Shown: positions 1 through 64,000 of the stretch, piece after piece
How the letters are laid out: each line of letters opens with the position of its first letter
Position numbering within the stretch: the stretch's first letter is position 1
Source of the DNA: Lachnospiraceae bacterium
GTDB taxonomy: Bacteria; Bacillota; Clostridia; Lachnospirales; Lachnospiraceae
Assembly (NCBI GenBank): GCA_017518735.1
Contig: JAFWTY010000001.1
Span: 1-64,000, forward strand
DNA: 64,000 nucleotides
Direction of reading: 5' to 3'
Notes under the pieces: model-generated
What the model was told of the DNA's origin: nothing
Database searches by the model: none
The model's input: only the letters and a program-made list of their open reading frames with translations
Program-made: the position numbers and the translations under genes

Positions 1-1
1 A

Positions 2-409
2 AAGAATGCTTGGTCCGGATATGCCTTTGAACAGGTATGCTTAAATCATATTCCGCAAATTAAAGCCAAACTTGGCATATCTGGAATATTAAGTAACTCA
101 TATGCATGGAGTAAAAAGGCATTTATAGATTCCGATGGAAATGAATGGGAAGGCGGACAGATAGATCTGATAATCGATCGGAATGATGACATAATGAACC
201 TTTGCGAGATGAATTATTCGTCAAATGAATTATTCAGTATAAGTCCTAAATATGCAAAGAATGTCAGGGACAGAATGGCAATGTTCAAAGCATCGGAAAA
301 AACAAGGAAAGATTTAAGATGCACATTTGTCACCGTATATGGCGTGAAGAAGAATCCTAACAGCGATATAGTTGTGGACCAAGTGATATTGGACGATCTT
401 TTTACTTAA
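2..409 (+). CDS. C-terminal part of an AAA-family ATPase with a nuclease-like tail (5' end outside window)
   Basis: The reading frame is open from base 2 and ends at the TAA before 410; the start lies upstream of the window. The visible 135 residues match the C-terminal region of the widespread 'ATP-binding protein' family (archaeal-type ATPase plus a PD-(D/E)XK nuclease-like domain). Landmarks are a WSGYAFEQVC segment, the QIDLIIDR strand and the NLCEMNYS strand, ending in DDLF. The P-loop part is not visible. In relatives as I remember them the second strand reads CEMKYS, giving the E-x-K of the nuclease motif; here the Lys is Asn. The role of this family is unclear; a toxin-like or mobile-element-linked role is often suspected. 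The hairpin at 414-454 follows it directly. Confidence 0.75.
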   Translation, partial: KNAWSGYAFEQVCLNHIPQIKAKLGISGILSNSYAWSKKAFIDSDGNEWEGGQIDLIIDRNDDIMNLCEMNYSSNELFSISPKYAKNVRDRMAMFKASEKTRKDLRCTFVTVYGVKKNPNSDIVVDQVILDDLFT

Positions 410-413
410 CATA

Positions 414-454
414 TTTGCTCCTTAACTGTAAAAAAATGACAATTAAGGAGCAAA
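414..454. repeat. 12-bp perfect inverted repeat (hairpin)
   Basis: TTTGCTCCTTAA at 414-425 is repeated in inverted form at 443-454 around a 17-base A-rich loop. It sits 4 bases after the stop of the ATPase gene. There is no T-run after the second arm, so it is only a weak terminator candidate; it may instead be a processing hairpin or an element boundary. Confidence 0.6.
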
Positions 455-477
455 AATAAAAGCAAATATCCATCGAA

Positions 478-491
478 GTCATTATAATGAC
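478..491 (+). promoter_or_regulatory. Perfect 14-bp palindrome containing a TATAAT box
   Basis: GTCATTATAATGAC reads the same on both strands, and TATAAT at 483-488 lies inside it, about 28 bases before the GTG start at 516. This is the layout expected for a dimeric regulator that covers the -10 box. No convincing -35 is visible, and the regulator is unknown. Confidence 0.4.
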
Positions 492-515
492 CTCAAAAAA
501 CGGAGGTACATTACA

Positions 516-743
516 GTGAATCAGGAAACAGCAAAATACATTATGCAAAGGATGTCGAAATATCTGGATAACAGCCAGATGATCAAGCTGAAGGATACTT
601 TGGATGATGTGGAGAAAAAAGAGTTCTTAAGGGAACTGGTAGAGGCTATGTATGAAGAACTACCGACTCCGGAAAAGAAATTCTTTTTACTTCTCCGAAG
701 GAACATAGCAAAGGAGTTGGCTATGCTGCATGGTGTGAGGTAG
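516..743 (+). pseudogene. Probable N-terminal remnant of a tyrosine recombinase/integrase
   Basis: A GTG start at 516 has a good ribosome binding site (GGAGG at 502-506). The first 35 or so residues (MNQETAKYIMQRMSKYLDNSQ and on) resemble the N-terminal arm of phage-type integrases common in Lachnospiraceae, which start with a helix ending in a 'LDNxQ' turn. After about residue 45 the frame runs into DNA that belongs to a GNAT gene in another frame (see 671-949), so the 75-residue product is a chimera formed by a deletion. No catalytic R-H-R-Y residues remain. The integrase assignment rests on remembered family resemblance only; it could be another helical N-terminus. Confidence 0.4.
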
Positions 744-949
744 AGAAGCTTCATCCGGAGGTGAAGGTGTGGGAGACGGTTACACCTTACTTTGAACAAC
801 GTAATATCCATTTCTATGTGAATCGGTGTGGATTTCATATCGTCTAGTTCTATAATAGTCATCATCCGGATCCGAACGATCCAGATTTAGCAGGGCAGTT
901 AGATGAGCAGTTCCCGGATGGGATGTTTAGATTTGAAAAGAGACTTTAA
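671..949 (+). pseudogene. Broken C-terminal half of a GNAT acetyltransferase
   Basis: In the frame starting at 671 the DNA encodes a GNAT core: EILFTSPKEHSKGVGYAAW carries the acetyl-CoA loop, and FEQRNIHFYVNRCGFHIV is the usual 'xxFYxxxGF' strand and helix. A TAG stop at 845-847 interrupts the frame right after HIV, and the expected tail (FYNSHHPDPNDPD) continues beyond it to TAA at 947-949. The N-terminal half is missing; the fragment joins the integrase-like remnant at 516 through what looks like a deletion point near 655-671. It is not expected to make a working enzyme unless the stop is suppressed. Confidence 0.8.
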
Positions 950-950
950 C

Positions 951-990
951 TTCCAGTTTTATGGACGATGACAAATTCCAGTTCGGGAGG
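951..990 (+). repeat. Boundary element, copy 1 (long form)
   Basis: A 40-base segment beginning TTCCAGTTTTATGGACGATG and ending with GACAAATTCCAGTTCGGGAGG just before an ATG. It matches 2759-2797 over nearly its whole length, with about seven substitutions and one indel. The core CAAATTCCAGTT also recurs at 2070 and 3368. The final GGGAGG doubles as a ribosome binding site for the next frame. Confidence 0.75.
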
Positions 991-998
991 CCATTCAA

Positions 999-1204
999 AT
1001 GACCGAAGCAGAACTCTATAAAGAGCTTGGCATATTGACAAGGTACGGATGGAAGCGCCGGAGATCTTCCGGGGGCTCGGCAAGCGCAGGCCGGAATTCG
1101 TCAGGCCGTATGTGGAGCAGCTGCGGCGATGATCGGATACCGACGATAACCGCATTGTAAGGATCCATTGCCTTGGCGCGATCAAGGCGATGGGATTGAA
1201 TTAG
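999..1204 (+). pseudogene. Broken HEAT-repeat protein gene
   Basis: The frame opens with ATG at 999 (MTEAELYKELGILT), shifts near 1041, and continues in the +2 frame as VRMEAPEIFRGLGKRRPEFVRPYVEQLRR. It meets a TGA and then goes on as DDNRIVRIHCLGAIKAMGLN to a TAG at 1202-1204. The pattern of paired helices with 'RIHCLGAIKA' is typical of small HEAT-repeat/PBS-lyase-like proteins. One frameshift, one stop and a shortened body mark it as a decayed gene. It starts just after boundary element copy 1. Confidence 0.65.
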
Positions 1205-1233
1205 AATAAACGAAAGATGTGGAGGTATTCAAA

Positions 1234-2067
1234 ATGAAAAAAGATGTAATGATTGTAACAGGCGCAGGGCAGATCAGCATGGCAATCGCCAGACGCTGCG
1301 GGTTTGGAAAGAAAATCGTTCTCGGCGACAAGAACATGAAGAATTGCGAAACTATCGCAAAAATTATGACAGATGCCGGGTTTGACGTTGAACCTTTTGA
1401 GATGGATCTGTCTTCAAGAGAGTCCATCAAGGCAATGATCGTTAAAGCACAGGAATTCGGTGAGATTAAGTATCTTGTCAACGGTGCGGGAGTATCTCCA
1501 TCGCAGGCTCCGATTGAGGCTATACTCAAGGTGGACCTTTATGGTACTGCTGTGCTTTTAGAAGAGGTTGGAAAGGTCATAGCAAAGGGCGGTGCGGGAG
1601 TTACTATTTCCAGCCAGTCCGGATGGCGTATGCCTCAGCTCACGCCTGAGCAGGACAGGCAGCTCGCAACTACACCAACGGAAGAATTGCTCAGTCTTGA
1701 TATCCTGAAGCCAGAGAATATTAAGGATACGCTCCATGCTTACCAGATGGCAAAGCGCTGCAACGAGAAGCGTGTTATGTTTGAGTGCGTACGCTGGGGT
1801 GAACGCGGCGCAAGGCTGAACGACATTGCACCGGGCATCATCGTGACACCACTTGCAATCGATGAGTTTAACGGACCAAGAGGTGATTTCTACAAAAATA
1901 TGTTTGCTAAGTGCCCTGCAGGAAGACCCGGTACAGCTGATGAGATGGCAAATATTGCGGAGCTGCTTCTCAGTGATGCAGGAGCGTTTATAACCGGATC
2001 AACCTTCCTCGCTGATGGTGGAGCGACGGCAAGCTACTACTACGGGCCGCTCCAGCCGAAAGAATAA
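1234..2067 (+). CDS. SDR-family NAD(P)-dependent oxidoreductase
   Basis: A 277-residue short-chain dehydrogenase/reductase. The Rossmann glycine motif TGAGQ is at residues 9-13 (the usual third Gly, of TGxxxGxG, is replaced), NGAG at 83-86, a Ser-rich active-site strand ISSQSG at 115-120, and the catalytic Tyr160-x3-Lys164 (AYQMAK). The C-terminus has the usual ITGSTFLADGG segment. ATG 1234 is preferred over the upstream GTG 1219 because GGAGG at 1221-1225 is 8 bases before it. The substrate cannot be told from the sequence. It lies in the accessory region between a broken HEAT gene and a DUF1349 gene and appears intact. Confidence 0.88.
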   Translation: MKKDVMIVTGAGQISMAIARRCGFGKKIVLGDKNMKNCETIAKIMTDAGFDVEPFEMDLSSRESIKAMIVKAQEFGEIKYLVNGAGVSPSQAPIEAILKVDLYGTAVLLEEVGKVIAKGGAGVTISSQSGWRMPQLTPEQDRQLATTPTEELLSLDILKPENIKDTLHAYQMAKRCNEKRVMFECVRWGERGARLNDIAPGIIVTPLAIDEFNGPRGDFYKNMFAKCPAGRPGTADEMANIAELLLSDAGAFITGSTFLADGGATASYYYGPLQPKE

Positions 2068-2069
2068 AC

Positions 2070-2084
2070 CAAATTCCAGTTTGT
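2070..2084 (+). repeat. Boundary element, copy 2 (short form)
   Basis: CAAATTCCAGTTTGT, three bases after the SDR stop codon, is identical to 3368-3382 and shares its core with the longer copies at 951 and 2759. Confidence 0.65.
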
Positions 2085-2110
2085 ATTTGAAAGGACAGAA
2101 GGAGAAAGTG

Positions 2111-2713
2111 ATGAAGATTGACGCAAGTTCAATGGAATGGATTAGAAAACCGAAATCATGTCGGGTCACAAAGGATAAGATTGAAATCATGACCGAACCT
2201 CATACTGATCTATGGCAGAGGACCTATTATCACTTCAGAAATGACAATGCCCCTGTCTTGCAAATGAAAACAATAGACCAATTCTTCTCGTTTGTGGTAC
2301 GGACAGAGTTTGATTCCAAGGTACGCTATGATCAGAGTGGGGTAATCATGTACTTGGATAGTGACAATTGGCTTAAGGCTGCAATGGAATATGAAAATGA
2401 AAAGATTCAGAGATTAGGAAGTGTTGTCACAAATAATGGCTACTCTGATTGGGCATCTACAGATGTTGACGCCGCAATAAAGTCTGTATGGTTTCGTCTA
2501 AGTCGCAGGGAAGATGATTTCTGTGTAGAAAATTCTTTTGATGGAATAGATTTTAAACAGATGAGGATATGTCATATGTTCAATGCTCCAAAGGAAATTC
2601 GTTTCGGCATCTATGCATGCAGCGCCGAGGAGTCATCTTTTTTGGCCGCTTTTACAGATATGGAAATCACTGAATGCGCATGGAAGGCGCATGATGGTCA
2701 GCAACCAGATTAG
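2111..2713 (+). CDS. DUF1349 domain-containing protein
   Basis: A 200-residue protein that looks like a DUF1349 (concanavalin A-like beta-sandwich) member, a family often annotated as 'regulation of enolase protein 1'. Visible signs are the start WIRKPKSCRV, the TDLWQRTYYHF strand, the DNWLKAAMEYE strand and the final FGIYACSAEESSFLAAFTD strands, which match the usual order. No signal peptide or membrane segment is visible, so it is probably cytoplasmic. ATG 2111 is chosen because AAGGAG at 2099-2104 is 6 bases upstream; an in-frame start at 2015 would lie inside the SDR gene. It follows the SDR by 43 bases, with boundary element copy 2 between them. The biochemical role is unknown. Confidence 0.8.
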   Translation: MKIDASSMEWIRKPKSCRVTKDKIEIMTEPHTDLWQRTYYHFRNDNAPVLQMKTIDQFFSFVVRTEFDSKVRYDQSGVIMYLDSDNWLKAAMEYENEKIQRLGSVVTNNGYSDWASTDVDAAIKSVWFRLSRREDDFCVENSFDGIDFKQMRICHMFNAPKEIRFGIYACSAEESSFLAAFTDMEITECAWKAHDGQQPD

Positions 2714-2758
2714 AAGTATTACAATATGGTGTATCTTCCCGTTGAGGGATTGATTATC

Positions 2759-2797
2759 TTCAGTTTTATAGATGATGACAAATCGCAGTTTGAGAGG
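2759..2797 (+). repeat. Boundary element, copy 3 (long form)
   Basis: TTCAGTTTTATAGATGATGA and the following GACAAATCGCAGTTTGAGAGG match copy 1 at 951-990. As in copy 1, the end of the element supplies the ribosome binding site of the next gene. If read as protein, both copies encode S-F-(M/I)-D-D-D-K-x-Q-F-x-R, so the element may be a captured coding tail. Confidence 0.75.
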
Positions 2798-2805
2798 TGA
2801 ACACT

Positions 2806-3015
2806 ATGGTGACGGAGTGGATCAACGGATTTACAATCAAGGTTGTTGCTGAAAACGGAGAAATCGTGATATCTGCAAATAGAGAAGGTTTGCTCTCACT
2901 GGCTAAGCACCTGATGGTACTTGCAGATGGAGAGCCAGGGGAGCATATCCACTATGATGAGCACAACGCTTTTGAAGAAGGATCTGCAGAACTGATTATT
3001 GAAAGAGTTCGGTAA
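2806..3015 (+). CDS. Imm32-type immunity protein
   Basis: A 69-residue protein that matches the Imm32 family of immunity proteins, which neutralise polymorphic toxins of neighbouring cells. Family signs are the ISANREGLLSLAKHL helix, the HIHYDEHNAFEEGS turn and the terminal ELIIERV strand. ATG 2806 is preferred over GTG 2797 because GAGAGG at 2792-2797 then lies at normal spacing. No toxin gene lies next to it, so it is an orphan immunity gene in this window. It has its own leader made by boundary element copy 3 and is followed 23 bases later by another small gene. Confidence 0.82.
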   Translation: MVTEWINGFTIKVVAENGEIVISANREGLLSLAKHLMVLADGEPGEHIHYDEHNAFEEGSAELIIERVR

Positions 3016-3038
3016 ATTCGGATTTGTGGAGGAATCAC

Positions 3039-3344
3039 ATGAATTTGAAAAATGATTTTAACGGTATATGGCAAAAAAACTCGAAATATTCCAGAACTGT
3101 TTGCTCAGGGATGCGACCTACTTTTGAGATTACAGAGAACTGTAGGACTTCGGGAAAGATAGAATGCAATGATCCATTGAATGACGGAGATTTGATTTCA
3201 ATACAACTTGTTAGTCCAGAGTACTATCCTAATTCATTATGGACTGGTAAAAGAATAGAAGCTTTTGATGGTTCAAAAAAAATGGGAACAATAACAGTAA
3301 AAGAAATCTTTGATCCACTATTGGATGATAGTGATAGAAAATAG
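3039..3344 (+). CDS. Small EF-Tu-domain-like protein, possible immunity protein
   Basis: A 101-residue protein with no signal peptide. The order SGMRPTFEI ... GKIE ... VSPEYYPNSLWTGKRIEAFDGS ... GTITVKEI resembles the third beta-barrel domain of elongation factor Tu (GYRPQF ... V ... P.. L..G..F....G), without any GTPase domain. Stand-alone proteins of this kind occur in Firmicutes in accessory regions and are unassigned. The start at ATG 3039 follows GGAGG at 3028-3032. Its position directly after an Imm32 gene makes a protective (immunity) role plausible, for example as a decoy of an EF-Tu-binding toxin, but that is inference only. Confidence 0.6.
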   Translation: MNLKNDFNGIWQKNSKYSRTVCSGMRPTFEITENCRTSGKIECNDPLNDGDLISIQLVSPEYYPNSLWTGKRIEAFDGSKKMGTITVKEIFDPLLDDSDRK

Positions 3345-3365
3345 CTTAGCAAAAAACTTTTTACA

Positions 3366-3382
3366 GACAAATTCCAGTTTGT
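3366..3382 (+). repeat. Boundary element, copy 4 (short form)
   Basis: GACAAATTCCAGTTTGT lies 22 bases after the stop of the EF-Tu-like gene; bases 3368-3382 are identical to 2070-2084, and the first half matches the long copies. Confidence 0.65.
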
Positions 3383-3445
3383 CGAGCTGATTCCGTAGCA
3401 AGTTAAATTGGAATATAACTCGCCATGCCGACCAACTTCAATTCG

Positions 3446-3464
3446 CAGAATGCTTCGCATTCTG
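3446..3464. repeat. Palindromic hairpin CAGAATGC-TTC-GCATTCTG
   Basis: A perfect 8-bp stem with a 3-base loop, followed by an A-rich rather than T-rich stretch. It is not a normal terminator. It looks like a dispersed intergenic palindrome of the REP type; only one copy was noticed in this window. Confidence 0.5.
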
Positions 3465-3496
3465 ATAAAGAAAAAACCAAATTGTGAGAGGACTAA

Positions 3497-4753
3497 GTGA
3501 AGGACAGCGATTTCAAAAGATTTGATATGAAGGCTCCGCCGGTGCGTACGAAATGGTATTTAAGACCTGTTACGTACATGCTGAGTGCGCCTGATGTAGC
3601 AAAGCACAAATGTAAAATAACAAAGATTAATACGGAAGGTCTTAAGCCCCCGTTTGTTATGCTTTGCAATCATAATGCTTTTATGGATTTTAAAGTGGCT
3701 ACAAAGGCAATATATCCGTGGAGAGCAAATTATGTTGTGGCTATAGACGGTTTTATCGGAAGAGAAAAACTTCTTCGTGATGTCGGCTGCATATGTAAAC
3801 GAAAATTCACGAATGATACTACTCTTATCAAACAATTAATTCAGACTATAAAAAACGGAGATGTTGCAATTATTTATCCCGAAGCAAGATATTCTCTTTG
3901 CGGAACTACGGCAGTGCTTCCCGAGTCTCTCGGAAAACTATGCAAACTTTTAAAAGTCCCGGTTGTTACATTAATCTGCCACGGACATCATGTTAATTCT
4001 CCTTTCTGGAATCTTCGTGATCGGGGTGTAAAACCTACAGAAGCGGAATTTACACAGCTTTTTGATGCTGAGACCATTAATCATTCTTCTGTTGAAGATA
4101 TCAATAAAAAGATATCGGAAGCTTTTCGATACGACGATTTTGCATGGCAAAAGGAACGCGGTATAAAGATTACATATGAAGGACGCGCCGAAGGATTGCA
4201 TAAAGTTTTATATCAGTGTGCTTCATGTAAGAAAGAATTTAAAATGAGTTCCGAAGGAACAATTCTTAAATGTAATGCTTGCGGTAAAGAATGGAACATG
4301 ACTGAACTGGGTGAGCTGGAAGCAGTATCCGGAGAAACCGAGTTTTCACATATTCCCGACTGGTATGAATGGGAAAGGGCGAATGTAAGAAAAGAAGTAG
4401 AAGAAGGAACCTATTCAACAGGGGAATTGCCTGTAAGAGCAGATTCTCTTCCAAATGCAAAGAAATTCATCCCCATCGGTGAAGGAACCATGATTCACGA
4501 TATGAACGGATTTAGCGTTAAGGTAAAAGATTCGGACGGCGATGTTCATGAGATGGTTAATAATGTTCCGTCACTGTATTCCTGTCATATCGAGTACGAA
4601 TACCTTGGAAAATACGGCGATTGTGTGGATTTAAATACACTTAAGGATACCTGGTATATTTATCCGGATCCGAATAAATGCGAATTTGCAGTCACCAAAA
4701 TGGCGCTTGCCACTGAAGAACTTTATTTTAATTATTGGAGAAAAGAAAAGTAA
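3497..4753 (+). CDS. PlsC-type acyltransferase with C-terminal zinc ribbon (paralogue 1)
   Basis: A 418-residue member of the 1-acyl-glycerol-3-phosphate acyltransferase superfamily, which transfers acyl groups to lysophosphatidic acid or similar acceptors at the membrane. The HX4D motif is NHNAFMD (His59, Asp64) and the glycerol-phosphate-binding motif is PEARYS (128-133). A four-Cys zinc ribbon follows (Cys241, Cys244, Cys259, Cys262) and then a C-terminal domain of about 150 residues I do not recognise. GTG 3497 has an AGAGGA site 5-6 bases upstream. The same order (acyltransferase, CxxC-CxxC, extra domain) is found in the gene at 14361, so the two are paralogues. Typical PlsC is about 240 residues, so the zinc-ribbon tail is an addition. 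Confidence 0.8.
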   Translation: MKDSDFKRFDMKAPPVRTKWYLRPVTYMLSAPDVAKHKCKITKINTEGLKPPFVMLCNHNAFMDFKVATKAIYPWRANYVVAIDGFIGREKLLRDVGCICKRKFTNDTTLIKQLIQTIKNGDVAIIYPEARYSLCGTTAVLPESLGKLCKLLKVPVVTLICHGHHVNSPFWNLRDRGVKPTEAEFTQLFDAETINHSSVEDINKKISEAFRYDDFAWQKERGIKITYEGRAEGLHKVLYQCASCKKEFKMSSEGTILKCNACGKEWNMTELGELEAVSGETEFSHIPDWYEWERANVRKEVEEGTYSTGELPVRADSLPNAKKFIPIGEGTMIHDMNGFSVKVKDSDGDVHEMVNNVPSLYSCHIEYEYLGKYGDCVDLNTLKDTWYIYPDPNKCEFAVTKMALATEELYFNYWRKEK

Positions 4754-5055
4754 GTTAAACTTCCTCGTCATCGAAGCACAGTACCCGGCTACTATCTGAA
4801 ACTCCGATTAATACAATGAATAATGATAAAAGTTTTCTGATATTTATATAGAATTGCCGTTATCAATTGAACAGTTTATTGATTTGGCGATAAATAACAA
4901 AGATGATTACCCTTTTGATGGGTATGAAGCTGAAAATTATTTATGTAAAAAGGTAACTTTGAAATGTTAACTTTGAATATAATGTAGGAAGGGTCGGAAG
5001 AGAATTCAGAAATGGATTTGCTGCCGATCTTTTTTAAAAAATTATATTTTTGGGC
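4754..5055 (+). other. Intergenic stretch with a startless reading-frame remnant
   Basis: Between the acyltransferase and the MerR promoter. A frame without start at 4830-4970 encodes 46 residues (IELPLSIEQFIDLAINNKDD and on, ending CKKVTLKC) with ordinary amino-acid composition, so it is probably the tail of a lost gene. I do not recognise its family. The rest is AT-rich with no clear terminator. Confidence 0.4.
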
Positions 5056-5086
5056 TTGACTATGACGTAACGTAATAGTTTATGAT
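5056..5086 (+). promoter_or_regulatory. MerR-type promoter with 19-bp spacer and operator
   Basis: TTGACT (5056-5061) and TATGAT (5081-5086) are separated by 19 bases, the long spacer typical of promoters activated by MerR-family proteins. The spacer contains ATGACGTAACGTAATAG, whose ACGT-AACGT core is like operators of TipA/Mta-type regulators. The MerR gene starts 28 bases after the -10, which points to autoregulation. Confidence 0.75.
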
Positions 5087-5114
5087 GTAATTACACGTGA
5101 AGGGGATGATTGCT

Positions 5115-5843
5115 TTGAAGACAGTAAATGAAGTAAGTAAACTGACAGGAGTGAGTATACGCACACTGCAGTATTACGACAAAATAGGACTTCTGCGACC
5201 GACAGAGTATACGGAGTCCGGTTACAGGCTATATGACGATGCAGCGCTGGAAAGATTGCAACAGATTTTACTGTTTCGTGAGCTTGAGTTTCCGCTTAAG
5301 GATATTAAGGATATCGTAACCAGATCTGATTTTGACAAGAAAAAAGCACTTGATCAGCAGATGGAACTTCTTGAATTAAGGAAGGAACACATTGAGAATT
5401 TGATCAACATGTGCCGTAGCTTAAAACTGAGAGGAGTGAAGAAATTGGATTTTACAGCATTTGATACAAGCAAGATTGAGGAGTATTCCCGCAAGGCGAA
5501 GGAGCAATGGGGATCCACACCGGAGTATAAGGAATTTAAAGAAAAGAGTAAGAAACGGACGAAGGCTGATGAAAAGGAGATCATGAAAGATCTCATGAAG
5601 GTTTTCGAAGAGTTCGGTAGCATGAAAGAAAAAGATCCTGCTTCCGAAGATGTACAGGAACAGGTGAAGAAACTGCAGAGCTTTATCACGGATCATTTTT
5701 ATAATTGTACCGATGAGATTCTATTTGACCTTGGTAGGATGTATGCTGGTGGCGGTGAATTCACAGAGAACATTGACAAGATGGGTGGAGCCGGAACGGC
5801 CGAATTTACCTATCAGGCGATTAGGATCTATTGCAACCGATGA
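5115..5843 (+). CDS. MerR family regulator with TipAS effector domain
   Basis: A 242-residue transcriptional regulator. The N-terminal winged helix (VNEVSKLTGVSIRTLQYYDKIGLL) and the second wing (GYRLYDDAALERLQQI) are standard MerR; a coiled-coil dimer helix follows (about residues 75-115). The C-terminal half has the TipAS signature YSRKAKEQWG..PEYKEF and a final four-helix fold that binds hydrophobic or thiopeptide-like antibiotics in known members. TTG 5115 is chosen over GTG 5097 and ATG 5106: it starts right at the HTH and AAGGGG (5100-5105) is 9 bases upstream. It is transcribed alone and ends at the strong terminator at 5954. Confidence 0.88.
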   Translation: MKTVNEVSKLTGVSIRTLQYYDKIGLLRPTEYTESGYRLYDDAALERLQQILLFRELEFPLKDIKDIVTRSDFDKKKALDQQMELLELRKEHIENLINMCRSLKLRGVKKLDFTAFDTSKIEEYSRKAKEQWGSTPEYKEFKEKSKKRTKADEKEIMKDLMKVFEEFGSMKEKDPASEDVQEQVKKLQSFITDHFYNCTDEILFDLGRMYAGGGEFTENIDKMGGAGTAEFTYQAIRIYCNR

Positions 5844-5953
5844 GCCAAATTTTGAAAAAAGTAGGATTTCGGTAGAAAAGCGGTAGGTTTTGAGTATTCT
5901 TTTCTCAAAATAAGTGTGTTAAATTTTTTTTGATATAACTTACTAGCGCTTGT

Positions 5954-5986
5954 AAAGACCTCAGGAATGAATCCTGAGGTCTTTTT
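5954..5986 (+). terminator. Rho-independent terminator of the MerR gene
   Basis: A perfect 13-bp stem (AAAGACCTCAGGA with TCCTGAGGTCTTT), loop of 5 bases, followed by a short T-run. It is the strongest hairpin in the first 10 kb and could also stop - strand transcription. Confidence 0.9.
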
Positions 5987-6024
5987 GCGAGCAAGTGGAA
6001 GTTGTTATTTTGAAATGGATTATA

Positions 6025-6033
6025 TGATATAAT
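6025..6033 (+). promoter_or_regulatory. Extended -10 promoter of the GNAT gene
   Basis: TGATATAAT (TGN plus TATAAT) lies about 90 bases before the ATG at 6123. The -35 position reads TTATTT, so activity would depend on the extended -10. Confidence 0.5.
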
Positions 6034-6122
6034 TAACTACGTTAAATTGAAAATGAACTCGACTGTTATGTTGATTGTAGGGATATCGTAAGATATGAAG
6101 ATTAAGCAAGAGGAATTATCAT

Positions 6123-6683
6123 ATGATAAAAATCGAATTATTATCAGAGACAAATTTCTGTTTAGAATCATTAGATTCATATGACAGAAAACATAATGTA
6201 AATAAAGTATATCGAAGAATTGACGGAGAATATACTTTGGTAGAATGCAAATATATCGAAGATTGGGACTTAAACAAAAAGCGTTCTGTGGCAAAGCAAA
6301 TAAGCAGTGATGATTATATTACATACCTTGCATTGGAAAATGATAAAGTCATTGGCTTTATAGGGCTGTTAAAGAAACTAAACGGTCCCTACATGATTCT
6401 TGATATGATGCAGGTATCTTCTGAATGCAGAGGCCAGGGTGTCGGCAGAAAATTATTTGAAGCCGGAAAAGAGGAAGCTAGAAAAACCGGTGCTGAGGCG
6501 CTGTACATATCCGCCTGTTCTTCTGAGGAGACGATTGCTTTTTACAAAGCGATGGGAAGTGAACTTACAAGTAATCCCATAAAAGAAATTGCCGAAGATG
6601 AACCATTTGACCTTCAGATGATTTGTCCGGTCTTTGTTTTTGACAGTACATCAAGAGAAAATGAGCTGAGAAAGAAAAACTGA
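6123..6683 (+). CDS. GNAT family N-acetyltransferase
   Basis: A 186-residue GCN5-related acetyltransferase that would transfer acetyl from acetyl-CoA to an amine of an unknown substrate. The first 70 residues contain the polar start and the strand IGFIGLL; the core MQVSSECRGQGVGRKLFEAG (about 98-117) carries the pyrophosphate loop Q/R-x-x-G-x-G/A. The later strand ALYISACSSEETIAFYKAMGSEL is the usual C-terminal acetyl-CoA face. An AAGAGG site stands 10 bases before the ATG. It is 61 bases upstream of a DUF3795 gene and both probably share a transcript. Confidence 0.85.
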   Translation: MIKIELLSETNFCLESLDSYDRKHNVNKVYRRIDGEYTLVECKYIEDWDLNKKRSVAKQISSDDYITYLALENDKVIGFIGLLKKLNGPYMILDMMQVSSECRGQGVGRKLFEAGKEEARKTGAEALYISACSSEETIAFYKAMGSELTSNPIKEIAEDEPFDLQMICPVFVFDSTSRENELRKKN

Positions 6684-6744
6684 GATAAGAATCTGAACAC
6701 AGCTTATGAAAAAGCGAAAAATCTTTTTGCAAGGAGCATTGGAA

Positions 6745-7146
6745 ATGAATAAAATTATAGCTGCTTGTGGTAATGACTGCACGGCCTGCCCGAGATATGT
6801 AGCGCATCCTTATGAAAAAACGGATGAAGAGCTAAAGCATACTGCGGAGTTATGGATGAAAATCGGGTACAGAGATCATATTGTGACCAATGAAGAGATT
6901 TCCTGTATGGGATGTAAACCCGAGAACTGGTGCAGGTACCATGTGGTAAAATGTTGCGAAGATAAAGGGATAAGTAACTGCTCCGAATGTGCAGACTATC
7001 CTTGTTCCGATATGAAGGAGTGTTTTGAAATAACAAAGTCTTTTGAACCAATGTGTAAGCAGGTTTGTACCGAAGAAGAGTATGCCCGGATGAAAGCGGC
7101 TTTTTTTGAAAAAGAACTGAATTTAAAAATGAAAAAACAGGGCTAA
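6745..7146 (+). CDS. DUF3795 Cys-rich protein
   Basis: A 133-residue protein of the DUF3795 family, rich in paired cysteines: CGNDCTAC at the N-terminus, CMGC, WCRYHVVKCC, CSECADYPC near the middle and MCKQVC at the end. The Cys pattern suggests binding of zinc or an iron-sulfur cluster; no function is established as far as I know. ATG 6745 is used because AAGGAG (6731-6736) lies 8 bases before it; the upstream ATG at 6706 has no such site and gives a non-conserved leader. It follows a GNAT gene, a pairing that suggests a small stress or detoxification unit but proves nothing. Confidence 0.82.
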   Translation: MNKIIAACGNDCTACPRYVAHPYEKTDEELKHTAELWMKIGYRDHIVTNEEISCMGCKPENWCRYHVVKCCEDKGISNCSECADYPCSDMKECFEITKSFEPMCKQVCTEEEYARMKAAFFEKELNLKMKKQG

Positions 7147-7225
7147 ATCGCAAGAAGATTTACAGCGACTGAAAGACCAAAAGAGAATATCCAGTGGAAG
7201 AAATCAAAAGGAAAGAGGTAAGGAT

Positions 7226-8137
7226 ATGCAATTAATGAGTTTAAAATGCCCGAATTGTGACGGACCGCTTAAGATGGTAAAAGAGGGGACATTTTATTGC
7301 GCAAATTGCGATTCTGCATTTATGGCAGATTATGACAAGGACGATCTGGAATACCAGAAAATGAAAGTGGAAGCAGAGATACGCAAACAGCAGCTGAACC
7401 AGGCGCAGACCGGGGTGGAAGTTCAGAAAAGCCAGGCAAAGGATCGTTTTCGAATCAAGGTGATCATCATTGCGTTGGTTGCAACATTCGTTCTCATCGT
7501 TACGGTGCCAACGGTGATTATTACATTGCAGTCGGAGAAAAAAGCAGTAGAAACACGCATACAGGAAGAAAAAGAAAGACAGGAACGCCAGAAAGCGGAA
7601 GAAAAAGAGGAAGAAGAAAAACGCAAGCAGGAAGAAGCAGAAAAAGAAGCGGAGCGTAAGGCAAAGCTGGCTTCCTATAGACTGACGGCGGAAGGACTGA
7701 CTTCGGATGAGTTTTTTGTAGAAAACGCTAACAAGGCTTTAGAAGTGCAATTATGGGACAATACCAGCCTCTTTTATGACGATTGGGTATGGAACGAAGA
7801 TCCCGAGTATATTACAAGCTTTTTCCTTACAGCAAAGGACGAAAATGAAAGTGTTCAGAACATACTTGTCAGCATTTACAAAATCCACTGGGATAAAGAG
7901 GACGATGACGGCACGGATCATTACGTGATTTACGATGGTGCAATATTAAAGAATATTTCAAAAAATGAGGATGGAACGATTCGCTGTGATTATGATCCTG
8001 ATGAACTATCCTACCACAGTGAACTCGTAAGGAACCAGTATTTGAGCGGATACACGGAGTATGATCAGTTGATTCGTCAGGAAATTTACGGCAATGGGGA
8101 CTATGAATACTTTGAGTTCACCATGCCTCAGAATTGA
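7226..8137 (+). CDS. Zinc-ribbon, single-pass membrane protein with coiled coil
   Basis: A 303-residue protein of unknown function. Residues 8-33 form a zinc ribbon (CPNC ... CANC). A charged linker is followed by one membrane helix (about 77-101, KVIIIALVATFVLIVTV), then a Glu/Lys/Arg-rich coiled coil (about 105-145), and a C-terminal domain of about 150 residues rich in Asp, Trp and Tyr that would lie outside the cell. The zinc ribbon would stay in the cytoplasm. Such zinc-ribbon-TM proteins are common in Lachnospiraceae; the protein at 46221 has the same plan. A GGAAAGAGG site precedes ATG 7226. It appears to be single or last in its unit. Confidence 0.7.
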   Translation: MQLMSLKCPNCDGPLKMVKEGTFYCANCDSAFMADYDKDDLEYQKMKVEAEIRKQQLNQAQTGVEVQKSQAKDRFRIKVIIIALVATFVLIVTVPTVIITLQSEKKAVETRIQEEKERQERQKAEEKEEEEKRKQEEAEKEAERKAKLASYRLTAEGLTSDEFFVENANKALEVQLWDNTSLFYDDWVWNEDPEYITSFFLTAKDENESVQNILVSIYKIHWDKEDDDGTDHYVIYDGAILKNISKNEDGTIRCDYDPDELSYHSELVRNQYLSGYTEYDQLIRQEIYGNGDYEYFEFTMPQN

Positions 8138-8224
8138 AAAAACAGGTCGGAAACAAGAACTGATCAGTTAAGACTGTTTTTAATGCTTGATATAAAACAT
8201 TTAAACATGGGAGTTTAAGAGAAC

Positions 8225-8317
8225 ATGAATAACAATTATACAATTCGCTTGGAAGAATTTGACAAGGAATTCCCCGCAAAGGAGAAAATGAAACTCCCGG
8301 GACAGATATTCGGATAG
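8225..8317 (+). CDS. Possible 30-residue small protein or gene remnant
   Basis: ATG 8225 to TAG 8317 encodes 30 residues starting MNNNYTIRLEEFDKEFP. A weak purine-rich site (AAGAGAA) precedes the ATG. It sits 33 bases before the nucleosidase gene. The start resembles the N-terminus of some GNAT proteins but stops too early to be one; it may be a decayed start or a leader peptide. Confidence 0.3.
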   Translation: MNNNYTIRLEEFDKEFPAKEKMKLPGQIFG

Positions 8318-8350
8318 AAAAACAGAAATTGAATACGTGAGGAAGAACAA

Positions 8351-9139
8351 ATGAAAAGGAAAAACATTTTTGCATCAATCATTCTTATCTTGGTGATGTT
8401 GACAGGTTCTTTAGTGAGCGGGTGTGGCAAGAAAGAAACACCGCAGCCAATCGGAATTATCGGCGCGATGGAGGAAGAGGTCAACCTTTTAAAGGAGTCT
8501 GCCGACATTACAAAGACAACGGTTATTGCCGGCATGGAGTTCTGTGAAGGGACAATTGACGGGAAAGCGGTTATTATTGTGCAGTGCGGAATGGGAAAGG
8601 TAAATGCCGGAATATGTGCGAACACGCTGATTAATAATTTTGGCTGTACAAAAATCATAAATACCGGTGTTGCAGGATCGCTTGATAATCAGATTGATAT
8701 CGGAGACATCGTTGTTTCGGTTGATGCGGTACAGCATGATTTTACGGTAGAGGCTATCGGATTCGAAAAAGGAGAAATTCCCTATACCGGTCGCTACGCA
8801 TTTCCAGCAGATGAGACCATGCGTAAGGCAGCGGTGGAAGCTGTGAAGGAAACCGTTCCGGAGATTCAGGTTTTTGAAGGAAGAATCTGTTCCGGAGATC
8901 AGTTTATTTCCGAAAGAGAGCAGAAGGATAAAATTATTTCCGATTTTGGCGGAATCTGTTGTGAGATGGAGGGGGCTGCAATTGCGCAGGCATGTTATCT
9001 GAATGATACACCTTATGTGATCATACGTGCCATCTCGGACAAAATGGACGGATCCAACAGTGTTGAATATGAAAAGTTTAAGGCTTCGGCTGCCGAAAAT
9101 TGTGCAAAGAGCGTTCTTGCCATGATAAAAAAACTTTAA
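8351..9139 (+). CDS. Lipoprotein MTA/SAH nucleosidase
   Basis: A 262-residue 5'-methylthioadenosine/S-adenosylhomocysteine nucleosidase homologue, which cleaves adenine from MTA and SAH. The catalytic segments are present: IGAMEEEV (Glu43 aligns with E. coli Glu12), SGDQF, EMEGAA (the ribose-binding Glu) and RAISDKMD (catalytic Asp). Unlike the usual cytoplasmic enzyme of about 230 residues it begins with a lipoprotein signal peptide: Arg/Lys start, hydrophobic stretch, and lipobox LVSGC with Cys25, so it should sit on the outer face of the membrane. It is not next to luxS or other methyl-cycle genes. Outside the cell it would act on released MTA, SAH or similar nucleosides, which is an inference. 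Confidence 0.85.
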   Translation: MKRKNIFASIILILVMLTGSLVSGCGKKETPQPIGIIGAMEEEVNLLKESADITKTTVIAGMEFCEGTIDGKAVIIVQCGMGKVNAGICANTLINNFGCTKIINTGVAGSLDNQIDIGDIVVSVDAVQHDFTVEAIGFEKGEIPYTGRYAFPADETMRKAAVEAVKETVPEIQVFEGRICSGDQFISEREQKDKIISDFGGICCEMEGAAIAQACYLNDTPYVIIRAISDKMDGSNSVEYEKFKASAAENCAKSVLAMIKKL

Positions 9140-9270
9140 TCTTTTAATTTTCATGCCCCGGATATCTGCTGCTGGGTTTTGTAAGTTGGAAGGAAAGCAT
9201 TTGATATGAGATTGGACTAGAAAGGAATAGGATTGATTGATTTAACCAAACAGAAAGCGGGGGAAATGCA

Positions 9271-9777
9271 GTGGCAGAGAAAGCTTTGATTGTGATAGAT
9301 TTGCAAAATGACTATCTCTGGGAGAAAAGAAAGTCAATGTTTACGTATGATACCGATAAACTTGTAGGAGACGTAAACAGAAGCATTGCAACATATAAAG
9401 AAAAAGGATATGACATTATCTATATCAAACATATTCTGCCCAAACTCATGTGGGGAGTCGGTTTTTCCATCAAAGGAACGGAAGGAGCCGAAATGTATCC
9501 GGGAGTGGATCTGGTTTCGGATTTGATTTTTGAGAAAAACCATTCCGATTCCTATACCGCAAAAGAGTTCAGAGAACACATGGAGAAGCAGGGATACAAG
9601 GAAGTTGTTCTTTGCGGACTGGATGAGTGCGGATGCGTGGGAGCAACGGCCAAAGGTGCTGCCAAAACAGGGGTTAAAGTGTTTATGCTGACAGACTGCA
9701 TCGGCAGACGCTTTCCGGATGAGAAAGTAAATAAAATGAGAACGGATTTGAAAGCATTAGGTGTTCAATACATTTAG
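9271..9777 (+). CDS. Isochorismatase-like cysteine hydrolase
   Basis: A 168-residue member of the isochorismatase-like/nicotinamidase fold. The catalytic triad is visible: Asp10 in VIDLQNDY, Lys89 in FEKNHSD and Cys122 in CGCVGATA. This group hydrolyses amides or vinyl ethers such as nicotinamide, carbamoyl compounds or isochorismate; the exact substrate cannot be deduced. The length is slightly short for nicotinamidase (about 180-210) and the metal-binding D-x-H motif of nicotinamidases is not evident. GTG 9271 follows a GCGGGGGAA site; there is no better in-frame ATG. It ends about 95 bases before araA. Confidence 0.82.
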   Translation: MAEKALIVIDLQNDYLWEKRKSMFTYDTDKLVGDVNRSIATYKEKGYDIIYIKHILPKLMWGVGFSIKGTEGAEMYPGVDLVSDLIFEKNHSDSYTAKEFREHMEKQGYKEVVLCGLDECGCVGATAKGAAKTGVKVFMLTDCIGRRFPDEKVNKMRTDLKALGVQYI

Positions 9778-9871
9778 CAAATGCTATGATATAGAGTGAA
9801 ACTAACGGAAGTGTTCTTATTGGTTGTATGAAAACAACGGAAATCGAAAAAATAAAGGAGGGTATTGGGGT

Positions 9872-11344
9872 ATGCTGAAAGATTATGAATTTTGGTTTGT
9901 TGTAGGATCACAGTTTTTATATGGTCCGCAGGTTTTGGATACGGTTGCTCAAAGAGCGCAGGAGATGGCGGATCGCTTAAATGAGTCGGGAAATCTTCCC
10001 TGCAAACTGGTTTATAAAGCAACCATCAAGACGAACAAAGAAGTTACGGATGTGGTACGTGAGGCCAATTATGATTCGCATTGTGCCGGAATCATTACCT
10101 GGTGTCATACTTTCAGCCCCAGTAAAATGTGGATTAACGGCTTCGTGGATCTCCAAAAACCGTATTGCCATTTTGCTACGCAGTATAACCGTTCGATTCC
10201 GAATGAAGAAATCGATATGGATTTCATGAATTTAAACCAGGCGGCTCACGGAGATCGTGAACATGGCTTCCTGGCTGCAAGACTTCGTATGCCGAGAAAG
10301 GTAATTGCAGGTTACTGGCAGGATGAGGATGTGCAAAAACGTATCGGAAGTTGGATGCGTTCCGCCATCGGCGTAATGTTCTCCCGTTCTTTAAAAGTAA
10401 TGCGCTTCGGCGACAATATGCGTGAAGTAGCCGTTACCGAAGGCGATAAGGTAGAGACACAGATTAAACTCGGTTGGCAGGTAAATACCTGGCCGGTCGG
10501 AAAACTGGTGGAAACCATGGATGCCGTTACGGATGCGGAAATCGATGCCCTGATGGATACTTACAAGGCAGAATATGATATGGCAACCGATGATATCGAA
10601 ACCGTACGTTATCAGGCGAGAGAAGAAATCGCCATGAAGAAAATGCTGGATGCAGAAGGATGCATGGCGTTTTCCAATACCTTCCAGGATCTCTACGGAA
10701 TGAAACAGCTTCCCGGTCTTGCTAGTCAGCATTTGATGGCACAGGGTTACGGATACGGTGGCGAAGGCGACTGGAAAGTAGCAGCCATGACGGCTATCTT
10801 AAAAGCAATGAGCGAAGGCCAGAACGGCGGTACGGCTTTCATGGAAGACTATACCTACAACCTGGATCCTAATGCGGAATACAGCCTTGGAGCGCACATG
10901 CTGGAGGTATGTCCCAGCGTAGCGGCCGCTCGCCCGCGCATCGAAGTACATCCACTGGGAATCGGAGACAGAGAAGCACCTGCCAGACTGGTTTTTGAAG
11001 GTCATGAAGGTCCTGCAATTGTAGTCAGCTTAATCGATATGGGTGGCAGAATGCGCCTGATCGTTCAGGATATCGAGGCCGTAAAACCGATTCTACCGAT
11101 GCCGAATCTTCCGGTTGCAAGAGTAATGTGGAAGGCGATGCCGGATCTTGTTACCGGCGTGGAATGCTGGATTGCGGCAGGTGGCGCACATCATACGGTT
11201 CTTTCCTATGATGTGACGGCGGAACAGATGAAAGACTGGGCAAAAATGATGGACATCGAGTTCGTTCATATTTCCAAGGACAGCACTCCGGAAGGCATTG
11301 AAGAGCAGCTTTTCTTAAATGATCTGGCCTGGAAACTGAAGTAG
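9872..11344 (+). CDS. araA: L-arabinose isomerase
   Basis: A 490-residue enzyme converting L-arabinose to L-ribulose, cytoplasmic and Mn2+-dependent. The N-terminal FWFVVGSQFLYG, the middle TWCHTFSPSKMWI, the YGYGGEGDWK metal loop, GGTAFMEDYTY and the late His of GGAHHTV are all typical AraA. ATG 9872 follows AAAGGAGGG (9854-9862); the upstream in-frame ATG at 9824 has no such site. An extended -10 (TGCTATGAT, 9782-9790) lies before it. No araB, araD or araR is adjacent, so in this window it stands alone between a cysteine hydrolase and a glycosyltransferase. A terminator follows at 11386. Confidence 0.93.
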   Translation: MLKDYEFWFVVGSQFLYGPQVLDTVAQRAQEMADRLNESGNLPCKLVYKATIKTNKEVTDVVREANYDSHCAGIITWCHTFSPSKMWINGFVDLQKPYCHFATQYNRSIPNEEIDMDFMNLNQAAHGDREHGFLAARLRMPRKVIAGYWQDEDVQKRIGSWMRSAIGVMFSRSLKVMRFGDNMREVAVTEGDKVETQIKLGWQVNTWPVGKLVETMDAVTDAEIDALMDTYKAEYDMATDDIETVRYQAREEIAMKKMLDAEGCMAFSNTFQDLYGMKQLPGLASQHLMAQGYGYGGEGDWKVAAMTAILKAMSEGQNGGTAFMEDYTYNLDPNAEYSLGAHMLEVCPSVAAARPRIEVHPLGIGDREAPARLVFEGHEGPAIVVSLIDMGGRMRLIVQDIEAVKPILPMPNLPVARVMWKAMPDLVTGVECWIAAGGAHHTVLSYDVTAEQMKDWAKMMDIEFVHISKDSTPEGIEEQLFLNDLAWKLK

Positions 11345-11385
11345 AATAAGAATTATAACTACATAAATCATACACTCTGAAGAAG

Positions 11386-11416
11386 GAGGCTTATTGGATT
11401 GCGATAAGCCTCTTTT
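11386..11416 (+). terminator. Rho-independent terminator after araA
   Basis: A 9-bp stem GAGGCTTAT/ATAAGCCTC, 9-base loop, followed by TTTT; it ends the araA transcript. Confidence 0.82.
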
Positions 11417-11501
11417 GGTATCATAAAGTTTTATTCATGGCATTAACTTGCTTATTCATCAAAAACGCTTTTATTTCGTGACGATTCGTTCATAATGAGA
11501 T

Positions 11502-13436
11502 ATGTTACGGGGTTTGTGTTTTCGGAATCGAAAAAAACATATGGTACGCATTTTTGAATTTGTCGCTTCGCATCTAAAGATTTTTGAGCTGATTGTATTC
11601 TGGTATCCGGTTGCAATGAGTTTGCTTTGGATGGTCGGAAGCGTTATTTATTATTTCCGGATTGAGCGTAGAGACCCGCTTCCTTTGCCGGATACACCGA
11701 TGGTATCCATTCTGGTACCGACGTTCAATGAGTCCGCACAGGTGGAAGAGACCGTGGAACGCCTCAATAAAATGAACTATCCGAACTACGAAATCATTCT
11801 GATCAATGACGGAAGCAGCGACGATACGGCGGAAATCGAACACCGGCTTGCCAGAAAATACGGTAAGGTACGTGTTGTGGATTTAAAAGAAAACTGCGGA
11901 AAAGCCAATGCGCTGGACCTCGGTTTCATGGCTGCGGACAGCGAATATCTGATTTGCGTGGACGGAGATTCATACCTTGACAAAGACTGTATCCGATACA
12001 TGATGGCACACTTTTTGAATCCGCGAAACGGAGAACGTGTCGGTGCGGTTACCGGAAACCCGAGAGTACGAAACAGAAGCTCTCTGCTGGCCAGTATCCA
12101 GCTTTGTGAATATGCAAGTATCATTTCCATGATCAAAAGAACCCAGAGAATATGGGGCAAGGTTATGACGGTATCCGGCGTGGTGGTAGCCTATCGAAAA
12201 CGTGCCCTTCTGGAGTGCGGATTGTGGGACAGAGACTTGATTACCGAAGATATCGGTGTAACCTGGAAACTGGAAAGAAATTTCTGGGATGTCCGTTATG
12301 AACCGAATGCTCTTTGCTGGATGCTCGTTCCGGAAACCTTAAAAGGATTGTATCGCCAGAGAAAACGCTGGGCACAGGGCGGACAGGAGGTTATGTTCCG
12401 TCATTTCAATATTTTCTCGAGCTGGAGGAGAAGACGTCTCTATCCGGTATTGACCGAACAGGTTCTTTCGCTGACCTGGGTTCTTTGTTGGTTATTGCTT
12501 ACTTTAACCGAAATCTTTTATCTGTTCTATAATTCCGATTCCTATATTCCGTATTTGTGGAAATCCCAGTTTTTGTCCGTCGTCTGTATGATTCAGTTCA
12601 TAGTGGCGTTGAATCTCGAAAAACGTTATGACAAGACCATATTTAAGTACGTCGTTTCCGCTGCCTGGTATCCGGTGGTTTACTGGATTGTAAACGGTGT
12701 GGTTTCCTTATCCGCTTTCCCGAGGACCCTTTACAGTGTCATTCGGAAAAAGAAACTTGCCACCTGGAAGAGCCCCGACCGAGGAATTGACACGGCCAGC
12801 AAGAAAAAGCACAATGATTCGGAAGAATCCTATGATTCCCTAAGTCATGATCATGCGGAAAATGAATTTGCTTTCTTTAAAGAGGAAGACCGCCTGCTTG
12901 AAGAAGAGGGGCTGAAACGATATACCGGAATTGCAGCTCTGCAGACCGCCCGCGAAACGACGGGAGAGGACAGTTATCTGAAGGGACAGTATTTCAGAAC
13001 GGAAGAGGAAAAGAAGGCGGATATCATCAAAAACCGCCAGCGTTGGTGGAAGCGTATTATTGAGATTATTATCACCGTTTTTGCCTGGGCTTTCATCCTG
13101 GTATATGTTTTCTACATCATTTACGGAGCCTATATGATTAGCGTCGGACGAACACCGTTTGCCATCTTCATATATAACGAAAATATGGTGCTGGAAAGCC
13201 GAAAACTGGCCTTTATTTCCCTGATTATCCTTTTGATTGAAATTGTCGTTATGATTTTCTGGAAGGAGTATAACCGCTTGCGTTTCGGTAGGAAAGACAG
13301 GCGCAAATTCCGCCCTGATGTCACATTGGAGGAGACAGCGAAGCTTCTGAATACCGATGTGGAAACTGTCCAAAAAATGCAAAGCGACAAGATTATCGTC
13401 CTTGAAAAGAATATCATTCCGGAGTCACTGCATTAA
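11502..13436 (+). CDS. GT2 polysaccharide synthase fused to a PgaD-like tail
   Basis: A 644-residue membrane glycosyltransferase of family 2, like PgaC/IcaA that polymerises N-acetylglucosamine into a beta-1,6 exopolysaccharide. Two N-terminal membrane helices lead into the catalytic domain: NDGSS (102-106), VDGDS (153-157, metal-binding DxD), ITED (247-250) and QRKRW (286-290, acceptor/chain motif). About four membrane helices follow (to about 425). After a polar linker with a DSEESYDSLSHDH run the last 125 residues hold two more helices (about 530-553, 579-597) and the segment WKEYNRLRFGRKDRRKF, which resembles PgaD, normally a separate protein that is activated by c-di-GMP with PgaC. The start is uncertain: ATG 11502 or ATG 11538, neither with a strong site. 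No PgaB-like deacetylase is nearby. Confidence 0.82.
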   Translation: MLRGLCFRNRKKHMVRIFEFVASHLKIFELIVFWYPVAMSLLWMVGSVIYYFRIERRDPLPLPDTPMVSILVPTFNESAQVEETVERLNKMNYPNYEIILINDGSSDDTAEIEHRLARKYGKVRVVDLKENCGKANALDLGFMAADSEYLICVDGDSYLDKDCIRYMMAHFLNPRNGERVGAVTGNPRVRNRSSLLASIQLCEYASIISMIKRTQRIWGKVMTVSGVVVAYRKRALLECGLWDRDLITEDIGVTWKLERNFWDVRYEPNALCWMLVPETLKGLYRQRKRWAQGGQEVMFRHFNIFSSWRRRRLYPVLTEQVLSLTWVLCWLLLTLTEIFYLFYNSDSYIPYLWKSQFLSVVCMIQFIVALNLEKRYDKTIFKYVVSAAWYPVVYWIVNGVVSLSAFPRTLYSVIRKKKLATWKSPDRGIDTASKKKHNDSEESYDSLSHDHAENEFAFFKEEDRLLEEEGLKRYTGIAALQTARETTGEDSYLKGQYFRTEEEKKADIIKNRQRWWKRIIEIIITVFAWAFILVYVFYIIYGAYMISVGRTPFAIFIYNENMVLESRKLAFISLIILLIEIVVMIFWKEYNRLRFGRKDRRKFRPDVTLEETAKLLNTDVETVQKMQSDKIIVLEKNIIPESLH

Positions 13437-13441
13437 AAAGC

Positions 13442-13470
13442 GTGACAGTTCGCCTCTGGTGGGGTAAAAT
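13442..13470 (+). promoter_or_regulatory. Candidate promoter of the TSUP-PlsC-GltS genes
   Basis: GTGACA (13442-13447) and TAAAAT (13465-13470) are 17 bases apart, about 50 bases before the TTG start at 13519. A TATAAT at 13470-13475 overlaps the -10. Confidence 0.45.
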
Positions 13471-13518
13471 ATAATAGGTTTTTTGTGAATTTCATGAAAG
13501 TCCACGGAGGGGAATCAT

Positions 13519-14355
13519 TTGGAGTGGTTTTGGTTAGTAGTTGCAGCAATAGGAGCAGGAGTCGGCACAGGACTTGCCGGCTTATCCGCCGCTACCCTGA
13601 TGGTTCCGATTTTAATCGTTTTATGCCCGTCTTTTGAAGGAGAGAAGGGAACCTATCAGGCAACCGCCATTGCGCTTGCTTCTGATATCTTAGGATCGGC
13701 TGTAGCAACCCGTACCTATGCCAAGCATAAAAATATCGATTTAAAACGTGGCTGGGTCGTAATGGCCTGTATTTTGATTATGTGTGTGGTAGGCAGTTAT
13801 GTTGCCTTCCTGATTGGTAATTTTACCTTGGGAAGCATGACGCTGTTTATCACATTTTTTATTGGAATCCGTTTCATTATCAAGCCGGAGACAAAGAGGA
13901 AGGACAATGTCGGAAAGGGAACCGGACTGACAGGAAAAGAAGTATTGATCTCTGTCATCTGCGGAACCTGTATCGGTTTTGGAACCGGTTTCATCGGATC
14001 CGGCGGTGGAATGACAATGCTGATTGTCTTTACACTGCTTCTTGGAATGGATATTAAAACAGCAGTCGGAACCAGTACGTTTATTATGACGTTTACGGCG
14101 TTGACCGCATCGGTCTGCCATATTATTATCCACCCGGCAATCATTATGGAGAAATGGTTTATGATGATTGTCTGTATGGCGGTAGCGACGGTAGCATCTT
14201 TGATTTCCGCAAGATTTGCAAACCGTGTCAGCAACAAGGTGGTCGGTCGTTTTAACGGAGTTTTGCTGACTGTTTTAGGTGCATTTTTGATTATTCTGAA
14301 ATTCTGGGATTATATCATACAGATTCCTTTTCTGAGCAAATGGTTGGGTAAATAG
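13519..14355 (+). CDS. TauE/SafE (TSUP) family membrane transporter
   Basis: A 278-residue membrane protein with about eight hydrophobic helices in two similar halves. The first half has GAGVGTGLAGLSAATLMVP and the second GFGTGFIGSGGGMTMLIV, the two Gly-rich repeats typical of the TSUP family, which exports sulfite, sulfoacetate or related organic anions. Substrate is unknown here; no sulfur genes are near. The start is TTG 13519 with GGAGGGG at 13506-13512. The next gene begins 5 bases after its stop, so the two are co-transcribed. Confidence 0.87.
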   Translation: MEWFWLVVAAIGAGVGTGLAGLSAATLMVPILIVLCPSFEGEKGTYQATAIALASDILGSAVATRTYAKHKNIDLKRGWVVMACILIMCVVGSYVAFLIGNFTLGSMTLFITFFIGIRFIIKPETKRKDNVGKGTGLTGKEVLISVICGTCIGFGTGFIGSGGGMTMLIVFTLLLGMDIKTAVGTSTFIMTFTALTASVCHIIIHPAIIMEKWFMMIVCMAVATVASLISARFANRVSNKVVGRFNGVLLTVLGAFLIILKFWDYIIQIPFLSKWLGK

Positions 14356-14360
14356 AGCGT

Positions 14361-15569
14361 ATGAAGAAAACGAAAAAATGGCTAAAACCGCGTCATAAGT
14401 TTTTCAAAAAACTCCTTTTTTATCCTTTTTTGTGGATTTCCAAATTCAAATACGGAATGAAGGTCGAGCGTTTCCGGGAAGAAGGCGGAAGACCATACTT
14501 AATCTTAATGAATCACACCACGCTGTTCGATCAGTTCTTTGTGAGTTTTTCCTTTAAACAACCGATTTATTTTGTTGCTTCGGAAGACATCTTTTCCAAC
14601 GGATGGACGTCTTCCCTGATTCGTTATATGTTTGCACCAATCTCCATCAAAAAGCAGTCAACCGACGCCGCGGCCGTAAAAAACATTTTTCAGGTGGCAA
14701 AAGAGGGTGGAACCATCTGTATTGCGCCGGAAGGCAACCGATCCTATGACGGAAAAACCTGTTATATTTCTCCGACTATCGCAAGGGTTGCCAGAAAACT
14801 GAAACTTCCGATTGCACTTTATCGTATTGAGGGCGGATTCGGGGTTCATCCGAGATGGAGTGACACAGTCAGAAAAGGACCGGGCCGCTCATATGTGTCT
14901 AAAGTAATCGAACCCGAAGAATATGCCGAATTGACGGATGATGAGCTTTATGAGGCTGTTCGCACAGGAATTTTCATGAACGAAGGTGTTTCGGATGCCC
15001 TTTATAAGTCTTCGAAAAGAGCGGAAAATATCGAAAGGGTACTGTATATCTGTCCGGACTGTGGTTTGTCGCATTTTAAAAGCCTGAAAAACGAGTTTTG
15101 GTGTACGGGTTGTAACAGAAAAATCACATATAACGAAGATAAGTCATTATCGGCTGAAAATGGCGATTTTCCTTTTCATTTTCTCACGGAATGGTATAAT
15201 TATATGGGTGACTTTGTCTTGTCCATGAAAGAGGAAGAATATGCCGGAAAAATACTCTTCCGGGACACGGCAAGCATCTATCGTGTAATCCCCGAAAAGA
15301 AGAAAGTTTTACTACATCGGGATACAACACTTTCCCTTATGACGGATCGAATCCGGATTGGGGAAGGAGAAAATGCCGAGGCTTTTGCATTTTCCGGAAT
15401 AACCGCGGCGGCTGCGGTCGGAAAGAATAAGGCAAATCTCTACATCGGAAAAGACATCTATCAGTTAAAAGGCGATAAGTCTTTTAACGCTTTGAAATAT
15501 GTCAATCTGATTTATCGGTATAAACAGAAAAGTGGAGAATTGACAGATGGACAATTTCTGGGACTCTAG
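14361..15569 (+). CDS. PlsC-type acyltransferase with zinc ribbon (paralogue 2)
   Basis: A 402-residue acyltransferase of the same kind as the gene at 3497. NHTTLFD (His52, Asp57) is the HX4D motif and PEGNRS (123-128) the phosphate-binding motif. Zinc-ribbon cysteines are Cys231, Cys234, Cys248 and Cys251, followed by a beta-rich tail of about 140 residues. It probably acylates a lysophospholipid or other lipid acceptor at the membrane. It lies in an operon: 5 bases after the TSUP gene, and its last 23 bases overlap the GltS-like gene at 15547. Identity to paralogue 1 is low outside the motifs, so the duplication is old or the two came from different sources. Confidence 0.82.
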   Translation: MKKTKKWLKPRHKFFKKLLFYPFLWISKFKYGMKVERFREEGGRPYLILMNHTTLFDQFFVSFSFKQPIYFVASEDIFSNGWTSSLIRYMFAPISIKKQSTDAAAVKNIFQVAKEGGTICIAPEGNRSYDGKTCYISPTIARVARKLKLPIALYRIEGGFGVHPRWSDTVRKGPGRSYVSKVIEPEEYAELTDDELYEAVRTGIFMNEGVSDALYKSSKRAENIERVLYICPDCGLSHFKSLKNEFWCTGCNRKITYNEDKSLSAENGDFPFHFLTEWYNYMGDFVLSMKEEEYAGKILFRDTASIYRVIPEKKKVLLHRDTTLSLMTDRIRIGEGENAEAFAFSGITAAAAVGKNKANLYIGKDIYQLKGDKSFNALKYVNLIYRYKQKSGELTDGQFLGL

Positions 15570-16935
15570 CGTATGGTCTTCTTTAATCCTGGTAGCAGTG
15601 CTTTTATTAAGTCTGCTGGTAGCAAATATCCTGCGAAGGGGGATTCCGTTTCTTCGCAATTCCTTAATTCCCACATCCGTACTCGGAGGTGCTTTATTGC
15701 TTGGTGTGGAAGCGATTTATCATGCAGTTACGGGAGTGGGACTTTTTGAAAATGAGATCTTTAACGGAAGAGGTACGGCTGAACTCGAGATAATTACGTA
15801 TCACTGTCTGGCACTTGGTTTTATCGCATCTGCGCTCAAAAAATCCAAAGGGAAACTGACACCGAAACGTACCGGAGAGATTTTTAACACCGGTGTTACC
15901 ACGGTTGCGACCTATTTGATTCAGGCCATTTTCGGACTTTGTATTTCCCTGGTAGCGGTGAAATTTGTGAAGGACTTTTTCCGGGCTGCCGGCATTTTAC
16001 TTCCTTTCGGATATGGACAGGGTACCGGCCAGGCATTGAACTACGGTAATATTTTTGAAACCGACTATGGATTTACCGGAGGAAAGAGTTTCGGTCTAAC
16101 CATTGCGGCCATGGGCTTCTTGTGTGCTTCCATCGGCGGTGTCATTCATTTGAACATCTTAAAGAGAAAAGGAATCATCACAATCAAGTCCGAAAACGAG
16201 AAGGCCATGCACTCCGAGCAGATTCAGTCCGAAGATGAAATACCGATGCAGGAAAGCATCGACAAGATGACGATTCAGATTTCCCTGATCGCGGCGGCTT
16301 ATCTTTTGACGTATGGCATCATGTATGGTCTGGGACTTTTGCTTCCCGGAATGAAATCCGTGGTTTACGGATTTAACTTCCTGATCGGTGTACTTGCGGC
16401 GACATTAATAAAGCTTATTTTGAACGGCTTAAGGAAGATAAAGGTCATTCGAAAAGAGTTTTCCAACGAATTCTTACTGACACGTGCCAGCAATTTCTTT
16501 TTTGACATTATGGTGGTTGCCGGTATCGCGGCAATTCGTATCAGCATTTTGAAGAATTACTGGGGAATCCTTTTGATTATGGGTATAGTGGGAATGATAA
16601 TCACATACATCTATAATCACATCGTTGCGAGGAATCTGTTCCCGGAATATATGGAAGAGCAGTTCCTTACCATGTACGGAATGTTGACAGGAACCGCAAG
16701 TACGGGCGTAATCCTGCTTCGTGAAATCGACGGAGATTTCAAAACACCGGCAATGGAGAATATGGTTTATCAGAATTTCCCCGCAATCGTATTCGGCTTT
16801 CCGATGATGCTTTTGGCAACATTGGCTCCGAAAAAGCCGTATTTGACACTGGCAATTTTGATTGCCTTCTTTGCGGTGATGAATATTATACTGTTTCGAA
16901 GCAAGATCTTTCGAAAGAAAAAACAAAAGGAATAA
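15547..16935 (+). CDS. GltS-type sodium/carboxylate symporter
   Basis: A 462-residue membrane protein of the ESS (glutamate:Na+ symporter) family with about 11-12 helices in two inverted halves. The two re-entrant loop signatures are visible: GYGQGTGQAL in the first half and MLTGTASTGVILLREID in the second. A polar cytoplasmic linker (about 214-240) divides them. It would take up glutamate or a related organic anion with sodium. It overlaps the preceding acyltransferase by 23 bases and has a GGAG site inside that gene, so translation is probably coupled. A gap of 21 bases separates it from the FtsX permease. Confidence 0.85.
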   Translation: MDNFWDSSVWSSLILVAVLLLSLLVANILRRGIPFLRNSLIPTSVLGGALLLGVEAIYHAVTGVGLFENEIFNGRGTAELEIITYHCLALGFIASALKKSKGKLTPKRTGEIFNTGVTTVATYLIQAIFGLCISLVAVKFVKDFFRAAGILLPFGYGQGTGQALNYGNIFETDYGFTGGKSFGLTIAAMGFLCASIGGVIHLNILKRKGIITIKSENEKAMHSEQIQSEDEIPMQESIDKMTIQISLIAAAYLLTYGIMYGLGLLLPGMKSVVYGFNFLIGVLAATLIKLILNGLRKIKVIRKEFSNEFLLTRASNFFFDIMVVAGIAAIRISILKNYWGILLIMGIVGMIITYIYNHIVARNLFPEYMEEQFLTMYGMLTGTASTGVILLREIDGDFKTPAMENMVYQNFPAIVFGFPMMLLATLAPKKPYLTLAILIAFFAVMNIILFRSKIFRKKKQKE

Positions 16936-16956
16936 TCTTACTCCGGGAGCGAGCAA

Positions 16957-19900
16957 ATGAAAAATAGAAAGATGCTGTTCCGCGATGCTTTCCGGAACAT
17001 CCAAAAAAGATTTATAGCATTTCTTTCCATTGTAACCATTATGACAATTGGTATCTCAGGTCTGATGGCTTTGTTCAATTTGTCTGTTTCCATGAAAAAA
17101 AAGGGAAACGATTATTATAAAGAGCATAATTTTAAAGATTTTGAAATGGTGTCTTCCATGGGCATTACGGCCGATGATATCGAGGGAGTTTCGAAGATAT
17201 CCGGTGTTGCCGACGTGGAAGGCGTTTTTCGCTCGGAGGGTACCGTTGTTGCCGAAAACGGAAACGGATCCATCACAATTCTATCCGAAACCAAGCGGAT
17301 TGACCTTCCGTTTCTTACGGAAGGCAAAATGCCGGAGGCGGCGAATGAATGTGCATTAAACCCCGTGGCGATGAAGAAATACGGAATCTCCGTAGGAGAT
17401 ACGATTACCCTTCATGCAAAAGAACCGGCGGGCTTACTCAAAGAGAGTACCTTTATTGTGACCGGCGTGGTCAATCAACCGAGTTACATCGGAAATAACG
17501 AATTTCTTGCACTTTTAAGTGAGGAGGCTTTTGACAAGGATGCCACTTCCGGACGTTTTGTGGCTGCCTATATCAAAACGGACGTTAACCCGGAATACGA
17601 TTTCTTTGGAAATAAATACAAAGAGTATGTCGGTGCGGTTAAAGAGGATCTTGTTGAGTATACAGAGAGTCTTATTGCGATTCGTACCATGGAAGTTTAT
17701 GACGAAGCAAATCAAAAATACAGTGAGGCCGAAGAGGAGGTTAACGAAAATCTTGCCGAGGCGGAAGAAAAGTTAAAAGACGGCGAAAACCAGTTAAAAG
17801 AAAAAGTCGAGGAAGCCGAAAAAGAAATTGCCGACGGGGAAAAATCTCTGAAAGAAGGCCGGGAAACGCTTGATGAGGAAATCGCAAAGGCCGAAAAGCA
17901 GATTGCCGATGCGGAGAAAGAATTGCAGGAGAAACTGGCTGCGGCCAGAAAAGAGATCGATGACGGAAAAGCGAAGGCGGAAAGCGAATTTGCATCCGCT
18001 TACGAACAGTTATGCGCTTCGGAAAATCAGTATGGCGTAGGTGTTTCTCAGTACAACGACGGTAAGAAACAATACGATGATGCGGTAGAAAAGATCAATG
18101 ACGGCAACAATCAGTTGATCGAAAAGATGGAAGATAAGAAAGAGACGATTGACGAGTATGCAACCATCCTTTCGCTTCTTCTGGAAGGCGCAGATGCCGT
18201 AATGGACAAAATTGAAGGCAAGCACTCGGAGGTGACGGAAAACGAGAACTGGAATGATTTTCGCTACGCGATCTTCATTGCAAAGTTTACAGCCACAAAT
18301 CTTCCGGATCTTCCTGCGGATAAGAGAGTGGAGCTTCTCAAAGGTCTTATTAAGGGGCTTGATTATACCTATCAGAACTTACCGTTTTCGGATGAAGTCA
18401 AAGAGGGAATGAAGGAAGTTTTTGATGCGATTGCAAGTCAGCATCCGAAGATGGAAAACCTGTCGGAATCCGCAAAAAAAATCAAAGAACTGATTGATGC
18501 CGAAAATGCGCTTCCCGATGCGGAAAAACAGCTGGCCGAGGCTAAAAGTAAACTGGACAGTGCCAGATCTCAGTTGGACAGTGGCTGGTCTGCATATAAC
18601 AGCAAAAAAGAAGAAGTTTATGCACAGATTGCTCAGGCAGAAAAAGAATATGAGGACGGCAAGGCGGAAGGAGAAAGAAAAATAGCCGAGGCCAAGGCCG
18701 AACTTGCTAAGAAAAAGGCAGAGTCTTTGCAACAGCTTGATGATTCCGAAAAGCAGATTGAAGAAGCCAAAGAAACGCTGAAGACGACAAAAGAAGAGAA
18801 AGAGAAAGAGATTTCCGACGGCTGGGAAACCTATCATGAGAAGAAGGAAGAGGCCGAAGAAGAGCTTGAAAAAGCAAGAAAGGAAATTGAAGAACTCGGT
18901 ACGGACAATTACTTAATCAACGACAGATTTCTGACCGGCTCTTTTTCGGAATATGAAAGTTCCATAACCACAGGCGGTATGTTTGAAATCTGTTTCCTGC
19001 CATTATTTGCACTGGTTGCGGGAACCGTATTTTTCTCCACAATCGCAATCATTATCGATGAGCAGAAAAAACAGGTCGGAGCGGTAAAAGCACTCGGATT
19101 TTTCAATAAAGAGATTCTGGTTAAATATATGTTGTTTGCCGGAGTCGGATCATTGCTGGGAATAGCCTTTGGTATTGTAATCGGATATTTCCTGACAAAG
19201 ACGATTATTAATCCTGTCTGCGATTCTTATGATTTTGGAAAAGTGGATTTGTTGATTGCTTGGAAAAACCTGCTTGTTATTTCGACGGTATCGTTTGTTG
19301 TTGGCATGATGGTAGCATTCCTTGCCTGCCGCAACCTCTTAAAGTGTTCCGCGGTTGGCCTCATAAACGGAAGCGAACCGGTAAAACGTGTTATGAAAGG
19401 CAACAAACGAAAGACCAAGGAGGGTGGCCTGTATTCGAGACTAATCATAAACAATATCCGCATGGATTGGGAAAGAGTACTGGTTTCCGTTGTGGTAATT
19501 GCCGGCAGCTGTATCTTAATCGGTTTTGGATTTACGGTTCGTAATGCCTTTAACAAAGCAAGAGACATACAATTGAATAAAATCAATAATTACACGGTTC
19601 AGGCTGTATTCGGTGACAATGACGACGAGAAGATAGATGAAGTTGCGAAAATGGTTTCCGACGTAGGCGGAAGCAGTATTAAGACGAGATACACGGCAGG
19701 ACTGGTGGATGTAGACGGCAGTAACGAAGCAATGTTTTTAATCTCCGGTGATCCGGAAGAACTCAAGGATTATATTACCGTAAAAAAGAATTACGGCGGA
19801 GAATTACCCATTCCGAAGGAGGGAGCTTTACTTCCGGCAAAACTGTATGAACGCTTAAAGAGTCCCGATCAGATCAGGGTATACAATAGAAAACTGAACG

Positions 19901-20532
19901 GCTATAAGATGGATATTGCAGGCGATTATGAATACCATATCGGATATGTCGGCTTGACATCCGTGGAAACCTATGAAAAGACGTATTTGAAAGAATACAA
20001 ACCGAACTGTTTGTTTATAAAGTGTGATTCCATCAGTCTGGAAGAATTGGAGGGGAAGATCCTGGATATTTCGGACGATATTAAACTGTACCGTCCGGAT
20101 TACCTGCTTACCAAGGGCGAAAACGTCAAGAAACTGTTTGATATTGCAACCATCATTTTTGTTTCATTGGCGATTATCCTAAGCTTTATGATTCTGATAA
20201 ATCTGACCAATATTCTGGTGAATCGACGAATGAAAGAAATGCTGGTTATGAGAATCAACGGCTTTTCACTAAGAGAGACCATCGGATATGTGGCAAGAGA
20301 ATCCATATTCACATTTTGTATCGGTATTGCTGTGGGAATCATCGGAGGAGTTCTATTCAGCATATTTATGATTCCGATTACGGAAACCGTACAGCTGTTT
20401 TTTGTCAGATCACCATATCCTCCAGCCTGGGTAATGGCACTATTGTTAAATATTCTGTTCACGGTATGTATCGATGCAATTGCATTCCGTAAAGTTGCCA
20501 AAATTCCGGTTACGGATATTTCAAAGTACTGA
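16957..20532 (+). CDS. Large FtsX-family ABC transporter permease with coiled-coil insert
   Basis: A 1191-residue permease of the MacB/FtsX superfamily. Helix 1 (about 18-40, FIAFLSIVTIMTIGISGLMAL) is followed by an extracellular domain of more than 600 residues. Within it two Glu/Lys/Ala-rich coiled-coil stretches (about 245-365 and 510-650) contain repeated 'EAEKEIADGEK', 'DSARSQLDSG' units. Three helices with the FtsX fold follow (about 675-830), then a second extracellular domain and three C-terminal helices (about 1065-1180). Such permeases do not import substrates but pull or move lipids and peptides, or signal across the membrane. The length exceeds typical MacB (about 400 for the permease). 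The ATPase partner is the next gene. Confidence 0.88.
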   Translation: MKNRKMLFRDAFRNIQKRFIAFLSIVTIMTIGISGLMALFNLSVSMKKKGNDYYKEHNFKDFEMVSSMGITADDIEGVSKISGVADVEGVFRSEGTVVAENGNGSITILSETKRIDLPFLTEGKMPEAANECALNPVAMKKYGISVGDTITLHAKEPAGLLKESTFIVTGVVNQPSYIGNNEFLALLSEEAFDKDATSGRFVAAYIKTDVNPEYDFFGNKYKEYVGAVKEDLVEYTESLIAIRTMEVYDEANQKYSEAEEEVNENLAEAEEKLKDGENQLKEKVEEAEKEIADGEKSLKEGRETLDEEIAKAEKQIADAEKELQEKLAAARKEIDDGKAKAESEFASAYEQLCASENQYGVGVSQYNDGKKQYDDAVEKINDGNNQLIEKMEDKKETIDEYATILSLLLEGADAVMDKIEGKHSEVTENENWNDFRYAIFIAKFTATNLPDLPADKRVELLKGLIKGLDYTYQNLPFSDEVKEGMKEVFDAIASQHPKMENLSESAKKIKELIDAENALPDAEKQLAEAKSKLDSARSQLDSGWSAYNSKKEEVYAQIAQAEKEYEDGKAEGERKIAEAKAELAKKKAESLQQLDDSEKQIEEAKETLKTTKEEKEKEISDGWETYHEKKEEAEEELEKARKEIEELGTDNYLINDRFLTGSFSEYESSITTGGMFEICFLPLFALVAGTVFFSTIAIIIDEQKKQVGAVKALGFFNKEILVKYMLFAGVGSLLGIAFGIVIGYFLTKTIINPVCDSYDFGKVDLLIAWKNLLVISTVSFVVGMMVAFLACRNLLKCSAVGLINGSEPVKRVMKGNKRKTKEGGLYSRLIINNIRMDWERVLVSVVVIAGSCILIGFGFTVRNAFNKARDIQLNKINNYTVQAVFGDNDDEKIDEVAKMVSDVGGSSIKTRYTAGLVDVDGSNEAMFLISGDPEELKDYITVKKNYGGELPIPKEGALLPAKLYERLKSPDQIRVYNRKLNGYKMDIAGDYEYHIGYVGLTSVETYEKTYLKEYKPNCLFIKCDSISLEELEGKILDISDDIKLYRPDYLLTKGENVKKLFDIATIIFVSLAIILSFMILINLTNILVNRRMKEMLVMRINGFSLRETIGYVARESIFTFCIGIAVGIIGGVLFSIFMIPITETVQLFFVRSPYPPAWVMALLLNILFTVCIDAIAFRKVAKIPVTDISKY

Positions 20533-20570
20533 TTAGTCGTACTCGAAAAGAGGACGAAGGAGATTTAGTT

Positions 20571-21788
20571 ATGGAAAAAACAACTCAAAACGCGGCCATG
20601 TTCCGTATCATGATGGAACTTTTGGAAGTGGACAATTTGGATGACGCCTTAAAAGGAGCACTGGAAGCCATTGCTGATACGTTAAAGAGTGAGATGGGAG
20701 CCATCTGGCTTTTGGACGAAAAGACCGATAAATTACAGTGCGTTTATTCCGTAGGAGACTGCGATTTATCGTACGTAATCGTGGAAAACGGTATCGGTGC
20801 GGAGGGTTATGTTACAAAAACCGGAGAGTGCGTAACAAAGCCCGTAATGGAAGATGCTGCCGGAACCGACGGTTGTATTTTTGATGATATGGGAAATAAG
20901 ACCGAAACGCTTCTTTGTGTACCTCTTAAGACGATGAAAAAAGTCATCGGAAGCATCATTATTGCCAATAAGACCACCGGCGAAAGCTATACACCGGAAG
21001 AGTTGGATTTATGTAAAAAAATGGCAACCATGGCCGGAATGACCATTGAGGAAAAAGGGTTGGATCTTCCCTTGAAGGAACAGGGAAAAGTAATCATTTC
21101 CCTCCGGAACATCACAAAAGATTATCCATCCGGCGATTCTGTTTTGAAAGTTCTTTGCGGAGTCAATCTGGACATCTATGAAAATGAATTTGTAGTGGTT
21201 TTGGGTGAATCCGGTTGCGGTAAGTCCACCATGGTGAATATCATCGGCGGAATGGATTATCCGACAAGCGGAACGCTCACGATTGAGGGAAAAGATTTTT
21301 CCAAGCCGACGGAAAAAGAACTGACGGAATACAGAAGAAATTATCTGGGATTTATTTTCCAATCCTATAATCTGATGCCGAATCTGACCGCAAGAGAAAA
21401 CGTGCAGTTTATTGCCGAAATATCGAAGCATCCGATGAATGTCGACGAAGTAATGAGGTTGGTCGGCCTGGAGGACAGAGCGGGAAATTATCCTTCTCAG
21501 ATGTCGGGAGGACAGCAACAGAGAGTATCCATTGCCAGAGCACTGGTAAAAGACCCGAAGATGATTCTTGCGGATGAACCGACGGCGGCGCTGGATTTCC
21601 AGACCGGTCAGGAGGTACTTCGTGTTATCGAAAAGATCGTAAAAGAAAAAGGAACCACGGTTATTATGATAACCCATAACGTGGAAATAGCTAAAATGGC
21701 CAATCGCGTGATCAAGCTCAGAGGCGGAAAGGTTTCCAGTGTCAAAATCAATATCAATCCGCTTCCTGCGGATGAGATTATCTGGTAG
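20571..21788 (+). CDS. GAF domain fused to a MacB/LolD-type ABC ATPase
   Basis: A 405-residue protein. Residues 1-160 look like a GAF sensory domain (AIWLLDEKTDKLQCVYSVGD, GIGAEGYVTKTGE, LLCVPLKTMKKVIGSIIIAN). Residues 175-400 are a complete ABC ATPase: Walker A GESGCGKST (212-220), Q-loop FQSYN, signature MSGGQQQR (311-318), Walker B ILADEP (332-337) and the switch His in ITHNV. The usual LolD/MacA-type ATPase is about 230 residues, so the GAF part is an addition that could let a small molecule, such as a cyclic nucleotide, control the transporter. Ribosome site GAAGGAG lies 8-9 bases before ATG 20571. It is 38 bases after the permease. Confidence 0.88.
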   Translation: MEKTTQNAAMFRIMMELLEVDNLDDALKGALEAIADTLKSEMGAIWLLDEKTDKLQCVYSVGDCDLSYVIVENGIGAEGYVTKTGECVTKPVMEDAAGTDGCIFDDMGNKTETLLCVPLKTMKKVIGSIIIANKTTGESYTPEELDLCKKMATMAGMTIEEKGLDLPLKEQGKVIISLRNITKDYPSGDSVLKVLCGVNLDIYENEFVVVLGESGCGKSTMVNIIGGMDYPTSGTLTIEGKDFSKPTEKELTEYRRNYLGFIFQSYNLMPNLTARENVQFIAEISKHPMNVDEVMRLVGLEDRAGNYPSQMSGGQQQRVSIARALVKDPKMILADEPTAALDFQTGQEVLRVIEKIVKEKGTTVIMITHNVEIAKMANRVIKLRGGKVSSVKININPLPADEIIW

Positions 21789-21804
21789 TCGGCAAGGAGG
21801 GTGT

Positions 21805-22956
21805 ATGAAGAGAGTTTTTCTTGTGGTTTTGGACAGCTTCGGAATCGGCGAAGAACCTGATGCGAATCTTTTTGGTGATGTGGGAACCAATACGCTTCGA
21901 AGCGTTTCGAAAAGTCCTTATTTCAAATTTGACAATATGCAAAAACTCGGTTTTTTCAACATCGACGGGATAGAAGTCGGCGAAAAAACAGACACGCCCA
22001 CAGGTGCTTTTGCAAGAATGCAGGAAGCTTCCATGGGAAAAGATACGACGACCGGTCACTGGGAAATTGCGGGACTTACTTCTCCGAAACCGTTTCCGAC
22101 CTATCCGAACGGATTCCCGGAAGAGATTCTAAAAGAATTCGAGGCTAAAACGGGAAGAGGCGTGATTTGTAACAAGACCTATTCCGGCACCGTTGTAATC
22201 AATGATTACGGCGATGAACATGTCAAAACCGGAAAATGGATTGTCTATACATCCGCCGACAGTGTTTTCCAGATAGCTGCACATGAGGATGTGGTTCCGC
22301 TCGAGGAACTCTATGAAGCCTGTCGTATCGCAAGAGAGATTCTGCAGGGCGAACACGGCGTTGGAAGAGTCATTGCCAGACCGTTTACCGGAAGCAGCGG
22401 AAATTATACGAGAACGACGAATCGCCATGATTTCTCTCTGGTTCCGCCGAAGGATACCATGCTGGATGTTATCAAGGCATCGGGAATGGAAGTATTATCC
22501 GTGGGTAAGATCTATGATATTTTCGCACACAGGGGAACCACGGATCAGGTATTTACCAAGGGAAATACCGACGGTATGAACCGGTTGTCCGAATGGATGG
22601 ACAGAGACTTTGAGGGACTCTGTTTCGTGAATCTGGTGGATTTCGATATGCTCTACGGTCATAGAAACGATGTGGACGGATATGCAAAAGCGCTTGCGGA
22701 ATTTGACGGACGTCTTCCCGAGTTTTTTGCAAAACTGCGTGATGACGATATCTTCCTGATTACGGCGGATCACGGCTGCGATCCCGGATTTGTCCAAAGT
22801 ACGGACCATTCCAGAGAATATATTCCGCTTGTTGCATACGGCAAAAACATCACTCCGGGCAACTTCGGAACCAGACATACTTTTGCCGATATTTCCGCCA
22901 CAATCCTGAAATATCTCGGAATAGAGAATACGCTTGACGGTACCGCGATTTGGTAA
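21805..22956 (+). CDS. deoB: Phosphopentomutase
   Basis: A 383-residue enzyme that interconverts ribose-1-phosphate (or deoxyribose-1-phosphate) and the 5-phosphates, in the cytoplasm with Mn2+. The metal and active-site motifs of the alkaline-phosphatase superfamily are present: VLDSFGIG (Asp10), MGKDTTTGHWE (the phosphorylated Thr), ADHGCDP and DHSREYIP near the end. ATG 21805 gives the conserved MKRVFxVVLDSFG start, with AAGGAGG (21794-21800) 4 bases before it. It lies 16 bases after the GAF-ABC gene and may be read from the same transcript. A promoter for prfC begins within 15 bases of its stop. Confidence 0.93.
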   Translation: MKRVFLVVLDSFGIGEEPDANLFGDVGTNTLRSVSKSPYFKFDNMQKLGFFNIDGIEVGEKTDTPTGAFARMQEASMGKDTTTGHWEIAGLTSPKPFPTYPNGFPEEILKEFEAKTGRGVICNKTYSGTVVINDYGDEHVKTGKWIVYTSADSVFQIAAHEDVVPLEELYEACRIAREILQGEHGVGRVIARPFTGSSGNYTRTTNRHDFSLVPPKDTMLDVIKASGMEVLSVGKIYDIFAHRGTTDQVFTKGNTDGMNRLSEWMDRDFEGLCFVNLVDFDMLYGHRNDVDGYAKALAEFDGRLPEFFAKLRDDDIFLITADHGCDPGFVQSTDHSREYIPLVAYGKNITPGNFGTRHTFADISATILKYLGIENTLDGTAIW

Positions 22957-22969
22957 ACAAAGGAAAACC

Positions 22970-22998
22970 TTTCAAAAATGACGGAATTATTGTATAAT
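22970..22998 (+). promoter_or_regulatory. Sigma-A promoter of prfC
   Basis: TTTCAA (22970-22975), 17-base spacer, TATAAT (22993-22998), about 36 bases before the TTG start of prfC. Confidence 0.65.
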
Positions 22999-23034
22999 AT
23001 ATAGGTTATTCTGTCAGAAAGAGGTTAGATAGTT

Positions 23035-24630
23035 TTGGGAACATACGATAAAGAGATTAACAGAAGACGTACATTTGCAATTATTTCTCACCCTGATGCG
23101 GGTAAAACGACATTGACGGAAAAGTTTCTTTTATACGGCGGAGCCATCAATCTGGCCGGTTCCGTAAAGGGAAAAGCAACGGCAAGACATGCTGTTTCCG
23201 ACTGGATGGAAATCGAAAAAGAGCGTGGTATTTCCGTTACGTCTTCCGTGTTACAGTTTGAATACGACGGTTATTGCATCAACATCCTGGATACTCCGGG
23301 ACACCAGGATTTCTCGGAAGATACTTACCGTACCTTAATGGCTGCCGATTCGGCCGTCATGGTCATCGATGCATCCAAAGGTGTGGAGGCTCAGACCAGA
23401 AAGTTGTTCAAGGTCTGCGGTATGCGTGGTATTCCGATTTTTACGTTCATCAACAAGCTTGACAGGGATGCAAACGATACCTTTGATCTGCTTGATGAAA
23501 TCGAGAAGGAACTCGGAATTGAAACCTGCCCGATGAACTGGCCGCTCGGAAGCGGTAAAGCATTTCGCGGTGTTTATGAGAGATCTTCGAAGGAAGTCAT
23601 TTTATATTCCGATACGGAAAAGGGAACCAAAGAAGGCCATACCGAAAGAATCTCCGTGGAAAATCCCGACGCATTAAAGAACGCGGTCGGAGAAGAAGCA
23701 TATGAAAAACTCGAAGGCGAACTGGAACTTTTGGACGGAGCCGGTGCGGAATTCGATTTGGAGAAGGTGAGAGCCGGAAAGTTAACGCCCGTGTTTTTTG
23801 GTTCCGCTTTAACAAACTTCGGTGTGGAGATCTTCCTTCAGAACTTCCTTACCATGGCGACGACACCGCTTGCAAGAAAAGCGGATATCGGTTTGATCGA
23901 GCCTACCGACGATGAGTTTTCCGCCTTTGTCTTTAAGATTCAGGCGAACATGAATAAAGCGCACCGCGACAGAGTAGCCTTCATGAGAATCTGTTCCGGT
24001 AAATTCGATGCGACAAAAGAAGTACGTCATGTACAGGGCGATAAGGTGATGCGTCTTTCCCAGCCCCAGCAGATTATGGCGGATGACAGAAAGATTTTAA
24101 GCGAAGCCTATGCGGGAGATATTATCGGTGTGTTTGATCCCGGTATTTTCTCCATCGGAGATACGCTTTGTACTCCGAAGAATAAATTCATGTACGAAGG
24201 CATCCCTACGTTTGCACCCGAGCATTTCGCAAGGGTAAGACAGATGGATACCATGAAGCGTAAGCAGTTTATGAAAGGCATTACGCAGATCGCACAGGAA
24301 GGTGCGATTCAGATTTTCCAGGAATTCAATACCGGTATGGAAGAGATCATTGTCGGTGTGGTTGGTGTACTGCAGTTTGAAGTTCTGAAGTACCGTCTGG
24401 AAAACGAATACAATGTGGAAATCAAAATGGAAAGCCTGCCTTACGAACATATCCGCTGGATTGAAAACAAGGATGAGGTGAATGTCGCAAAACTTGTCGG
24501 CACCTCGGATATGAAGAAAGTAAAGGATCTGAAGGGCAATCCGCTTTTGTTATTTGTAAATCCATGGAGTGTCGGCATGACACTGGAGAGAAACGAAGGT
24601 CTGGTTTTATCGGAATTCGGAAGAGAGTAG
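23035..24630 (+). CDS. prfC: Peptide chain release factor 3
   Basis: A 531-residue translational GTPase that removes RF1/RF2 from the ribosome after peptide release. The G motifs are HPDAGKTT (19-26), EKERGISVTSSV (the switch I region typical of RF3), DTPGHQDFSEDTYR and NKLDRD. The C-terminus has the RF3-type QFEVLKYRLENEYNVE segment. The start is TTG 23035, giving the family-typical start, with GAGG (23021-23024) 10 bases upstream. The length agrees with E. coli RF3 (529). The next gene starts 1 base after its stop, which suggests translational coupling. Confidence 0.94.
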   Translation: MGTYDKEINRRRTFAIISHPDAGKTTLTEKFLLYGGAINLAGSVKGKATARHAVSDWMEIEKERGISVTSSVLQFEYDGYCINILDTPGHQDFSEDTYRTLMAADSAVMVIDASKGVEAQTRKLFKVCGMRGIPIFTFINKLDRDANDTFDLLDEIEKELGIETCPMNWPLGSGKAFRGVYERSSKEVILYSDTEKGTKEGHTERISVENPDALKNAVGEEAYEKLEGELELLDGAGAEFDLEKVRAGKLTPVFFGSALTNFGVEIFLQNFLTMATTPLARKADIGLIEPTDDEFSAFVFKIQANMNKAHRDRVAFMRICSGKFDATKEVRHVQGDKVMRLSQPQQIMADDRKILSEAYAGDIIGVFDPGIFSIGDTLCTPKNKFMYEGIPTFAPEHFARVRQMDTMKRKQFMKGITQIAQEGAIQIFQEFNTGMEEIIVGVVGVLQFEVLKYRLENEYNVEIKMESLPYEHIRWIENKDEVNVAKLVGTSDMKKVKDLKGNPLLLFVNPWSVGMTLERNEGLVLSEFGRE

Positions 24631-24631
24631 G

Positions 24632-26020
24632 ATGGACAATTCAACGGTCAAAAAGTATCTGGTTGTCATGACAGCGGTTTTTGTACTTACCATGTTGGCA
24701 ATTGTTGTGGCAACAAATGTCCTGGATAAGAAAAACGGCGATGAAAACGGCGTATTTTCTTGGGCGAATATCCGGGATTCTTTTCGTGTGGACAAAGATA
24801 CGATTGAGGACCAGAGAAAAGCCGTGGATGGCGATGGAACGGTTTCACCTTTCCTGTCTGATACGGAGACGGAATACATTACCGATTCCGAGTCCGGTAC
24901 GGTAAGAAAGGGTGAAGATACAGAGTTCTTTCATGCCGCAATATTCACGGAAAAAGACATTCAGACCAGAAACAATCTAGGGCTTACGGATGAAGCGGTC
25001 AATGCCGCATGTAAGCAAAACGAAGGCAGATACTGCTACGATATCATCGACGACAGCTTAAAGCAGTTATATGGGGAAGTTTATCTGGCAACCGTAAACC
25101 GTATGCCGGATGCGCCTCTTTGCACGAGAGAGCAGACCGAACTGGACTACATCTATCGTTGCGTATTAAACGATCATCCGGAAATCTTCAGCGTTTTCGG
25201 TTATAAATGCGTGGTGCATTCCGCAAACGGAAAACCCGTAAAGACCGTATACAATGCAAAATACACGATGACACAGAAAGAAGAAGCGGTGGCACAGAAA
25301 CAGATTGATGCCTATACAGATGCATTTTTGCTCGGTATTTCAAAAACCGCTTCCGAATACGAGAAAGTCAAATATACATACTGTTATCTGATTCAGAATA
25401 CCGAGTATGAGCTGGAGTCTCCGGAAAACCAGAATATCTGCTCCGTAATGATCTACCATAAGACGGTTTGTCTGGGATATGCAAAAGCGTTCCAGTACCT
25501 GCTCGAAAGACTTGGCGTTTCCTCAACCGTTGTGGAAGGCGTTGCAGCAAGCGGAGAAGCCCATGCATGGAATATGGTAAGCATCGACAATGCCTATTAT
25601 TTCGTCGATGTTACCTGGGGAGATTCCTCCTACACGAACGGACAGAGCGTTGTCCGCATGTATTCCGGTGTGAATTTTGATTATTTAAACATTACCACGG
25701 ATGAGCTGGCTCACAGCCATACAATAGACAACGTTGTTCCGATTCCGAGATGTGTGGAGATCAAGGACAATTATTACGTCAGGGAAGGCCTGTATTTTGA
25801 CCATATCAACAGTGCCGAACTGTCACTCGTATTCCAGAAGGCACAGGCGAACAACGAGGATTATATCACGCTGAAATGTGCAAACGATACGGCATATCAG
25901 GAAATGAGATTTTATCTGCTGGATGAGCAGAAAGTTTTCGATTATCTTCCTGCCGGAACGGAAAAACTGAATTACGGGGAAAACCAGGAATTACATACAT
26001 TAACGTTTCTGCTAAAATAG
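24632..26020 (+). CDS. Membrane-anchored transglutaminase-like protein
   Basis: A 462-residue protein with one N-terminal membrane helix (about 9-29, YLVVMTAVFVLTMLAIVVATN) and no cleavage signal, so the rest is outside the cell. After an acidic linker rich in Asp and Ser (about 60-95), a domain of the transglutaminase-like cysteine protease fold is seen with all three catalytic residues: Cys280 (TVCLGYAKAF), His311 (EAHAWN) and Asp326 (VDVTWGD). Members cross-link or hydrolyse proteins or peptidoglycan peptides. ATG 24632 begins one base after the prfC stop. The final 100 residues look beta-rich and are not recognised. Its real substrate is unknown. Confidence 0.82.
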   Translation: MDNSTVKKYLVVMTAVFVLTMLAIVVATNVLDKKNGDENGVFSWANIRDSFRVDKDTIEDQRKAVDGDGTVSPFLSDTETEYITDSESGTVRKGEDTEFFHAAIFTEKDIQTRNNLGLTDEAVNAACKQNEGRYCYDIIDDSLKQLYGEVYLATVNRMPDAPLCTREQTELDYIYRCVLNDHPEIFSVFGYKCVVHSANGKPVKTVYNAKYTMTQKEEAVAQKQIDAYTDAFLLGISKTASEYEKVKYTYCYLIQNTEYELESPENQNICSVMIYHKTVCLGYAKAFQYLLERLGVSSTVVEGVAASGEAHAWNMVSIDNAYYFVDVTWGDSSYTNGQSVVRMYSGVNFDYLNITTDELAHSHTIDNVVPIPRCVEIKDNYYVREGLYFDHINSAELSLVFQKAQANNEDYITLKCANDTAYQEMRFYLLDEQKVFDYLPAGTEKLNYGENQELHTLTFLLK

Positions 26021-26050
26021 CATTTTTTCTATGCAAACGATGCATAAATA

Positions 26051-26059
26051 TGCTATAAT
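26051..26059 (+). promoter_or_regulatory. Extended -10 promoter before the asp23 gene
   Basis: TGCTATAAT (TGN plus TATAAT) is 36 bases before the ATG at 26095. The -35 region has only a poor match (ATGCAA). It probably starts the long asp23-to-recN operon. Confidence 0.6.
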
Positions 26060-26094
26060 ATAGAATGCATGAGATGAAAACAGGAGGTATGATC

Positions 26095-26457
26095 ATGGCA
26101 AACAAAGCAAATGAGAAAATCGGTTCCGTAAAAGTAGCGGATGATGTGGTACCTTGCATTGCGGCTCTTGCTGCAGCTGAAGTAGACGGTGTCATTTCCG
26201 TGGCGGAAAACCTTACTGCTGAAATCATAGGCCGTATGGGAATGCGTAAGGCTCCCAAGGGCGTTAAGGTTGAGATCAAAGGCAAGAAGGTTTATGTCGA
26301 TATGGCACTCGGAATCGATTATGGATATAACGTTCCCGAGACCAGCAGAAAAGTACAGGAGAAAGTAAAAGATTCTATCGAAACCATGATGGGACTTGAA
26401 GTTGTGGATGTAAACATCCGCATTGCCAGTGTGGTTTTACCGAAAGCGGATCGTTAA
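26095..26457 (+). CDS. Asp23/Gls24 family envelope stress protein
   Basis: A 120-residue Asp23/Gls24 protein (PF03780). The conserved start SVKVADDVVPCIAALAAAEVDGV and the motif VKVEIKGKKVYVDMALGIDYG are typical. Members gather under the membrane in other Firmicutes and take part in cell-envelope homeostasis. ATG 26095 is chosen: GGAGG (26083-26087) is 7 bases upstream, whereas ATG 26089 is too close. Like its relatives in Clostridia it is the first gene before nusB. It ends 12 bases before nusB. Confidence 0.9.
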   Translation: MANKANEKIGSVKVADDVVPCIAALAAAEVDGVISVAENLTAEIIGRMGMRKAPKGVKVEIKGKKVYVDMALGIDYGYNVPETSRKVQEKVKDSIETMMGLEVVDVNIRIASVVLPKADR

Positions 26458-26469
26458 TCAGAGGTTTAG

Positions 26470-27024
26470 ATGAGAAGAAGAGAATGCAGGGAACAGATTT
26501 TCAGACTTCTGTTTCAGGTAGAATTTAACGACAAAGAGGAATATCCCGAACTGGCGGAACGTTTCCGCTCCTTTCAGGACGAGGAAAACAGCGAGCCGGA
26601 AGAAGGAAGTAAGCCTGAGAAACCGATTGTTCTTTCGGATGAGGAAAACGATTACGTTTCTGCAAAATATGAGGCAATTACCGAACGGATTGAAGAACTT
26701 GACGACATTTTGAACGAAACGTCTACCGACTGGAAGACGGATCGTATGGGAAAAGTGGAACTCGCAATTCTTCGTCTGGCTTTGTTCGAAATGAAATATG
26801 ATGATGATATTCCGGAGTCGGTAGCCATCAACGAGGCTGTCGAACTTGCCAAAAAATACGGTCCGGAAGAGTCCTATGCTTTTGTAAACGGTGTTCTTGC
26901 AAAATGTGCCAAAGATGCTTCCAAGCACAAAGAAGCGGAAAGCAAGAAAGAAAAAGGAAGGCCCTGGAAAAACAAGGCAGATTCCCGCATTGTGGTAAAG
27001 GGCAGCGCATCGAAGAAAGAATGA
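26470..27024 (+). CDS. nusB: Transcription antitermination protein NusB
   Basis: A 184-residue RNA-binding antitermination factor that acts with NusE/S10 at boxA sequences of rRNA operons. The start RRRECREQIFRLLFQVEF and the core TDRMGKVELAILRLALFEM ... PESVAINEAVELAKKYGPEESYAFVNGVL are NusB signatures. Two parts are unusual: an acidic insert of about 25 residues (DEENSEPEEGSKPEKP) and a Lys-rich tail after the NusB fold (from about 150). Typical NusB is 130-150 residues. Its TGA stop overlaps the ATG of xseA by 4 bases. Confidence 0.93.
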   Translation: MRRRECREQIFRLLFQVEFNDKEEYPELAERFRSFQDEENSEPEEGSKPEKPIVLSDEENDYVSAKYEAITERIEELDDILNETSTDWKTDRMGKVELAILRLALFEMKYDDDIPESVAINEAVELAKKYGPEESYAFVNGVLAKCAKDASKHKEAESKKEKGRPWKNKADSRIVVKGSASKKE

Positions 27025-28238
27025 GTGTGTATACCGTTGAACAATTGAATAATTATATCTTAAGTATGTTCCGGAATGATTATCTTCTGCACGACGTTAG
27101 TGTGCGCGGTGAAATAAGCAATTGCAAATATCATTCGTCGGGACATATTTATTTTACACTCAAGGATGCCGCATCCAACCTTTCCTGTGTGATGTTTGCA
27201 TCCAATGCTTCGAAGTTGAAATTCACCCTGGAAAACGGCATGGAGGCCGAAGTCAGGGGAAGTGTTGAAAATTATGTAAGAGACGGAAAATACCAGCTGT
27301 ATGCCAAAAGCGTAATCAAGGGGGATGCCGGTAATTTAGCCGTCCGTTTTGAAGAATTGAAGAAAAGACTTCGCGAAGAAGGTCTTTTTGATGAAGACAT
27401 CAAACAACCCATTCCGAAAGAAGTCAAAAAGCTCGGAATTGTAACCGCATCCACAGGTGCAGCGGTCAGAGATATTATTTCGATTTCCAAACGTCGGAAT
27501 CCCTATGTGGAATTGATCCTGTATCCCGCACAGGTACAGGGAGAGGGTGCGAAAGAAAGCATCGTAAAAGGAATCGATGCCTTAACGCAATATGGTGTGG
27601 ATGTAATCATTGTCGGTCGTGGCGGAGGCTCCATGGAGGACCTTTGGGCCTTTAACGAAGAGGAAGTGGCGCAGGCGATTTTTAACTGTCCAATCCCCGT
27701 AATTTCAGCAGTCGGACATGAAACGGATTTTACAATCGCGGATTTTGTTGCGGACTTACGTGCCCCGACACCTTCAGCGGCAGCGGAACTTGCGGTTTCC
27801 GAGATCGGACCGGTTCTCGATGCCATCGAGGATTATTCGGAGCGGATTTACTATACAATGGACCGCATCATTCGCCTTCGGAGAATGGAGTCGGAACAGT
27901 TTAAGAAGAGGATCCTTCTTGCATCTCCGAAACAGAAGATCAATGCAAAACGCATGGAATGTGCCAGATTCGAAGATAAATTTTCCGGATCCATGCAGGA
28001 GATTTTAAAAAGCCGGAAAAACATGTTGTCACTTTATATTGAGCGAATGAAACGTGTTTCCGTTTTGGACAGATTGAACGGTGGATTGGCATATGTCAGT
28101 GATGAGAATCACAAAAGAATGACATCTGTAGGACAATTTGAGGAAGGAAAGAATTTTGAACTTCGCTTAAAGGATGGTGTGGTTCACGCACAAACCGTAA
28201 CCGTTACCCGTGATGACTTGTGTAAGAAAGAGGACTGA
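27021..28238 (+). CDS. xseA: Exonuclease VII large subunit
   Basis: A 405-residue catalytic subunit of exonuclease VII, which degrades single-stranded DNA from both ends. The N-terminal OB fold (VSVRGEISNCKYHSSGHIYFTLKD) is followed by the catalytic core with IVGRGGGSMEDLWAFNEE and SAVGHETDFTIADFVAD, then a coiled-coil region and the final TVTR strand. ATG 27021 gives the 4-base overlap with nusB and the expected MSVYTVEQLN start; the longer frame from 26904 lies inside nusB. The next gene is the small subunit, two bases downstream. Confidence 0.94.
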   Translation: MSVYTVEQLNNYILSMFRNDYLLHDVSVRGEISNCKYHSSGHIYFTLKDAASNLSCVMFASNASKLKFTLENGMEAEVRGSVENYVRDGKYQLYAKSVIKGDAGNLAVRFEELKKRLREEGLFDEDIKQPIPKEVKKLGIVTASTGAAVRDIISISKRRNPYVELILYPAQVQGEGAKESIVKGIDALTQYGVDVIIVGRGGGSMEDLWAFNEEEVAQAIFNCPIPVISAVGHETDFTIADFVADLRAPTPSAAAELAVSEIGPVLDAIEDYSERIYYTMDRIIRLRRMESEQFKKRILLASPKQKINAKRMECARFEDKFSGSMQEILKSRKNMLSLYIERMKRVSVLDRLNGGLAYVSDENHKRMTSVGQFEEGKNFELRLKDGVVHAQTVTVTRDDLCKKED

Positions 28239-28240
28239 TT

Positions 28241-28474
28241 ATGGACGAGAAAGAAATCGTATCCGGAACCGAAAGTACATTGGAAGAGGATTTTGAGAAA
28301 CTCGAAGAACTCTTAAAAGAGATGGAACGTGAAGATATCGGAATAGAAGAAGCGTTTGACTGTTATGCAAAAGGAATGGAATTGATCAAACAGAGCAATT
28401 CCAAGATTGACCTTGTGGAAAAGAAAGTAAAACTGCTTTCCGACAACTTAACTACGGAGGATTTTGAAGAATGA
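28241..28474 (+). CDS. xseB: Exonuclease VII small subunit
   Basis: A 77-residue subunit that binds the coiled coil of XseA. The pattern FEKLEELLKEMEREDIGIEEAFDCYAKGMELIK is that of XseB, with two helices and the Glu-rich turn. Length is normal (about 75-80). It starts 2 bases after xseA and its final TGA overlaps the ATG of ispA by 4 bases. Ribosome site AAAGAGGA precedes it. Confidence 0.93.
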   Translation: MDEKEIVSGTESTLEEDFEKLEELLKEMEREDIGIEEAFDCYAKGMELIKQSNSKIDLVEKKVKLLSDNLTTEDFEE

Positions 28475-29376
28475 CGAATGAGCAGATGAAAGAACTCACC
28501 GAAGTTGTTGATCGTATGATTATGCCGTATTTTCCGAAAGAGGAAGGTATGCAGAAAAGACTCTTTGAGTCAATGAATTACAGTTTTGAAGCAGGCGGAA
28601 AAAGACTGCGCCCGATTCTTTTGTTAGAGAGTTTCCGTATGCTTGGCGGAGATGAAGGAGACGAAGACAGACTGGCTCCTTTCATGGCGGCGGTGGAGAT
28701 GGTTCATACCTATTCCCTGATCCATGATGATCTGCCTGCAGTGGATAACGATGACTATCGTCGCGGAAAACCGACCAATCATAAGCAGTTCGGTGAAACG
28801 ACGGCGATTTTTGCAGGGGATGCAATGTTAAATTATGCATTCGAAACCATGATTGAGGATACGTTAAAAGAATCCGACGATATCTGGAAAAACAAGAAAC
28901 TTGCCGCAATGAACGTACTTGCCAAGAAAGCCGGCGGATACGGAATGCTTGCTGGCCAGATGGTGGATTTCCTCTGTGAACAAAAGACAAACGTTACACT
29001 GGAGGAACTCTTATTTATTCATGAAAAGAAGACGGCTGCACTGATTCAGGCACCGCTCGTAATGGGAGCGATTTTTGCCGGCGCTAACCGTGAAAAGATA
29101 GCCAGAATGGAACAGGCCGGCTATCTGGTGGGAATCGCCTATCAGATTCAGGATGATATCTTAGATTGCATCGGAAACGAGGAAACACTTGGTAAGAAGA
29201 CCGGTTCCGACGCTAAAAATGCAAAAGCTACTTACGTAACCATCAAGGGATTAAAAGAAGCAAAAGACGATCAGACCCGTATGTCCAGAGAGGCGGAAGG
29301 CCTGATTTCCTCGATGGCGGACGGACCCAGCAATTTAAAGGAAATTATCGAAAATTTGATTCAGAGGGAGTTTTAA
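28471..29376 (+). CDS. ispA: Polyprenyl diphosphate synthase (FPP/GGPP synthase type)
   Basis: A 301-residue all-helical prenyltransferase making farnesyl (or geranylgeranyl) diphosphate from IPP and DMAPP. The first Asp-rich motif is IHDDLPAVDNDDYRRGKPT and the second is QDDILD; FEAGGKRLRPILLL is the IPP-binding segment near the start. Length fits IspA. It begins in a 4-base overlap with xseB and is followed by dxs, so the same transcript supplies both precursor and chain elongation in isoprenoid synthesis. Confidence 0.93.
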   Translation: MTNEQMKELTEVVDRMIMPYFPKEEGMQKRLFESMNYSFEAGGKRLRPILLLESFRMLGGDEGDEDRLAPFMAAVEMVHTYSLIHDDLPAVDNDDYRRGKPTNHKQFGETTAIFAGDAMLNYAFETMIEDTLKESDDIWKNKKLAAMNVLAKKAGGYGMLAGQMVDFLCEQKTNVTLEELLFIHEKKTAALIQAPLVMGAIFAGANREKIARMEQAGYLVGIAYQIQDDILDCIGNEETLGKKTGSDAKNAKATYVTIKGLKEAKDDQTRMSREAEGLISSMADGPSNLKEIIENLIQREF

Positions 29377-29382
29377 ATCTTC

Positions 29383-31239
29383 ATGTATCTGGAACGAATT
29401 AACAAACCCAATGACATAAAGAAAATACCGAAAGAAGGATTGCCGATTCTGGCAGAGGAAATCCGGGAGTTTTTGATTGAAACGATTTCCGATACCGGCG
29501 GACATCTTGCGGCAAATTTAGGGGCAGTGGAGCTTACGATGGCTCTTCATCTTATGATGGATTTTCCTGAAGATAAACTGATTTTTGATGTCGGACACCA
29601 GTCTTATACGCATAAGATTCTTACCGGCAGAAAATCTCAGTTTGAAACTCTGCGCAAATTCCACGGACTTGCGGGATTTCCCAAAACGAAAGAGAGTCCC
29701 TGTGATGCATTTGATACCGGGCACAGCTCGACATCGGTCTCCGCGGGACTTGGCCTTGCAATGGCAAGAACCATACAGGGAAAGAATAATACCATTGTTT
29801 CGGTCATCGGTGACGGATCCCTGACCGGCGGAATGGCCTACGAAGCACTTAACAATGCTGCAAAACAGGAGACCCCGTTTATTATCGTTTTAAACGACAA
29901 TAAGATGTCGATTTCCGAGAATGTAGGAGGAGTTCCGTCTTACTTAAACCAGATCCGTACCGCGGAAAAATACCAGGAATTAAAGGAAAGTGTTAAGAAT
30001 AAACTACGTAACATGCCCCGTGGTCAGAATATGATTCACGGCATTCAGAATGTAAAGAGTTCCTTTAAACAGTTGATGATTCCCGGAATGCTGTTTGAGA
30101 ACCTGGGATTAACCTATTTGGGACCTGTGAACGGTCACGACATCAATGCTCTTTTGAAGGTATTAAAAGATGCAAAACGTTTAAAGACACCTGTGCTTGT
30201 ACATGTGCTTACACAGAAGGGAAAGGGCTATGCTCCGGCAGAGCGTCATCCTGCCAGATTCCACGGAACGGAACCATTCGATGTGGAAACAGGACTTCCC
30301 GCAAAGAAGAGAACAACACCGAATTATACGGATATTTTTTCTACCGTAATGTGCAAACTCGGAGAGAGTAATCCTGATGTGATTGCAATTACGGCAGCCA
30401 TGCCGGATGGTACAGGTTTGAAAAGATTTCGAAATATGTATCCCGACCGTTTCTTTGATGTGGGAATTGCGGAACAGCATGCGGTAACCTTTGCCGCAGG
30501 TCTTGCTGCAGGAGGTCTCCGACCGGTTGTGGCAATCTATTCTTCGTTCCTGCAAAGAGCATATGATCAGATTCTTCACGATGTATGCATCCAAAAACTT
30601 CCGGTAGTGTTTGCGATTGACCGTGCGGGACTTGTGGGAAGTGACGGAGAAACGCATCAGGGCATTTTTGATTTGTCCTATTTGTCCTCCATTCCGGGCA
30701 TGACAATCATGGCACCGAAGAACAAATGGGAACTTGCGGATATGCTTCGTTATGCCGTGAAATATGACGGACCGATTGCACTTCGTTATCCGAGAGGACA
30801 GGCATACGAAGGACTGTATGAAAAACGTCCGGAGATTGAATACGGAAAGGCGGAATGGATTTACGACGAGGACGAAATCTGTCTTGTAGCAGTCGGATCC
30901 ATGGTGAAAAATGCGGAAAAAGTCCGCAGTATCTTAATGAAAAACGGGCACAAAGTCAGCATTGTGAATGCCAGATTCGTAAAGCCTTTTGACGAGGAAG
31001 CAATCAGGAAAGCATTTGCAAATCATAAACTGGTTGTAACACTTGAGGAAAATGTGATTTCCGGCGGCTTCGGTGAGAACGTCAGAGAGTTCACGGATAC
31101 ACTGGGAAGCGATACGATTCTTTATAACGTGGCGATTCCGGATTGTTTCGTGGAACAAGGAAAAGTAGATGAATTATTGAAAGAACTGGGCATGGATGAG
31201 ACATCCATTGCACAAAAAATAGAGGAATTGATTCAGTGA
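29383..31239 (+). CDS. dxs: 1-deoxy-D-xylulose-5-phosphate synthase
   Basis: A 618-residue thiamine diphosphate enzyme for the first step of the MEP pathway, joining pyruvate and glyceraldehyde-3-phosphate. The ThDP-binding motif is VIGDGSLTGGMAYEALNNA; GHQSYTHKILTGR in the N-terminal part, AEQHAVTFAAG, DRAGLVGSDGETHQG and the C-terminal transketolase domain are all clear. ATG 29383 follows an AGAGGGAG site at slightly long spacing. Its TGA overlaps the GTG start of tlyA by 4 bases. Confidence 0.95.
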   Translation: MYLERINKPNDIKKIPKEGLPILAEEIREFLIETISDTGGHLAANLGAVELTMALHLMMDFPEDKLIFDVGHQSYTHKILTGRKSQFETLRKFHGLAGFPKTKESPCDAFDTGHSSTSVSAGLGLAMARTIQGKNNTIVSVIGDGSLTGGMAYEALNNAAKQETPFIIVLNDNKMSISENVGGVPSYLNQIRTAEKYQELKESVKNKLRNMPRGQNMIHGIQNVKSSFKQLMIPGMLFENLGLTYLGPVNGHDINALLKVLKDAKRLKTPVLVHVLTQKGKGYAPAERHPARFHGTEPFDVETGLPAKKRTTPNYTDIFSTVMCKLGESNPDVIAITAAMPDGTGLKRFRNMYPDRFFDVGIAEQHAVTFAAGLAAGGLRPVVAIYSSFLQRAYDQILHDVCIQKLPVVFAIDRAGLVGSDGETHQGIFDLSYLSSIPGMTIMAPKNKWELADMLRYAVKYDGPIALRYPRGQAYEGLYEKRPEIEYGKAEWIYDEDEICLVAVGSMVKNAEKVRSILMKNGHKVSIVNARFVKPFDEEAIRKAFANHKLVVTLEENVISGGFGENVREFTDTLGSDTILYNVAIPDCFVEQGKVDELLKELGMDETSIAQKIEELIQ

Positions 31240-32075
31240 AAACAAGACTGGATGTACTTGTGACAAATTTGGGACTTGCTCCTTCCCGGGAAAAAGCAAA
31301 AGCCTATATTATGTCCGGAATCGTTTATGTGAACGGACAGAAAGAAGAAAAGGCCGGCGACGTGTTCGACGATGCGACTTCCAAGGTGGAAGTGAGAGGA
31401 GAAACTCTGAAATATGTTAGCCGCGGTGGATTGAAACTGGAAAAGGCCATCGCCGAATTTGAACTGAAATTAACGGATTATATCTGCATGGATATCGGTG
31501 CAAGTACCGGCGGATTTACAGACTGTATGTTGCAAAACGGTGCAAAGAAAGTTTATGCGGTCGATGTCGGACACGGACAGCTTGCCTGGAGCCTCAGAAA
31601 CGATGAAAGAGTCGTTTGCATGGAAAAGACGAACTTCCGTTACATGAAGCCCGAAGACATAGAAGACAGGCTTGATTTTGCGAGTGTGGATGTTTCTTTT
31701 ATCTCCCTGACCAAGATTCTCCCTCCGGCATATGATCTGTTAAATGAAAACGGAGAGATGGTTTGTTTAATTAAACCGCAGTTTGAAACTACCCGCGAAA
31801 AAGTCGGCAAGAAGGGCGTTGTCAGAGATAAAAAAGTCCATGAGGAAGTGATTCTGAAAGTGCTTGAATTTGCGGTAAAGAACGGTTTTGAAATTCTTCA
31901 TCTGACATATTCACCGATTCGCGGACCGGAAGGCAATATCGAATACCTGGTGCATTTGCGAAAAACCGGAGATCAAAACGAAGAAAACGAACCCGGAAAA
32001 GAGTGGACGGATCTGGCAAAGACAGTTGTGGACCGGTCGCATGAAAGCCTGGATAAGAATCCGGAAAACAATTAG
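31236..32075 (+). CDS. tlyA: TlyA-family 2'-O-methyltransferase (hemolysin A type)
   Basis: A 279-residue RNA methyltransferase. An N-terminal S4 RNA-binding domain (TRLDVLVTNLGLAPSREKAKAYIMSGIVYVNG) is joined to a FtsJ-like Rossmann fold with the SAM motif DIGASTGGFTDCML and the KDK(E)-type residues (KLEKAI, DVGHGQL, LIKPQFE). The family methylates 16S/23S rRNA at the subunit interface. The GTG start at 31236 overlaps the dxs stop. The last 25 residues form a charged tail. It is followed 9 bases later by nadK, the usual order in Clostridia. Confidence 0.92.
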   Translation: MKTRLDVLVTNLGLAPSREKAKAYIMSGIVYVNGQKEEKAGDVFDDATSKVEVRGETLKYVSRGGLKLEKAIAEFELKLTDYICMDIGASTGGFTDCMLQNGAKKVYAVDVGHGQLAWSLRNDERVVCMEKTNFRYMKPEDIEDRLDFASVDVSFISLTKILPPAYDLLNENGEMVCLIKPQFETTREKVGKKGVVRDKKVHEEVILKVLEFAVKNGFEILHLTYSPIRGPEGNIEYLVHLRKTGDQNEENEPGKEWTDLAKTVVDRSHESLDKNPENN

Positions 32076-32084
32076 GAGTTTTTT

Positions 32085-32933
32085 ATGAAAAAGATACTGA
32101 TTATCACCAACCGTTTTAAGGATGTGGAACAGAAGAATACGGAAAAGGTATGCGCCTTTTTGAATGCAAAAGGCGTAAAGGTTCAGCGTGTTTTGGTGGA
32201 CAGAAAGGTAACAAATCTCGATGAGTCCTTATTGGACGAGACCGACTGTGCCATTATCTTGGGCGGTGACGGTACCATGATGCAGTTTGCAAATCAGTTG
32301 TCAAAACACGATATTCCGATGCTTGGAATTAACCTGGGACATATGGGATATCTTGCGGAAGTGGACTGCAATAATGTGGAAGCATCTTTGAACAAAGTCT
32401 TATCCGGCGATTATACCGTTCAGGAACGTATGATGATTAACGGTATGATTATCAAGGACGGAAACACCGTGATCAAGCAGAATGCAATCAATGACGTTGT
32501 CATTACCCGTTGCGGAAAACTGCAGGTTTTGAATTTTAATATTTTCATTAACGGAAAACTGTTAAAGAACTATAACGCCGACGGTGTGATTCTTTCCACG
32601 CCGACCGGTTCCACTGCATATAACCTTTCCGCGGGCGGACCGATTGTGGATCCCGGAGCGGAGATTTTGATCGTGACACCGATTGCACCGCATACTTTGA
32701 TGAATCGCAGTCTGGTTTTGAAAGCATCGGATTATGTGGAAATCGAAATTCTTTCCACACATGAAGAAGAAACCGATGAACTGATGGAATTAAACTTCGA
32801 CGGAAAAGAATCCGTGAAGCTTTCCGCAGGAGACAGAGTCGGTGTAACAAGTGCCAGCCGTCATGTAAAAATGATTCGCTTAAACGAAGTTAGTTTCCTT
32901 GAAGTTCTGCACAACAAGATGAAGGAGTCCTAA
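32085..32933 (+). CDS. nadK: NAD kinase
   Basis: A 282-residue kinase that makes NADP+ from NAD+ with ATP or polyphosphate. The catalytic motif LGGDGTMM and the SAYNLSAGGPI segment with the TPTGSTAYN core are diagnostic. Length fits NadK of Firmicutes (265-290). The start has TTAGGAG at good spacing. It ends 1 base before argR. Confidence 0.95.
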   Translation: MKKILIITNRFKDVEQKNTEKVCAFLNAKGVKVQRVLVDRKVTNLDESLLDETDCAIILGGDGTMMQFANQLSKHDIPMLGINLGHMGYLAEVDCNNVEASLNKVLSGDYTVQERMMINGMIIKDGNTVIKQNAINDVVITRCGKLQVLNFNIFINGKLLKNYNADGVILSTPTGSTAYNLSAGGPIVDPGAEILIVTPIAPHTLMNRSLVLKASDYVEIEILSTHEEETDELMELNFDGKESVKLSAGDRVGVTSASRHVKMIRLNEVSFLEVLHNKMKES

Positions 32934-32934
32934 G

Positions 32935-33393
32935 ATGAAACAGAAAAGACAACTCCGCATAATTGAACTGGTAAATCACAATGCCATCGAAACCCAGGAA
33001 GAACTGGCGCTCAGACTCAGGGAAGAAGGGTTTGCGGTAACGCAGGCAACGGTATCCAGAGACATCCGCGAACTGAATCTTACAAAAATGCCCTGCGGAA
33101 GCGGCAGACAGAAGTATACCTTTATTTCGGAAAACAGCGGCGGAGCATCGGATAAGTATGTCCGCATCCTTCACGACGGACTGATCAGTATGGAACCTGC
33201 GGGAAATCTGCTTGTGTTAAAGACGGTTTCCGGAATGGCAATGGCGGTTGCTGCCGCAATCGATGCCATGCATTTTGCGGAAGTGGTCGGATGTATCGCC
33301 GGTGACGATACCATTATGGCTGCGGTACATACCGTACAGGACGGCATTTCATTGAAAAATAAGATCAATGAACTGATTCATGCCGCATTATAG
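32935..33393 (+). CDS. argR: Arginine repressor ArgR/AhrC
   Basis: A 152-residue regulator of arginine metabolism. The N-terminal winged helix (RQLRIIELVNHNAIETQEELALRLREEGFAVTQATVSRDIRELNLTK) and the C-terminal arginine-binding hexamer domain, including the CIAGDDTIMAAV segment, are complete. In Clostridia argR is nearly always placed between nadK and recN, as here, with no arginine genes near. AAGGAG (32922-32927) precedes the ATG. Confidence 0.94.
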   Translation: MKQKRQLRIIELVNHNAIETQEELALRLREEGFAVTQATVSRDIRELNLTKMPCGSGRQKYTFISENSGGASDKYVRILHDGLISMEPAGNLLVLKTVSGMAMAVAAAIDAMHFAEVVGCIAGDDTIMAAVHTVQDGISLKNKINELIHAAL

Positions 33394-33402
33394 GAAGATA
33401 GT

Positions 33403-35088
33403 ATGCTGTTATATTTACATGTGCAAAATTATACATTGATCGACGATATCGAAATGGAATTCACGGACGGATTAAACATCTTAACCGGTGAGACCGGTGC
33501 GGGCAAATCCATCCTGCTTGGTTCCGTTTCCGCGGCTCTCGGTGCAAAAACAAAGACAGACGTAATCAAGGAAGGAGAGGAATCTGCCTTTGTGGAACTG
33601 CATTTTTCCATTGACCATGAAGGACAAAGAGAACTGTTAAAAGAACTTGAAATTGACTGCGAAGACGATGTGGTCATGATCCAAAGAAGAATCACCCAGG
33701 CACGAAGTACCGCAAAAATAAATGGCGTTTCGGTTACGAATGCCGATCTTCGGAAAGTGGCCGATACCTTCTTAGATATCTACGGACAGCATGATTACCA
33801 GAATCTGTTAAAAGAATCGATGCATATTGAGATTCTGGATTCTTACGCGGGGGATGAATTAAAGGCTCTTAAGTCGGAGACGAAAGAGGCCTATGATGCT
33901 TACAAGGTCCTGAAGCATGAAATGGACGGACTCGAGACCGATGCGGAGAAAAGGCAGAGGGAAATCGATTTTCTGGCTTTTGAATTAAAAGAGATCGAAG
34001 AGGCAGACTTAAAAGAGGGCGAGGAAGAAGAACTCCGCGAAACCTTACGCCTTGCGGAGAATGCGGAAAAAATCGCAAAAGCGCTGTCCGGAACGGAACG
34101 TTTTCTGTCCGACAACGGCGGTGTGATGGATCAGTTTTCCAGGTCCTTTTATGAGTTAAAAACCGTATCCGGAATGACGGATGAAATCTCCGGATTTGAA
34201 GACAGCTTAAAGCAGGCTCAGGACATTGTTTCGGATGTCAGACGTTCCATGGCGGATTACCTGGAGAATTTGAGTTTTGACGAACAGAAACTTGCGGAAG
34301 ACCGAGAACGCTATGATTTCATCAATACCCTGTTTATGAAGTACGGCAGGGATGTGGCCGACGTTAAGTCATTTTACGAGAAAAAACTGGCGGAATACGA
34401 GAAACTCTGCAAGTTTGAAGAATACAAAGCAGAGCTTTCCCTGAAACTGAAAAAGGCGGAAGATACGCTTTCGGACCTTTGCGAAAAACTTACAGAGGAA
34501 CGTAAGAAAGAGGGACTTCGTTTTACAAAGGAAGTCAGCGAAGCCCTGGCGGACCTGAATTTCAACGACAATCGTTTTGAGATTGAATTTGAAGAAAACG
34601 AATCCTATACGGCGAAAGGCAAAGACATTGCCAAATTCTTTATTTCCACGAATGTTGGAGAACCGTTAAGACCTTTGTGTGAAGTGGCAAGCGGCGGTGA
34701 ATTGTCCAGAATCATGCTGGCAATCAAGACGGTATCTGCCGGAAGAGATTTGATCCATACATTGATTTTTGATGAGGTTGATGCCGGAATCAGCGGAAAT
34801 ACAGCATGGAAAGTTTCCGAAAAACTCGGAAAACTGTCACAGAATCTGCAGGTAATCTGTATTACTCACCTTCCTCAGATTGCTGCGATGGCGGACAATC
34901 ATTTTGAAATCAGCAAGCATGAAAAGGATGGTCATACCGTGACGGAAGTAAAGAAACTGTTCCAGTATGAGTCCGTGGAAGAACTGACCAGACTGCTTGG
35001 TGGCGGGGAAAAGACGGAGGCTGCCAAAGCCAATGCCAAAGAATTGATTTCCCAGGCAAAAAAGCTGAAACATGATTTAAAAATATAA
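33403..35088 (+). CDS. recN: DNA repair protein RecN
   Basis: A 561-residue SMC-like ATPase that acts at double-strand breaks. Walker A GETGAGKS is near residue 30; a long coiled-coil arm (about 155-370) divides the head; the signature LCEVASGGELSRIMLA and Walker B LIFDEVDAGISG are in the second half, followed by the CITHLPQIAAMAD switch. It is the last gene of the nusB operon. About 100 bases follow before glgA, with a new promoter. No LexA-like box is seen upstream. Confidence 0.94.
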   Translation: MLLYLHVQNYTLIDDIEMEFTDGLNILTGETGAGKSILLGSVSAALGAKTKTDVIKEGEESAFVELHFSIDHEGQRELLKELEIDCEDDVVMIQRRITQARSTAKINGVSVTNADLRKVADTFLDIYGQHDYQNLLKESMHIEILDSYAGDELKALKSETKEAYDAYKVLKHEMDGLETDAEKRQREIDFLAFELKEIEEADLKEGEEEELRETLRLAENAEKIAKALSGTERFLSDNGGVMDQFSRSFYELKTVSGMTDEISGFEDSLKQAQDIVSDVRRSMADYLENLSFDEQKLAEDRERYDFINTLFMKYGRDVADVKSFYEKKLAEYEKLCKFEEYKAELSLKLKKAEDTLSDLCEKLTEERKKEGLRFTKEVSEALADLNFNDNRFEIEFEENESYTAKGKDIAKFFISTNVGEPLRPLCEVASGGELSRIMLAIKTVSAGRDLIHTLIFDEVDAGISGNTAWKVSEKLGKLSQNLQVICITHLPQIAAMADNHFEISKHEKDGHTVTEVKKLFQYESVEELTRLLGGGEKTEAAKANAKELISQAKKLKHDLKI

Positions 35089-35121
35089 TCGCCTGACACG
35101 GCCGAAAGGGTGCAAAACAGG

Positions 35122-35150
35122 TTTACTATTCCCTTAAAATACGCTATAAT
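35122..35150 (+). promoter_or_regulatory. Sigma-A promoter of glgA
   Basis: TTTACT (35122-35127), 17-base spacer, TATAAT (35145-35150); 40 bases before the ATG of glgA. Confidence 0.75.
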
Positions 35151-35190
35151 AAAGAGTGGTAAGCAAAATATATTACCGGAGGTTACTTAG

Positions 35191-36636
35191 ATGAAAAATA
35201 TCTTATTTGTTGCATCGGAAAGTGTTCCCTTTATTAAGACAGGCGGACTTGCAGATGTTGTGGGATCCCTGCCGAAATGTGTGGATAAGAAGTATTTTGA
35301 TGTTCGTGTAATGATTCCGAAATATACCTGCATCTCTCAGGAATGGAGAGATAAGATGGTATTCAAAACCTCTTTCTATATGGATTTCCACTGGAGAAGC
35401 GAATATGTCGGAATTTTGGAAGCTGTTGTTGACGGCGTAACCTATTATTTCATTGACAATGAGTCAATGTTCGGCGGATTCCGTCCGTATTCCGGAAATG
35501 TCCTTGACGACATGGAGAAATTCATTTTCTTCTGCAAGGCAGCTCTTTCCGCAATGCCGCTTCTGGATTTCAGACCTGACATTATTCATTGCCATGACTG
35601 GCAGACCGGTCTTGTTCCGGTATACTTGAAAGAACGTTTCCAGGGAAATGAATTCTTCCATGGTATCAAGACCATCATGACGATTCATAACTTAAAGTTC
35701 CAGGGTAAATGGGACGTTAAGACCGTAAAAGATATTTCCGGACTTCCGAATTATTATTTCACTCCGGATAAACTCGAGCATTACAAGGATGCCAATATGT
35801 TAAAGGGCGGACTTGTTTTTGCAGATGCGATTACGACGGTTTCCGAAACCTACGCCAAGGAAATCATGACACCGTTCTTCGGAGAAGGATTGGACGGACT
35901 GCTTCGTGCAAGAGAACATGATCTTCGTGGTATCGTAAACGGTATTGACTATGCGGATTATGATCCTTCCAAGGATCCTCACATTGAGTTCCCTTATACA
36001 CCGCAGAACTTCCGTAAGGAAAAAATCAAAAATAAACGTGCTCTTCAGAAAGAACTCGGTCTGGAAGAGAACGATAAAATTATGATGATCGGTATCGTAT
36101 CAAGACTGACCGACCAGAAGGGCTTCGACCTCATCGCTTATATGATGGATGAACTGTGTCAAGATGCCGTTCAGATCGTGGTTCTCGGTACCGGCGATGA
36201 ACAGTATGAGAATATGTTCCGTCACTTTGACTGGAAGTATAACAATAAGGTTTCCGCGAATATTTATTATTCCGAAGGATTGTCACACAAGATTTACGCA
36301 GCCTGCGATGCATTCTTAATGCCTTCGTTATTCGAGCCCTGCGGACTTTCCCAGTTGATGGCACTTCGTTACGGAACCATTCCCATCGTACGTGAAACCG
36401 GTGGATTAAAGGATACCGTAGAACCGTACAATGAGTATGAAAGCAGTGGAACCGGCTTCAGTTTTGTAAATTACAATGCTCATGAGATGCTCGCAAGCAT
36501 TCGTTACGCTGAAAAGATTTACTACGATCGTAAGCGTGAGTGGAACAAGATGATTGACAGAGCAATGGCTGCAGATTTCTCCTGGGAAGTCTCCGCCAAG
36601 AAATACCAAGAAATGTACGACTGGCTGATAGGATGA
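35191..36636 (+). CDS. glgA: Glycogen synthase (ADP-glucose type)
   Basis: A 481-residue GT5 enzyme that adds glucose from ADP-glucose to the glycogen chain. The N-terminal KTGGLADVVGSLPK loop binds the nucleotide sugar; HDWQTGLVP and the C-terminal domain motif PSLFEPCGLSQLMALRYGTIPIVRETGGLKDTV hold the catalytic Glu. Length agrees with GlgA (about 475-485). It stands alone, with its own promoter and terminator; no glgB, glgC, glgD or glgP is adjacent. CCGGAGGT lies 7 bases before ATG 35191. Confidence 0.95.
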   Translation: MKNILFVASESVPFIKTGGLADVVGSLPKCVDKKYFDVRVMIPKYTCISQEWRDKMVFKTSFYMDFHWRSEYVGILEAVVDGVTYYFIDNESMFGGFRPYSGNVLDDMEKFIFFCKAALSAMPLLDFRPDIIHCHDWQTGLVPVYLKERFQGNEFFHGIKTIMTIHNLKFQGKWDVKTVKDISGLPNYYFTPDKLEHYKDANMLKGGLVFADAITTVSETYAKEIMTPFFGEGLDGLLRAREHDLRGIVNGIDYADYDPSKDPHIEFPYTPQNFRKEKIKNKRALQKELGLEENDKIMMIGIVSRLTDQKGFDLIAYMMDELCQDAVQIVVLGTGDEQYENMFRHFDWKYNNKVSANIYYSEGLSHKIYAACDAFLMPSLFEPCGLSQLMALRYGTIPIVRETGGLKDTVEPYNEYESSGTGFSFVNYNAHEMLASIRYAEKIYYDRKREWNKMIDRAMAADFSWEVSAKKYQEMYDWLIG

Positions 36637-36745
36637 GTCAGAAAGTAAGAGACATGAAGGAAATACCCTCTGTGCTTGCACAAGAGGGTATTTGATTTAT
36701 GGCTCGTGGTTGGTGCGAAGCGATTTATGAGGGCTTTCTGACTCA
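36634..36745. repeat. 12-bp inverted repeat enclosing the glgA terminator
   Basis: TGAGTCAGAAAG (36634-36645, starting with the glgA stop codon) recurs inverted as CTTTCTGACTCA (36734-36745). The arms are 88 bases apart and the terminator hairpin at 36661 lies inside. The whole could fold as a large stem-loop at the 3' end of the glgA mRNA or mark a small inserted element. Confidence 0.6.
36661..36696 (+). terminator. Rho-independent terminator after glgA
   Basis: An 11-bp perfect stem AAATACCCTCT/AGAGGGTATTT, extended inside by GTGC/GCAC. The downstream T-run is short (TTTGATTTAT). Confidence 0.8.
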
Positions 36746-36779
36746 GCCGTAGCCGGAAAGATATTATAAGGAAATCCCA

Positions 36780-38492
36780 ATGGTTTTTGATGGTATTACG
36801 GTTGCTGCCGTGGTGAAAGAATTAAACGACCGTCTTTCCGCCGGTCGTATCACCAAAATAGCGCAACCCGAAAAAGAAGAAATCTTAATAACGGTAAAAT
36901 CACAGGTGGCTACGGAACGGCTTTTTATTAATGCGTCCGCATCCATGCCTTCCATCTATTTAACCGACGAAAACAAACCTTCCCCGATGACGGCTCCTAA
37001 CTTCTGTATGGTATTAAGAAAACACTTACAGGGCGGAAAGGTATTGGGTGTGACTCAACCCGGACTGGAAAGAGTGGTCCGGATTCGTGTAGAACATCTG
37101 GATGAGATGGGGGATGTTTGCGAACGTGTATTGATTTTTGAATTGATGGGAAAGCACAGCAATCTGATTCTGACCGATGCAAACGGTGTAATTTTGGATG
37201 CTATCAAACATGTCAGTGCTTTTGTTTCGTCCGTGCGTGAAGTTCTTCCGGGAAGAAACTATTTTATTCCGAATACCGAGGAAAAAAGCGACATGTTATC
37301 GTTATACAAAGAGGAAAATGCTTTTTACAAGTCATTCGAAAATGCAATGAAAAAGCCTTTTCCGATCTATAAGCGAATCTACACGTCCTATACCGGAATC
37401 AGTCCGCAGACGGCCATGGAGCTTTGCAATAAGGCAAATGTTGACGGAGAAAGAGACTTTCGATCGGAAGACGAAAAGAAAGCTTTGTTTGAAGAACTCC
37501 GTAAACTGACGGAGAAAGTAGCAAACGGTAATTTGGAACCGGTTTCAGAAGCTCTTGTGACCTATTATTCCGAGAAAAACAAAGCAGATGTCATGCGTTC
37601 CAAATCCGCTGATTTAAAGCATCATCTGCAGACAATTCTGGAACGCGATTATAAGAAACTGGACTTGCAGAAGAAACAGTTTCAAGACGCAGAAGACCGT
37701 GAAAAATACCGCATTTGCGGTGAACTTTTGAATGCCTACGGACATCAGATTGAGGATGGAAGCGATAAGGCTGAAGTTTTTGATTATTACGAAAACAAAA
37801 ATCGAATCATAAAGCTGGACCCGGAAAAAACGGTTTCGGAAAATGCAGTCCGTTATTATGAAAAATATAACAAATGCAAACGTACCGCAGTGGCATTGTC
37901 GGAACAGATTCGGGAAAATGAGGAAGAAATCGAATATCTGGAAGGGATTCTCACCTATATCTCCCTTGCGGGTTCGGAGGATGATTTAGCACAAATTCGT
38001 GCCGAACTATGGGAAAGAGGCTTTGTAAAACGCCTTGGAAATACCTATGCCGTAAAACAGGGCGGAAAAGGGAAGAAGGGGGTAAGCAAACTTCCCAAGG
38101 CAAAACCGCTTCATATCAGGACGGAAGACGGATATGAGATCTATATCGGTCGAAACAATCTTCAGAATGAGGCTGTTACATTTGATATTGCGACCGGAAA
38201 TGACTGGTGGTTTCATGCCAAAGGAGTTCCCGGAGCCCATGTTGTCGTAAAATGTCCGAGTGCAAACCAGGCAAAAGAGTGGGACATGCCGGATGAGATT
38301 TTTGAACTCGCGGGAGCGCTTGCCCTTGCAAATTCCAAGAATAAGGACATGGAAAAGGGAGAGGTGGACTATCTTCGAAAGAAGAATGTGAAACGCCCGA
38401 ATAATGCCGCTTACGGTTTTGTGGTGTATTATACAAATTATTCGCTTGTTGCCGAGAATAATTTAGAGAAATACACATACACAATCGTCTGA
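36780..38492 (+). CDS. rqcH: NFACT-family ribosome quality control protein (RqcH/FbpA)
   Basis: A 570-residue NFACT protein. The N-terminal NFACT-N domain begins FDGITVAAVVKELNDRLSAGRITKIAQPEK; a central coiled coil (about 270-430) leads to the NFACT-R domain with DGYEIYIGRNNLQNEAVTF and WWFHAKGVPGAHVVVK. In Bacillus the homologue binds stalled 50S subunits and adds Ala tails to the blocked peptide; older names are fibronectin-binding protein. ATG 36780 has AAGGAAA nearby. It is transcribed after the glgA terminator. Confidence 0.92.
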   Translation: MVFDGITVAAVVKELNDRLSAGRITKIAQPEKEEILITVKSQVATERLFINASASMPSIYLTDENKPSPMTAPNFCMVLRKHLQGGKVLGVTQPGLERVVRIRVEHLDEMGDVCERVLIFELMGKHSNLILTDANGVILDAIKHVSAFVSSVREVLPGRNYFIPNTEEKSDMLSLYKEENAFYKSFENAMKKPFPIYKRIYTSYTGISPQTAMELCNKANVDGERDFRSEDEKKALFEELRKLTEKVANGNLEPVSEALVTYYSEKNKADVMRSKSADLKHHLQTILERDYKKLDLQKKQFQDAEDREKYRICGELLNAYGHQIEDGSDKAEVFDYYENKNRIIKLDPEKTVSENAVRYYEKYNKCKRTAVALSEQIRENEEEIEYLEGILTYISLAGSEDDLAQIRAELWERGFVKRLGNTYAVKQGGKGKKGVSKLPKAKPLHIRTEDGYEIYIGRNNLQNEAVTFDIATGNDWWFHAKGVPGAHVVVKCPSANQAKEWDMPDEIFELAGALALANSKNKDMEKGEVDYLRKKNVKRPNNAAYGFVVYYTNYSLVAENNLEKYTYTIV

Positions 38493-38559
38493 ATATATGG
38501 TCTAATGGTATTTGTAAAAGGGATTGTGGGTCATCGAATTATTTTAGGAGGGAAGGACG

Positions 38560-38715
38560 TTGAACCTTCGCTTGAAACGAATCAATCATAATACGATTTC
38601 CCGATGGATTTCTATTGCAATAGGGATTGCGATCAATGTCGCAATGTCTTATGAAGGAAGAGGATATTCCCCGTATCTCTCCGAAGGAGAGCTTCATAAA
38701 TCGCAGACTGGGTGA
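38560..38715 (+). pseudogene. Remnant of a membrane (sensor-type) protein start
   Basis: TTG 38560 has a very good site, AGGAGGG, 7 bases upstream, and encodes 51 residues: a basic start (MNLRLKRINHNTISRWIS) and half a membrane helix (IAIGIAINVAMSY), then unrelated sequence and a TGA. This looks like the first residues of a multi-pass sensor protein whose remainder is lost. The rest of the gap up to 38919 holds no frame I recognise; a frame at 38627-38839 is probably chance. Confidence 0.4.
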
Positions 38716-38919
38716 TTTGCCGAATCTTCAGGTTGACAGATTTCGATCCGCAACCACAAGAGGCATTATGGTAGTGGACGGAATGAGAATGTCGTTTTAT
38801 GCGAGAACTCTTCCTACCGCGACTTTTGTATGGCATTGACCGGAGATTGTTGCGCGATTACCACAATCCGAATAAAATAAATGCAGAAATCATAAAAAGA
38901 GTTTTATAAAGGGGAAAAT

Positions 38920-40170
38920 ATGGAAAAAGAAAAGAAGAGCAATTCAGCAAATGCAATGCATCCGGTATGGCTGACTTTATCGTTTTTATGTCTTTTGTGT
39001 CTGCCGGTTTCCGTTGTATTGCTGATTGTACGTTTTGAAAAAGTACCTTATATGGTTGCGATTGTTGCATCAATCCTTTTATCGATTGTTTTCGGTGTCA
39101 TCAGTTCCAAAACAAGAAACAAAGAAAAAAAGAGCAAATCCTTCCTTGCGGTTCTGGCAATTCTTGTCATCACGATCGGTGTCGGTTTTGTATGTTACAC
39201 GAAACATATGAAGTTCGATGTGGAAGAGCATGTGTCTTATAATATCGAAACAATGAAAGCCGAAGGAAGAACGGTGGGAGACTTTTCCACGGTTTATTAT
39301 ACGAATGATATCAGTCCGGAAGGATTGATGAAGGCATACAAAGCTCTCGGCGTGAAACTAAACGGAAAAGTCGCTGTAAAGCTTTCCACCGGTGAAGCCG
39401 GAAACCCGAACTATCTCGATCCGAACCTGATCAAGGATCTGGTTCAGGAAGTGAACGGAACCATTGTGGAATGCAATACCGCGTATTCCGGTTCCAAGAG
39501 AGCCGAGACCCAGATGCATTTGGAAGTTGCCAAGGAACACGGATTTACCGAAATCGCGGATGTTGATATCATGGATGCCAACGGTTATATGTCCATTCCG
39601 ATGAACGGCGGAACCTATTTAAAAGAAGATCTGGTCGGAAAGAATCTTGAAAACTATGATTCCATTCTTGTGCTTTCACATTTCAAAGGTCATCCGATGG
39701 GAGGATTCGGCGGAGCACTTAAGAATATCTCCATCGGAATCGGTTCCAGAGAAGGAAAGGTTCGCATTCATTCCGCAGGCGGAGAGAAGATTCCTTCCCT
39801 CTTTAACCTGGTAGCACTTACCACCAATCAGGATGATTTTACCGGCTCTATGGCAGAAGCCGCAAAAGCGGTTTCCGACTATGAAGGCGAAGGAAATATG
39901 ATCTATATTTCCATAATGAATAACATGTCTGTTGACTGCGACTGCGTATCCCATCCGGCAGACGTGGATATGAAAGACATCGGTATTTTTGCATCGCTGG
40001 ATCCCGTGGCACTGGATCAGGCTTGCATCGATCAGGTCTTTGCGGCAGAGGACGGTGCATCCCTGCAGGAGAGAATATTAAGCCTGAACGGTCTTCATAT
40101 TTTAACGCATGCGGAAGAAATCGGTCTTGGTAACAGAGCTTATGAATTGATTTGTCTGGACGGGGAATGA
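38920..40170 (+). CDS. DUF362 domain protein with N-terminal membrane helices
   Basis: A 416-residue protein with three hydrophobic helices in the first 110 residues (about 15-38, 42-63, 75-93), then a DUF362 domain (VYYTNDISPEGLMKAYKALG ... SGSKRAETQMHLEVAKEHGF ... SHFKGHPMGGFGGALKNISIG ... DPVALDQACID). DUF362 proteins often bind an iron-sulfur cluster through a ferredoxin-like insert; here no CxxCxxC motif is seen, only CDC (about 345-347). AAAGGGG stands before ATG 38920. The stop overlaps the start of the permease at 40167, so the two genes are coupled. Function unknown. Confidence 0.8.
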   Translation: MEKEKKSNSANAMHPVWLTLSFLCLLCLPVSVVLLIVRFEKVPYMVAIVASILLSIVFGVISSKTRNKEKKSKSFLAVLAILVITIGVGFVCYTKHMKFDVEEHVSYNIETMKAEGRTVGDFSTVYYTNDISPEGLMKAYKALGVKLNGKVAVKLSTGEAGNPNYLDPNLIKDLVQEVNGTIVECNTAYSGSKRAETQMHLEVAKEHGFTEIADVDIMDANGYMSIPMNGGTYLKEDLVGKNLENYDSILVLSHFKGHPMGGFGGALKNISIGIGSREGKVRIHSAGGEKIPSLFNLVALTTNQDDFTGSMAEAAKAVSDYEGEGNMIYISIMNNMSVDCDCVSHPADVDMKDIGIFASLDPVALDQACIDQVFAAEDGASLQERILSLNGLHILTHAEEIGLGNRAYELICLDGE

Positions 40171-41072
40171 TGGAGATTCTGCAAAGAGAGATAACCTATA
40201 TCTGGTATTATTTTTCCCGTCAGTTCAGTCAGATTTTCGGCTACTGGGTAGTCGGAATGCTGATTGGGTCCGTAGTATCAGTCTTCTTTAAAGACTATAT
40301 TCACAATCTGATGAGAAAAATGAAAGGCGGGGCCGTCAGTGGCTTCGCCGGTATCGTTTTTGCATCCGTTCTCGGTATTTTATCCCCTCTGTGTATGTAT
40401 GGAACGATTCCAATCGCCGCGTCTTTTTCCAAAGGCGGCGTAAAGGACGAGTGGCTTGCGTCCTTTATGATGAGTTCCATTCTGTTAAATCCCCAGCTGA
40501 TTATTTACAGCGCAGCACTCGGTACGAAGGTGCTGCTGATTCGAATTTTCAGCTGTTTCTTATGCGGTATCGTTGCGGGTATTCTGATTCCCATTTTTTA
40601 CCATAAGAAGCCGTTCTTTGATTTCAAAGGCTTCGACGAGCCGAAGAGTAAGGATACCGATCCGAACCTCTTTCTTCGTTTCTTAAAAAACCTCTGGCGT
40701 AACATTAAGGCGACCGGAATCTATTTTCTTGTCGGCATACTGCTTTCCGCGCTGTTTCAACGTTATATTCCGAAAGAGGCCATGACGGCATTGTTCGGAG
40801 GCAACGAGGCCTGGGGGGTTCTGATGGCATCTACAATCGGCGTTCCGTTGTATGTCTGCGGAGGAGGAACCATTCCGATTCTGCAAAGCTGGCTGGCAAA
40901 CGGCATGAGTGTTGGCAGTGCAACCGCCTTCATGATTACCGGCCCGGCAACCAAAATCACAAACTTAGGTGCCTTAAAAGCAGTACTCGGAATCAAACAT
41001 TTTCTGTTTTATTGGGCATATATCATTGTTTTTTCCTGTCTGGCGGGCCTTCTTGTTAACCTAATCTTTTAA
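40167..41072 (+). CDS. DUF318/ArsP-like permease
   Basis: A membrane protein of about 301 residues with eight or so helices in two halves. The first half has VFASVLGILSPLCMYGTIPIAASF and the second GVPLYVCGGGTIPILQSWLANGMSVGSATAFMITGPATKITNLGAL, the matched Cys/Gly-rich segments of the permease family PF03773, which includes the methylarsenite exporter ArsP. Starts at ATG 40167 or ATG 40170, both overlapping the previous stop. No ars genes are adjacent, so the substrate is open. Pairing with the DUF362 protein suggests a common role, perhaps metal or organometal handling. Confidence 0.8.
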   Translation: MMEILQREITYIWYYFSRQFSQIFGYWVVGMLIGSVVSVFFKDYIHNLMRKMKGGAVSGFAGIVFASVLGILSPLCMYGTIPIAASFSKGGVKDEWLASFMMSSILLNPQLIIYSAALGTKVLLIRIFSCFLCGIVAGILIPIFYHKKPFFDFKGFDEPKSKDTDPNLFLRFLKNLWRNIKATGIYFLVGILLSALFQRYIPKEAMTALFGGNEAWGVLMASTIGVPLYVCGGGTIPILQSWLANGMSVGSATAFMITGPATKITNLGALKAVLGIKHFLFYWAYIIVFSCLAGLLVNLIF

Positions 41073-41120
41073 ATCTGCAATTCCTTTTCCCGAAAGGCAA
41101 AAAATGCGTAAGGATGCGCA

Positions 41121-41149
41121 TTGACGATAATTGGATAATCACGTATAAT
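41121..41149 (+). promoter_or_regulatory. Strong sigma-A promoter of the yicC operon
   Basis: TTGACG (41121-41126), 17-base spacer, TATAAT (41144-41149). Transcription should start near 41156, inside the nested hairpin described next. Confidence 0.85.
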
Positions 41150-41193
41150 ATTATGGACTATGTATGGGCATATTATGCCCACAGGTCCATAAT
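41150..41193 (+). promoter_or_regulatory. Nested double hairpin at the 5' end of the yicC transcript
   Basis: Outer stem ATTATGGAC (41150-41158) pairs with GTCCATAAT (41185-41193); inner stem TGGGCA (41165-41170) pairs with TGCCCA (41176-41181). It begins right at the -10 box, so it may act as an operator on DNA, or its inner part as a 5' mRNA stabiliser. No T-run follows. Confidence 0.6.
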
Positions 41194-41219
41194 TAATGTG
41201 GGTTTTGGAGGAAATCGTA

Positions 41220-42086
41220 ATGGTAAAGAGCATGACCGGTTTCGGTCGCTATGAGTTTAACGATGAAAAATGCAAGTGTTCCGTAGAGATTAAATCCGTG
41301 AATCACCGCTACCTGGACATGAGCGTAAAAATGCCGAAGCGTTTGAATTTCTTTGAGACTTCCGTAAGGAATCTGTTAAAGGATACCATCAAAAGAGGTA
41401 AGGTTGATGTTTTCATTACCTTTGAAGAACTCGAAGAACAGAGCGTAACCATCCGTTACAACAAAGCGGTTGCGGAAAAATACATGGAATACTTAAATCA
41501 GATTGCAGCCGACTTCGGTCTGGAGAATGATACCAGAGTATCCACATTATCCAGATATCCGGAAGTATTCGATATGGATGAATCCCAGATTGACGAAGAA
41601 GCAATTTGGAAAGTTCTTGAAGTGACGGTGAAAGGTGCGGCTGAGAATTTTTCCGAATCCAGAATCAAGGAAGGCGAGAATTTAAAGAACGACCTGGTAG
41701 GAAAGTTGGATGAGATGCTGGTATCCGTGGATTATATTACGGAACGTTCTCCTATTATTATAGAAGAGTATCAGAAGAAATTAAGCGCAAGAATCGAAGA
41801 ACTCTTAGGCGATAAGCAGATCGACGAAAACCGGATTTTAACCGAGGTTGCCATTTTTGCGGACAAGTCCTGTGTGGATGAAGAACTGGTTCGTTTAAGA
41901 AGTCATATCAAGGCAACCAAGGATACGTTAAATGCCGGCGGAGAAGTCGGAAGAAAGCTGGATTTCATTGCTCAGGAGATGAACCGTGAAGCAAATACCA
42001 CGCTTTCCAAAACGACGGATCTGGATATCGCGAATGCCGCAATTGATTTAAAGACCAATATCGAAAAGGTAAGAGAGCAGATTTAG
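41220..42086 (+). CDS. yicC: YicC/YloC family endoribonuclease
   Basis: A 288-residue protein of the YicC family, shown in other bacteria to be an endoribonuclease (in E. coli involved in decay of small RNA RyhB). The start MVKSMTGFGRYE and the C-terminus EVGRKLDFIAQEMNREANTT ... DLKTNIEKVREQI are the conserved ends. ATG 41220 fits with GGAGG (41207-41211) 8 bases upstream. It is the first gene of the operon with gmk and rpoZ. In many Firmicutes remA (DUF370) lies between yicC and gmk; it is absent here. Confidence 0.93.
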   Translation: MVKSMTGFGRYEFNDEKCKCSVEIKSVNHRYLDMSVKMPKRLNFFETSVRNLLKDTIKRGKVDVFITFEELEEQSVTIRYNKAVAEKYMEYLNQIAADFGLENDTRVSTLSRYPEVFDMDESQIDEEAIWKVLEVTVKGAAENFSESRIKEGENLKNDLVGKLDEMLVSVDYITERSPIIIEEYQKKLSARIEELLGDKQIDENRILTEVAIFADKSCVDEELVRLRSHIKATKDTLNAGGEVGRKLDFIAQEMNREANTTLSKTTDLDIANAAIDLKTNIEKVREQI

Positions 42087-42111
42087 AATCTTGAATAGAA
42101 TCGAGGGAGCC

Positions 42112-42732
42112 ATGACGAAGAAAGGTGCGTTAATTGTTATTTCCGGTTTTTCCGGTGCGGGAAAGGGGACCATCGTAAAGAAACTTCTTTCCGATTATGA
42201 TCGTTTTTCCTTAAGCATTTCAATGACGACAAGAGCGCCGAGAGAAGGCGAGGTAAATGGCCGCGAATACTTCTTTGTGTCAAAGGAGGAATTCGAAAAG
42301 ACAATTGCCGAGGACGGACTTCTTGAGCATGCAAGCTATCTCGGAAATTATTACGGAACTCCGAAAGCCTACGTGGAAAGTGAGATGGCAAAAGGAAAAG
42401 ACGTCATCTTGGAGATTGAAGTTCAGGGTGCTTTGCAGATCAAGGAAGAGTTTCCGGAGACGGTTTTGCTTTTTGTGACACCTCCCAGTGCCGAAGTCTT
42501 AAAAGAAAGACTGGTAGGCCGAGGAACCGAAAGCATGGACGTGGTGGAAAAGAGACTTCGCCGTGCGAAAGAAGAGGCCGAAATCATGGATCGCTACGAT
42601 ATGATTTTGGTAAACGATGATCTGGAAGAGGCAGTCAAAAATGCGGTAGCCTTAATCGATGCGGCTAAGACATCTCCTCAAAGATGCAAAGATTTTGTGG
42701 CAAGAATCCGGGAAGAACTCGGTTCGTTATAA
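42112..42732 (+). CDS. gmk: Guanylate kinase
   Basis: A 206-residue kinase turning GMP and ATP into GDP and ADP. The P-loop is SGFSGAGKGT; the GMP-binding part TTRAPREGEVNGREYFFVSKEEF and the later LEIEVQGALQIKEEFPETVLLFV and LVGRGTES lid are all present. ATG 42112 gives the conserved MTKKGALIVISG start with GAGGGAG close upstream; TTG 42091 adds a non-conserved leader. It follows yicC by 25 bases. Confidence 0.94.
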   Translation: MTKKGALIVISGFSGAGKGTIVKKLLSDYDRFSLSISMTTRAPREGEVNGREYFFVSKEEFEKTIAEDGLLEHASYLGNYYGTPKAYVESEMAKGKDVILEIEVQGALQIKEEFPETVLLFVTPPSAEVLKERLVGRGTESMDVVEKRLRRAKEEAEIMDRYDMILVNDDLEEAVKNAVALIDAAKTSPQRCKDFVARIREELGSL

Positions 42733-42799
42733 ATCAGTCAGTAATTGTTATTAATATAAAGTAAGAGAAGAGGACGACCTCTTCGAAAGGAGCAAAATT

Positions 42800-43036
42800 A
42801 TGATGTTACATCCTTCTTATTCCGATTTGATGTCGGTAGTTAACAGCGAGGTAGAACCCGGCGAAACCCCTATCGTAAACAGCCGTTATTCTATCGTTAT
42901 GGCTACCTCCAAGAGAGCACGCCAGATTATCGACGGAGCAGAACCTTTGGTAAAGGCAGGCGACAGAAAGCCTCTTTCCATCGCTGTTGAGGAATTACAG
43001 GAATCCAAGATTAAAGTAATCGGTGACGTGGAATAA
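42800..43036 (+). CDS. rpoZ: RNA polymerase omega subunit
   Basis: A 78-residue omega subunit that helps assemble the beta' subunit. The motif NSRYSIVMATSKRARQIIDG is the omega signature, with KPLSIAVEEL later. ATG 42800 (or the next codon ATG 42803) follows AAAGGAG (42786-42792). It lies 67 bases after gmk, as is usual in Firmicutes, and just before rimO. Confidence 0.93.
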   Translation: MMLHPSYSDLMSVVNSEVEPGETPIVNSRYSIVMATSKRARQIIDGAEPLVKAGDRKPLSIAVEELQESKIKVIGDVE

Positions 43037-43042
43037 GTATTG

Positions 43043-44383
43043 ATGAAAATCCTTTTTATCTCTCTGGGCTGTGATAAGAATTTGGTAGATACCGAAGTGA
43101 TGCTGGGGTTTTTAACGGATGCCGGCTATTCCCTTACGGATGATGAAAACGAAGCGGATATTGCAATCGTCAATACCTGCAGTTTCATTCTGGATGCAAA
43201 AGAAGAAAGTATCAATACCATTCTTGAAATGGCGGAACTGAAGAAAACCGGAAGCTTAAAAGTGCTTCTGGTATGCGGTTGCCTTGCACAACGTTACGCG
43301 GGAGATTTAAAGGAAGAGATTCCCGAAATTGACGGAATTCTCGGAACAATGGCCCTTCCGGAAATCGTGGATGCGGTGAACGAAGCTTTGAACGGAAAGC
43401 AACCCGTGGTATTGCCGGACATCAATCGTGAACTTCCGACATACGATAAGCGTATTGTGACGTCAGGTGGTTATTCGGCCAATTTAAAAATTGCCGAAGG
43501 CTGCAACAAGAGATGCACCTATTGTGCCATTCCGTCCATGCGCGGATCTTATCGTTCTTTCCCGATGGAGCACTTGATCAAGGAAGCGGAATATCTGGTA
43601 AACGAGGTCGGTGTAAAGGAGCTGATCCTGGTTGCACAGGAGACAACGCTTTACGGTGTGGATATATATGGGAAAAAATCCTTGCCGGTCCTTTTGGAAA
43701 AGCTATCCGAAATTGAAGAACTTCGCTGGATTCGAATTCTTTACTGTTATCCGGAAGAGATTGATGAAGAACTGATTCGTACCATTGCCGGACTTCCGAA
43801 AGTTTGTCATTATCTGGACGTTCCGATTCAGCATGCATCCGATGATGTATTAAAGAGAATGGGCCGGAGAACGAACAATGCTGAACTTCGGGAAAAGATT
43901 GCAATGATCCGTAAGATTATTCCGGACATCTGTCTTCGTACAACGTTGATTACGGGATTTCCGGGTGAGACCGAAGAAGATTTTATAACGCTTTACAATT
44001 TTGTGGATGAAATGGAATTTGACCGGCTCGGTGTTTTTGCTTATTCCAAAGAAGAAGGAACACCTGCGGCTTTGATGGAGAATCAGATTCCGGATTCCGT
44101 AAAAGAACAACGCAAAGATGAACTACTTATGTTGCAGCAGGAAATTGCGTTTGAAAAAGCAGAAGAGAAGGTTGGTTCCTCGTTTGATGTCATTGTGGAA
44201 GGAAAACTGACAGGCGAGGATACCTACGTTACCAGAACCTATATGGATGCGCCCGATGTTGACGGATATCTGTTCCTACATACGACGGCGGAACTGGAAA
44301 GCGGTGACATTGTAAGAGCGAATGTCACGGGCTGCAACGAATATGATTTGATTGGAGTTTTGAGTGATGAATGCAGCGAATAA
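43043..44383 (+). CDS. rimO: Ribosomal protein S12 methylthiotransferase
   Basis: A 446-residue radical SAM enzyme that adds a methylthio group to Asp of ribosomal protein S12. The N-terminal UPF0004 domain starts ILFISLGCDKNLVDTEVMLG with its three cluster cysteines (SLGC, NTCSF, VCGC); the radical SAM motif is CNKRCTYCAIP; a TRAM domain ends the protein. ATG 43043 follows an in-frame TTG at 43040; neither has a strong site, and coupling from rpoZ (stop at 43036) is likely. Its last 17-20 bases overlap pgsA. Confidence 0.93.
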   Translation: MKILFISLGCDKNLVDTEVMLGFLTDAGYSLTDDENEADIAIVNTCSFILDAKEESINTILEMAELKKTGSLKVLLVCGCLAQRYAGDLKEEIPEIDGILGTMALPEIVDAVNEALNGKQPVVLPDINRELPTYDKRIVTSGGYSANLKIAEGCNKRCTYCAIPSMRGSYRSFPMEHLIKEAEYLVNEVGVKELILVAQETTLYGVDIYGKKSLPVLLEKLSEIEELRWIRILYCYPEEIDEELIRTIAGLPKVCHYLDVPIQHASDDVLKRMGRRTNNAELREKIAMIRKIIPDICLRTTLITGFPGETEEDFITLYNFVDEMEFDRLGVFAYSKEEGTPAALMENQIPDSVKEQRKDELLMLQQEIAFEKAEEKVGSSFDVIVEGKLTGEDTYVTRTYMDAPDVDGYLFLHTTAELESGDIVRANVTGCNEYDLIGVLSDECSE

Positions 44384-44927
44384 ATTAACACTGGCAAGAG
44401 TGTTTATGATACCGGTGTTTTTATTCTTTTTGTTAAATGTAAAGGATGTGGTTCCTTTCTATATACCGGAACTGGAGCCTTACAGTAAATGGATTGCCCT
44501 GGGCATTTTCATTCTGGCATCTCTTACCGATGCACTGGATGGAAAGATCGCAAGAAAGTACAACATGATTACCAACTTCGGTAAATTCATGGACCCGCTT
44601 GCGGATAAGCTTTTGGTAAACCTTGCACTGATTGGTCTTTTTGCTCTGGGAAAGGTAAACATCTGGCTCGTCATGATTATCATTGCCAGAGACTTTGTTA
44701 TCAGCGGTTTCCGTCTGGTAGCTGCAGAACGTGGCAGTGTTATCGCGGCAAGCATCTGGGGAAAGGTCAAAACCGCGGCACAGATGGTAATGATCTGTTT
44801 CCTGATTGCGGATCTTTCGCAGATTAAGATCGTAGGTACCGTACTTCAGTGGCTGGTATGTATTTTGACTCTGTTCTCACTTGTGGATTATCTGGTAAAG
44901 AACCGGAAAGTCTTAAAGGAGAATTAA
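44367..44927 (+). CDS. pgsA: CDP-diacylglycerol-glycerol-3-phosphate phosphatidyltransferase
   Basis: A 186-residue membrane enzyme that makes phosphatidylglycerol phosphate. The CDP-alcohol phosphotransferase motif DGKIARKYNMITNFGKFMDPLADK (as D-G-x2-A-R-x8-G-x3-D-x3-D) is complete, with about five to six helices. GTG 44364 and ATG 44367 are adjacent; ATG is preferred, with GGAG at 44354-44357. The start lies inside the end of rimO, and cinA follows after 21 bases: the rimO-pgsA-cinA order is standard in Firmicutes. Confidence 0.93.
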   Translation: MNAANKLTLARVFMIPVFLFFLLNVKDVVPFYIPELEPYSKWIALGIFILASLTDALDGKIARKYNMITNFGKFMDPLADKLLVNLALIGLFALGKVNIWLVMIIIARDFVISGFRLVAAERGSVIAASIWGKVKTAAQMVMICFLIADLSQIKIVGTVLQWLVCILTLFSLVDYLVKNRKVLKEN

Positions 44928-44948
44928 CCAATATAAAGGAGAAGCTCT

Positions 44949-46220
44949 ATGAATGCAGAATTCATTTTTGTCGGAACGGAAATTCTTCTTGGTAATATTT
45001 TGAATACAAATGCGCAGTATTTGTCCGAACAGTGTGCTGCCCTTGGAGTATCCTGTTATTATCAGACCGTTGTCGGGGATAATAAAGACCGAATCCGGGA
45101 TACCTTCCTTGCGGCCTGGAACCGTTCGGACATTGTTATCTTATCCGGCGGCCTCGGACCGACGGAGGATGACTTAACCAAGGAAACCGTGGCGGAAGCA
45201 CTGGATTTACCGCTCCTTCTGGATCAAAAAGCGTTGGATGACATTCGTGCATATTTTGCGCGCAAGGGATATGAAATGCCGAAGATCAATGAAAAACAGG
45301 CCTATATTCCGAAAGGTTCCATCGTCATGTATAACGATAACGGAACGGCGCCCGGCGTGATTTGCGAAAAGGACGGCAAATGTGCCATTCTGTTACCCGG
45401 TCCGAACAATGAACTGACCGCAATGTTTGAAAAAAGCGCCAAGCCCTTTTTGTTTGAAAAGAGCGACTGTGTGATTGTTTCCAAAACCGTTAAAATGTGC
45501 GGAATCGGAGAAGGAAGCGTGGATGAAAAGATTCGTGATCTGACCGAAACCGGAACAAATCCGACCGTTGCTCCCTATGCAAAGACAGGAGAAGTTCATG
45601 TTCGCATTACCGCGAAGGCCGGAACCGAGAAGGAAGCTTCCAAACTGATCAAGCCCGTGGTTCGCGAAATGAAGAATCGCTTCGGTGACTATATTTATTC
45701 CACAGATGATGATGTAACGCTGGAAAAGGCAGTTGTGGATCTGCTTTTGGCAAATCATCTTACCGTATCCACCGTGGAAAGCTGTACCGGCGGACTGGTG
45801 GCCGGTCGCTTAATCAATGTGCCGGGTATCTCCGAAGCATTGAAACTTTGCTATGTCACCTACTCCAATAAGGCAAAACGCAAAATGCTCGGAATCAAAA
45901 AAGGTATTTTGGAAAAATACACGGCAGTTTCGAAACAGGTATGTGAGGAAATGCTGAAAGGTGTTTCGTTAATCAATAAAGCCGATGTTGTGGTTTCCGT
46001 AACCGGACTTGCCGGTCCGGACGGCGGAACGGAGGAGATTCCGGTCGGAACCGTCTTCATCGGATGCTCCGTAAAAGGTAAGATTACGGTAGAAAAATAT
46101 AATTTTTCAGGAAATCGTTCAAAAATCCGCGAAAATGCAGTGGCTTATTCGTTAATATTAATGAGACGATGTATACTGGAATATTTCAGCGAAGTGACGT
46201 TTGGTAAAGAAGGAAAGTAA
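44949..46220 (+). CDS. cinA: CinA family nicotinamide mononucleotide deamidase-related protein
   Basis: A 423-residue two-domain protein. The N-terminal molybdopterin-binding-like domain (FVGTEILLGNILNTNAQYLSEQCA ... SGGLGPTEDDLTKE) has ADP-ribose or related pyrophosphatase activity in homologues, and the C-terminal CinA domain (VSTVESCTGGLVAGRLINVPG ... VTGLAGPDGGTEEIPVGTVFIG) is the NMN deamidase. Both appear complete. In many Firmicutes cinA precedes recA; here recA is 7.7 kb away. Ends exactly one codon-step before the next gene (stop 46218-46220, ATG 46221). Confidence 0.93.
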   Translation: MNAEFIFVGTEILLGNILNTNAQYLSEQCAALGVSCYYQTVVGDNKDRIRDTFLAAWNRSDIVILSGGLGPTEDDLTKETVAEALDLPLLLDQKALDDIRAYFARKGYEMPKINEKQAYIPKGSIVMYNDNGTAPGVICEKDGKCAILLPGPNNELTAMFEKSAKPFLFEKSDCVIVSKTVKMCGIGEGSVDEKIRDLTETGTNPTVAPYAKTGEVHVRITAKAGTEKEASKLIKPVVREMKNRFGDYIYSTDDDVTLEKAVVDLLLANHLTVSTVESCTGGLVAGRLINVPGISEALKLCYVTYSNKAKRKMLGIKKGILEKYTAVSKQVCEEMLKGVSLINKADVVVSVTGLAGPDGGTEEIPVGTVFIGCSVKGKITVEKYNFSGNRSKIRENAVAYSLILMRRCILEYFSEVTFGKEGK

Positions 46221-47993
46221 ATGGGAACAGGATTTGATACAAGATTCATATTTTGCCCAAGATGCGGTGCCTTAATGGAACCGCCGTACTGCAATGTGTG
46301 CGGATATGATCTTCGTAACGTGCCGGTGGAAGAACCTGTGGCACAGCCGCCCATGGTATCGGATCCGAACCCGAATCCTCCGATGCCGGAACCGGAACCT
46401 GTTGCTGAAACTCCATCGAATGCACAAAAGCCGCTCGCGCAACCTCCGGTGAATGCGCAACAGCCTCAGATCATTCTTCAAAAAGTGGATGAGGTTGAGA
46501 AGAAAGCACGCAAGAAAAAGAAGTGGGTGATTATCGGAATTGCCATCGGAGTCGTCGGAATTCTTTTGATCATTGCAGGACCTGTTATTGCATTGATTCG
46601 TGATTCCATGGATCTGGCAGCTGCAAGAAAACGTGCCGGAAACATTAATCAGCCGGGTTCTTCAATCATGGCAAGCGGATCGGACAGCGAGATTGGATCG
46701 GAGCTTACATCGGAGGCTCAGGGAGTTGTCGGAAAAAGACATTTTGGCAGATTCGACCATCAGGGATTGGATTTTTCATTCTATGAAAACATGGCCGATG
46801 TAGCCGGAAAAACCGCGTCGGGAGCATATGATCCGTTTTTGAACAAGGACAATGTTACCGTTTACAACGATTCGGATTATGTCTTTGATGCATCCCATAC
46901 CAACTATAAGCCCGAGCAGATGGGGCCGGATTATTACGAACCGTTTTGCGATTGCATCGATGAAATCAGTTACAGCGACCAGTATCAGATTCACAGAGAA
47001 TACTATTTCTTTGATGATATGATGGGAAGCCAGCGCGTGATCGCCAATGTGGCATATGCCCAGCTTTCCGGTAATATTCCGAATCTGGATGCACTGAATC
47101 AGGAGATTTTTGAAAGAAGCGCATCGGATCTTTTGAATTTTTACAACGGATCGTCTGTATATTCCATGTATGTGTTTAACCAGATTGTTTTTTCGACGGA
47201 TTCGTACATTGTTTACAATGACGGAAAGAAAATGAGTATTCTTCTGGATGTTGTAGTTCATACGGATGATTACTCAATGAACCTGGATTCCTATATCTAC
47301 GCAATCAATATCGACCTTGAAAACGGGGTGATCATTGAAAACGATCAGATTTTGAATCTGGACGAAACGTTTGCCGCTGACTTCAGAAGAAGATGTTATA
47401 CTCAGAACGGCAGCAATTCGGCTTTGGATCCTTGGGACAACACTGAGGTTTGCGAGTTTTTGAATGACAAAGAAACCAACATTGTGTTCTTTACACCGCT
47501 CGGAATCGAAATCGGAATGTGCTATGTCGGAGAAGAGGATATCTTAAGCAGAGGCTGGATGACGGTAACGTTAAAAACAGGTGAGTATGAAAGAAGATAT
47601 CTGATGGATCAGTCGCTTACCTCGACGGGAAAAGCGGGCAGAGATCCGAAGGATCCCCAGTATTCCGATTTGAACGGTACCTGGATTCATATCGATCCGG
47701 ACCTTGCAAAAGAGGAAATGGAAGCTTTTAAAGCAACCTATCCCAACTATAACTGGGATGAGTTGGACTTCCTGGAAAGTGAAACCCCGAAAAACAATTT
47801 TGGAAAAAAGACCGGTGGAACGACCGAGGAGGAATCGGAGGAAAAATCCGAAGAACCTTCGGATGCAGACCCGGGAGAATCGTCTTCGTGGAAAAAGGGA
47901 CGAGATGGTTTGAAAGAGTATTTTGACAGCCTTCCAAAGAAAAAGGACGGCGAGAAATTTACTTCGGATGAATATTTTCGTATCCCGAGATGA
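46221..47993 (+). CDS. Zinc-ribbon membrane protein of unknown function
   Basis: A 590-residue protein that begins with a short zinc ribbon (CPRCGALMEPPYCNVCG, about 12-28). A Pro-rich linker (about 35-80, many PxP and EP pairs) leads to a positively charged stretch and one membrane helix (about 104-125, WVIIGIAIGVVGILLIIAGPVIALI). About 460 residues then face outwards: a folded part rich in Asp, Tyr and Asn with strands like YQIHREYYFFDDMMG, then an acidic, Ser/Glu-rich C-terminus (EEESEEKSEEPSDADPGESS). No catalytic motif is recognised. The plan equals that of the protein at 7226. It begins right after cinA and stands upstream of the Cys-rich/radical SAM pair. Confidence 0.75.
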   Translation: MGTGFDTRFIFCPRCGALMEPPYCNVCGYDLRNVPVEEPVAQPPMVSDPNPNPPMPEPEPVAETPSNAQKPLAQPPVNAQQPQIILQKVDEVEKKARKKKKWVIIGIAIGVVGILLIIAGPVIALIRDSMDLAAARKRAGNINQPGSSIMASGSDSEIGSELTSEAQGVVGKRHFGRFDHQGLDFSFYENMADVAGKTASGAYDPFLNKDNVTVYNDSDYVFDASHTNYKPEQMGPDYYEPFCDCIDEISYSDQYQIHREYYFFDDMMGSQRVIANVAYAQLSGNIPNLDALNQEIFERSASDLLNFYNGSSVYSMYVFNQIVFSTDSYIVYNDGKKMSILLDVVVHTDDYSMNLDSYIYAINIDLENGVIIENDQILNLDETFAADFRRRCYTQNGSNSALDPWDNTEVCEFLNDKETNIVFFTPLGIEIGMCYVGEEDILSRGWMTVTLKTGEYERRYLMDQSLTSTGKAGRDPKDPQYSDLNGTWIHIDPDLAKEEMEAFKATYPNYNWDELDFLESETPKNNFGKKTGGTTEEESEEKSEEPSDADPGESSSWKKGRDGLKEYFDSLPKKKDGEKFTSDEYFRIPR

Positions 47994-48050
47994 GAAACAA
48001 AAAGTGTTTGAAACTGTTTTGTGTTTGTCACAAGAAAGGAACGGACGATT

Positions 48051-48569
48051 ATGAAGGGAAAAGAAAAGTGTAAGGCTTTAAAGGAAATTCGCAGAAGGAT
48101 TGCGGAACAAAACGATATTGAATATGCAGTCAGAGAATGCAGCCATAAGGGTGATTGCAAAGGAACCTGCCCCAGATGTGAGGCAGAAGTTCTTTACCTG
48201 GAAAGGGAACTTGAAAAGAGAAGAAGTCTCGGAAAGAAAGTTGCGGTTACCGGCCTTGCGGTTGGTATGGCTGCGACAATCAGCGGATGCCAGAATCCGT
48301 TTACAACTGTATGGAACACCGTTACGGGCAATAACGGCGGACAGGTTGTGGAATTAGGCGGAGATGCGGAACCTCCCCTGGGAGGAGAAGCGATGCCCGA
48401 AGTGGAATCCAACAGTATTGTGGAACTTGACGGTGATGTAGCTTATGTGGAACCGTCCGAAGAATGCTCCAATGACGGTTGTGATCCTGTAGAGGAAGAC
48501 GGATCCGAGGAGTACAGTGATCAACCGATAGGCCCTGAGTCCGGTGAAATTGTTGAAGACCTTCCTTAA
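48051..48569 (+). CDS. Small Cys-rich protein next to a radical SAM enzyme
   Basis: A 172-residue protein I cannot assign to a named function. The first 50 residues hold the motif VRECSHKGDCKGTCPRCEAE (Cys30, 36, 40, 43; also Cys7), which looks like a metal or iron-sulfur site, followed by the helix LYLERELEKRRSLGKK. Residues 64-80 (VAVTGLAVGMAATISGC) resemble a membrane stretch with a lipobox-like ISGC at Cys80. The rest is acidic, low in complexity and has ECSNDGC (Cys139, Cys144). Proteins with this CxGTCPxCExE pattern are, as I recall, usually beside a radical SAM gene; here that gene starts 24 bases later. ATG 48051 follows AAGAAAGGA. Confidence 0.65.
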   Translation: MKGKEKCKALKEIRRRIAEQNDIEYAVRECSHKGDCKGTCPRCEAEVLYLERELEKRRSLGKKVAVTGLAVGMAATISGCQNPFTTVWNTVTGNNGGQVVELGGDAEPPLGGEAMPEVESNSIVELDGDVAYVEPSEECSNDGCDPVEEDGSEEYSDQPIGPESGEIVEDLP

Positions 48570-48593
48570 TATGATCAGTAGGGAGAACCGCCA

Positions 48594-49274
48594 ATGGAAG
48601 ATTTGAAACTACCGATTCTCGCCATTGAAAGACTACGCATGATGACGGACGGAGAAGGGGTAACAACTTTGATTTGCTCCATGAACTGTCCGCTCCGTTG
48701 CAGGCTTTGTATCAATCCTTATACCTGGGACGGAACCAAGGCCAGCGAAGTTCTTTCCGTGGATGGACTTTATGAGAGAGTAAAAATCGACAATTTGTAT
48801 TTCCAGACCACGGGAGGTGGACTTACGTTCGGCGGAGGCGAGCCTCTTGTACACAGTAAGTTCCATGCGGCTTTTATGGAAAAGTACCAAAGCACGGGCT
48901 GGGCGTTTAATCTGGAAAGTTCCCTGCAGGCTCCGTTTGAGAACTTAGAGAGAGTCATTCCTTACATTTCCTGCTATGCAATCGATGTCAAGGATATGGA
49001 ACCTGAGCGGTACAGGGAATATACGGGCGGAGATTTTCAGGTGTTTTTTGATAATCTGATGAAGTTAAAAGACCGTGTGGAAGAAGATAAGATCATTCTG
49101 AAAATCCCGAAGATTCCTTATCTGCATAAGGGCGATGAACAAAAGGAGAATGAAGAAAAACTTCGAAAACTCGGTTTTTCGAATATTGTGCTGTTCAACT
49201 ATGTGGATCCGAAAAAGCGGAAAAAACTGAGCGAAACAGCTTTGGAAAACAGAGGAAAACTAATTACGGAATAG
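48594..49274 (+). CDS. Radical SAM protein, activase-like
   Basis: A 226-residue radical SAM protein. The cluster motif is CPLRCRLC (CxxxCxxC) near residue 29, the SAM-binding GGGEP segment appears as LTFGGGEPLVHS, and a later strand YAIDVKDMEPERY matches the pyruvate formate-lyase activase group (there 'DLK' type). It has no extra SPASM-type cysteine-rich C-terminus. It is shorter than PflA (about 245). No glycyl-radical enzyme is nearby; the partner upstream is the Cys-rich protein at 48051. A GGGAGAA site stands before ATG 48594. It probably modifies or activates a protein, and that protein may be its neighbour. Confidence 0.82.
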   Translation: MEDLKLPILAIERLRMMTDGEGVTTLICSMNCPLRCRLCINPYTWDGTKASEVLSVDGLYERVKIDNLYFQTTGGGLTFGGGEPLVHSKFHAAFMEKYQSTGWAFNLESSLQAPFENLERVIPYISCYAIDVKDMEPERYREYTGGDFQVFFDNLMKLKDRVEEDKIILKIPKIPYLHKGDEQKENEEKLRKLGFSNIVLFNYVDPKKRKKLSETALENRGKLITE

Positions 49275-49282
49275 AGTGTGTT

Positions 49283-49972
49283 ATGGAGATTTATTTGCTT
49301 CGTCACGGTGTGACGGAATGGAACGATTTGTATAAGATTCAGGGAGCGACTGATATTCCCTTAAATGCGGACGGCGTTGAAATGGCAAGACAGACGGGAG
49401 AGTATATGAAAGAGAACGGAATCACTTTCGATGCCGTTTATTCTTCACCTTTGGACCGTGCATATCAGTCGGCCAAAATGGTTTCCGGAAGCGGGAACAT
49501 CATTAAAGATGAAAGACTTAGAGAGATGACGTTCGGAAAGCAGGAAGGACTGTCTTTGCAGGAACTTAAAGCAAACGATGATATTCCGTTTAAGTGTTTT
49601 AAGAATGCGCCTTCTCAGTATGATGTACTGGTTGCAGCCTACGATCCCGAGGGAGAAAGCTTTGAAGAGTTAATCAACCGTGCTACATCCTTTATCAAAG
49701 AGGTCATTGAAGGAAAAGAAGCTTCGCAGGAAACCGAAGGACAGAAACGCCGGATTTTGATTTCCGGGCACGGAGCGTTGGACCAGGCGATACTTTTTTA
49801 CATCAGAAAAAGAGAAAATATCGACGAATTCTGGAAGGGAGGACTGCTTCCGAACTGCGGAATCGACGTAATCGAATATGATGCGGCAAGCGGTGAATAC
49901 ACGTTTGCCGAGGAAATGGCTTATTATTACAGCAAGGAATTGTTCGATAAGTCGCCGAAACTGTTGAAATAG
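49283..49972 (+). CDS. Histidine phosphatase family protein
   Basis: A 229-residue phosphoglycerate mutase-like phosphatase. The catalytic LRHGVTEWN motif (His8), the SSPLDRAYQSA Arg, the acid-base Glu of EMTFGKQEG and the second His in ISGHGALDQAIL are present. Broad substrate range is normal for the family (phosphosugars, alpha-ribazole phosphate, nucleotides). It starts 8 bases after the radical SAM gene with no visible strong site, so coupling is likely. Confidence 0.85.
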   Translation: MEIYLLRHGVTEWNDLYKIQGATDIPLNADGVEMARQTGEYMKENGITFDAVYSSPLDRAYQSAKMVSGSGNIIKDERLREMTFGKQEGLSLQELKANDDIPFKCFKNAPSQYDVLVAAYDPEGESFEELINRATSFIKEVIEGKEASQETEGQKRRILISGHGALDQAILFYIRKRENIDEFWKGGLLPNCGIDVIEYDAASGEYTFAEEMAYYYSKELFDKSPKLLK

Positions 49973-50030
49973 AGTATTTATAAGGGCGGACGGGATTTTT
50001 AATTTTTTGTAAATTTCTCGATTTCGCTCT

Positions 50031-50058
50031 TTGTTTTTGCCGATTAGTTTGGTAAAAT
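50031..50058 (+). promoter_or_regulatory. Candidate promoter of the NifU-like/GGGtGRT pair
   Basis: TTGTTT (50031-50036) and TAAAAT (50053-50058) with a 16-base spacer, about 78 bases before the ATG. The leader is AT-rich and ends with the strong site AAAGGAGG. Confidence 0.55.
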
Positions 50059-50135
50059 AGATACGCTACAGTTTTCATAATTGCAGTAATGAATACAGTT
50101 CATATTGTATTTAATAAAACATAAAGGAGGATCAT

Positions 50136-50828
50136 ATGATTTACTCAACAGAAGTCAAGAATATGTGCCCCGTTACCCAGGGTGTACATCATGGCGCTGC
50201 TCCCATCCCCGAAGAGGCAAAATGGGTACAGGCAAAGAAGATTGAGGACATTTCCGGTTATACCCATGGTATCGGCTGGTGCGCACCTCAGCAGGGAGCT
50301 TGCAAGCTTTCCTTAAACGTGAAGGACGGTATCATTCAGGAAGCGCTGGTAGAAACCATCGGCTGCTCCGGTATGACCCATTCCGCAGCAATGGCTGCTG
50401 AAATTCTTCCCGGACTTACCATTTTGGAAGCATTGAATACCGACCTTGTTTGCGATGCAATCAACACCGCAATGAGAGAGTTATTCTTACAGATTGTTTA
50501 CGGCAGAACCCAGTCCGCATTCTCCGAGGACGGTCTCCAGATCGGTGCGGGTCTTGAAGACTTAGGAAAGGGTGCCCGTTCCATGGTTGGTACCACTTAC
50601 GGAACACTTGAAAAAGGACCCAGATATCTGGAACTTACCGATGGATACATCACCGGTATTGCTCTTGATGAGAACGATGAAATCATCGGCTACAAGTACA
50701 TCAACTTTGGTAAGTTCATGGACTTCATGAAGAAAGGCGATGACGCTCAGACCGCTCTTGATAAGGCTTCCGGACAGTATGGCCGTGTAGCAGACGCAGT
50801 AAAAATTGTAGATCCGAGAAAAGAGTAA
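50136..50828 (+). CDS. NifU-like iron-sulfur cluster scaffold
   Basis: A 230-residue protein with a NifU/IscU-like N-terminal domain. Cysteines at the expected spots are Cys12 (NMCPVTQG), GWCAPQQGACKL and ETIGCSGMTHSAAMAAEIL. The last is the usual 'GC..s.Ass' cluster-binding turn. The remaining 100 residues include KGARSMVGTTYGTLEKGPRYLELTDGYI and are not part of classic NifU. The site AAAGGAGG (50123-50130) is excellent and codon use is strongly biased. The next gene is the GGGtGRT protein; the two appear to be a fixed pair in anaerobic Firmicutes, so this scaffold may supply a cluster to that partner. Confidence 0.82.
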   Translation: MIYSTEVKNMCPVTQGVHHGAAPIPEEAKWVQAKKIEDISGYTHGIGWCAPQQGACKLSLNVKDGIIQEALVETIGCSGMTHSAAMAAEILPGLTILEALNTDLVCDAINTAMRELFLQIVYGRTQSAFSEDGLQIGAGLEDLGKGARSMVGTTYGTLEKGPRYLELTDGYITGIALDENDEIIGYKYINFGKFMDFMKKGDDAQTALDKASGQYGRVADAVKIVDPRKE

Positions 50829-50847
50829 GAAAGGGAGGACTAAAAAT

Positions 50848-51867
50848 ATGGCATTATTTGAATCATATGAAAGAAGAGAGCCTCAGATTCTTGCTTGCTT
50901 AAAAGAGTACGGCATCTCTTCCATTGAAGAGTGTAAGGATATCTGCGATGCTGCAGGTATTGATGTGTATCATTTAATCGAGGGCATTCAGCCTATCTGC
51001 TTTGAAAATGCAAAATGGGCATACACCGTTGGTGCTGCCATTGCAATTAAGAAAAATTGCCGCAAGGCTGCTGACGCTGCTGCAGCAATCGGTATCGGAC
51101 TCCAGGCATTCTGCATTCCCGGTTCCGTAGCTGACCGTCGTAAAGTAGGTCTTGGACATGGTAACCTTGGAAAAATGCTTCTGGAAGAAGACACCGAGTG
51201 CTTCGCATTCCTTGCAGGACATGAGTCCTTCGCAGCTGCAGAAGGTGCTATCGGTATCGCAGAGAAGGCTAACAAAGTTCGTCAGAAACCGCTTCGTGTC
51301 ATCCTGAACGGTCTTGGAAAGGACGCTGCACAGATTATTTCCCGTATCAACGGATTTACCTATGTAGAGACCAAGTACAATTACTTCACCGGTGAGGTTG
51401 AGGAAGTATTCAGAAAGTGCTACAGCAAAGATCCCGAGTCACCTCGTGCTAAGGTTAACTGCTACGGTGCAAACGATGTTCAGGAAGGTGTTGCTATCAT
51501 GTGGAAGGAAAACGTTGACGTTTCCATCACCGGTAACTCCACCAACCCGACCAGATTCCAGCATCCCGTTGCAGGTACCTACAAGAAAGAGCGCGTAGAG
51601 GCAGGAAAGAAGTACTTCTCCGTAGCTTCCGGCGGTGGTACCGGACGTACCCTTCACCCGGATAACATGGCTGCAGGTCCTGCTTCCTACGGTATGACCG
51701 ATACCATGGGACGTATGCATTCCGATGCACAGTTCGCAGGTTCTTCATCCGTTCCCGCTCACGTAGAAATGATGGGTCTCATCGGTGCAGGTAACAACCC
51801 GATGGTTGGTATGACCGTTTCTACCGCAGTTTCCATCGAAGAAGCTGCAAAGGCTGGAAAGTTCTAA
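50848..51867 (+). CDS. GGGtGRT family protein
   Basis: A 339-residue protein named after its motif ASGGGTGRT (about residues 265-273). Other blocks are GLGHGNLGKMLLEEDTECFAFLAGHESFAAAEG (about 106-138) and TGNSTNPTRFQHPVAGTYKKE. Several Cys are spread along the chain (CLKEYG, ECKDICDAAG, ICFENAK), without a classic cluster motif. No signal peptide. The family (PF14057) has no established function that I know of. It lies 19 bases after the NifU-like gene, and a terminator follows at 51904. Codon choice (TAC, AAC, ACC, GGT) is like that of gapA and pgk in this window, so it should be an abundant protein. Confidence 0.85.
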   Translation: MALFESYERREPQILACLKEYGISSIEECKDICDAAGIDVYHLIEGIQPICFENAKWAYTVGAAIAIKKNCRKAADAAAAIGIGLQAFCIPGSVADRRKVGLGHGNLGKMLLEEDTECFAFLAGHESFAAAEGAIGIAEKANKVRQKPLRVILNGLGKDAAQIISRINGFTYVETKYNYFTGEVEEVFRKCYSKDPESPRAKVNCYGANDVQEGVAIMWKENVDVSITGNSTNPTRFQHPVAGTYKKERVEAGKKYFSVASGGGTGRTLHPDNMAAGPASYGMTDTMGRMHSDAQFAGSSSVPAHVEMMGLIGAGNNPMVGMTVSTAVSIEEAAKAGKF

Positions 51868-51903
51868 TCTAAAAATGATTTGTTAAGGTTAATTATTAAT
51901 AAG

Positions 51904-51940
51904 AAACACCGGCACGGGGATATCCGTTGCCGGTGTTTTA
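51904..51940 (+). terminator. Terminator after the GGGtGRT gene (twin copy A)
   Basis: An 11-bp stem AAACACCGGCA/TGCCGGTGTTT with a loop of 13 bases containing CGGGGATATCCG, followed by TTAATTT. Nearly the same sequence recurs at 52844. Confidence 0.9.
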
Positions 51941-51957
51941 ATTTCAGCCAATAATGA

Positions 51958-51986
51958 TTGATTTTTCGGTCATGTTCATATATAAT
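51958..51986 (+). promoter_or_regulatory. Sigma-A promoter of the 52026 gene
   Basis: TTGATT (51958-51963), 17-base spacer, TATAAT (51981-51986); 39 bases before the ATG. Confidence 0.75.
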
Positions 51987-52025
51987 TCAAAAGGTTAATT
52001 CAGTATAGGAAAGGGGATAATTGAG

Positions 52026-52778
52026 ATGGATAACGAAAATAAAGAAACGATGACGGAAAACGCTGAAAACACCGAAGCTACCGAAACAAAGGAGAGTACA
52101 AAGAAAAAGGGATTTTTGCCCTGGCTTAATGAGAGCAGACTGGAAACAGTTGTTGCTATTTTTCTTGGTATTACCGCGCTTTTGACGGCATGGGCTACAT
52201 GGATCGGCTCACTTCACGGAGGAAATCAGGCAACCAATTATGCGAAGAGCAACAACCTTTCTGCAGACGGAAACTCTATGTGGAATGAAGCTTCCCAGCA
52301 GTATATGCAGGATATGCTGACCTGGAATGATATTGTGGATACCTTGACGGATATCGAAATTGCCGAAAAAGAAGACAACAGAGTGGAAGCGAATCTCCTT
52401 CAGACAAAATTGGATAACTTGATTTATGACAGTGGTTCCGAAGAGTTTATTGAGGCAGTGGAATGGGCACTTGATCAGCCCGAGTATGTAACACCGTTCG
52501 ATAAGGAAGGCTATGTGGACCACTATTACGAAGAAGCTCAGGCTGTGCTTGATGAATCTTCCGAGGTTCTTGCTCAGGGACAGGAAGACAATGCAAACGG
52601 AGACAGATTCGGATTGGTTACCGTTATTTTCTCTCTTGTTTTATTCCTTCTTGGTATCGTTGGTATATTTAAGAATCTGCCGAATCGAAAACTGGTATTT
52701 ATCATTTCTCTTGTATTCTTGATTGCGGCAACTATTTATATGTTTACAATTCCGCTTCCTTCCGGATTTACCCTGTAA
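52026..52778 (+). CDS. Membrane protein of unknown function with three helices
   Basis: A 250-residue protein. An acidic, Thr/Glu-rich cytoplasmic start (about 1-25) leads into KKKGFLPWLNESRLE and a first membrane helix (about 40-62, ETVVAIFLGITALLTAWATWIG). Then follows an extracellular helical segment (about 65-190) with YAKSNNLSADGNSMWNEASQQYMQDMLTWNDI, and two final helices (about 197-217, 224-243). The layout is like DUF4337-type membrane proteins. No function is known. It is a single gene with its own promoter and terminator. Confidence 0.7.
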   Translation: MDNENKETMTENAENTEATETKESTKKKGFLPWLNESRLETVVAIFLGITALLTAWATWIGSLHGGNQATNYAKSNNLSADGNSMWNEASQQYMQDMLTWNDIVDTLTDIEIAEKEDNRVEANLLQTKLDNLIYDSGSEEFIEAVEWALDQPEYVTPFDKEGYVDHYYEEAQAVLDESSEVLAQGQEDNANGDRFGLVTVIFSLVLFLLGIVGIFKNLPNRKLVFIISLVFLIAATIYMFTIPLPSGFTL

Positions 52779-52843
52779 GGGCGGAAGAGTAAAATCTTAT
52801 TAAATTCGATATTTGATTTGTTGAGACTTAAACTTATAAGAAG

Positions 52844-52878
52844 CACCGGCACGGAGAGATCCGTCGCCGGTGTTTTTT
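52844..52878 (+). terminator. Terminator of the 52026 gene (twin copy B)
   Basis: CACCGGC/GCCGGTG stem with a loop containing ACGGAGAGATCCGTC and TTTTTT after it. It is a close copy of the terminator at 51904, with about six differences over 40 bases. Confidence 0.88.
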
Positions 52879-53017
52879 AATGAAATGATAGACGAATAAT
52901 GAATAAGGAATGAACAATGAATGAAATGATGTGGAATGCGATTGAATAAAACACGGCTTAAAATATAATGGTAAATATAGGGAAGTATTTTTAGCTCTTT
53001 GTCAGGGTGTGTATTAG

Positions 53018-53564
53018 CTGAGCGACAGTACCGGTCGGAATTCGCTTGATAAGTTTCGTAAGCGCCTTCAGAATATTCCCATGATTACCATTTCCGGTGA
53101 TTCACCGGATATTCCCAATATTCGTTATGACAATAAAAACGGTATTACACGCGGTGTTTATCATATGGTTCGAAACCAACGCTGTCGTAAAATCGCCATG
53201 GTGGGCGGCCCGGAGGATAATCCGGATACCAGAGAAAGAGTAGAGGCTTAACAACCGAAGGGGATTTTTATCGGAAGTTGAGAATCTGTTCTGTGATGTA
53301 AGCAGAAAAGAAGAGGAGCAGCCGAAATATGTTCTGGTCGGATATGCGGACGTGGACGGACTGAAAGGTGTGAACGATGCTTTCGGACATGACGAAGGGG
53401 ACACCCTGATTGTATCCTGTGCCAGAGCATTGAAGACTGCTATGGGCGACAGAGGCGTCATCGGAAGAATGGGCGGCGATGAGTTTGCGGTTGTATTTTT
53501 TGCGGATGACGAAGAAGAGGCGATTTTATCGAAAACGTCAAAAAGACAGAAGAATGATTTATGA
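53018..53564 (+). pseudogene. Decayed substrate-binding domain/GGDEF diguanylate cyclase gene
   Basis: Two pieces in different frames. At 53018-53251 a LacI/periplasmic-binding-like segment is seen (NIPMITISGDSPDIPNIRYD, NGITRGVYHMVRNQ, KIAMVGGPEDNPDTRERVE). After a stop the frame from about 53262 to 53564 holds part of a GGDEF domain (VLVGYADVDGLKGVNDAFGH, RMGGDEFAVVF), cut short after the GGDEF strand. Lachnospiraceae have intact proteins with this order (binding domain, then GGDEF), so this is a remnant with deletions at both ends and in the middle. The c-di-GMP active site GGDEF itself is intact but the domain lacks its C-terminal third. Confidence 0.78.
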
Positions 53565-53570
53565 AACATA

Positions 53571-53597
53571 AAACTCCGGAATGGTCCGGAGTTTTAT
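53571..53597. terminator. Bidirectional terminator
   Basis: AAACTCCGGA/TCCGGAGTTT stem (10 bp), loop ATGG, with T-runs possible on both strands. It ends the decayed GGDEF gene on + and the remnant described next on -. Confidence 0.85.
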
Positions 53598-53820
53598 TAT
53601 TTACTTTTGAAGGGTTCTTTGTTAGAATAATTTCATCGGATATTCATCCGGTTCTAATTCATCGGGCAGATCGCCCGTAAATTCCTAATTCCAAAATATA
53701 CAAAAGATCGGAGGGATGCCTTTGAGGGTGGTTTATTGGACAGTATAAGGCGTATTTTTATATTGTCGACGGAAAAAATAGAGTAATTATAAATGTTTCA
53801 CGCTTTTTGAGCAAAAACTA
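53598..53820. other. Gap before recA with a short - strand coding tail
   Basis: On the - strand 53684-53622 reads EFTGDLPDELEPDEYPMKLF then stop, directly before the terminator at 53571. It has no start and looks like the last 20 residues of a lost gene. On + there is a GGAGGG-like site at 53711 followed only by a 10-codon frame. Nothing else is recognised. Confidence 0.35.
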
Positions 53821-53869
53821 TTGACAAATACGAACATTTGTTTTATTGTATAAAACAGAACGAATGTTC
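53821..53869 (+). promoter_or_regulatory. recA promoter with two LexA boxes
   Basis: TTGACA (53821-53826) and TATTGT (53844-53849) are 17 bases apart. Box 1, GAACATTTGTTT (53832-53843), fills the spacer; box 2, GAACGAATGTTC (53858-53869), lies over the expected start of transcription. Both fit the Firmicutes LexA consensus GAAC-N4-GTTC, box 2 perfectly. This predicts SOS control of recA-recX. Confidence 0.85.
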
Positions 53870-53891
53870 ACACAGAAGGAGATTAATAATT

Positions 53892-54983
53892 ATGGAAAGA
53901 GAAGAAAAATTAAAAGCATTGGACGCAGCACTTTCTCAGATTGAAAGACAGTTTGGAAAGGGTGCGGTAATGAAACTCGGGGATCCGGCATCTACCATGA
54001 ATGTGGAGACCATTCCCACAGGTTCCTTAAGTCTGGACATTGCGTTAGGCCTTGGCGGTATTCCGAAAGGAAGAATCGTAGAGATTTTTGGACCGGAATC
54101 TTCCGGTAAAACAACGGTTACTTTACATATGATCGCTGAAGTGCAGAAGCGCGGCGGTATTGCAGGATTTATCGATGCGGAACATGCGCTTGATCCCGCT
54201 TATGCGAAAGCAATCGGCGTAGATGTGGATAATATGTATATTTCCCAGCCGGATAACGGCGAGCAGGCTCTTGAAATCACGGAGACCATGGTTCGTTCCG
54301 GTGCGATTGATATAGTTGTTGTTGACTCTGTAGCAGCGTTGGTTCCCAAGGCTGAGTTGGAAGGTGATATGGGTGATTCTCATGTAGGCCTTCAGGCAAG
54401 ATTGATGTCCCAGGCTCTCAGAAAACTGACCGGTGCCATCGGAAGAAGCAATTGTACGGTTGTTTTCATCAACCAGCTTCGTGAAAAAGTCGGCGTATTC
54501 TACGGAAATCCGCAGGTTACTACCGGTGGTAATGCGTTGAAATTCTACAGTTCCGTACGTATGGAAATTCGTCGTGTGGAGCAACTTAAGGCAGGCGGAG
54601 ACATCATCGGTAACAGAACCCGTGCAAAAATCGTTAAGAATAAGATTGCACCTCCGTTCAAAGAGGCAGAATTTGATATCATGTTCGGTGAAGGCATTTC
54701 CTTTGAAGGAGACGTTCTTGACCTTGCGGCTGATATCGGCGTAATCCAAAAGAGCGGTGCCTGGTATGCATATGAAGGAAATAAGATCGGACAGGGAAGA
54801 GACAATGCAAAGACCTATCTGAAAGAGAATCCTGATGTTTGCAGACTGGTAGAGCAGAAAGTAAGAGAGCATTACGGACTTTTGGGAACGGCTTCCGAGA
54901 CCGATTCCAAGGAAGGAACCGAAGAAAAGAAGCCTGTAAGCCGCAAGAAGGGTACGATTGCTGATGCTGCGGAAGTGGGTTAA
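53892..54983 (+). CDS. recA: Recombinase RecA
   Basis: A 363-residue RecA. Walker [10 protein letters not shown], the [10 protein letters not shown] segment, [13 protein letters not shown] (Walker B), loop L1 around [19 protein letters not shown], and [22 protein letters not shown] (L2) are complete, followed by a Lys/Glu-rich tail. ATG 53892 is chosen because AAGGAG lies at 53876-53881 and the family starts there; the longer frame from 53838 would cover the LexA box. RecX follows after 3 bases. Confidence 0.97.
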
Positions 54984-54986
54984 CAA

Positions 54987-55604
54987 ATGATAGTTACAAA
55001 GATTACGGAAAAGAATAAGAAAAAACTGACTGTAAGTCTTGAAAACGGTGTCGCCTTTGTTTTATACAAAGGCGATTTCCGTAATTACCATATTGCGGAA
55101 AACGAAAATCTCCCAGAGAAAGAATTTGAAGAGATAATGGGTGAATTATTGCCGAAAAGAGCCTTGGATCGCTCCTATAAGCTTTTGATGAGCAAGGATT
55201 ATACCGAAAAACAGATTCGGGAGAAATTGAATGCAGACGGTTATCCGGAGAATATCATTGAAAACACGGTCACCAAATTGAAAGAGCAGAAATACCTGAA
55301 TGATTCCAGATATACCGAAAATTTCATCTTCTGGAAGGCAAAAAGCAAGAGTAAAAGACGTTTGATGACGGATCTAAGGGCTAAAGGAATCGGTTCCGGG
55401 GATGCGGAAGAGATTTATAACAAACTTCTGGCTCGGAATGATATTGATTCCGAGGAGGATGTGGCGAAGGAATTTTTGCAAAAGAAAGGATTTGATGCAA
55501 AAAATGCTACATTTGAGGAGAAGGAAAAGATGAAACAGACATTGCTTCGGAAAGGGTATTCTTTTGATACGGTTTTTCATCTTCTGGGACGCGGGGAATG
55601 GTAG
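54987..55604 (+). CDS. recX: RecA regulator RecX
   Basis: A 205-residue regulator of RecA filaments. It is made of RecX three-helix repeats: RALDRSYKLLMSKDYTEKQIREKLNADGYPENIIENTVTKLKEQKYLND and FAWKAKSKSKRRLMTDLRAKGI-like segments (written FIFWKAKSKSKRRLMTDL here). The N-terminal 55 residues are beta-rich, as usual in Firmicutes RecX. It starts 3 bases after recA and shares its SOS promoter. Confidence 0.9.
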   Translation: MIVTKITEKNKKKLTVSLENGVAFVLYKGDFRNYHIAENENLPEKEFEEIMGELLPKRALDRSYKLLMSKDYTEKQIREKLNADGYPENIIENTVTKLKEQKYLNDSRYTENFIFWKAKSKSKRRLMTDLRAKGIGSGDAEEIYNKLLARNDIDSEEDVAKEFLQKKGFDAKNATFEEKEKMKQTLLRKGYSFDTVFHLLGRGEW

Positions 55605-55633
55605 AGGATAAGCCTTTCGGGGGAGTTTTTTGC

Positions 55634-55662
55634 TTGACATAACTTTTGCCTTTGTATAAAAT
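55634..55662 (+). promoter_or_regulatory. Sigma-A promoter of rny
   Basis: TTGACA (55634-55639), 17-base spacer, TAAAAT (55657-55662). An 85-base AT-rich leader runs to the ATG, which has AAGGAGGTG at 55731-55739. Confidence 0.75.
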
Positions 55663-55747
55663 ATAAATGTTGTAGTATAGATAATTAGGGCATTATGTCC
55701 AAATTAATACTTGTTCTATGAAAATTAAATAAGGAGGTGCTCCTGCA

Positions 55748-57316
55748 ATGGGCAATATCAGTATCCCTTTATATTTGCTGATCATTATCATTGTAGCTGC
55801 AATTCTCATCTCCGCATTGATTGCTTCTCTTATTACCCGTTCTCTTTATAAGAAGAGCGTGGAAAAGAAGATTGGCAATGCAGAAGATAAGGCAAGAGAA
55901 ATTCTCGATGAAGCCTTAAAAACTGCAGAAGCCAAGAAGAGAGAAGGTCTTTTGGAAGTCAAAGAGGAATCTATCCGGGCCAAGAACGAACTGGATAAAG
56001 AAATCAAGGACAGAAGAGCGGAGGCTCAGCGTTTTGAACGAAGAGTTCAGCAGAAAGAAGAAAGTGTTGAAAAGAAACTGGATGCTTTGGAGAAGCGTGA
56101 GCAGAGTTTGACGGCGAAAGAAGAAGATCTTGCAAAGAAGAAAGAGGTAATTTCCAAGTTAAACGAACAAAGATTGCAGGAACTGGAGCGTATTTCCGGT
56201 TTAACCTCTGAACAAGCAAAAGATTATCTGTTAAAAATTGTTGAAGACGATGTGAAACATGAAACCGCCGTTCTCATTAAGGAAATGGAGAACAAGGCAA
56301 AGGAAGAAGCAGACAAGAAGGCAAAGGAATATGTAGTAGGCGCTATTCAGAAATGTGCTGCAGACCATGTATCCGAAGCAAGTATCTCTGTCGTGCAGCT
56401 TCCGGGAGATGAGATGAAGGGCAGAATCATCGGTCGTGAGGGTCGAAACATTAAGACTCTTGAGACGATGACAGGTGTGGAACTCATTATTGATGATACT
56501 CCTGAAGCAGTCGTGCTGTCCGGATTTGATCCGATCAGAAGAGAAGTGGCAAGAATTGCCCTTGAACGTCTGATTGTCGACGGAAGAATCCATCCCGCAA
56601 GGATTGAGGAATCTGTTGAAAAGGCAAGGAAAGAAGTGGAAAATGTCATGAAGGAAGAAGGCGAGAATGCCTGCCTTGATGTCGGAGTACACGGAATTCA
56701 TCCTGAACTGGTAAGACTTCTCGGAAAGATGAAGTTCCGTTCCAGTTATGGCCAGAATGCGCTGAAGCATTCCGTGGAAGTGGCTCAGCTTTCCGGACTT
56801 TTAGCTGCTGAACTTGGCCTGGATGTCAGACTTGCTAAGCGTGCAGGACTTTTACATGATATTGGTAAAGCAGTTGACCATGAAATGGAAGGTTCACACG
56901 TACAGCTCGGTGCCGAGCTCTGCAGAAAGTACAAAGAGTCTGCAACTGTTATCAATGCCGTGGAATCTCACCATGGCGATGTAGAAGCAACATCTTTGAT
57001 TTCCTGTATTGTACAGGCTGCTGATGCAATCAGTGCCGCAAGACCGGGTGCAAGAAGAGAAACTCTTGAAACTTATACAACACGTCTCAAACAATTAGAA
57101 GATATCGCCAATAATTACAAAGGCGTTGAAAAATCATTTGCTATTCAGGCAGGTCGTGAAATTCGCGTAATGGTAGTTCCTGAACAGATCACCGACGATG
57201 ATATGGTATTGCTGGCAAGGGATATTTCCAAGCAGATTGAGGATGAATTGGAATATCCTGGTCAGATTAAAGTAAGTGTGATCAGAGAATCCCGCGTTGT
57301 GGATTACGCAAAGTAA
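55748..57316 (+). CDS. rny: Ribonuclease Y
   Basis: A 522-residue membrane-bound endoribonuclease that starts mRNA decay in Firmicutes. One N-terminal helix (about 6-30), a long coiled coil (about 35-190), a KH domain with [31 protein letters not shown], and an HD domain with [12 protein letters not shown] are in the normal order, ending in the conserved [16 protein letters not shown]. Length is typical (about 520). A terminator at 57324 follows. Confidence 0.96.
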
Positions 57317-57323
57317 GATTAAG

Positions 57324-57352
57324 CCGGTGGCGGATAACGCCGCCGGTTTTTT
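57324..57352 (+). terminator. Rho-independent terminator after rny
   Basis: A 9-bp GC-rich stem CCGGTGGCG/CGCCGCCGG (one G-U pair), loop GATAA, then TTTTTT. Confidence 0.92.
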
Positions 57353-57374
57353 ATGCGCAGGGCGATTTGTTTGG

Positions 57375-57402
57375 TTGATTTGAATAGAAAGTGGCTTATA
57401 AT
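57375..57402 (+). promoter_or_regulatory. Sigma-A promoter of the NUDIX gene
   Basis: TTGATT (57375-57380), 16-base spacer, TATAAT (57397-57402); 32 bases before the ATG at 57434. Confidence 0.7.
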
Positions 57403-57433
57403 ACAATTTATATAATTGATAGGAGAATACTGT

Positions 57434-57979
57434 ATGAAACCGTTTGAAAGATTGGACAGAAGGCTTGTGGCACACGGTCATATTATGGATTATTACGAGG
57501 ATACCATTGCGGTTCCGAACGGAAATATAGCTCATTGGGACTTTATCAAACACAAAGGAGCGGCTGCGGTTATTCCGGTCCTTCCGGACGGAAGAATCCT
57601 GATGGTGAGACAATATCGAAACGCGCTGGATCGTGAAACAATAGAGATTCCGGCGGGAGGCTTAAATGAGAATGAAGATCCTTATGATTGTGCCATGAGG
57701 GAGTTAACGGAAGAGACCGGTTACAGTGTGGATCAGATGGAGTTTTTGATCTCTGTTTGTACGACGGTTGCTTTTTGCAATGAAAAGATTCCGATCTATG
57801 TGGCATTTATTGACGGAAAACAGGGAGAACAGCATTTGGACGAAGATGAGTATATTAAAGTGGAACCTTATGCGCTCGACGACCTCTGCGACTTGATCTA
57901 TTCCGGACAGTTGAATGATTCCAAAACGGTTGCGGCAATAATGGCGTATAAGAATAAGTATGAGATTAATGAAGATTGA
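57434..57979 (+). CDS. NUDIX hydrolase, ADP-ribose pyrophosphatase type
   Basis: A 181-residue NUDIX protein. The NUDIX box (G-x5-E-x7-REUxEExGU) is met by GGLNENEDPYDCAMRELTEETGY with Arg89, Glu90, Glu93, Glu94. The N-terminal strands (VAVPNG-like TIAVPNG, HKGAAAVIPVL) and the loop VRQYRNALDRETIEIPAGG are typical for ADP-ribose pyrophosphatase (NudF). It splits ADP-ribose to AMP and ribose-5-phosphate. ATG 57434 is preceded by TAGGAG at 8 bases; TTG 57416 is less likely. Confidence 0.9.
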   Translation: MKPFERLDRRLVAHGHIMDYYEDTIAVPNGNIAHWDFIKHKGAAAVIPVLPDGRILMVRQYRNALDRETIEIPAGGLNENEDPYDCAMRELTEETGYSVDQMEFLISVCTTVAFCNEKIPIYVAFIDGKQGEQHLDEDEYIKVEPYALDDLCDLIYSGQLNDSKTVAAIMAYKNKYEINED

Positions 57980-58111
57980 TAAATAATACCGGATTACATA
58001 TATTGACCGATGACTTTTATAGTCAATGATAATCGGGCGCTTTTTGAATCAAAAATCAAAAATATGGTTGTCATAATTGCGTTATAAATTTAATAATTAT
58101 GTAAAATTATT

Positions 58112-58144
58112 TAACGGCAGATAAATATTTTCTGCCGTTATTTT
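58112..58144 (+). terminator. Terminator between the NUDIX gene and xerD
   Basis: A 10-bp perfect stem TAACGGCAGA/TCTGCCGTTA with a 9-base loop followed by TTTTG. It lies 133 bases after the NUDIX stop. The rest of 57980-58247 is AT-rich and shows no gene. Confidence 0.75.
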
Positions 58145-58208
58145 GTACAAAAATATCAAGATATAGTAGGGCAGTGAAAAGAAAACCGATATGTAGTAAA
58201 TGCCTTGA

Positions 58209-58231
58209 TTTTACTGAAAAAAACAGTAAAA
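58209..58231. repeat. Hairpin TTTTACTG/CAGTAAAA just upstream of the xerD promoter
   Basis: A perfect 8-bp inverted repeat with a 7-base A-only loop, 17 bases before the -35 of xerD. It is not followed by a T-run, so it is more likely a regulatory or accidental structure than a terminator. Confidence 0.4.
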
Positions 58232-58247
58232 AAAATGAAATATTTCG

Positions 58248-58276
58248 TTGATTTTCCTAGGATTTCTGTCTATAAT
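58248..58276 (+). promoter_or_regulatory. Sigma-A promoter of xerD
   Basis: TTGATT (58248-58253), 17-base spacer, TATAAT (58271-58276), 64 bases before the ATG at 58341. Confidence 0.72.
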
Positions 58277-58340
58277 GAAACTTGCACGGTCAATGATTTA
58301 CATAATACTTTGACCAAACGGTCTACAAAGATCGGCAGTT

Positions 58341-59270
58341 ATGGTTTACCATAACGATATTACAGATAAGGATATTTTGTGGATGGAACAACAAATCGAT
58401 GCATTGATTCAATTCTTGCATGAGAAGAAGAATACATCAAAAAATACGGAATTATCCTATCGCCGTGATTTGATCAAACTTGCAAATTATTTGCAGGATG
58501 AATTGGGGAAAAAGAACTTCGGAGAGGTTACCGCGGAAGATTTAGAAAGTTACGTGCAGCATATGCATGATTTAAATGCAGCACCGACTTCCATTTCCAG
58601 AAGTATAGCATCCACCAAGGCGCTGTTCCTTTTCTTAAAGGATACAGGCGAAATCAAAGAGGATGTTGCACTGGAATTGAAATCTCCCAAGATTGAGAAA
58701 AAAGAGCCGTCTGTTATGTCCAAAAAGGATGTAATGAAGCTTTTGGAACAGCCTTCCGGTAATTCGCCCAAGCAAATCCGCGATAAGGCTATGCTGGAAC
58801 TTTTATATGCAACAGGTATTCGCGTTTCCGAGTTGATCAATTTAAAGACTTCGGACGTGAATCTTTCCATGGGATTTATCGTATGTCATGATGCACATAA
58901 GGAAAGAATCATTCCTTTCGGTGCAAAGGCCAAAGATTCTCTCATGCATTACCTGTCCGGAGCAAGAGACAATATGCTTGAGGATAAAACCTCCCAGATC
59001 TTGTTTGCGAACTGTTCCGGTGAAGCAATGAGCCGTCAGGGATTTTGGAAAATCATCAAGTATTATGCCAAAAAAGCGGGAATTGAGGCTGACATTACGC
59101 CGCATACGCTCAGACATTCTTTTGCGGCACATCTTGTGGAAAACGGTGCGGACTTAAAGAGCGTTCAGGAAATGCTCGGACATTCCGATATTTCAACGAC
59201 ACAGATTTACGTGAATTTAACCCAGAGCCGTTTGAGAGAAGTGTACGACAAGGCACATCCCCGCAGCTGA
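58341..59270 (+). CDS. xerD: Tyrosine recombinase XerD
   Basis: A 309-residue site-specific recombinase that with XerC-like partners resolves chromosome dimers at dif. The N-terminal SAM-like arm (about 10-110) is followed by the catalytic domain: Arg in ATGIRVSEL, Lys in the beta-hairpin (HKERIIPFG), HTLRHSFAAHL, LGHSDISTTQIYVNL with the nucleophile Tyr. All catalytic residues are present. No strong ribosome site stands before ATG 58341; ATG 58383 inside the frame is an alternative start that would still keep the arm domain. It is alone and ends at the terminator at 59287, so it is taken as the housekeeping XerD rather than a phage integrase. Confidence 0.88.
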   Translation: MVYHNDITDKDILWMEQQIDALIQFLHEKKNTSKNTELSYRRDLIKLANYLQDELGKKNFGEVTAEDLESYVQHMHDLNAAPTSISRSIASTKALFLFLKDTGEIKEDVALELKSPKIEKKEPSVMSKKDVMKLLEQPSGNSPKQIRDKAMLELLYATGIRVSELINLKTSDVNLSMGFIVCHDAHKERIIPFGAKAKDSLMHYLSGARDNMLEDKTSQILFANCSGEAMSRQGFWKIIKYYAKKAGIEADITPHTLRHSFAAHLVENGADLKSVQEMLGHSDISTTQIYVNLTQSRLREVYDKAHPRS

Positions 59271-59286
59271 TTAGATTAGAAAGAAT

Positions 59287-59319
59287 AAGGCGCCATCGGT
59301 AAGATGAGGCGCCTTTTTT
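59287..59319. terminator. Terminator after xerD, possibly bidirectional
   Basis: An 8-bp stem AAGGCGCC/GGCGCCTT with a 13-base loop, followed by TTTTT. It lies between two converging genes and could serve the - strand gene at 59412 as well. Confidence 0.85.
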
Positions 59320-59411
59320 GTTGCTTTTATTGATTCAAACTTATTGAAATAAGAATTCGAGGTTTAATAACCTGGAGTTTACAGATCATTTATAAAGTGT
59401 TTATAAAACGT

Positions 59412-60236
59412 TTATAAATCGTGAAACGACGGTTTTCTCTCTGAAAACGTACAATAATGGGAGAAACCGGCCTCTCTTAAGATGCGTTCCGCTGTATCAA
59501 AGCCGAAAGAGATATCTTCCGGTTTATGGGCATCGGCACCTATCGTTATAATTTCACCGCCCAGCTCCTTATATAAACGAATGATTTCCGGACAGGGGTT
59601 CGTATTGCGTAGTGTTTTATAAAGCCCTCCGGTATTCAATTCGATCCCTTTTCCGCTGTCTATGATCTTTTTTAAGATTTCTTCAATGACATCACCGAAA
59701 TCTTTAAAGCGATAGGTATATTCCTTTTTCCGGTCATCGGGAATATAGCGGACGATGTAATCCAGGTGTCCGTAAACATCGTAATCTTTAAAAGAAGAGA
59801 CGTTGGTAAGAATCTCTTCGAAATAATCGAGAAGTCCCTCTTTGATACTGATTCCGTCATAATAGGAAGGCCAGTAGGGGTCTTTTTTCATGCAAACGTG
59901 AGAGGATGCAATCACGAAATCAAAAGGATAGGAGTGAACATAGTCGGATAACATCGGATAGAGTTGCGGCTGGACACCGAGTTCCACACCGAAGCCAACC
60001 TGAATCCTGGAAGAGTATTGATCTTTCAGCTCGAGGTATTCTTTTCGGTAGTTCTCCGTATCCAGATCAAAAAGCCCTTCCTCTTCGGGAATGACATAGG
60101 CATAATCCGGATCGTTATGTTCCGTGAAACATATTTTGCTCAGGCCGCAAAGAATCGCAGATTCAATCATTTCCCGGGTGGGAGTTTTTGAATCTCCGGA
60201 GTGGTGGGAGTGCATGTGGAAATCAGCTTTTATCAT
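59412..60236 (-). CDS. PHP-domain phosphoesterase (HisK/HisJ-type histidinol phosphatase family)
   Basis: A 274-residue PHP protein, the only clear - strand gene in the window. Metal ligands are visible in the order of the family: DFHMHSHHSGDS (His7, His9), CFTEHNDPD, GVELGVQPQL, IASSHVC, VYGHLDYIVR and GADAHKPEDIS at the end. The length and motifs fit monofunctional histidinol-phosphate phosphatase, but no his genes are near, so it may act on other phosphate monoesters. On the - strand AAAAGGAGTC lies just before the ATG at 60236. Confidence 0.87.
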   Translation of the reverse strand: MIKADFHMHSHHSGDSKTPTREMIESAILCGLSKICFTEHNDPDYAYVIPEEEGLFDLDTENYRKEYLELKDQYSSRIQVGFGVELGVQPQLYPMLSDYVHSYPFDFVIASSHVCMKKDPYWPSYYDGISIKEGLLDYFEEILTNVSSFKDYDVYGHLDYIVRYIPDDRKKEYTYRFKDFGDVIEEILKKIIDSGKGIELNTGGLYKTLRNTNPCPEIIRLYKELGGEIITIGADAHKPEDISFGFDTAERILREAGFSHYCTFSERKPSFHDL

Positions 60237-60363
60237 GTATAGACTCCTTTTGCTGTCTCGTGAAACATTTTTTGTGTTCCGAAAACAATTATAGTACGAA
60301 AAACGGGTTTGTAAAATAACTTTGAATGACTTTTAAATTTTTATGAATAATGGAAATATTCCC

Positions 60364-60392
60364 TTGAATTTCTAACGCGGTTTGGGTAAAAT
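60364..60392 (+). promoter_or_regulatory. Sigma-A promoter of gapA
   Basis: TTGAAT (60364-60369), 17-base spacer, TAAAAT (60387-60392). A leader of about 85 bases leads to a strong site AGGAGG. Confidence 0.68.
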
Positions 60393-60481
60393 GGTTTTGC
60401 TGACAAAAGTTTGACAATCCCGAATGATTTGCCAAATCAGGAAGGGGTCAACTGTTAAATACATTTTAGGAGGATTTACAA

Positions 60482-61483
60482 ATGGCAGTAAAAGTAGCAA
60501 TTAATGGTTTTGGCCGTATCGGACGTCTTGCATTCAGACAGATGTTTGGAGCAGAAGGATACGATGTAGTAGCAATCAACGATTTAACATCTCCCAAGAT
60601 GTTAGCACACCTTTTGAAGTATGATTCTTCTCAGGGTAAATACGCTAAGGCAGATACCGTATCTGCAGGCGAAGATTCCATCACTGTTGACGGAAAGACT
60701 CTTAAGATTTACAAAGAGCCCGACGCAAACAACTGCCCTTGGGGTGAGCTTGGAGTAGACGTAGTTCTTGAGTGCTCCGGTTTCTATACCTCTAAGGAAA
60801 AAGCACAGGCACACATCAATGCAGGTGCAAAGAAGGTTGTTATTTCCGCTCCTGCAGGAAAAGATCTTCCTACCATCGTTTACAATGTAAACCACACAAC
60901 TTTAACCAAGGATGATACCATCATCTCCGCAGCAAGCTGCACCACAAACTGCTTAGCTCCCATGGCTAAGGCTCTTAATGATCTTGCAGGCATCAAGTCC
61001 GGTATCATGAGCACTATTCATGCATACACCGGTGATCAGATGATCCTTGACGGACCTCAGAGAAAGGGTGACTTAAGAAGATCCCGTGCAGGTGCTATCA
61101 ACATCGTTCCCAACAGCACCGGTGCTGCAAAGGCAATCGGCCTTGTTATCCCTGAACTGAACGGTAAGTTAATCGGTTCCGCACAGCGTGTTCCGACCCC
61201 TACCGGATCCACCACCATCCTTGTTGCAACTGTTGAGAAGTCCGTAACCAAGGAAGAGATCAACGCAGCAATGAAAGCAGCAGCTAATGAGTCCTTCGGA
61301 TACAACGAAGATGAAATCGTATCCTCCGATATCATCGGAATGACCTACGGTTCCTTATTCGATGCTACCCAGACTATGGTTGGCGAAGATAACCTTGTAC
61401 AGGTTGTTTCCTGGTATGACAACGAGAACTCCTACACCAGCCAGATGGTTAGAACCATTAAGTACTTCGCAGAGTTACAGTAA
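60482..61483 (+). CDS. gapA: Glyceraldehyde-3-phosphate dehydrogenase
   Basis: A 333-residue glycolytic enzyme making 1,3-bisphosphoglycerate with NAD+. The start [19 protein letters not shown] is the NAD fold, and [17 protein letters not shown] carries the catalytic Cys; the [14 protein letters not shown] end is complete. Codon use is highly biased (AAC, TAC, ACC, AAG), fitting an abundant protein. AGGAGG lies 6-7 bases before the ATG. It has its own promoter and a strong terminator at 61522. Confidence 0.97.
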
Positions 61484-61521
61484 TCTGCAGTCAGCATGAA
61501 CCAAACGGAGTAATCCGAACG

Positions 61522-61560
61522 AAAAAGACCCGACCGGGGATATCCGGCCGGGCTTTTTTT
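61522..61560 (+). terminator. Rho-independent terminator after gapA
   Basis: CCCGACCGG/CCGGCCGGG stem (one mismatch), flanked by an A-run before and seven T after. Very strong. Confidence 0.92.
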
Positions 61561-61627
61561 GTCTTTTTGAGTGACATATTGTTCATAGGATTGTCGGTAT
61601 TTGTTCATACTTTCCGAAAGGTGAGTA

Positions 61628-61636
61628 TGATATAAT
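61628..61636 (+). promoter_or_regulatory. Extended -10 promoter before the lipoprotein gene
   Basis: TGATATAAT (TGN plus TATAAT) 38 bases before the ATG at 61674. Just upstream TCATAC (61606-61611) and GTATGA (61625-61630) form inverted arms around TTTCCGAAAGG, which could be an operator. Confidence 0.6.
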
Positions 61637-61673
61637 GAAACAGTAAAGTCAGTTGCTTTATGGAGGATAAGGG

Positions 61674-63152
61674 ATGAAGAGAAAAGGCTTATTTCTGATT
61701 ATAGTAACTTTACTGTTTGTCTTTGTAATCGGTTGCGGGAAAAAGACGGAAGAGGAATCATCCGAAACCCTTGATGTTATGACCTTAAACGAGGATGGAA
61801 CGTATACTCCGAAAGAAGGCGATTTTTATATTGGGGCTATATTCCGTTATGTAGAGGAAGAAGTTCTGGAAATGGATCTTGTCTGCAAGGACGGAGTGGT
61901 TGTAGATTGCGGTAAGGCATGTTTCACGGAAGGTGAGTTTTTGAAAAGTGATTACCTGGGCCTTCCCTATATGGATGCTTTTGAAAAGTTCTTTGAGAAG
62001 TTCGGACAGGAAAGGAACTTAAAAAATGCGGACTGCATTGATATTGAAGTAACCGAAGACCAGGATAATAACAGAGATTCCATTCTGGAAGAGTTTAAGA
62101 ATCTGGCTTCCAAAATCGGTTTTCCTCCGAATAAGATCAACTTTGTCAGTGACCCGAAGGAAAGATTTAACGAAAAAATAGCGGAATTTACCAAGGATGC
62201 CGTAAACAGGCGTGCCGAAGACAGTACGGAAGAACAGTCGCAGGATGTAGAACCCAATGCTCCTCAGGGACCTTTGGAAGTAGCTTCCTTTGAGGAAATG
62301 AAAAAAGCATATGAATCCGGCCGGAGGCAGTTTGTACTGACGGGCGATATCACGATTGATTTAAGTCAGTGTTCTCTGAATTTTGCGGATACAGACTGTC
62401 AGGGACACAACGTTACGGTGAAAGGTGCCATCCATTATGAAGAGACCGATCAGGGCGTAACCTTTGCCGTATTTGAAAATCCCGGTACGGTTGATCTGTC
62501 TGCTCTTACAGTAAATATGGATTCCTTTGATGAAGAAAAGATGATAGGAAGAGCATACGGAATTCAGTTCCGGAACGGAAGTTACAAGAATCTTACCGTG
62601 CCGTCCGGTATTCCGAACAGAATGGATGGAATCAACGTAGCTCCTTATCAGAGTTATTCGTGTTGTGAAATCAATGACGATGGTACCGAGTTTGCGGTTC
62701 TGTACTGTGGACCGTCCGTTTCTTACAAGGAACTTCAGGAAAAAGAAATAAAAGTGATGACTGCGATCCTGACGGAAGGAGATGCGGATTCCGTCCCGGA
62801 AGATCCGGACCACAGGATAAACGAATTCTGGACAGAGATGGAAATAGATGTTGGCGATGTTGTATTACCAGATCAGGATTATCAGATGTTTAAACTGCAT
62901 CCGGGTGCCAAGCTGAAAATAAGCGGTAAGATTGCCTTAACCGGCGGGAAACTGGACTGGGAAGTATCCGAACCGGACCAGCTGGATATCAGAGATTTAA
63001 CTTTAGTAAAGAAACATGCATCTCCGGATATGGTAAAAGTAAGATTTGATCCGACGATCGGAATTAATGAGGACCTCCTGCAGGCAAAGGCTGCAAGCGG
63101 AAAGATTATGTTTAACAAGGGAGACAGTTCCTATGACATAACCATCTGGTAG
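61674..63152 (+). CDS. Lipoprotein of unknown function between gapA and pgk
   Basis: A 492-residue protein with a lipoprotein signal peptide: MKRKGLFLIIVTLLFVFVIGC, lipobox VIGC with Cys21. It starts with an acidic, polar spacer (KKTEEESSETLDV) and then a first domain with a Cys pair (VCKDGVVVDCGKACF) that looks like a small FMN-binding-type or NPCBM-like fold, though this is not sure. After an acidic linker (EDSTEEQSQDVEPNAPQG, about 181-198) comes a beta-rich region, parts of which look like a right-handed helix (FVLTGDITIDLSQC, NFADTDCQGHNVTVKGAI). I do not recognise a family. GGAGG lies about 8 bases before the ATG. It separates the two glycolytic genes, each of which has its own promoter. 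Confidence 0.72.
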   Translation: MKRKGLFLIIVTLLFVFVIGCGKKTEEESSETLDVMTLNEDGTYTPKEGDFYIGAIFRYVEEEVLEMDLVCKDGVVVDCGKACFTEGEFLKSDYLGLPYMDAFEKFFEKFGQERNLKNADCIDIEVTEDQDNNRDSILEEFKNLASKIGFPPNKINFVSDPKERFNEKIAEFTKDAVNRRAEDSTEEQSQDVEPNAPQGPLEVASFEEMKKAYESGRRQFVLTGDITIDLSQCSLNFADTDCQGHNVTVKGAIHYEETDQGVTFAVFENPGTVDLSALTVNMDSFDEEKMIGRAYGIQFRNGSYKNLTVPSGIPNRMDGINVAPYQSYSCCEINDDGTEFAVLYCGPSVSYKELQEKEIKVMTAILTEGDADSVPEDPDHRINEFWTEMEIDVGDVVLPDQDYQMFKLHPGAKLKISGKIALTGGKLDWEVSEPDQLDIRDLTLVKKHASPDMVKVRFDPTIGINEDLLQAKAASGKIMFNKGDSSYDITIW

Positions 63153-63171
63153 ATCATAATAAGCTTTTTAT

Positions 63172-63208
63172 GAAAGAGGGGGGCGTCCGAAAGGCGCCTT
63201 CTTTTTGT
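63172..63208 (+). terminator. Probable terminator after the lipoprotein gene
   Basis: AAAGAGGG pairs with CGCCTTCTTT-side bases with a 3-base bulge, and TTTTT follows. Less perfect than the others in this window. Confidence 0.55.
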
Positions 63209-63259
63209 GTGGAAAAGTCTTATATCGTAAAAATTTAAAAATTGTTAATAACCTATCTG

Positions 63260-63288
63260 TTGAGAGTGATGTTCAAGTGTGGTATAAT
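63260..63288 (+). promoter_or_regulatory. Sigma-A promoter of pgk
   Basis: TTGAGA (63260-63265), 17-base spacer, TATAAT (63283-63288). A short hairpin GTGAA-AAAA-TTCAC (63300-63313) lies at the 5' end of the mRNA, and a second CCTTCCG/CGGAAAGG pair before the ribosome site. Confidence 0.82.
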
Positions 63289-63375
63289 ACATTTTGCTTG
63301 TGAAAAAATTCACATAAGACCTTCCGCAGTAATGCGCAAACTACGGAAAGGAAAAAATATAAGGAGGACAGATTT

Positions 63376-64000
63376 ATGTCATTAAACAAGAAAAGCGTTG
63401 ACGATTTTAACGCAAAAGGCAGAAGAGTATTGGTTCGTTGCGATTTTAACGTTCCGTTAAAAGACGGCGTGATCACCGATGAAACCAGAATTAATGCAGC
63501 TCTTCCCACAATCAACAAACTGATTGCTGACGGCGCAAAGGTTATTCTTTGCTCCCACTTAGGCAAGGTTAAAGAAGGACCGAACGAGAAGGAATCCCTT
63601 GCACCCGTTGCAAAGAGACTTTCCGAGAAGCTTGGCAAGGAAGTTGTTTTCGTTGCTGATTACAATGTTACCGGCGAAGCTGCTACCGCAGCAGTTGCTG
63701 CAATGAACGAAGGAGATGTTGTTCTTCTTCAGAATACCCGTTTCCGTGGCAAGGAAGAGACCAAGCCCCAGGAAGCAGGCGAGAAGTTCGCAGAAGAGCT
63801 TGCAGCACTTGCTGATGACTATGTATGCGATGCTTTCGGTTCCGCACACAGAGCTCACGCTTCCGTTGCTGTTGTTACCAAGTACATCTCCGCTAAGGGT
63901 GGTGTAAATGCTGTTGGTTACTTAATGCAGAAGGAAATCGATTTCCTCGGAAACGCAGTTGAAAATCCTGTTCGTCCTTTCGTAGCAATCCTTGGCGGCG
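63376..64000 (+). CDS. pgk: Phosphoglycerate kinase (3' end outside window)
   Basis: The first 208 residues of phosphoglycerate kinase, which makes ATP from 1,3-bisphosphoglycerate. [22 protein letters not shown], the [24 protein letters not shown] segment and the [16 protein letters not shown] segment are the N-terminal domain signatures. AAGGAGGAC precedes ATG 63376. The frame is still open at base 64000, where the linker to the nucleotide domain (FVAILGG) begins. Codon use is highly biased, as in gapA. Confidence 0.97.

Follow-up and report, generated by a model that had tools for sequence, protein, structure and literature searches.

A cysteine-rich protein and its radical SAM partner in many gut Clostridia and Bacteroidota suggest a protein-modification system not yet described

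The window, that is, the whole 64,000-nucleotide stretch of a Lachnospiraceae bacterium contig (JAFWTY010000001.1) that was analysed, carries at 48051–48569 (+ strand) a gene for a 172-residue protein, recognised from its ORF, its homologues and their invariant residues. Translation of the ORF confirms the first description of this protein, with a CxxxxxCxxxCxxC site, ISGC80 closing a hydrophobic segment, and ECSNDGC within an acidic tail. The N-terminal Cys domain (residues 1–64; 48051–48242, +), delimited by conservation and a predicted helix-loop-helix, contains C7 and C30-x5-C36-x3-C40-x2-C43; the hydrophobic segment ending in the lipobox-like ISGC80 (residues 62–80; 48234–48290, +) was recognised by comparison of homologues; and motif enrichment defines three tail repeats, LGGDAEPP (residues 102–109; 48354–48377, +), LGGEAMP (residues 110–116; 48378–48398, +) and LDGDVAYVEP (residues 126–135; 48426–48455, +). 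The ORF of a dedicated 226-residue radical SAM enzyme follows after 24 nt (48594–49274, +; PF04055, E = 2.2e-10); the enzyme has a single CxxxCxxC site, no SPASM domain and the [4Fe-4S]/SAM motif C32PLRC36RLC39 at 48687–48710 (+). Next comes a histidine phosphatase (49283–49972, PF00300 match); the radical SAM enzyme and the phosphatase both lie where they were first placed. The upstream protein (46221–47993), initially called a zinc-ribbon membrane protein, does have short CxxC pairs in its N-terminal part and a single membrane segment, but matches a zinc ribbon only weakly (E = 0.039, short of the Pfam cut-off). A phosphatase neighbour occurs in just 3/28 congeneric loci, the zinc-ribbon protein is found in 19/28, and neither was recognised at the inspected loci outside the genus; both were rejected as members of the system, since they do not travel with the pair. 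Adjoining the locus at 50136–51867 is a NifU_N-like protein (below cut-off), with a GGGtGRT protein (PF14057, E = 1e-188) immediately after it.

The linkage proposed in the first-pass annotation is also found in other genomes. The radical SAM gene lies directly downstream of the Cys-protein gene in 28/28 congeneric loci, the window included, with −11 to +149 nt between them. Among 250 Lachnospiraceae genomes, a Cys-domain profile gave 14 matches, 13 of them at E ≤ 1.7e-9, and the enzyme profile gave 13 genomes at E ≤ 1e-69, followed by a gap to about 1e-41; the two sets of 13 genomes are identical. A 14th genome (G149), with an intermediate match to the enzyme profile, holds a truncated remnant of 143 residues, without CxxxCxxC and without a Cys-domain gene. 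At class level, the Cys domain occurs in 11/343 Clostridia genomes and the enzyme in every one of these, adjacent in nine and fused in one of the 10 genomes besides the window, while in a phylum sample of 200 genomes, searched with a narrower Cys-domain profile, the window itself was the sole match. Pairwise distances are correlated between the two partners (Mantel r = 0.64, 0/2000 permutations as high), an association to which shared descent contributes. Fusions exist in opposite orders, Cys-rSAM in L056 and rSAM-Cys in L108, which is strong evidence that the Cys domain and the enzyme work together. On linkage, co-occurrence and fusions, the Cys protein and the radical SAM enzyme are a dedicated functional unit, and this unit most likely serves protein modification.

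The first-pass annotation placed similar pairs in other gut Clostridia and Bacteroides, and the searches bear this out: outside Lachnospiraceae, the pair is found in other Clostridia families, in Bacteroidota and on prophage-type contigs. Two gut contigs entered in the databases as phage, and several IMG/VR contigs, also carry it. The architecture in Clostridia is a Cys domain followed by an anchor and acidic repeats, and that in Bacteroidota is a Cys domain followed by an anchor and TonB_C, in some cases with CarbopepD_reg_2. For instance, a Segatella copri plasmid encodes two Cys-TonB proteins and the enzyme, annotated as 'energy transducer TonB' and 'radical SAM protein'. Anchor-less forms combine the Cys domain with repeats and HIRAN (L115–L117) or with repeats alone (L118). 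In L118, a lipoprotein-like beta-flower repeat protein (Bflower_3, 7031–7378) lies directly downstream of the pair. In L049, L050, L053, L104, L105 and L119, a domain of ~270 residues (MRIxxTDxGxIWN...), without a Pfam or PDB match, is fused N-terminally to the Cys domain; the enzyme is the neighbour in every case, and the whole protein looks cytosolic. One gut contig deposited as phage (L060, 766–3952) encodes three Cys-domain paralogues in tandem, whose ends are CarbopepD-like and TonB-like, together with a single radical SAM enzyme. Orphan paralogues also occur: L029 keeps one motif copy, and the 110-residue protein of L114 (6226–6558, G013:C64) has one MVGNILPPE motif and no adjoining radical SAM gene, its host genome having a full pair elsewhere.

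The cysteine residues of the N-terminal domain proved as conserved as the first-pass annotation required of them: C7, C30, C36, C40 and C43, together with R14, G34 and G38, are invariant in 54/54 paired loci, and an invariance that spans two phyla is more than chance. The domain has no model in Pfam, NCBIfam, PHROGs or PADLOC, and the whole protein has no Pfam match above cut-off. In the AF2 prediction the domain consists of two helices around the Cys loop (pLDDT about 66–84), within a low-confidence model of the 172-residue protein (pLDDT 58) for which no significant fold match was found; likewise, no significant solved relative of the domain was found, and the similarity of the Cys site to polyferredoxin MvhB is weak and non-significant (E = 0.4). 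The C-x5-C-x3-C spacing is in part shared with SPASM, of which the host genome has two matches only. Because five cysteines are invariant and the partner enzyme has the cysteines of its SAM cluster only, the Cys domain probably binds a metal or an Fe-S cluster.

The enzyme matches Radical_SAM (PF04055, as above) and Fer4_12 in Pfam. Its best NCBIfam resemblance is TIGR02494, with 108 bits against a cut-off of 174, and it scores below every NCBIfam cut-off, those of glycyl-radical enzyme (GRE) activases included. Its AF2 model (pLDDT 85.5) is closest among solved structures to PFL-AE (3c8f/3cb8), of which 3cb8 is the entry containing its Gly peptide. Across 54 loci just three cysteines of the enzyme are invariant, all in the SAM cluster, and the SPASM or twitch region of rSAM/SPASM maturases is lacking, no SPASM match having been obtained. 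In a FastTree phylogeny the enzyme clade stands apart from GRE activases with support 1.0. The absence of a glycyl-radical enzyme, noted at first for the locus, holds genome-wide for the Pfam Gly_radical model (PF01228), with 0 matches in the host genome and positive control genomes, and a GRE motif adjoins 0/27 loci of the clade versus 15/16 control activases; the 16 inspected controls are the best of the weaker matches to the enzyme profile, and none lies beside a Cys domain. With no glycyl-radical domain in the host genome, no GRE motif beside the 27 loci, a separate clade and NCBIfam scores below cut-off, identity as a GRE activase was rejected. In the same phylogeny, the two fusions form the deepest branches of the clade; subject to the caveats that long branches bring, this placement suggests that the Cys domain was originally part of the enzyme.

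A permissive lipobox pattern follows the hydrophobic segment in 46/53 tail-bearing homologues, as in lipoproteins and DAG-RiPPs; L113 is without the lipobox Cys. In most homologues this Cys lies exactly 37 residues beyond the final Cys of the site, a conservation of position that is more than chance. Positive residues before the segment and acidic residues after it fit an N-in/C-out orientation. Most copies of the Cys protein have a lipobox-like anchor of this kind, from which their export is predicted. Lipoproteins and DAG-RiPPs have a short N-terminal n-region, but about 60 residues precede the signal-like segment here, and such a domain ahead of a lipoprotein signal would be an unusual arrangement.

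The tail carries a repeated motif, [LIVM]xG[DE][VIAP], which had gone unrecorded in the first-pass annotation. It was observed 62 times in 32 non-redundant tails, versus 5.0 (sd 2.0) in shuffled tails (z = 28.7), and register-shifted control motifs showed no excess. The repeats are degenerate, with the consensus P-L-[EMD]-G-[DE]-V-x-[YP]-x-P; the strict motif is present in 28/28 congeneric tails, and the Cys protein of the window, with three copies, has the top density among the ORFs of the window. The motif is kept in the anchor-less homologues L115 and L118 and in Bacteroidota (L059), and so goes with the enzyme and not with membrane location. Both fusions and the ~270-residue variants lack LxG[DE], and the surroundings of these motif-less loci yielded no other protein that bears the motif. 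The glycyl loop of PFL, which is bound by PFL-AE, is RVSGYAV, and the tail repeats resemble its h-x-G-x-[A/V] core. The ECSNDGC element did not hold up as a conserved feature, the tail cysteines being variable across the 28 congeneric loci: five tails have no Cys and 10 have one. With 15/28 tails having fewer than two, tail cysteines were rejected as general thioether sites.

The explanation that we favour, with a probability of about 0.5, is that the Cys domain docks the radical SAM enzyme and delivers the tail repeats to it for modification, after which most members would be exported. The N-terminal domain of ~60 residues, probably with a metal or Fe-S cluster, would dock the enzyme and, where a separate protein carries it, would present the C-terminal tail of that protein; the L-x-G-[DE]-V repeats would be the likely modification sites, and the site of hydrogen abstraction by the PFL-AE-like enzyme may be the invariant glycine of each repeat or an adjacent position. 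Given the lipobox-like segment after the Cys domain, the modified tail of most members would then be exported and lipid-anchored, with the Cys domain staying in the cytosol like a leader. Tail-bearing members have the strict linkage, conserved N-terminal region and C-terminal repeats of a RiPP-type pair, and the L060 paralogues and the motif-bearing L029 orphan fit several substrates per enzyme. However, the motif-less fusions and ~270-residue variants argue against a simple leader-core model and indicate that some Cys domains come without a tail substrate; for these forms an accessory-cluster role of the domain would be as likely. A more specific proposal is offered tentatively, at well under even odds: the substrate's own Cys domain, acting as an Fe-S docking domain, would supply the auxiliary cluster to a minimal PFL-AE-like enzyme, which would modify LxG[DE]V repeats, centred on Gly, in envelope proteins of different phyla (in Clostridia the tails of lipoproteins, in Bacteroidota TonB proteins), and export would then remove the cluster domain.

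The strongest alternative, which we regard as unlikely although it deserves weight, is that the Cys protein is an accessory subunit, serving as auxiliary Fe-S cluster or electron donor, with the substrate elsewhere and the tail a mere surface or anchor segment. The single cluster site of the enzyme beside five invariant cysteines in its partner, the deep-branching fusions, the motif-free variants and the faint MvhB similarity are all in keeping with such a subunit, but it leaves unexplained the strongly enriched tail motif, the multiple paralogues per enzyme and the motif-bearing orphan. The tail motif is equally unexplained if the Cys domain itself is the substrate, with the enzyme modifying one of the invariant glycines (G34, G38) or a cysteine, for instance to make a cofactor or thioether, and in cis in the fusions; the domain is the sole part common to all members and these glycines and its five cysteines are invariant, but the C-x5-C-x3-C-P-x-C spacing resembles that of a metal site, and we find this version rather improbable. 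Little credence is given to an envelope redox sensor or signalling device, in which the enzyme's mark would report iron or redox state and not yield a peptide product: the attached output domains do vary (TonB_C, CarbopepD_reg, HIRAN, acidic tails), but no regulator is conserved beside the pair. An ordinary GRE activase with an unrelated neighbour, for which the TIGR02494 resemblance and the PFL-AE-like model might speak, is extremely improbable in view of the missing glycyl-radical partners and the well-supported separate clade.

The central idea of the first-pass annotation, that a small Cys protein and its radical SAM enzyme form an undescribed system, is supported by the linked genes and the invariant N-terminal cysteines; sequence narrows the choice among the roles it offered for the small protein, as substrate, donor or carrier. 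The literature search found no paper describing the pair, and three known systems are comparable. PFL-AE and GRE activases (TIGR02494) share the radical SAM core and the CxxxCxxC, GGGE and DxK motifs; unlike them, the enzyme here is shorter and has a near-obligate Cys-domain partner and no GRE in genome or loci. The rSAM/SPASM maturases of RiPPs (sactipeptide, ranthipeptide, streptide) likewise have a radical SAM gene beside a precursor-like protein and evoke the auxiliary-cluster idea, whereas here SPASM is lacking, the Cys-rich domain is in the partner and tail cysteines are not conserved. DAG-RiPPs are RiPP-lipoprotein hybrids made by MNIO enzymes; the mining section of the paper on them deals with MNIO precursors together with some autoinducing peptides, and the family described here is not among its subjects (PMC12636315). 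They resemble the present proteins in having modified repeats, here predicted, on a protein with a lipoprotein signal, but the enzyme here is a radical SAM and not an MNIO enzyme, and a 60-residue Cys domain lies ahead of the signal. Since MNIO-made hybrids are known, the general route has precedent (PMC12636315).

If the favoured explanation is true, radical SAM enzymes of the GRE-activase type would gain a second line of work, on repeats of exported proteins of gut anaerobes, and their guide would be a portable Cys domain that has no Pfam or NCBIfam entry. It would also explain a clade of enzymes now labelled merely 'radical SAM protein', and would extend the newly recognised RiPP-lipoprotein hybrids by a radical-SAM branch.
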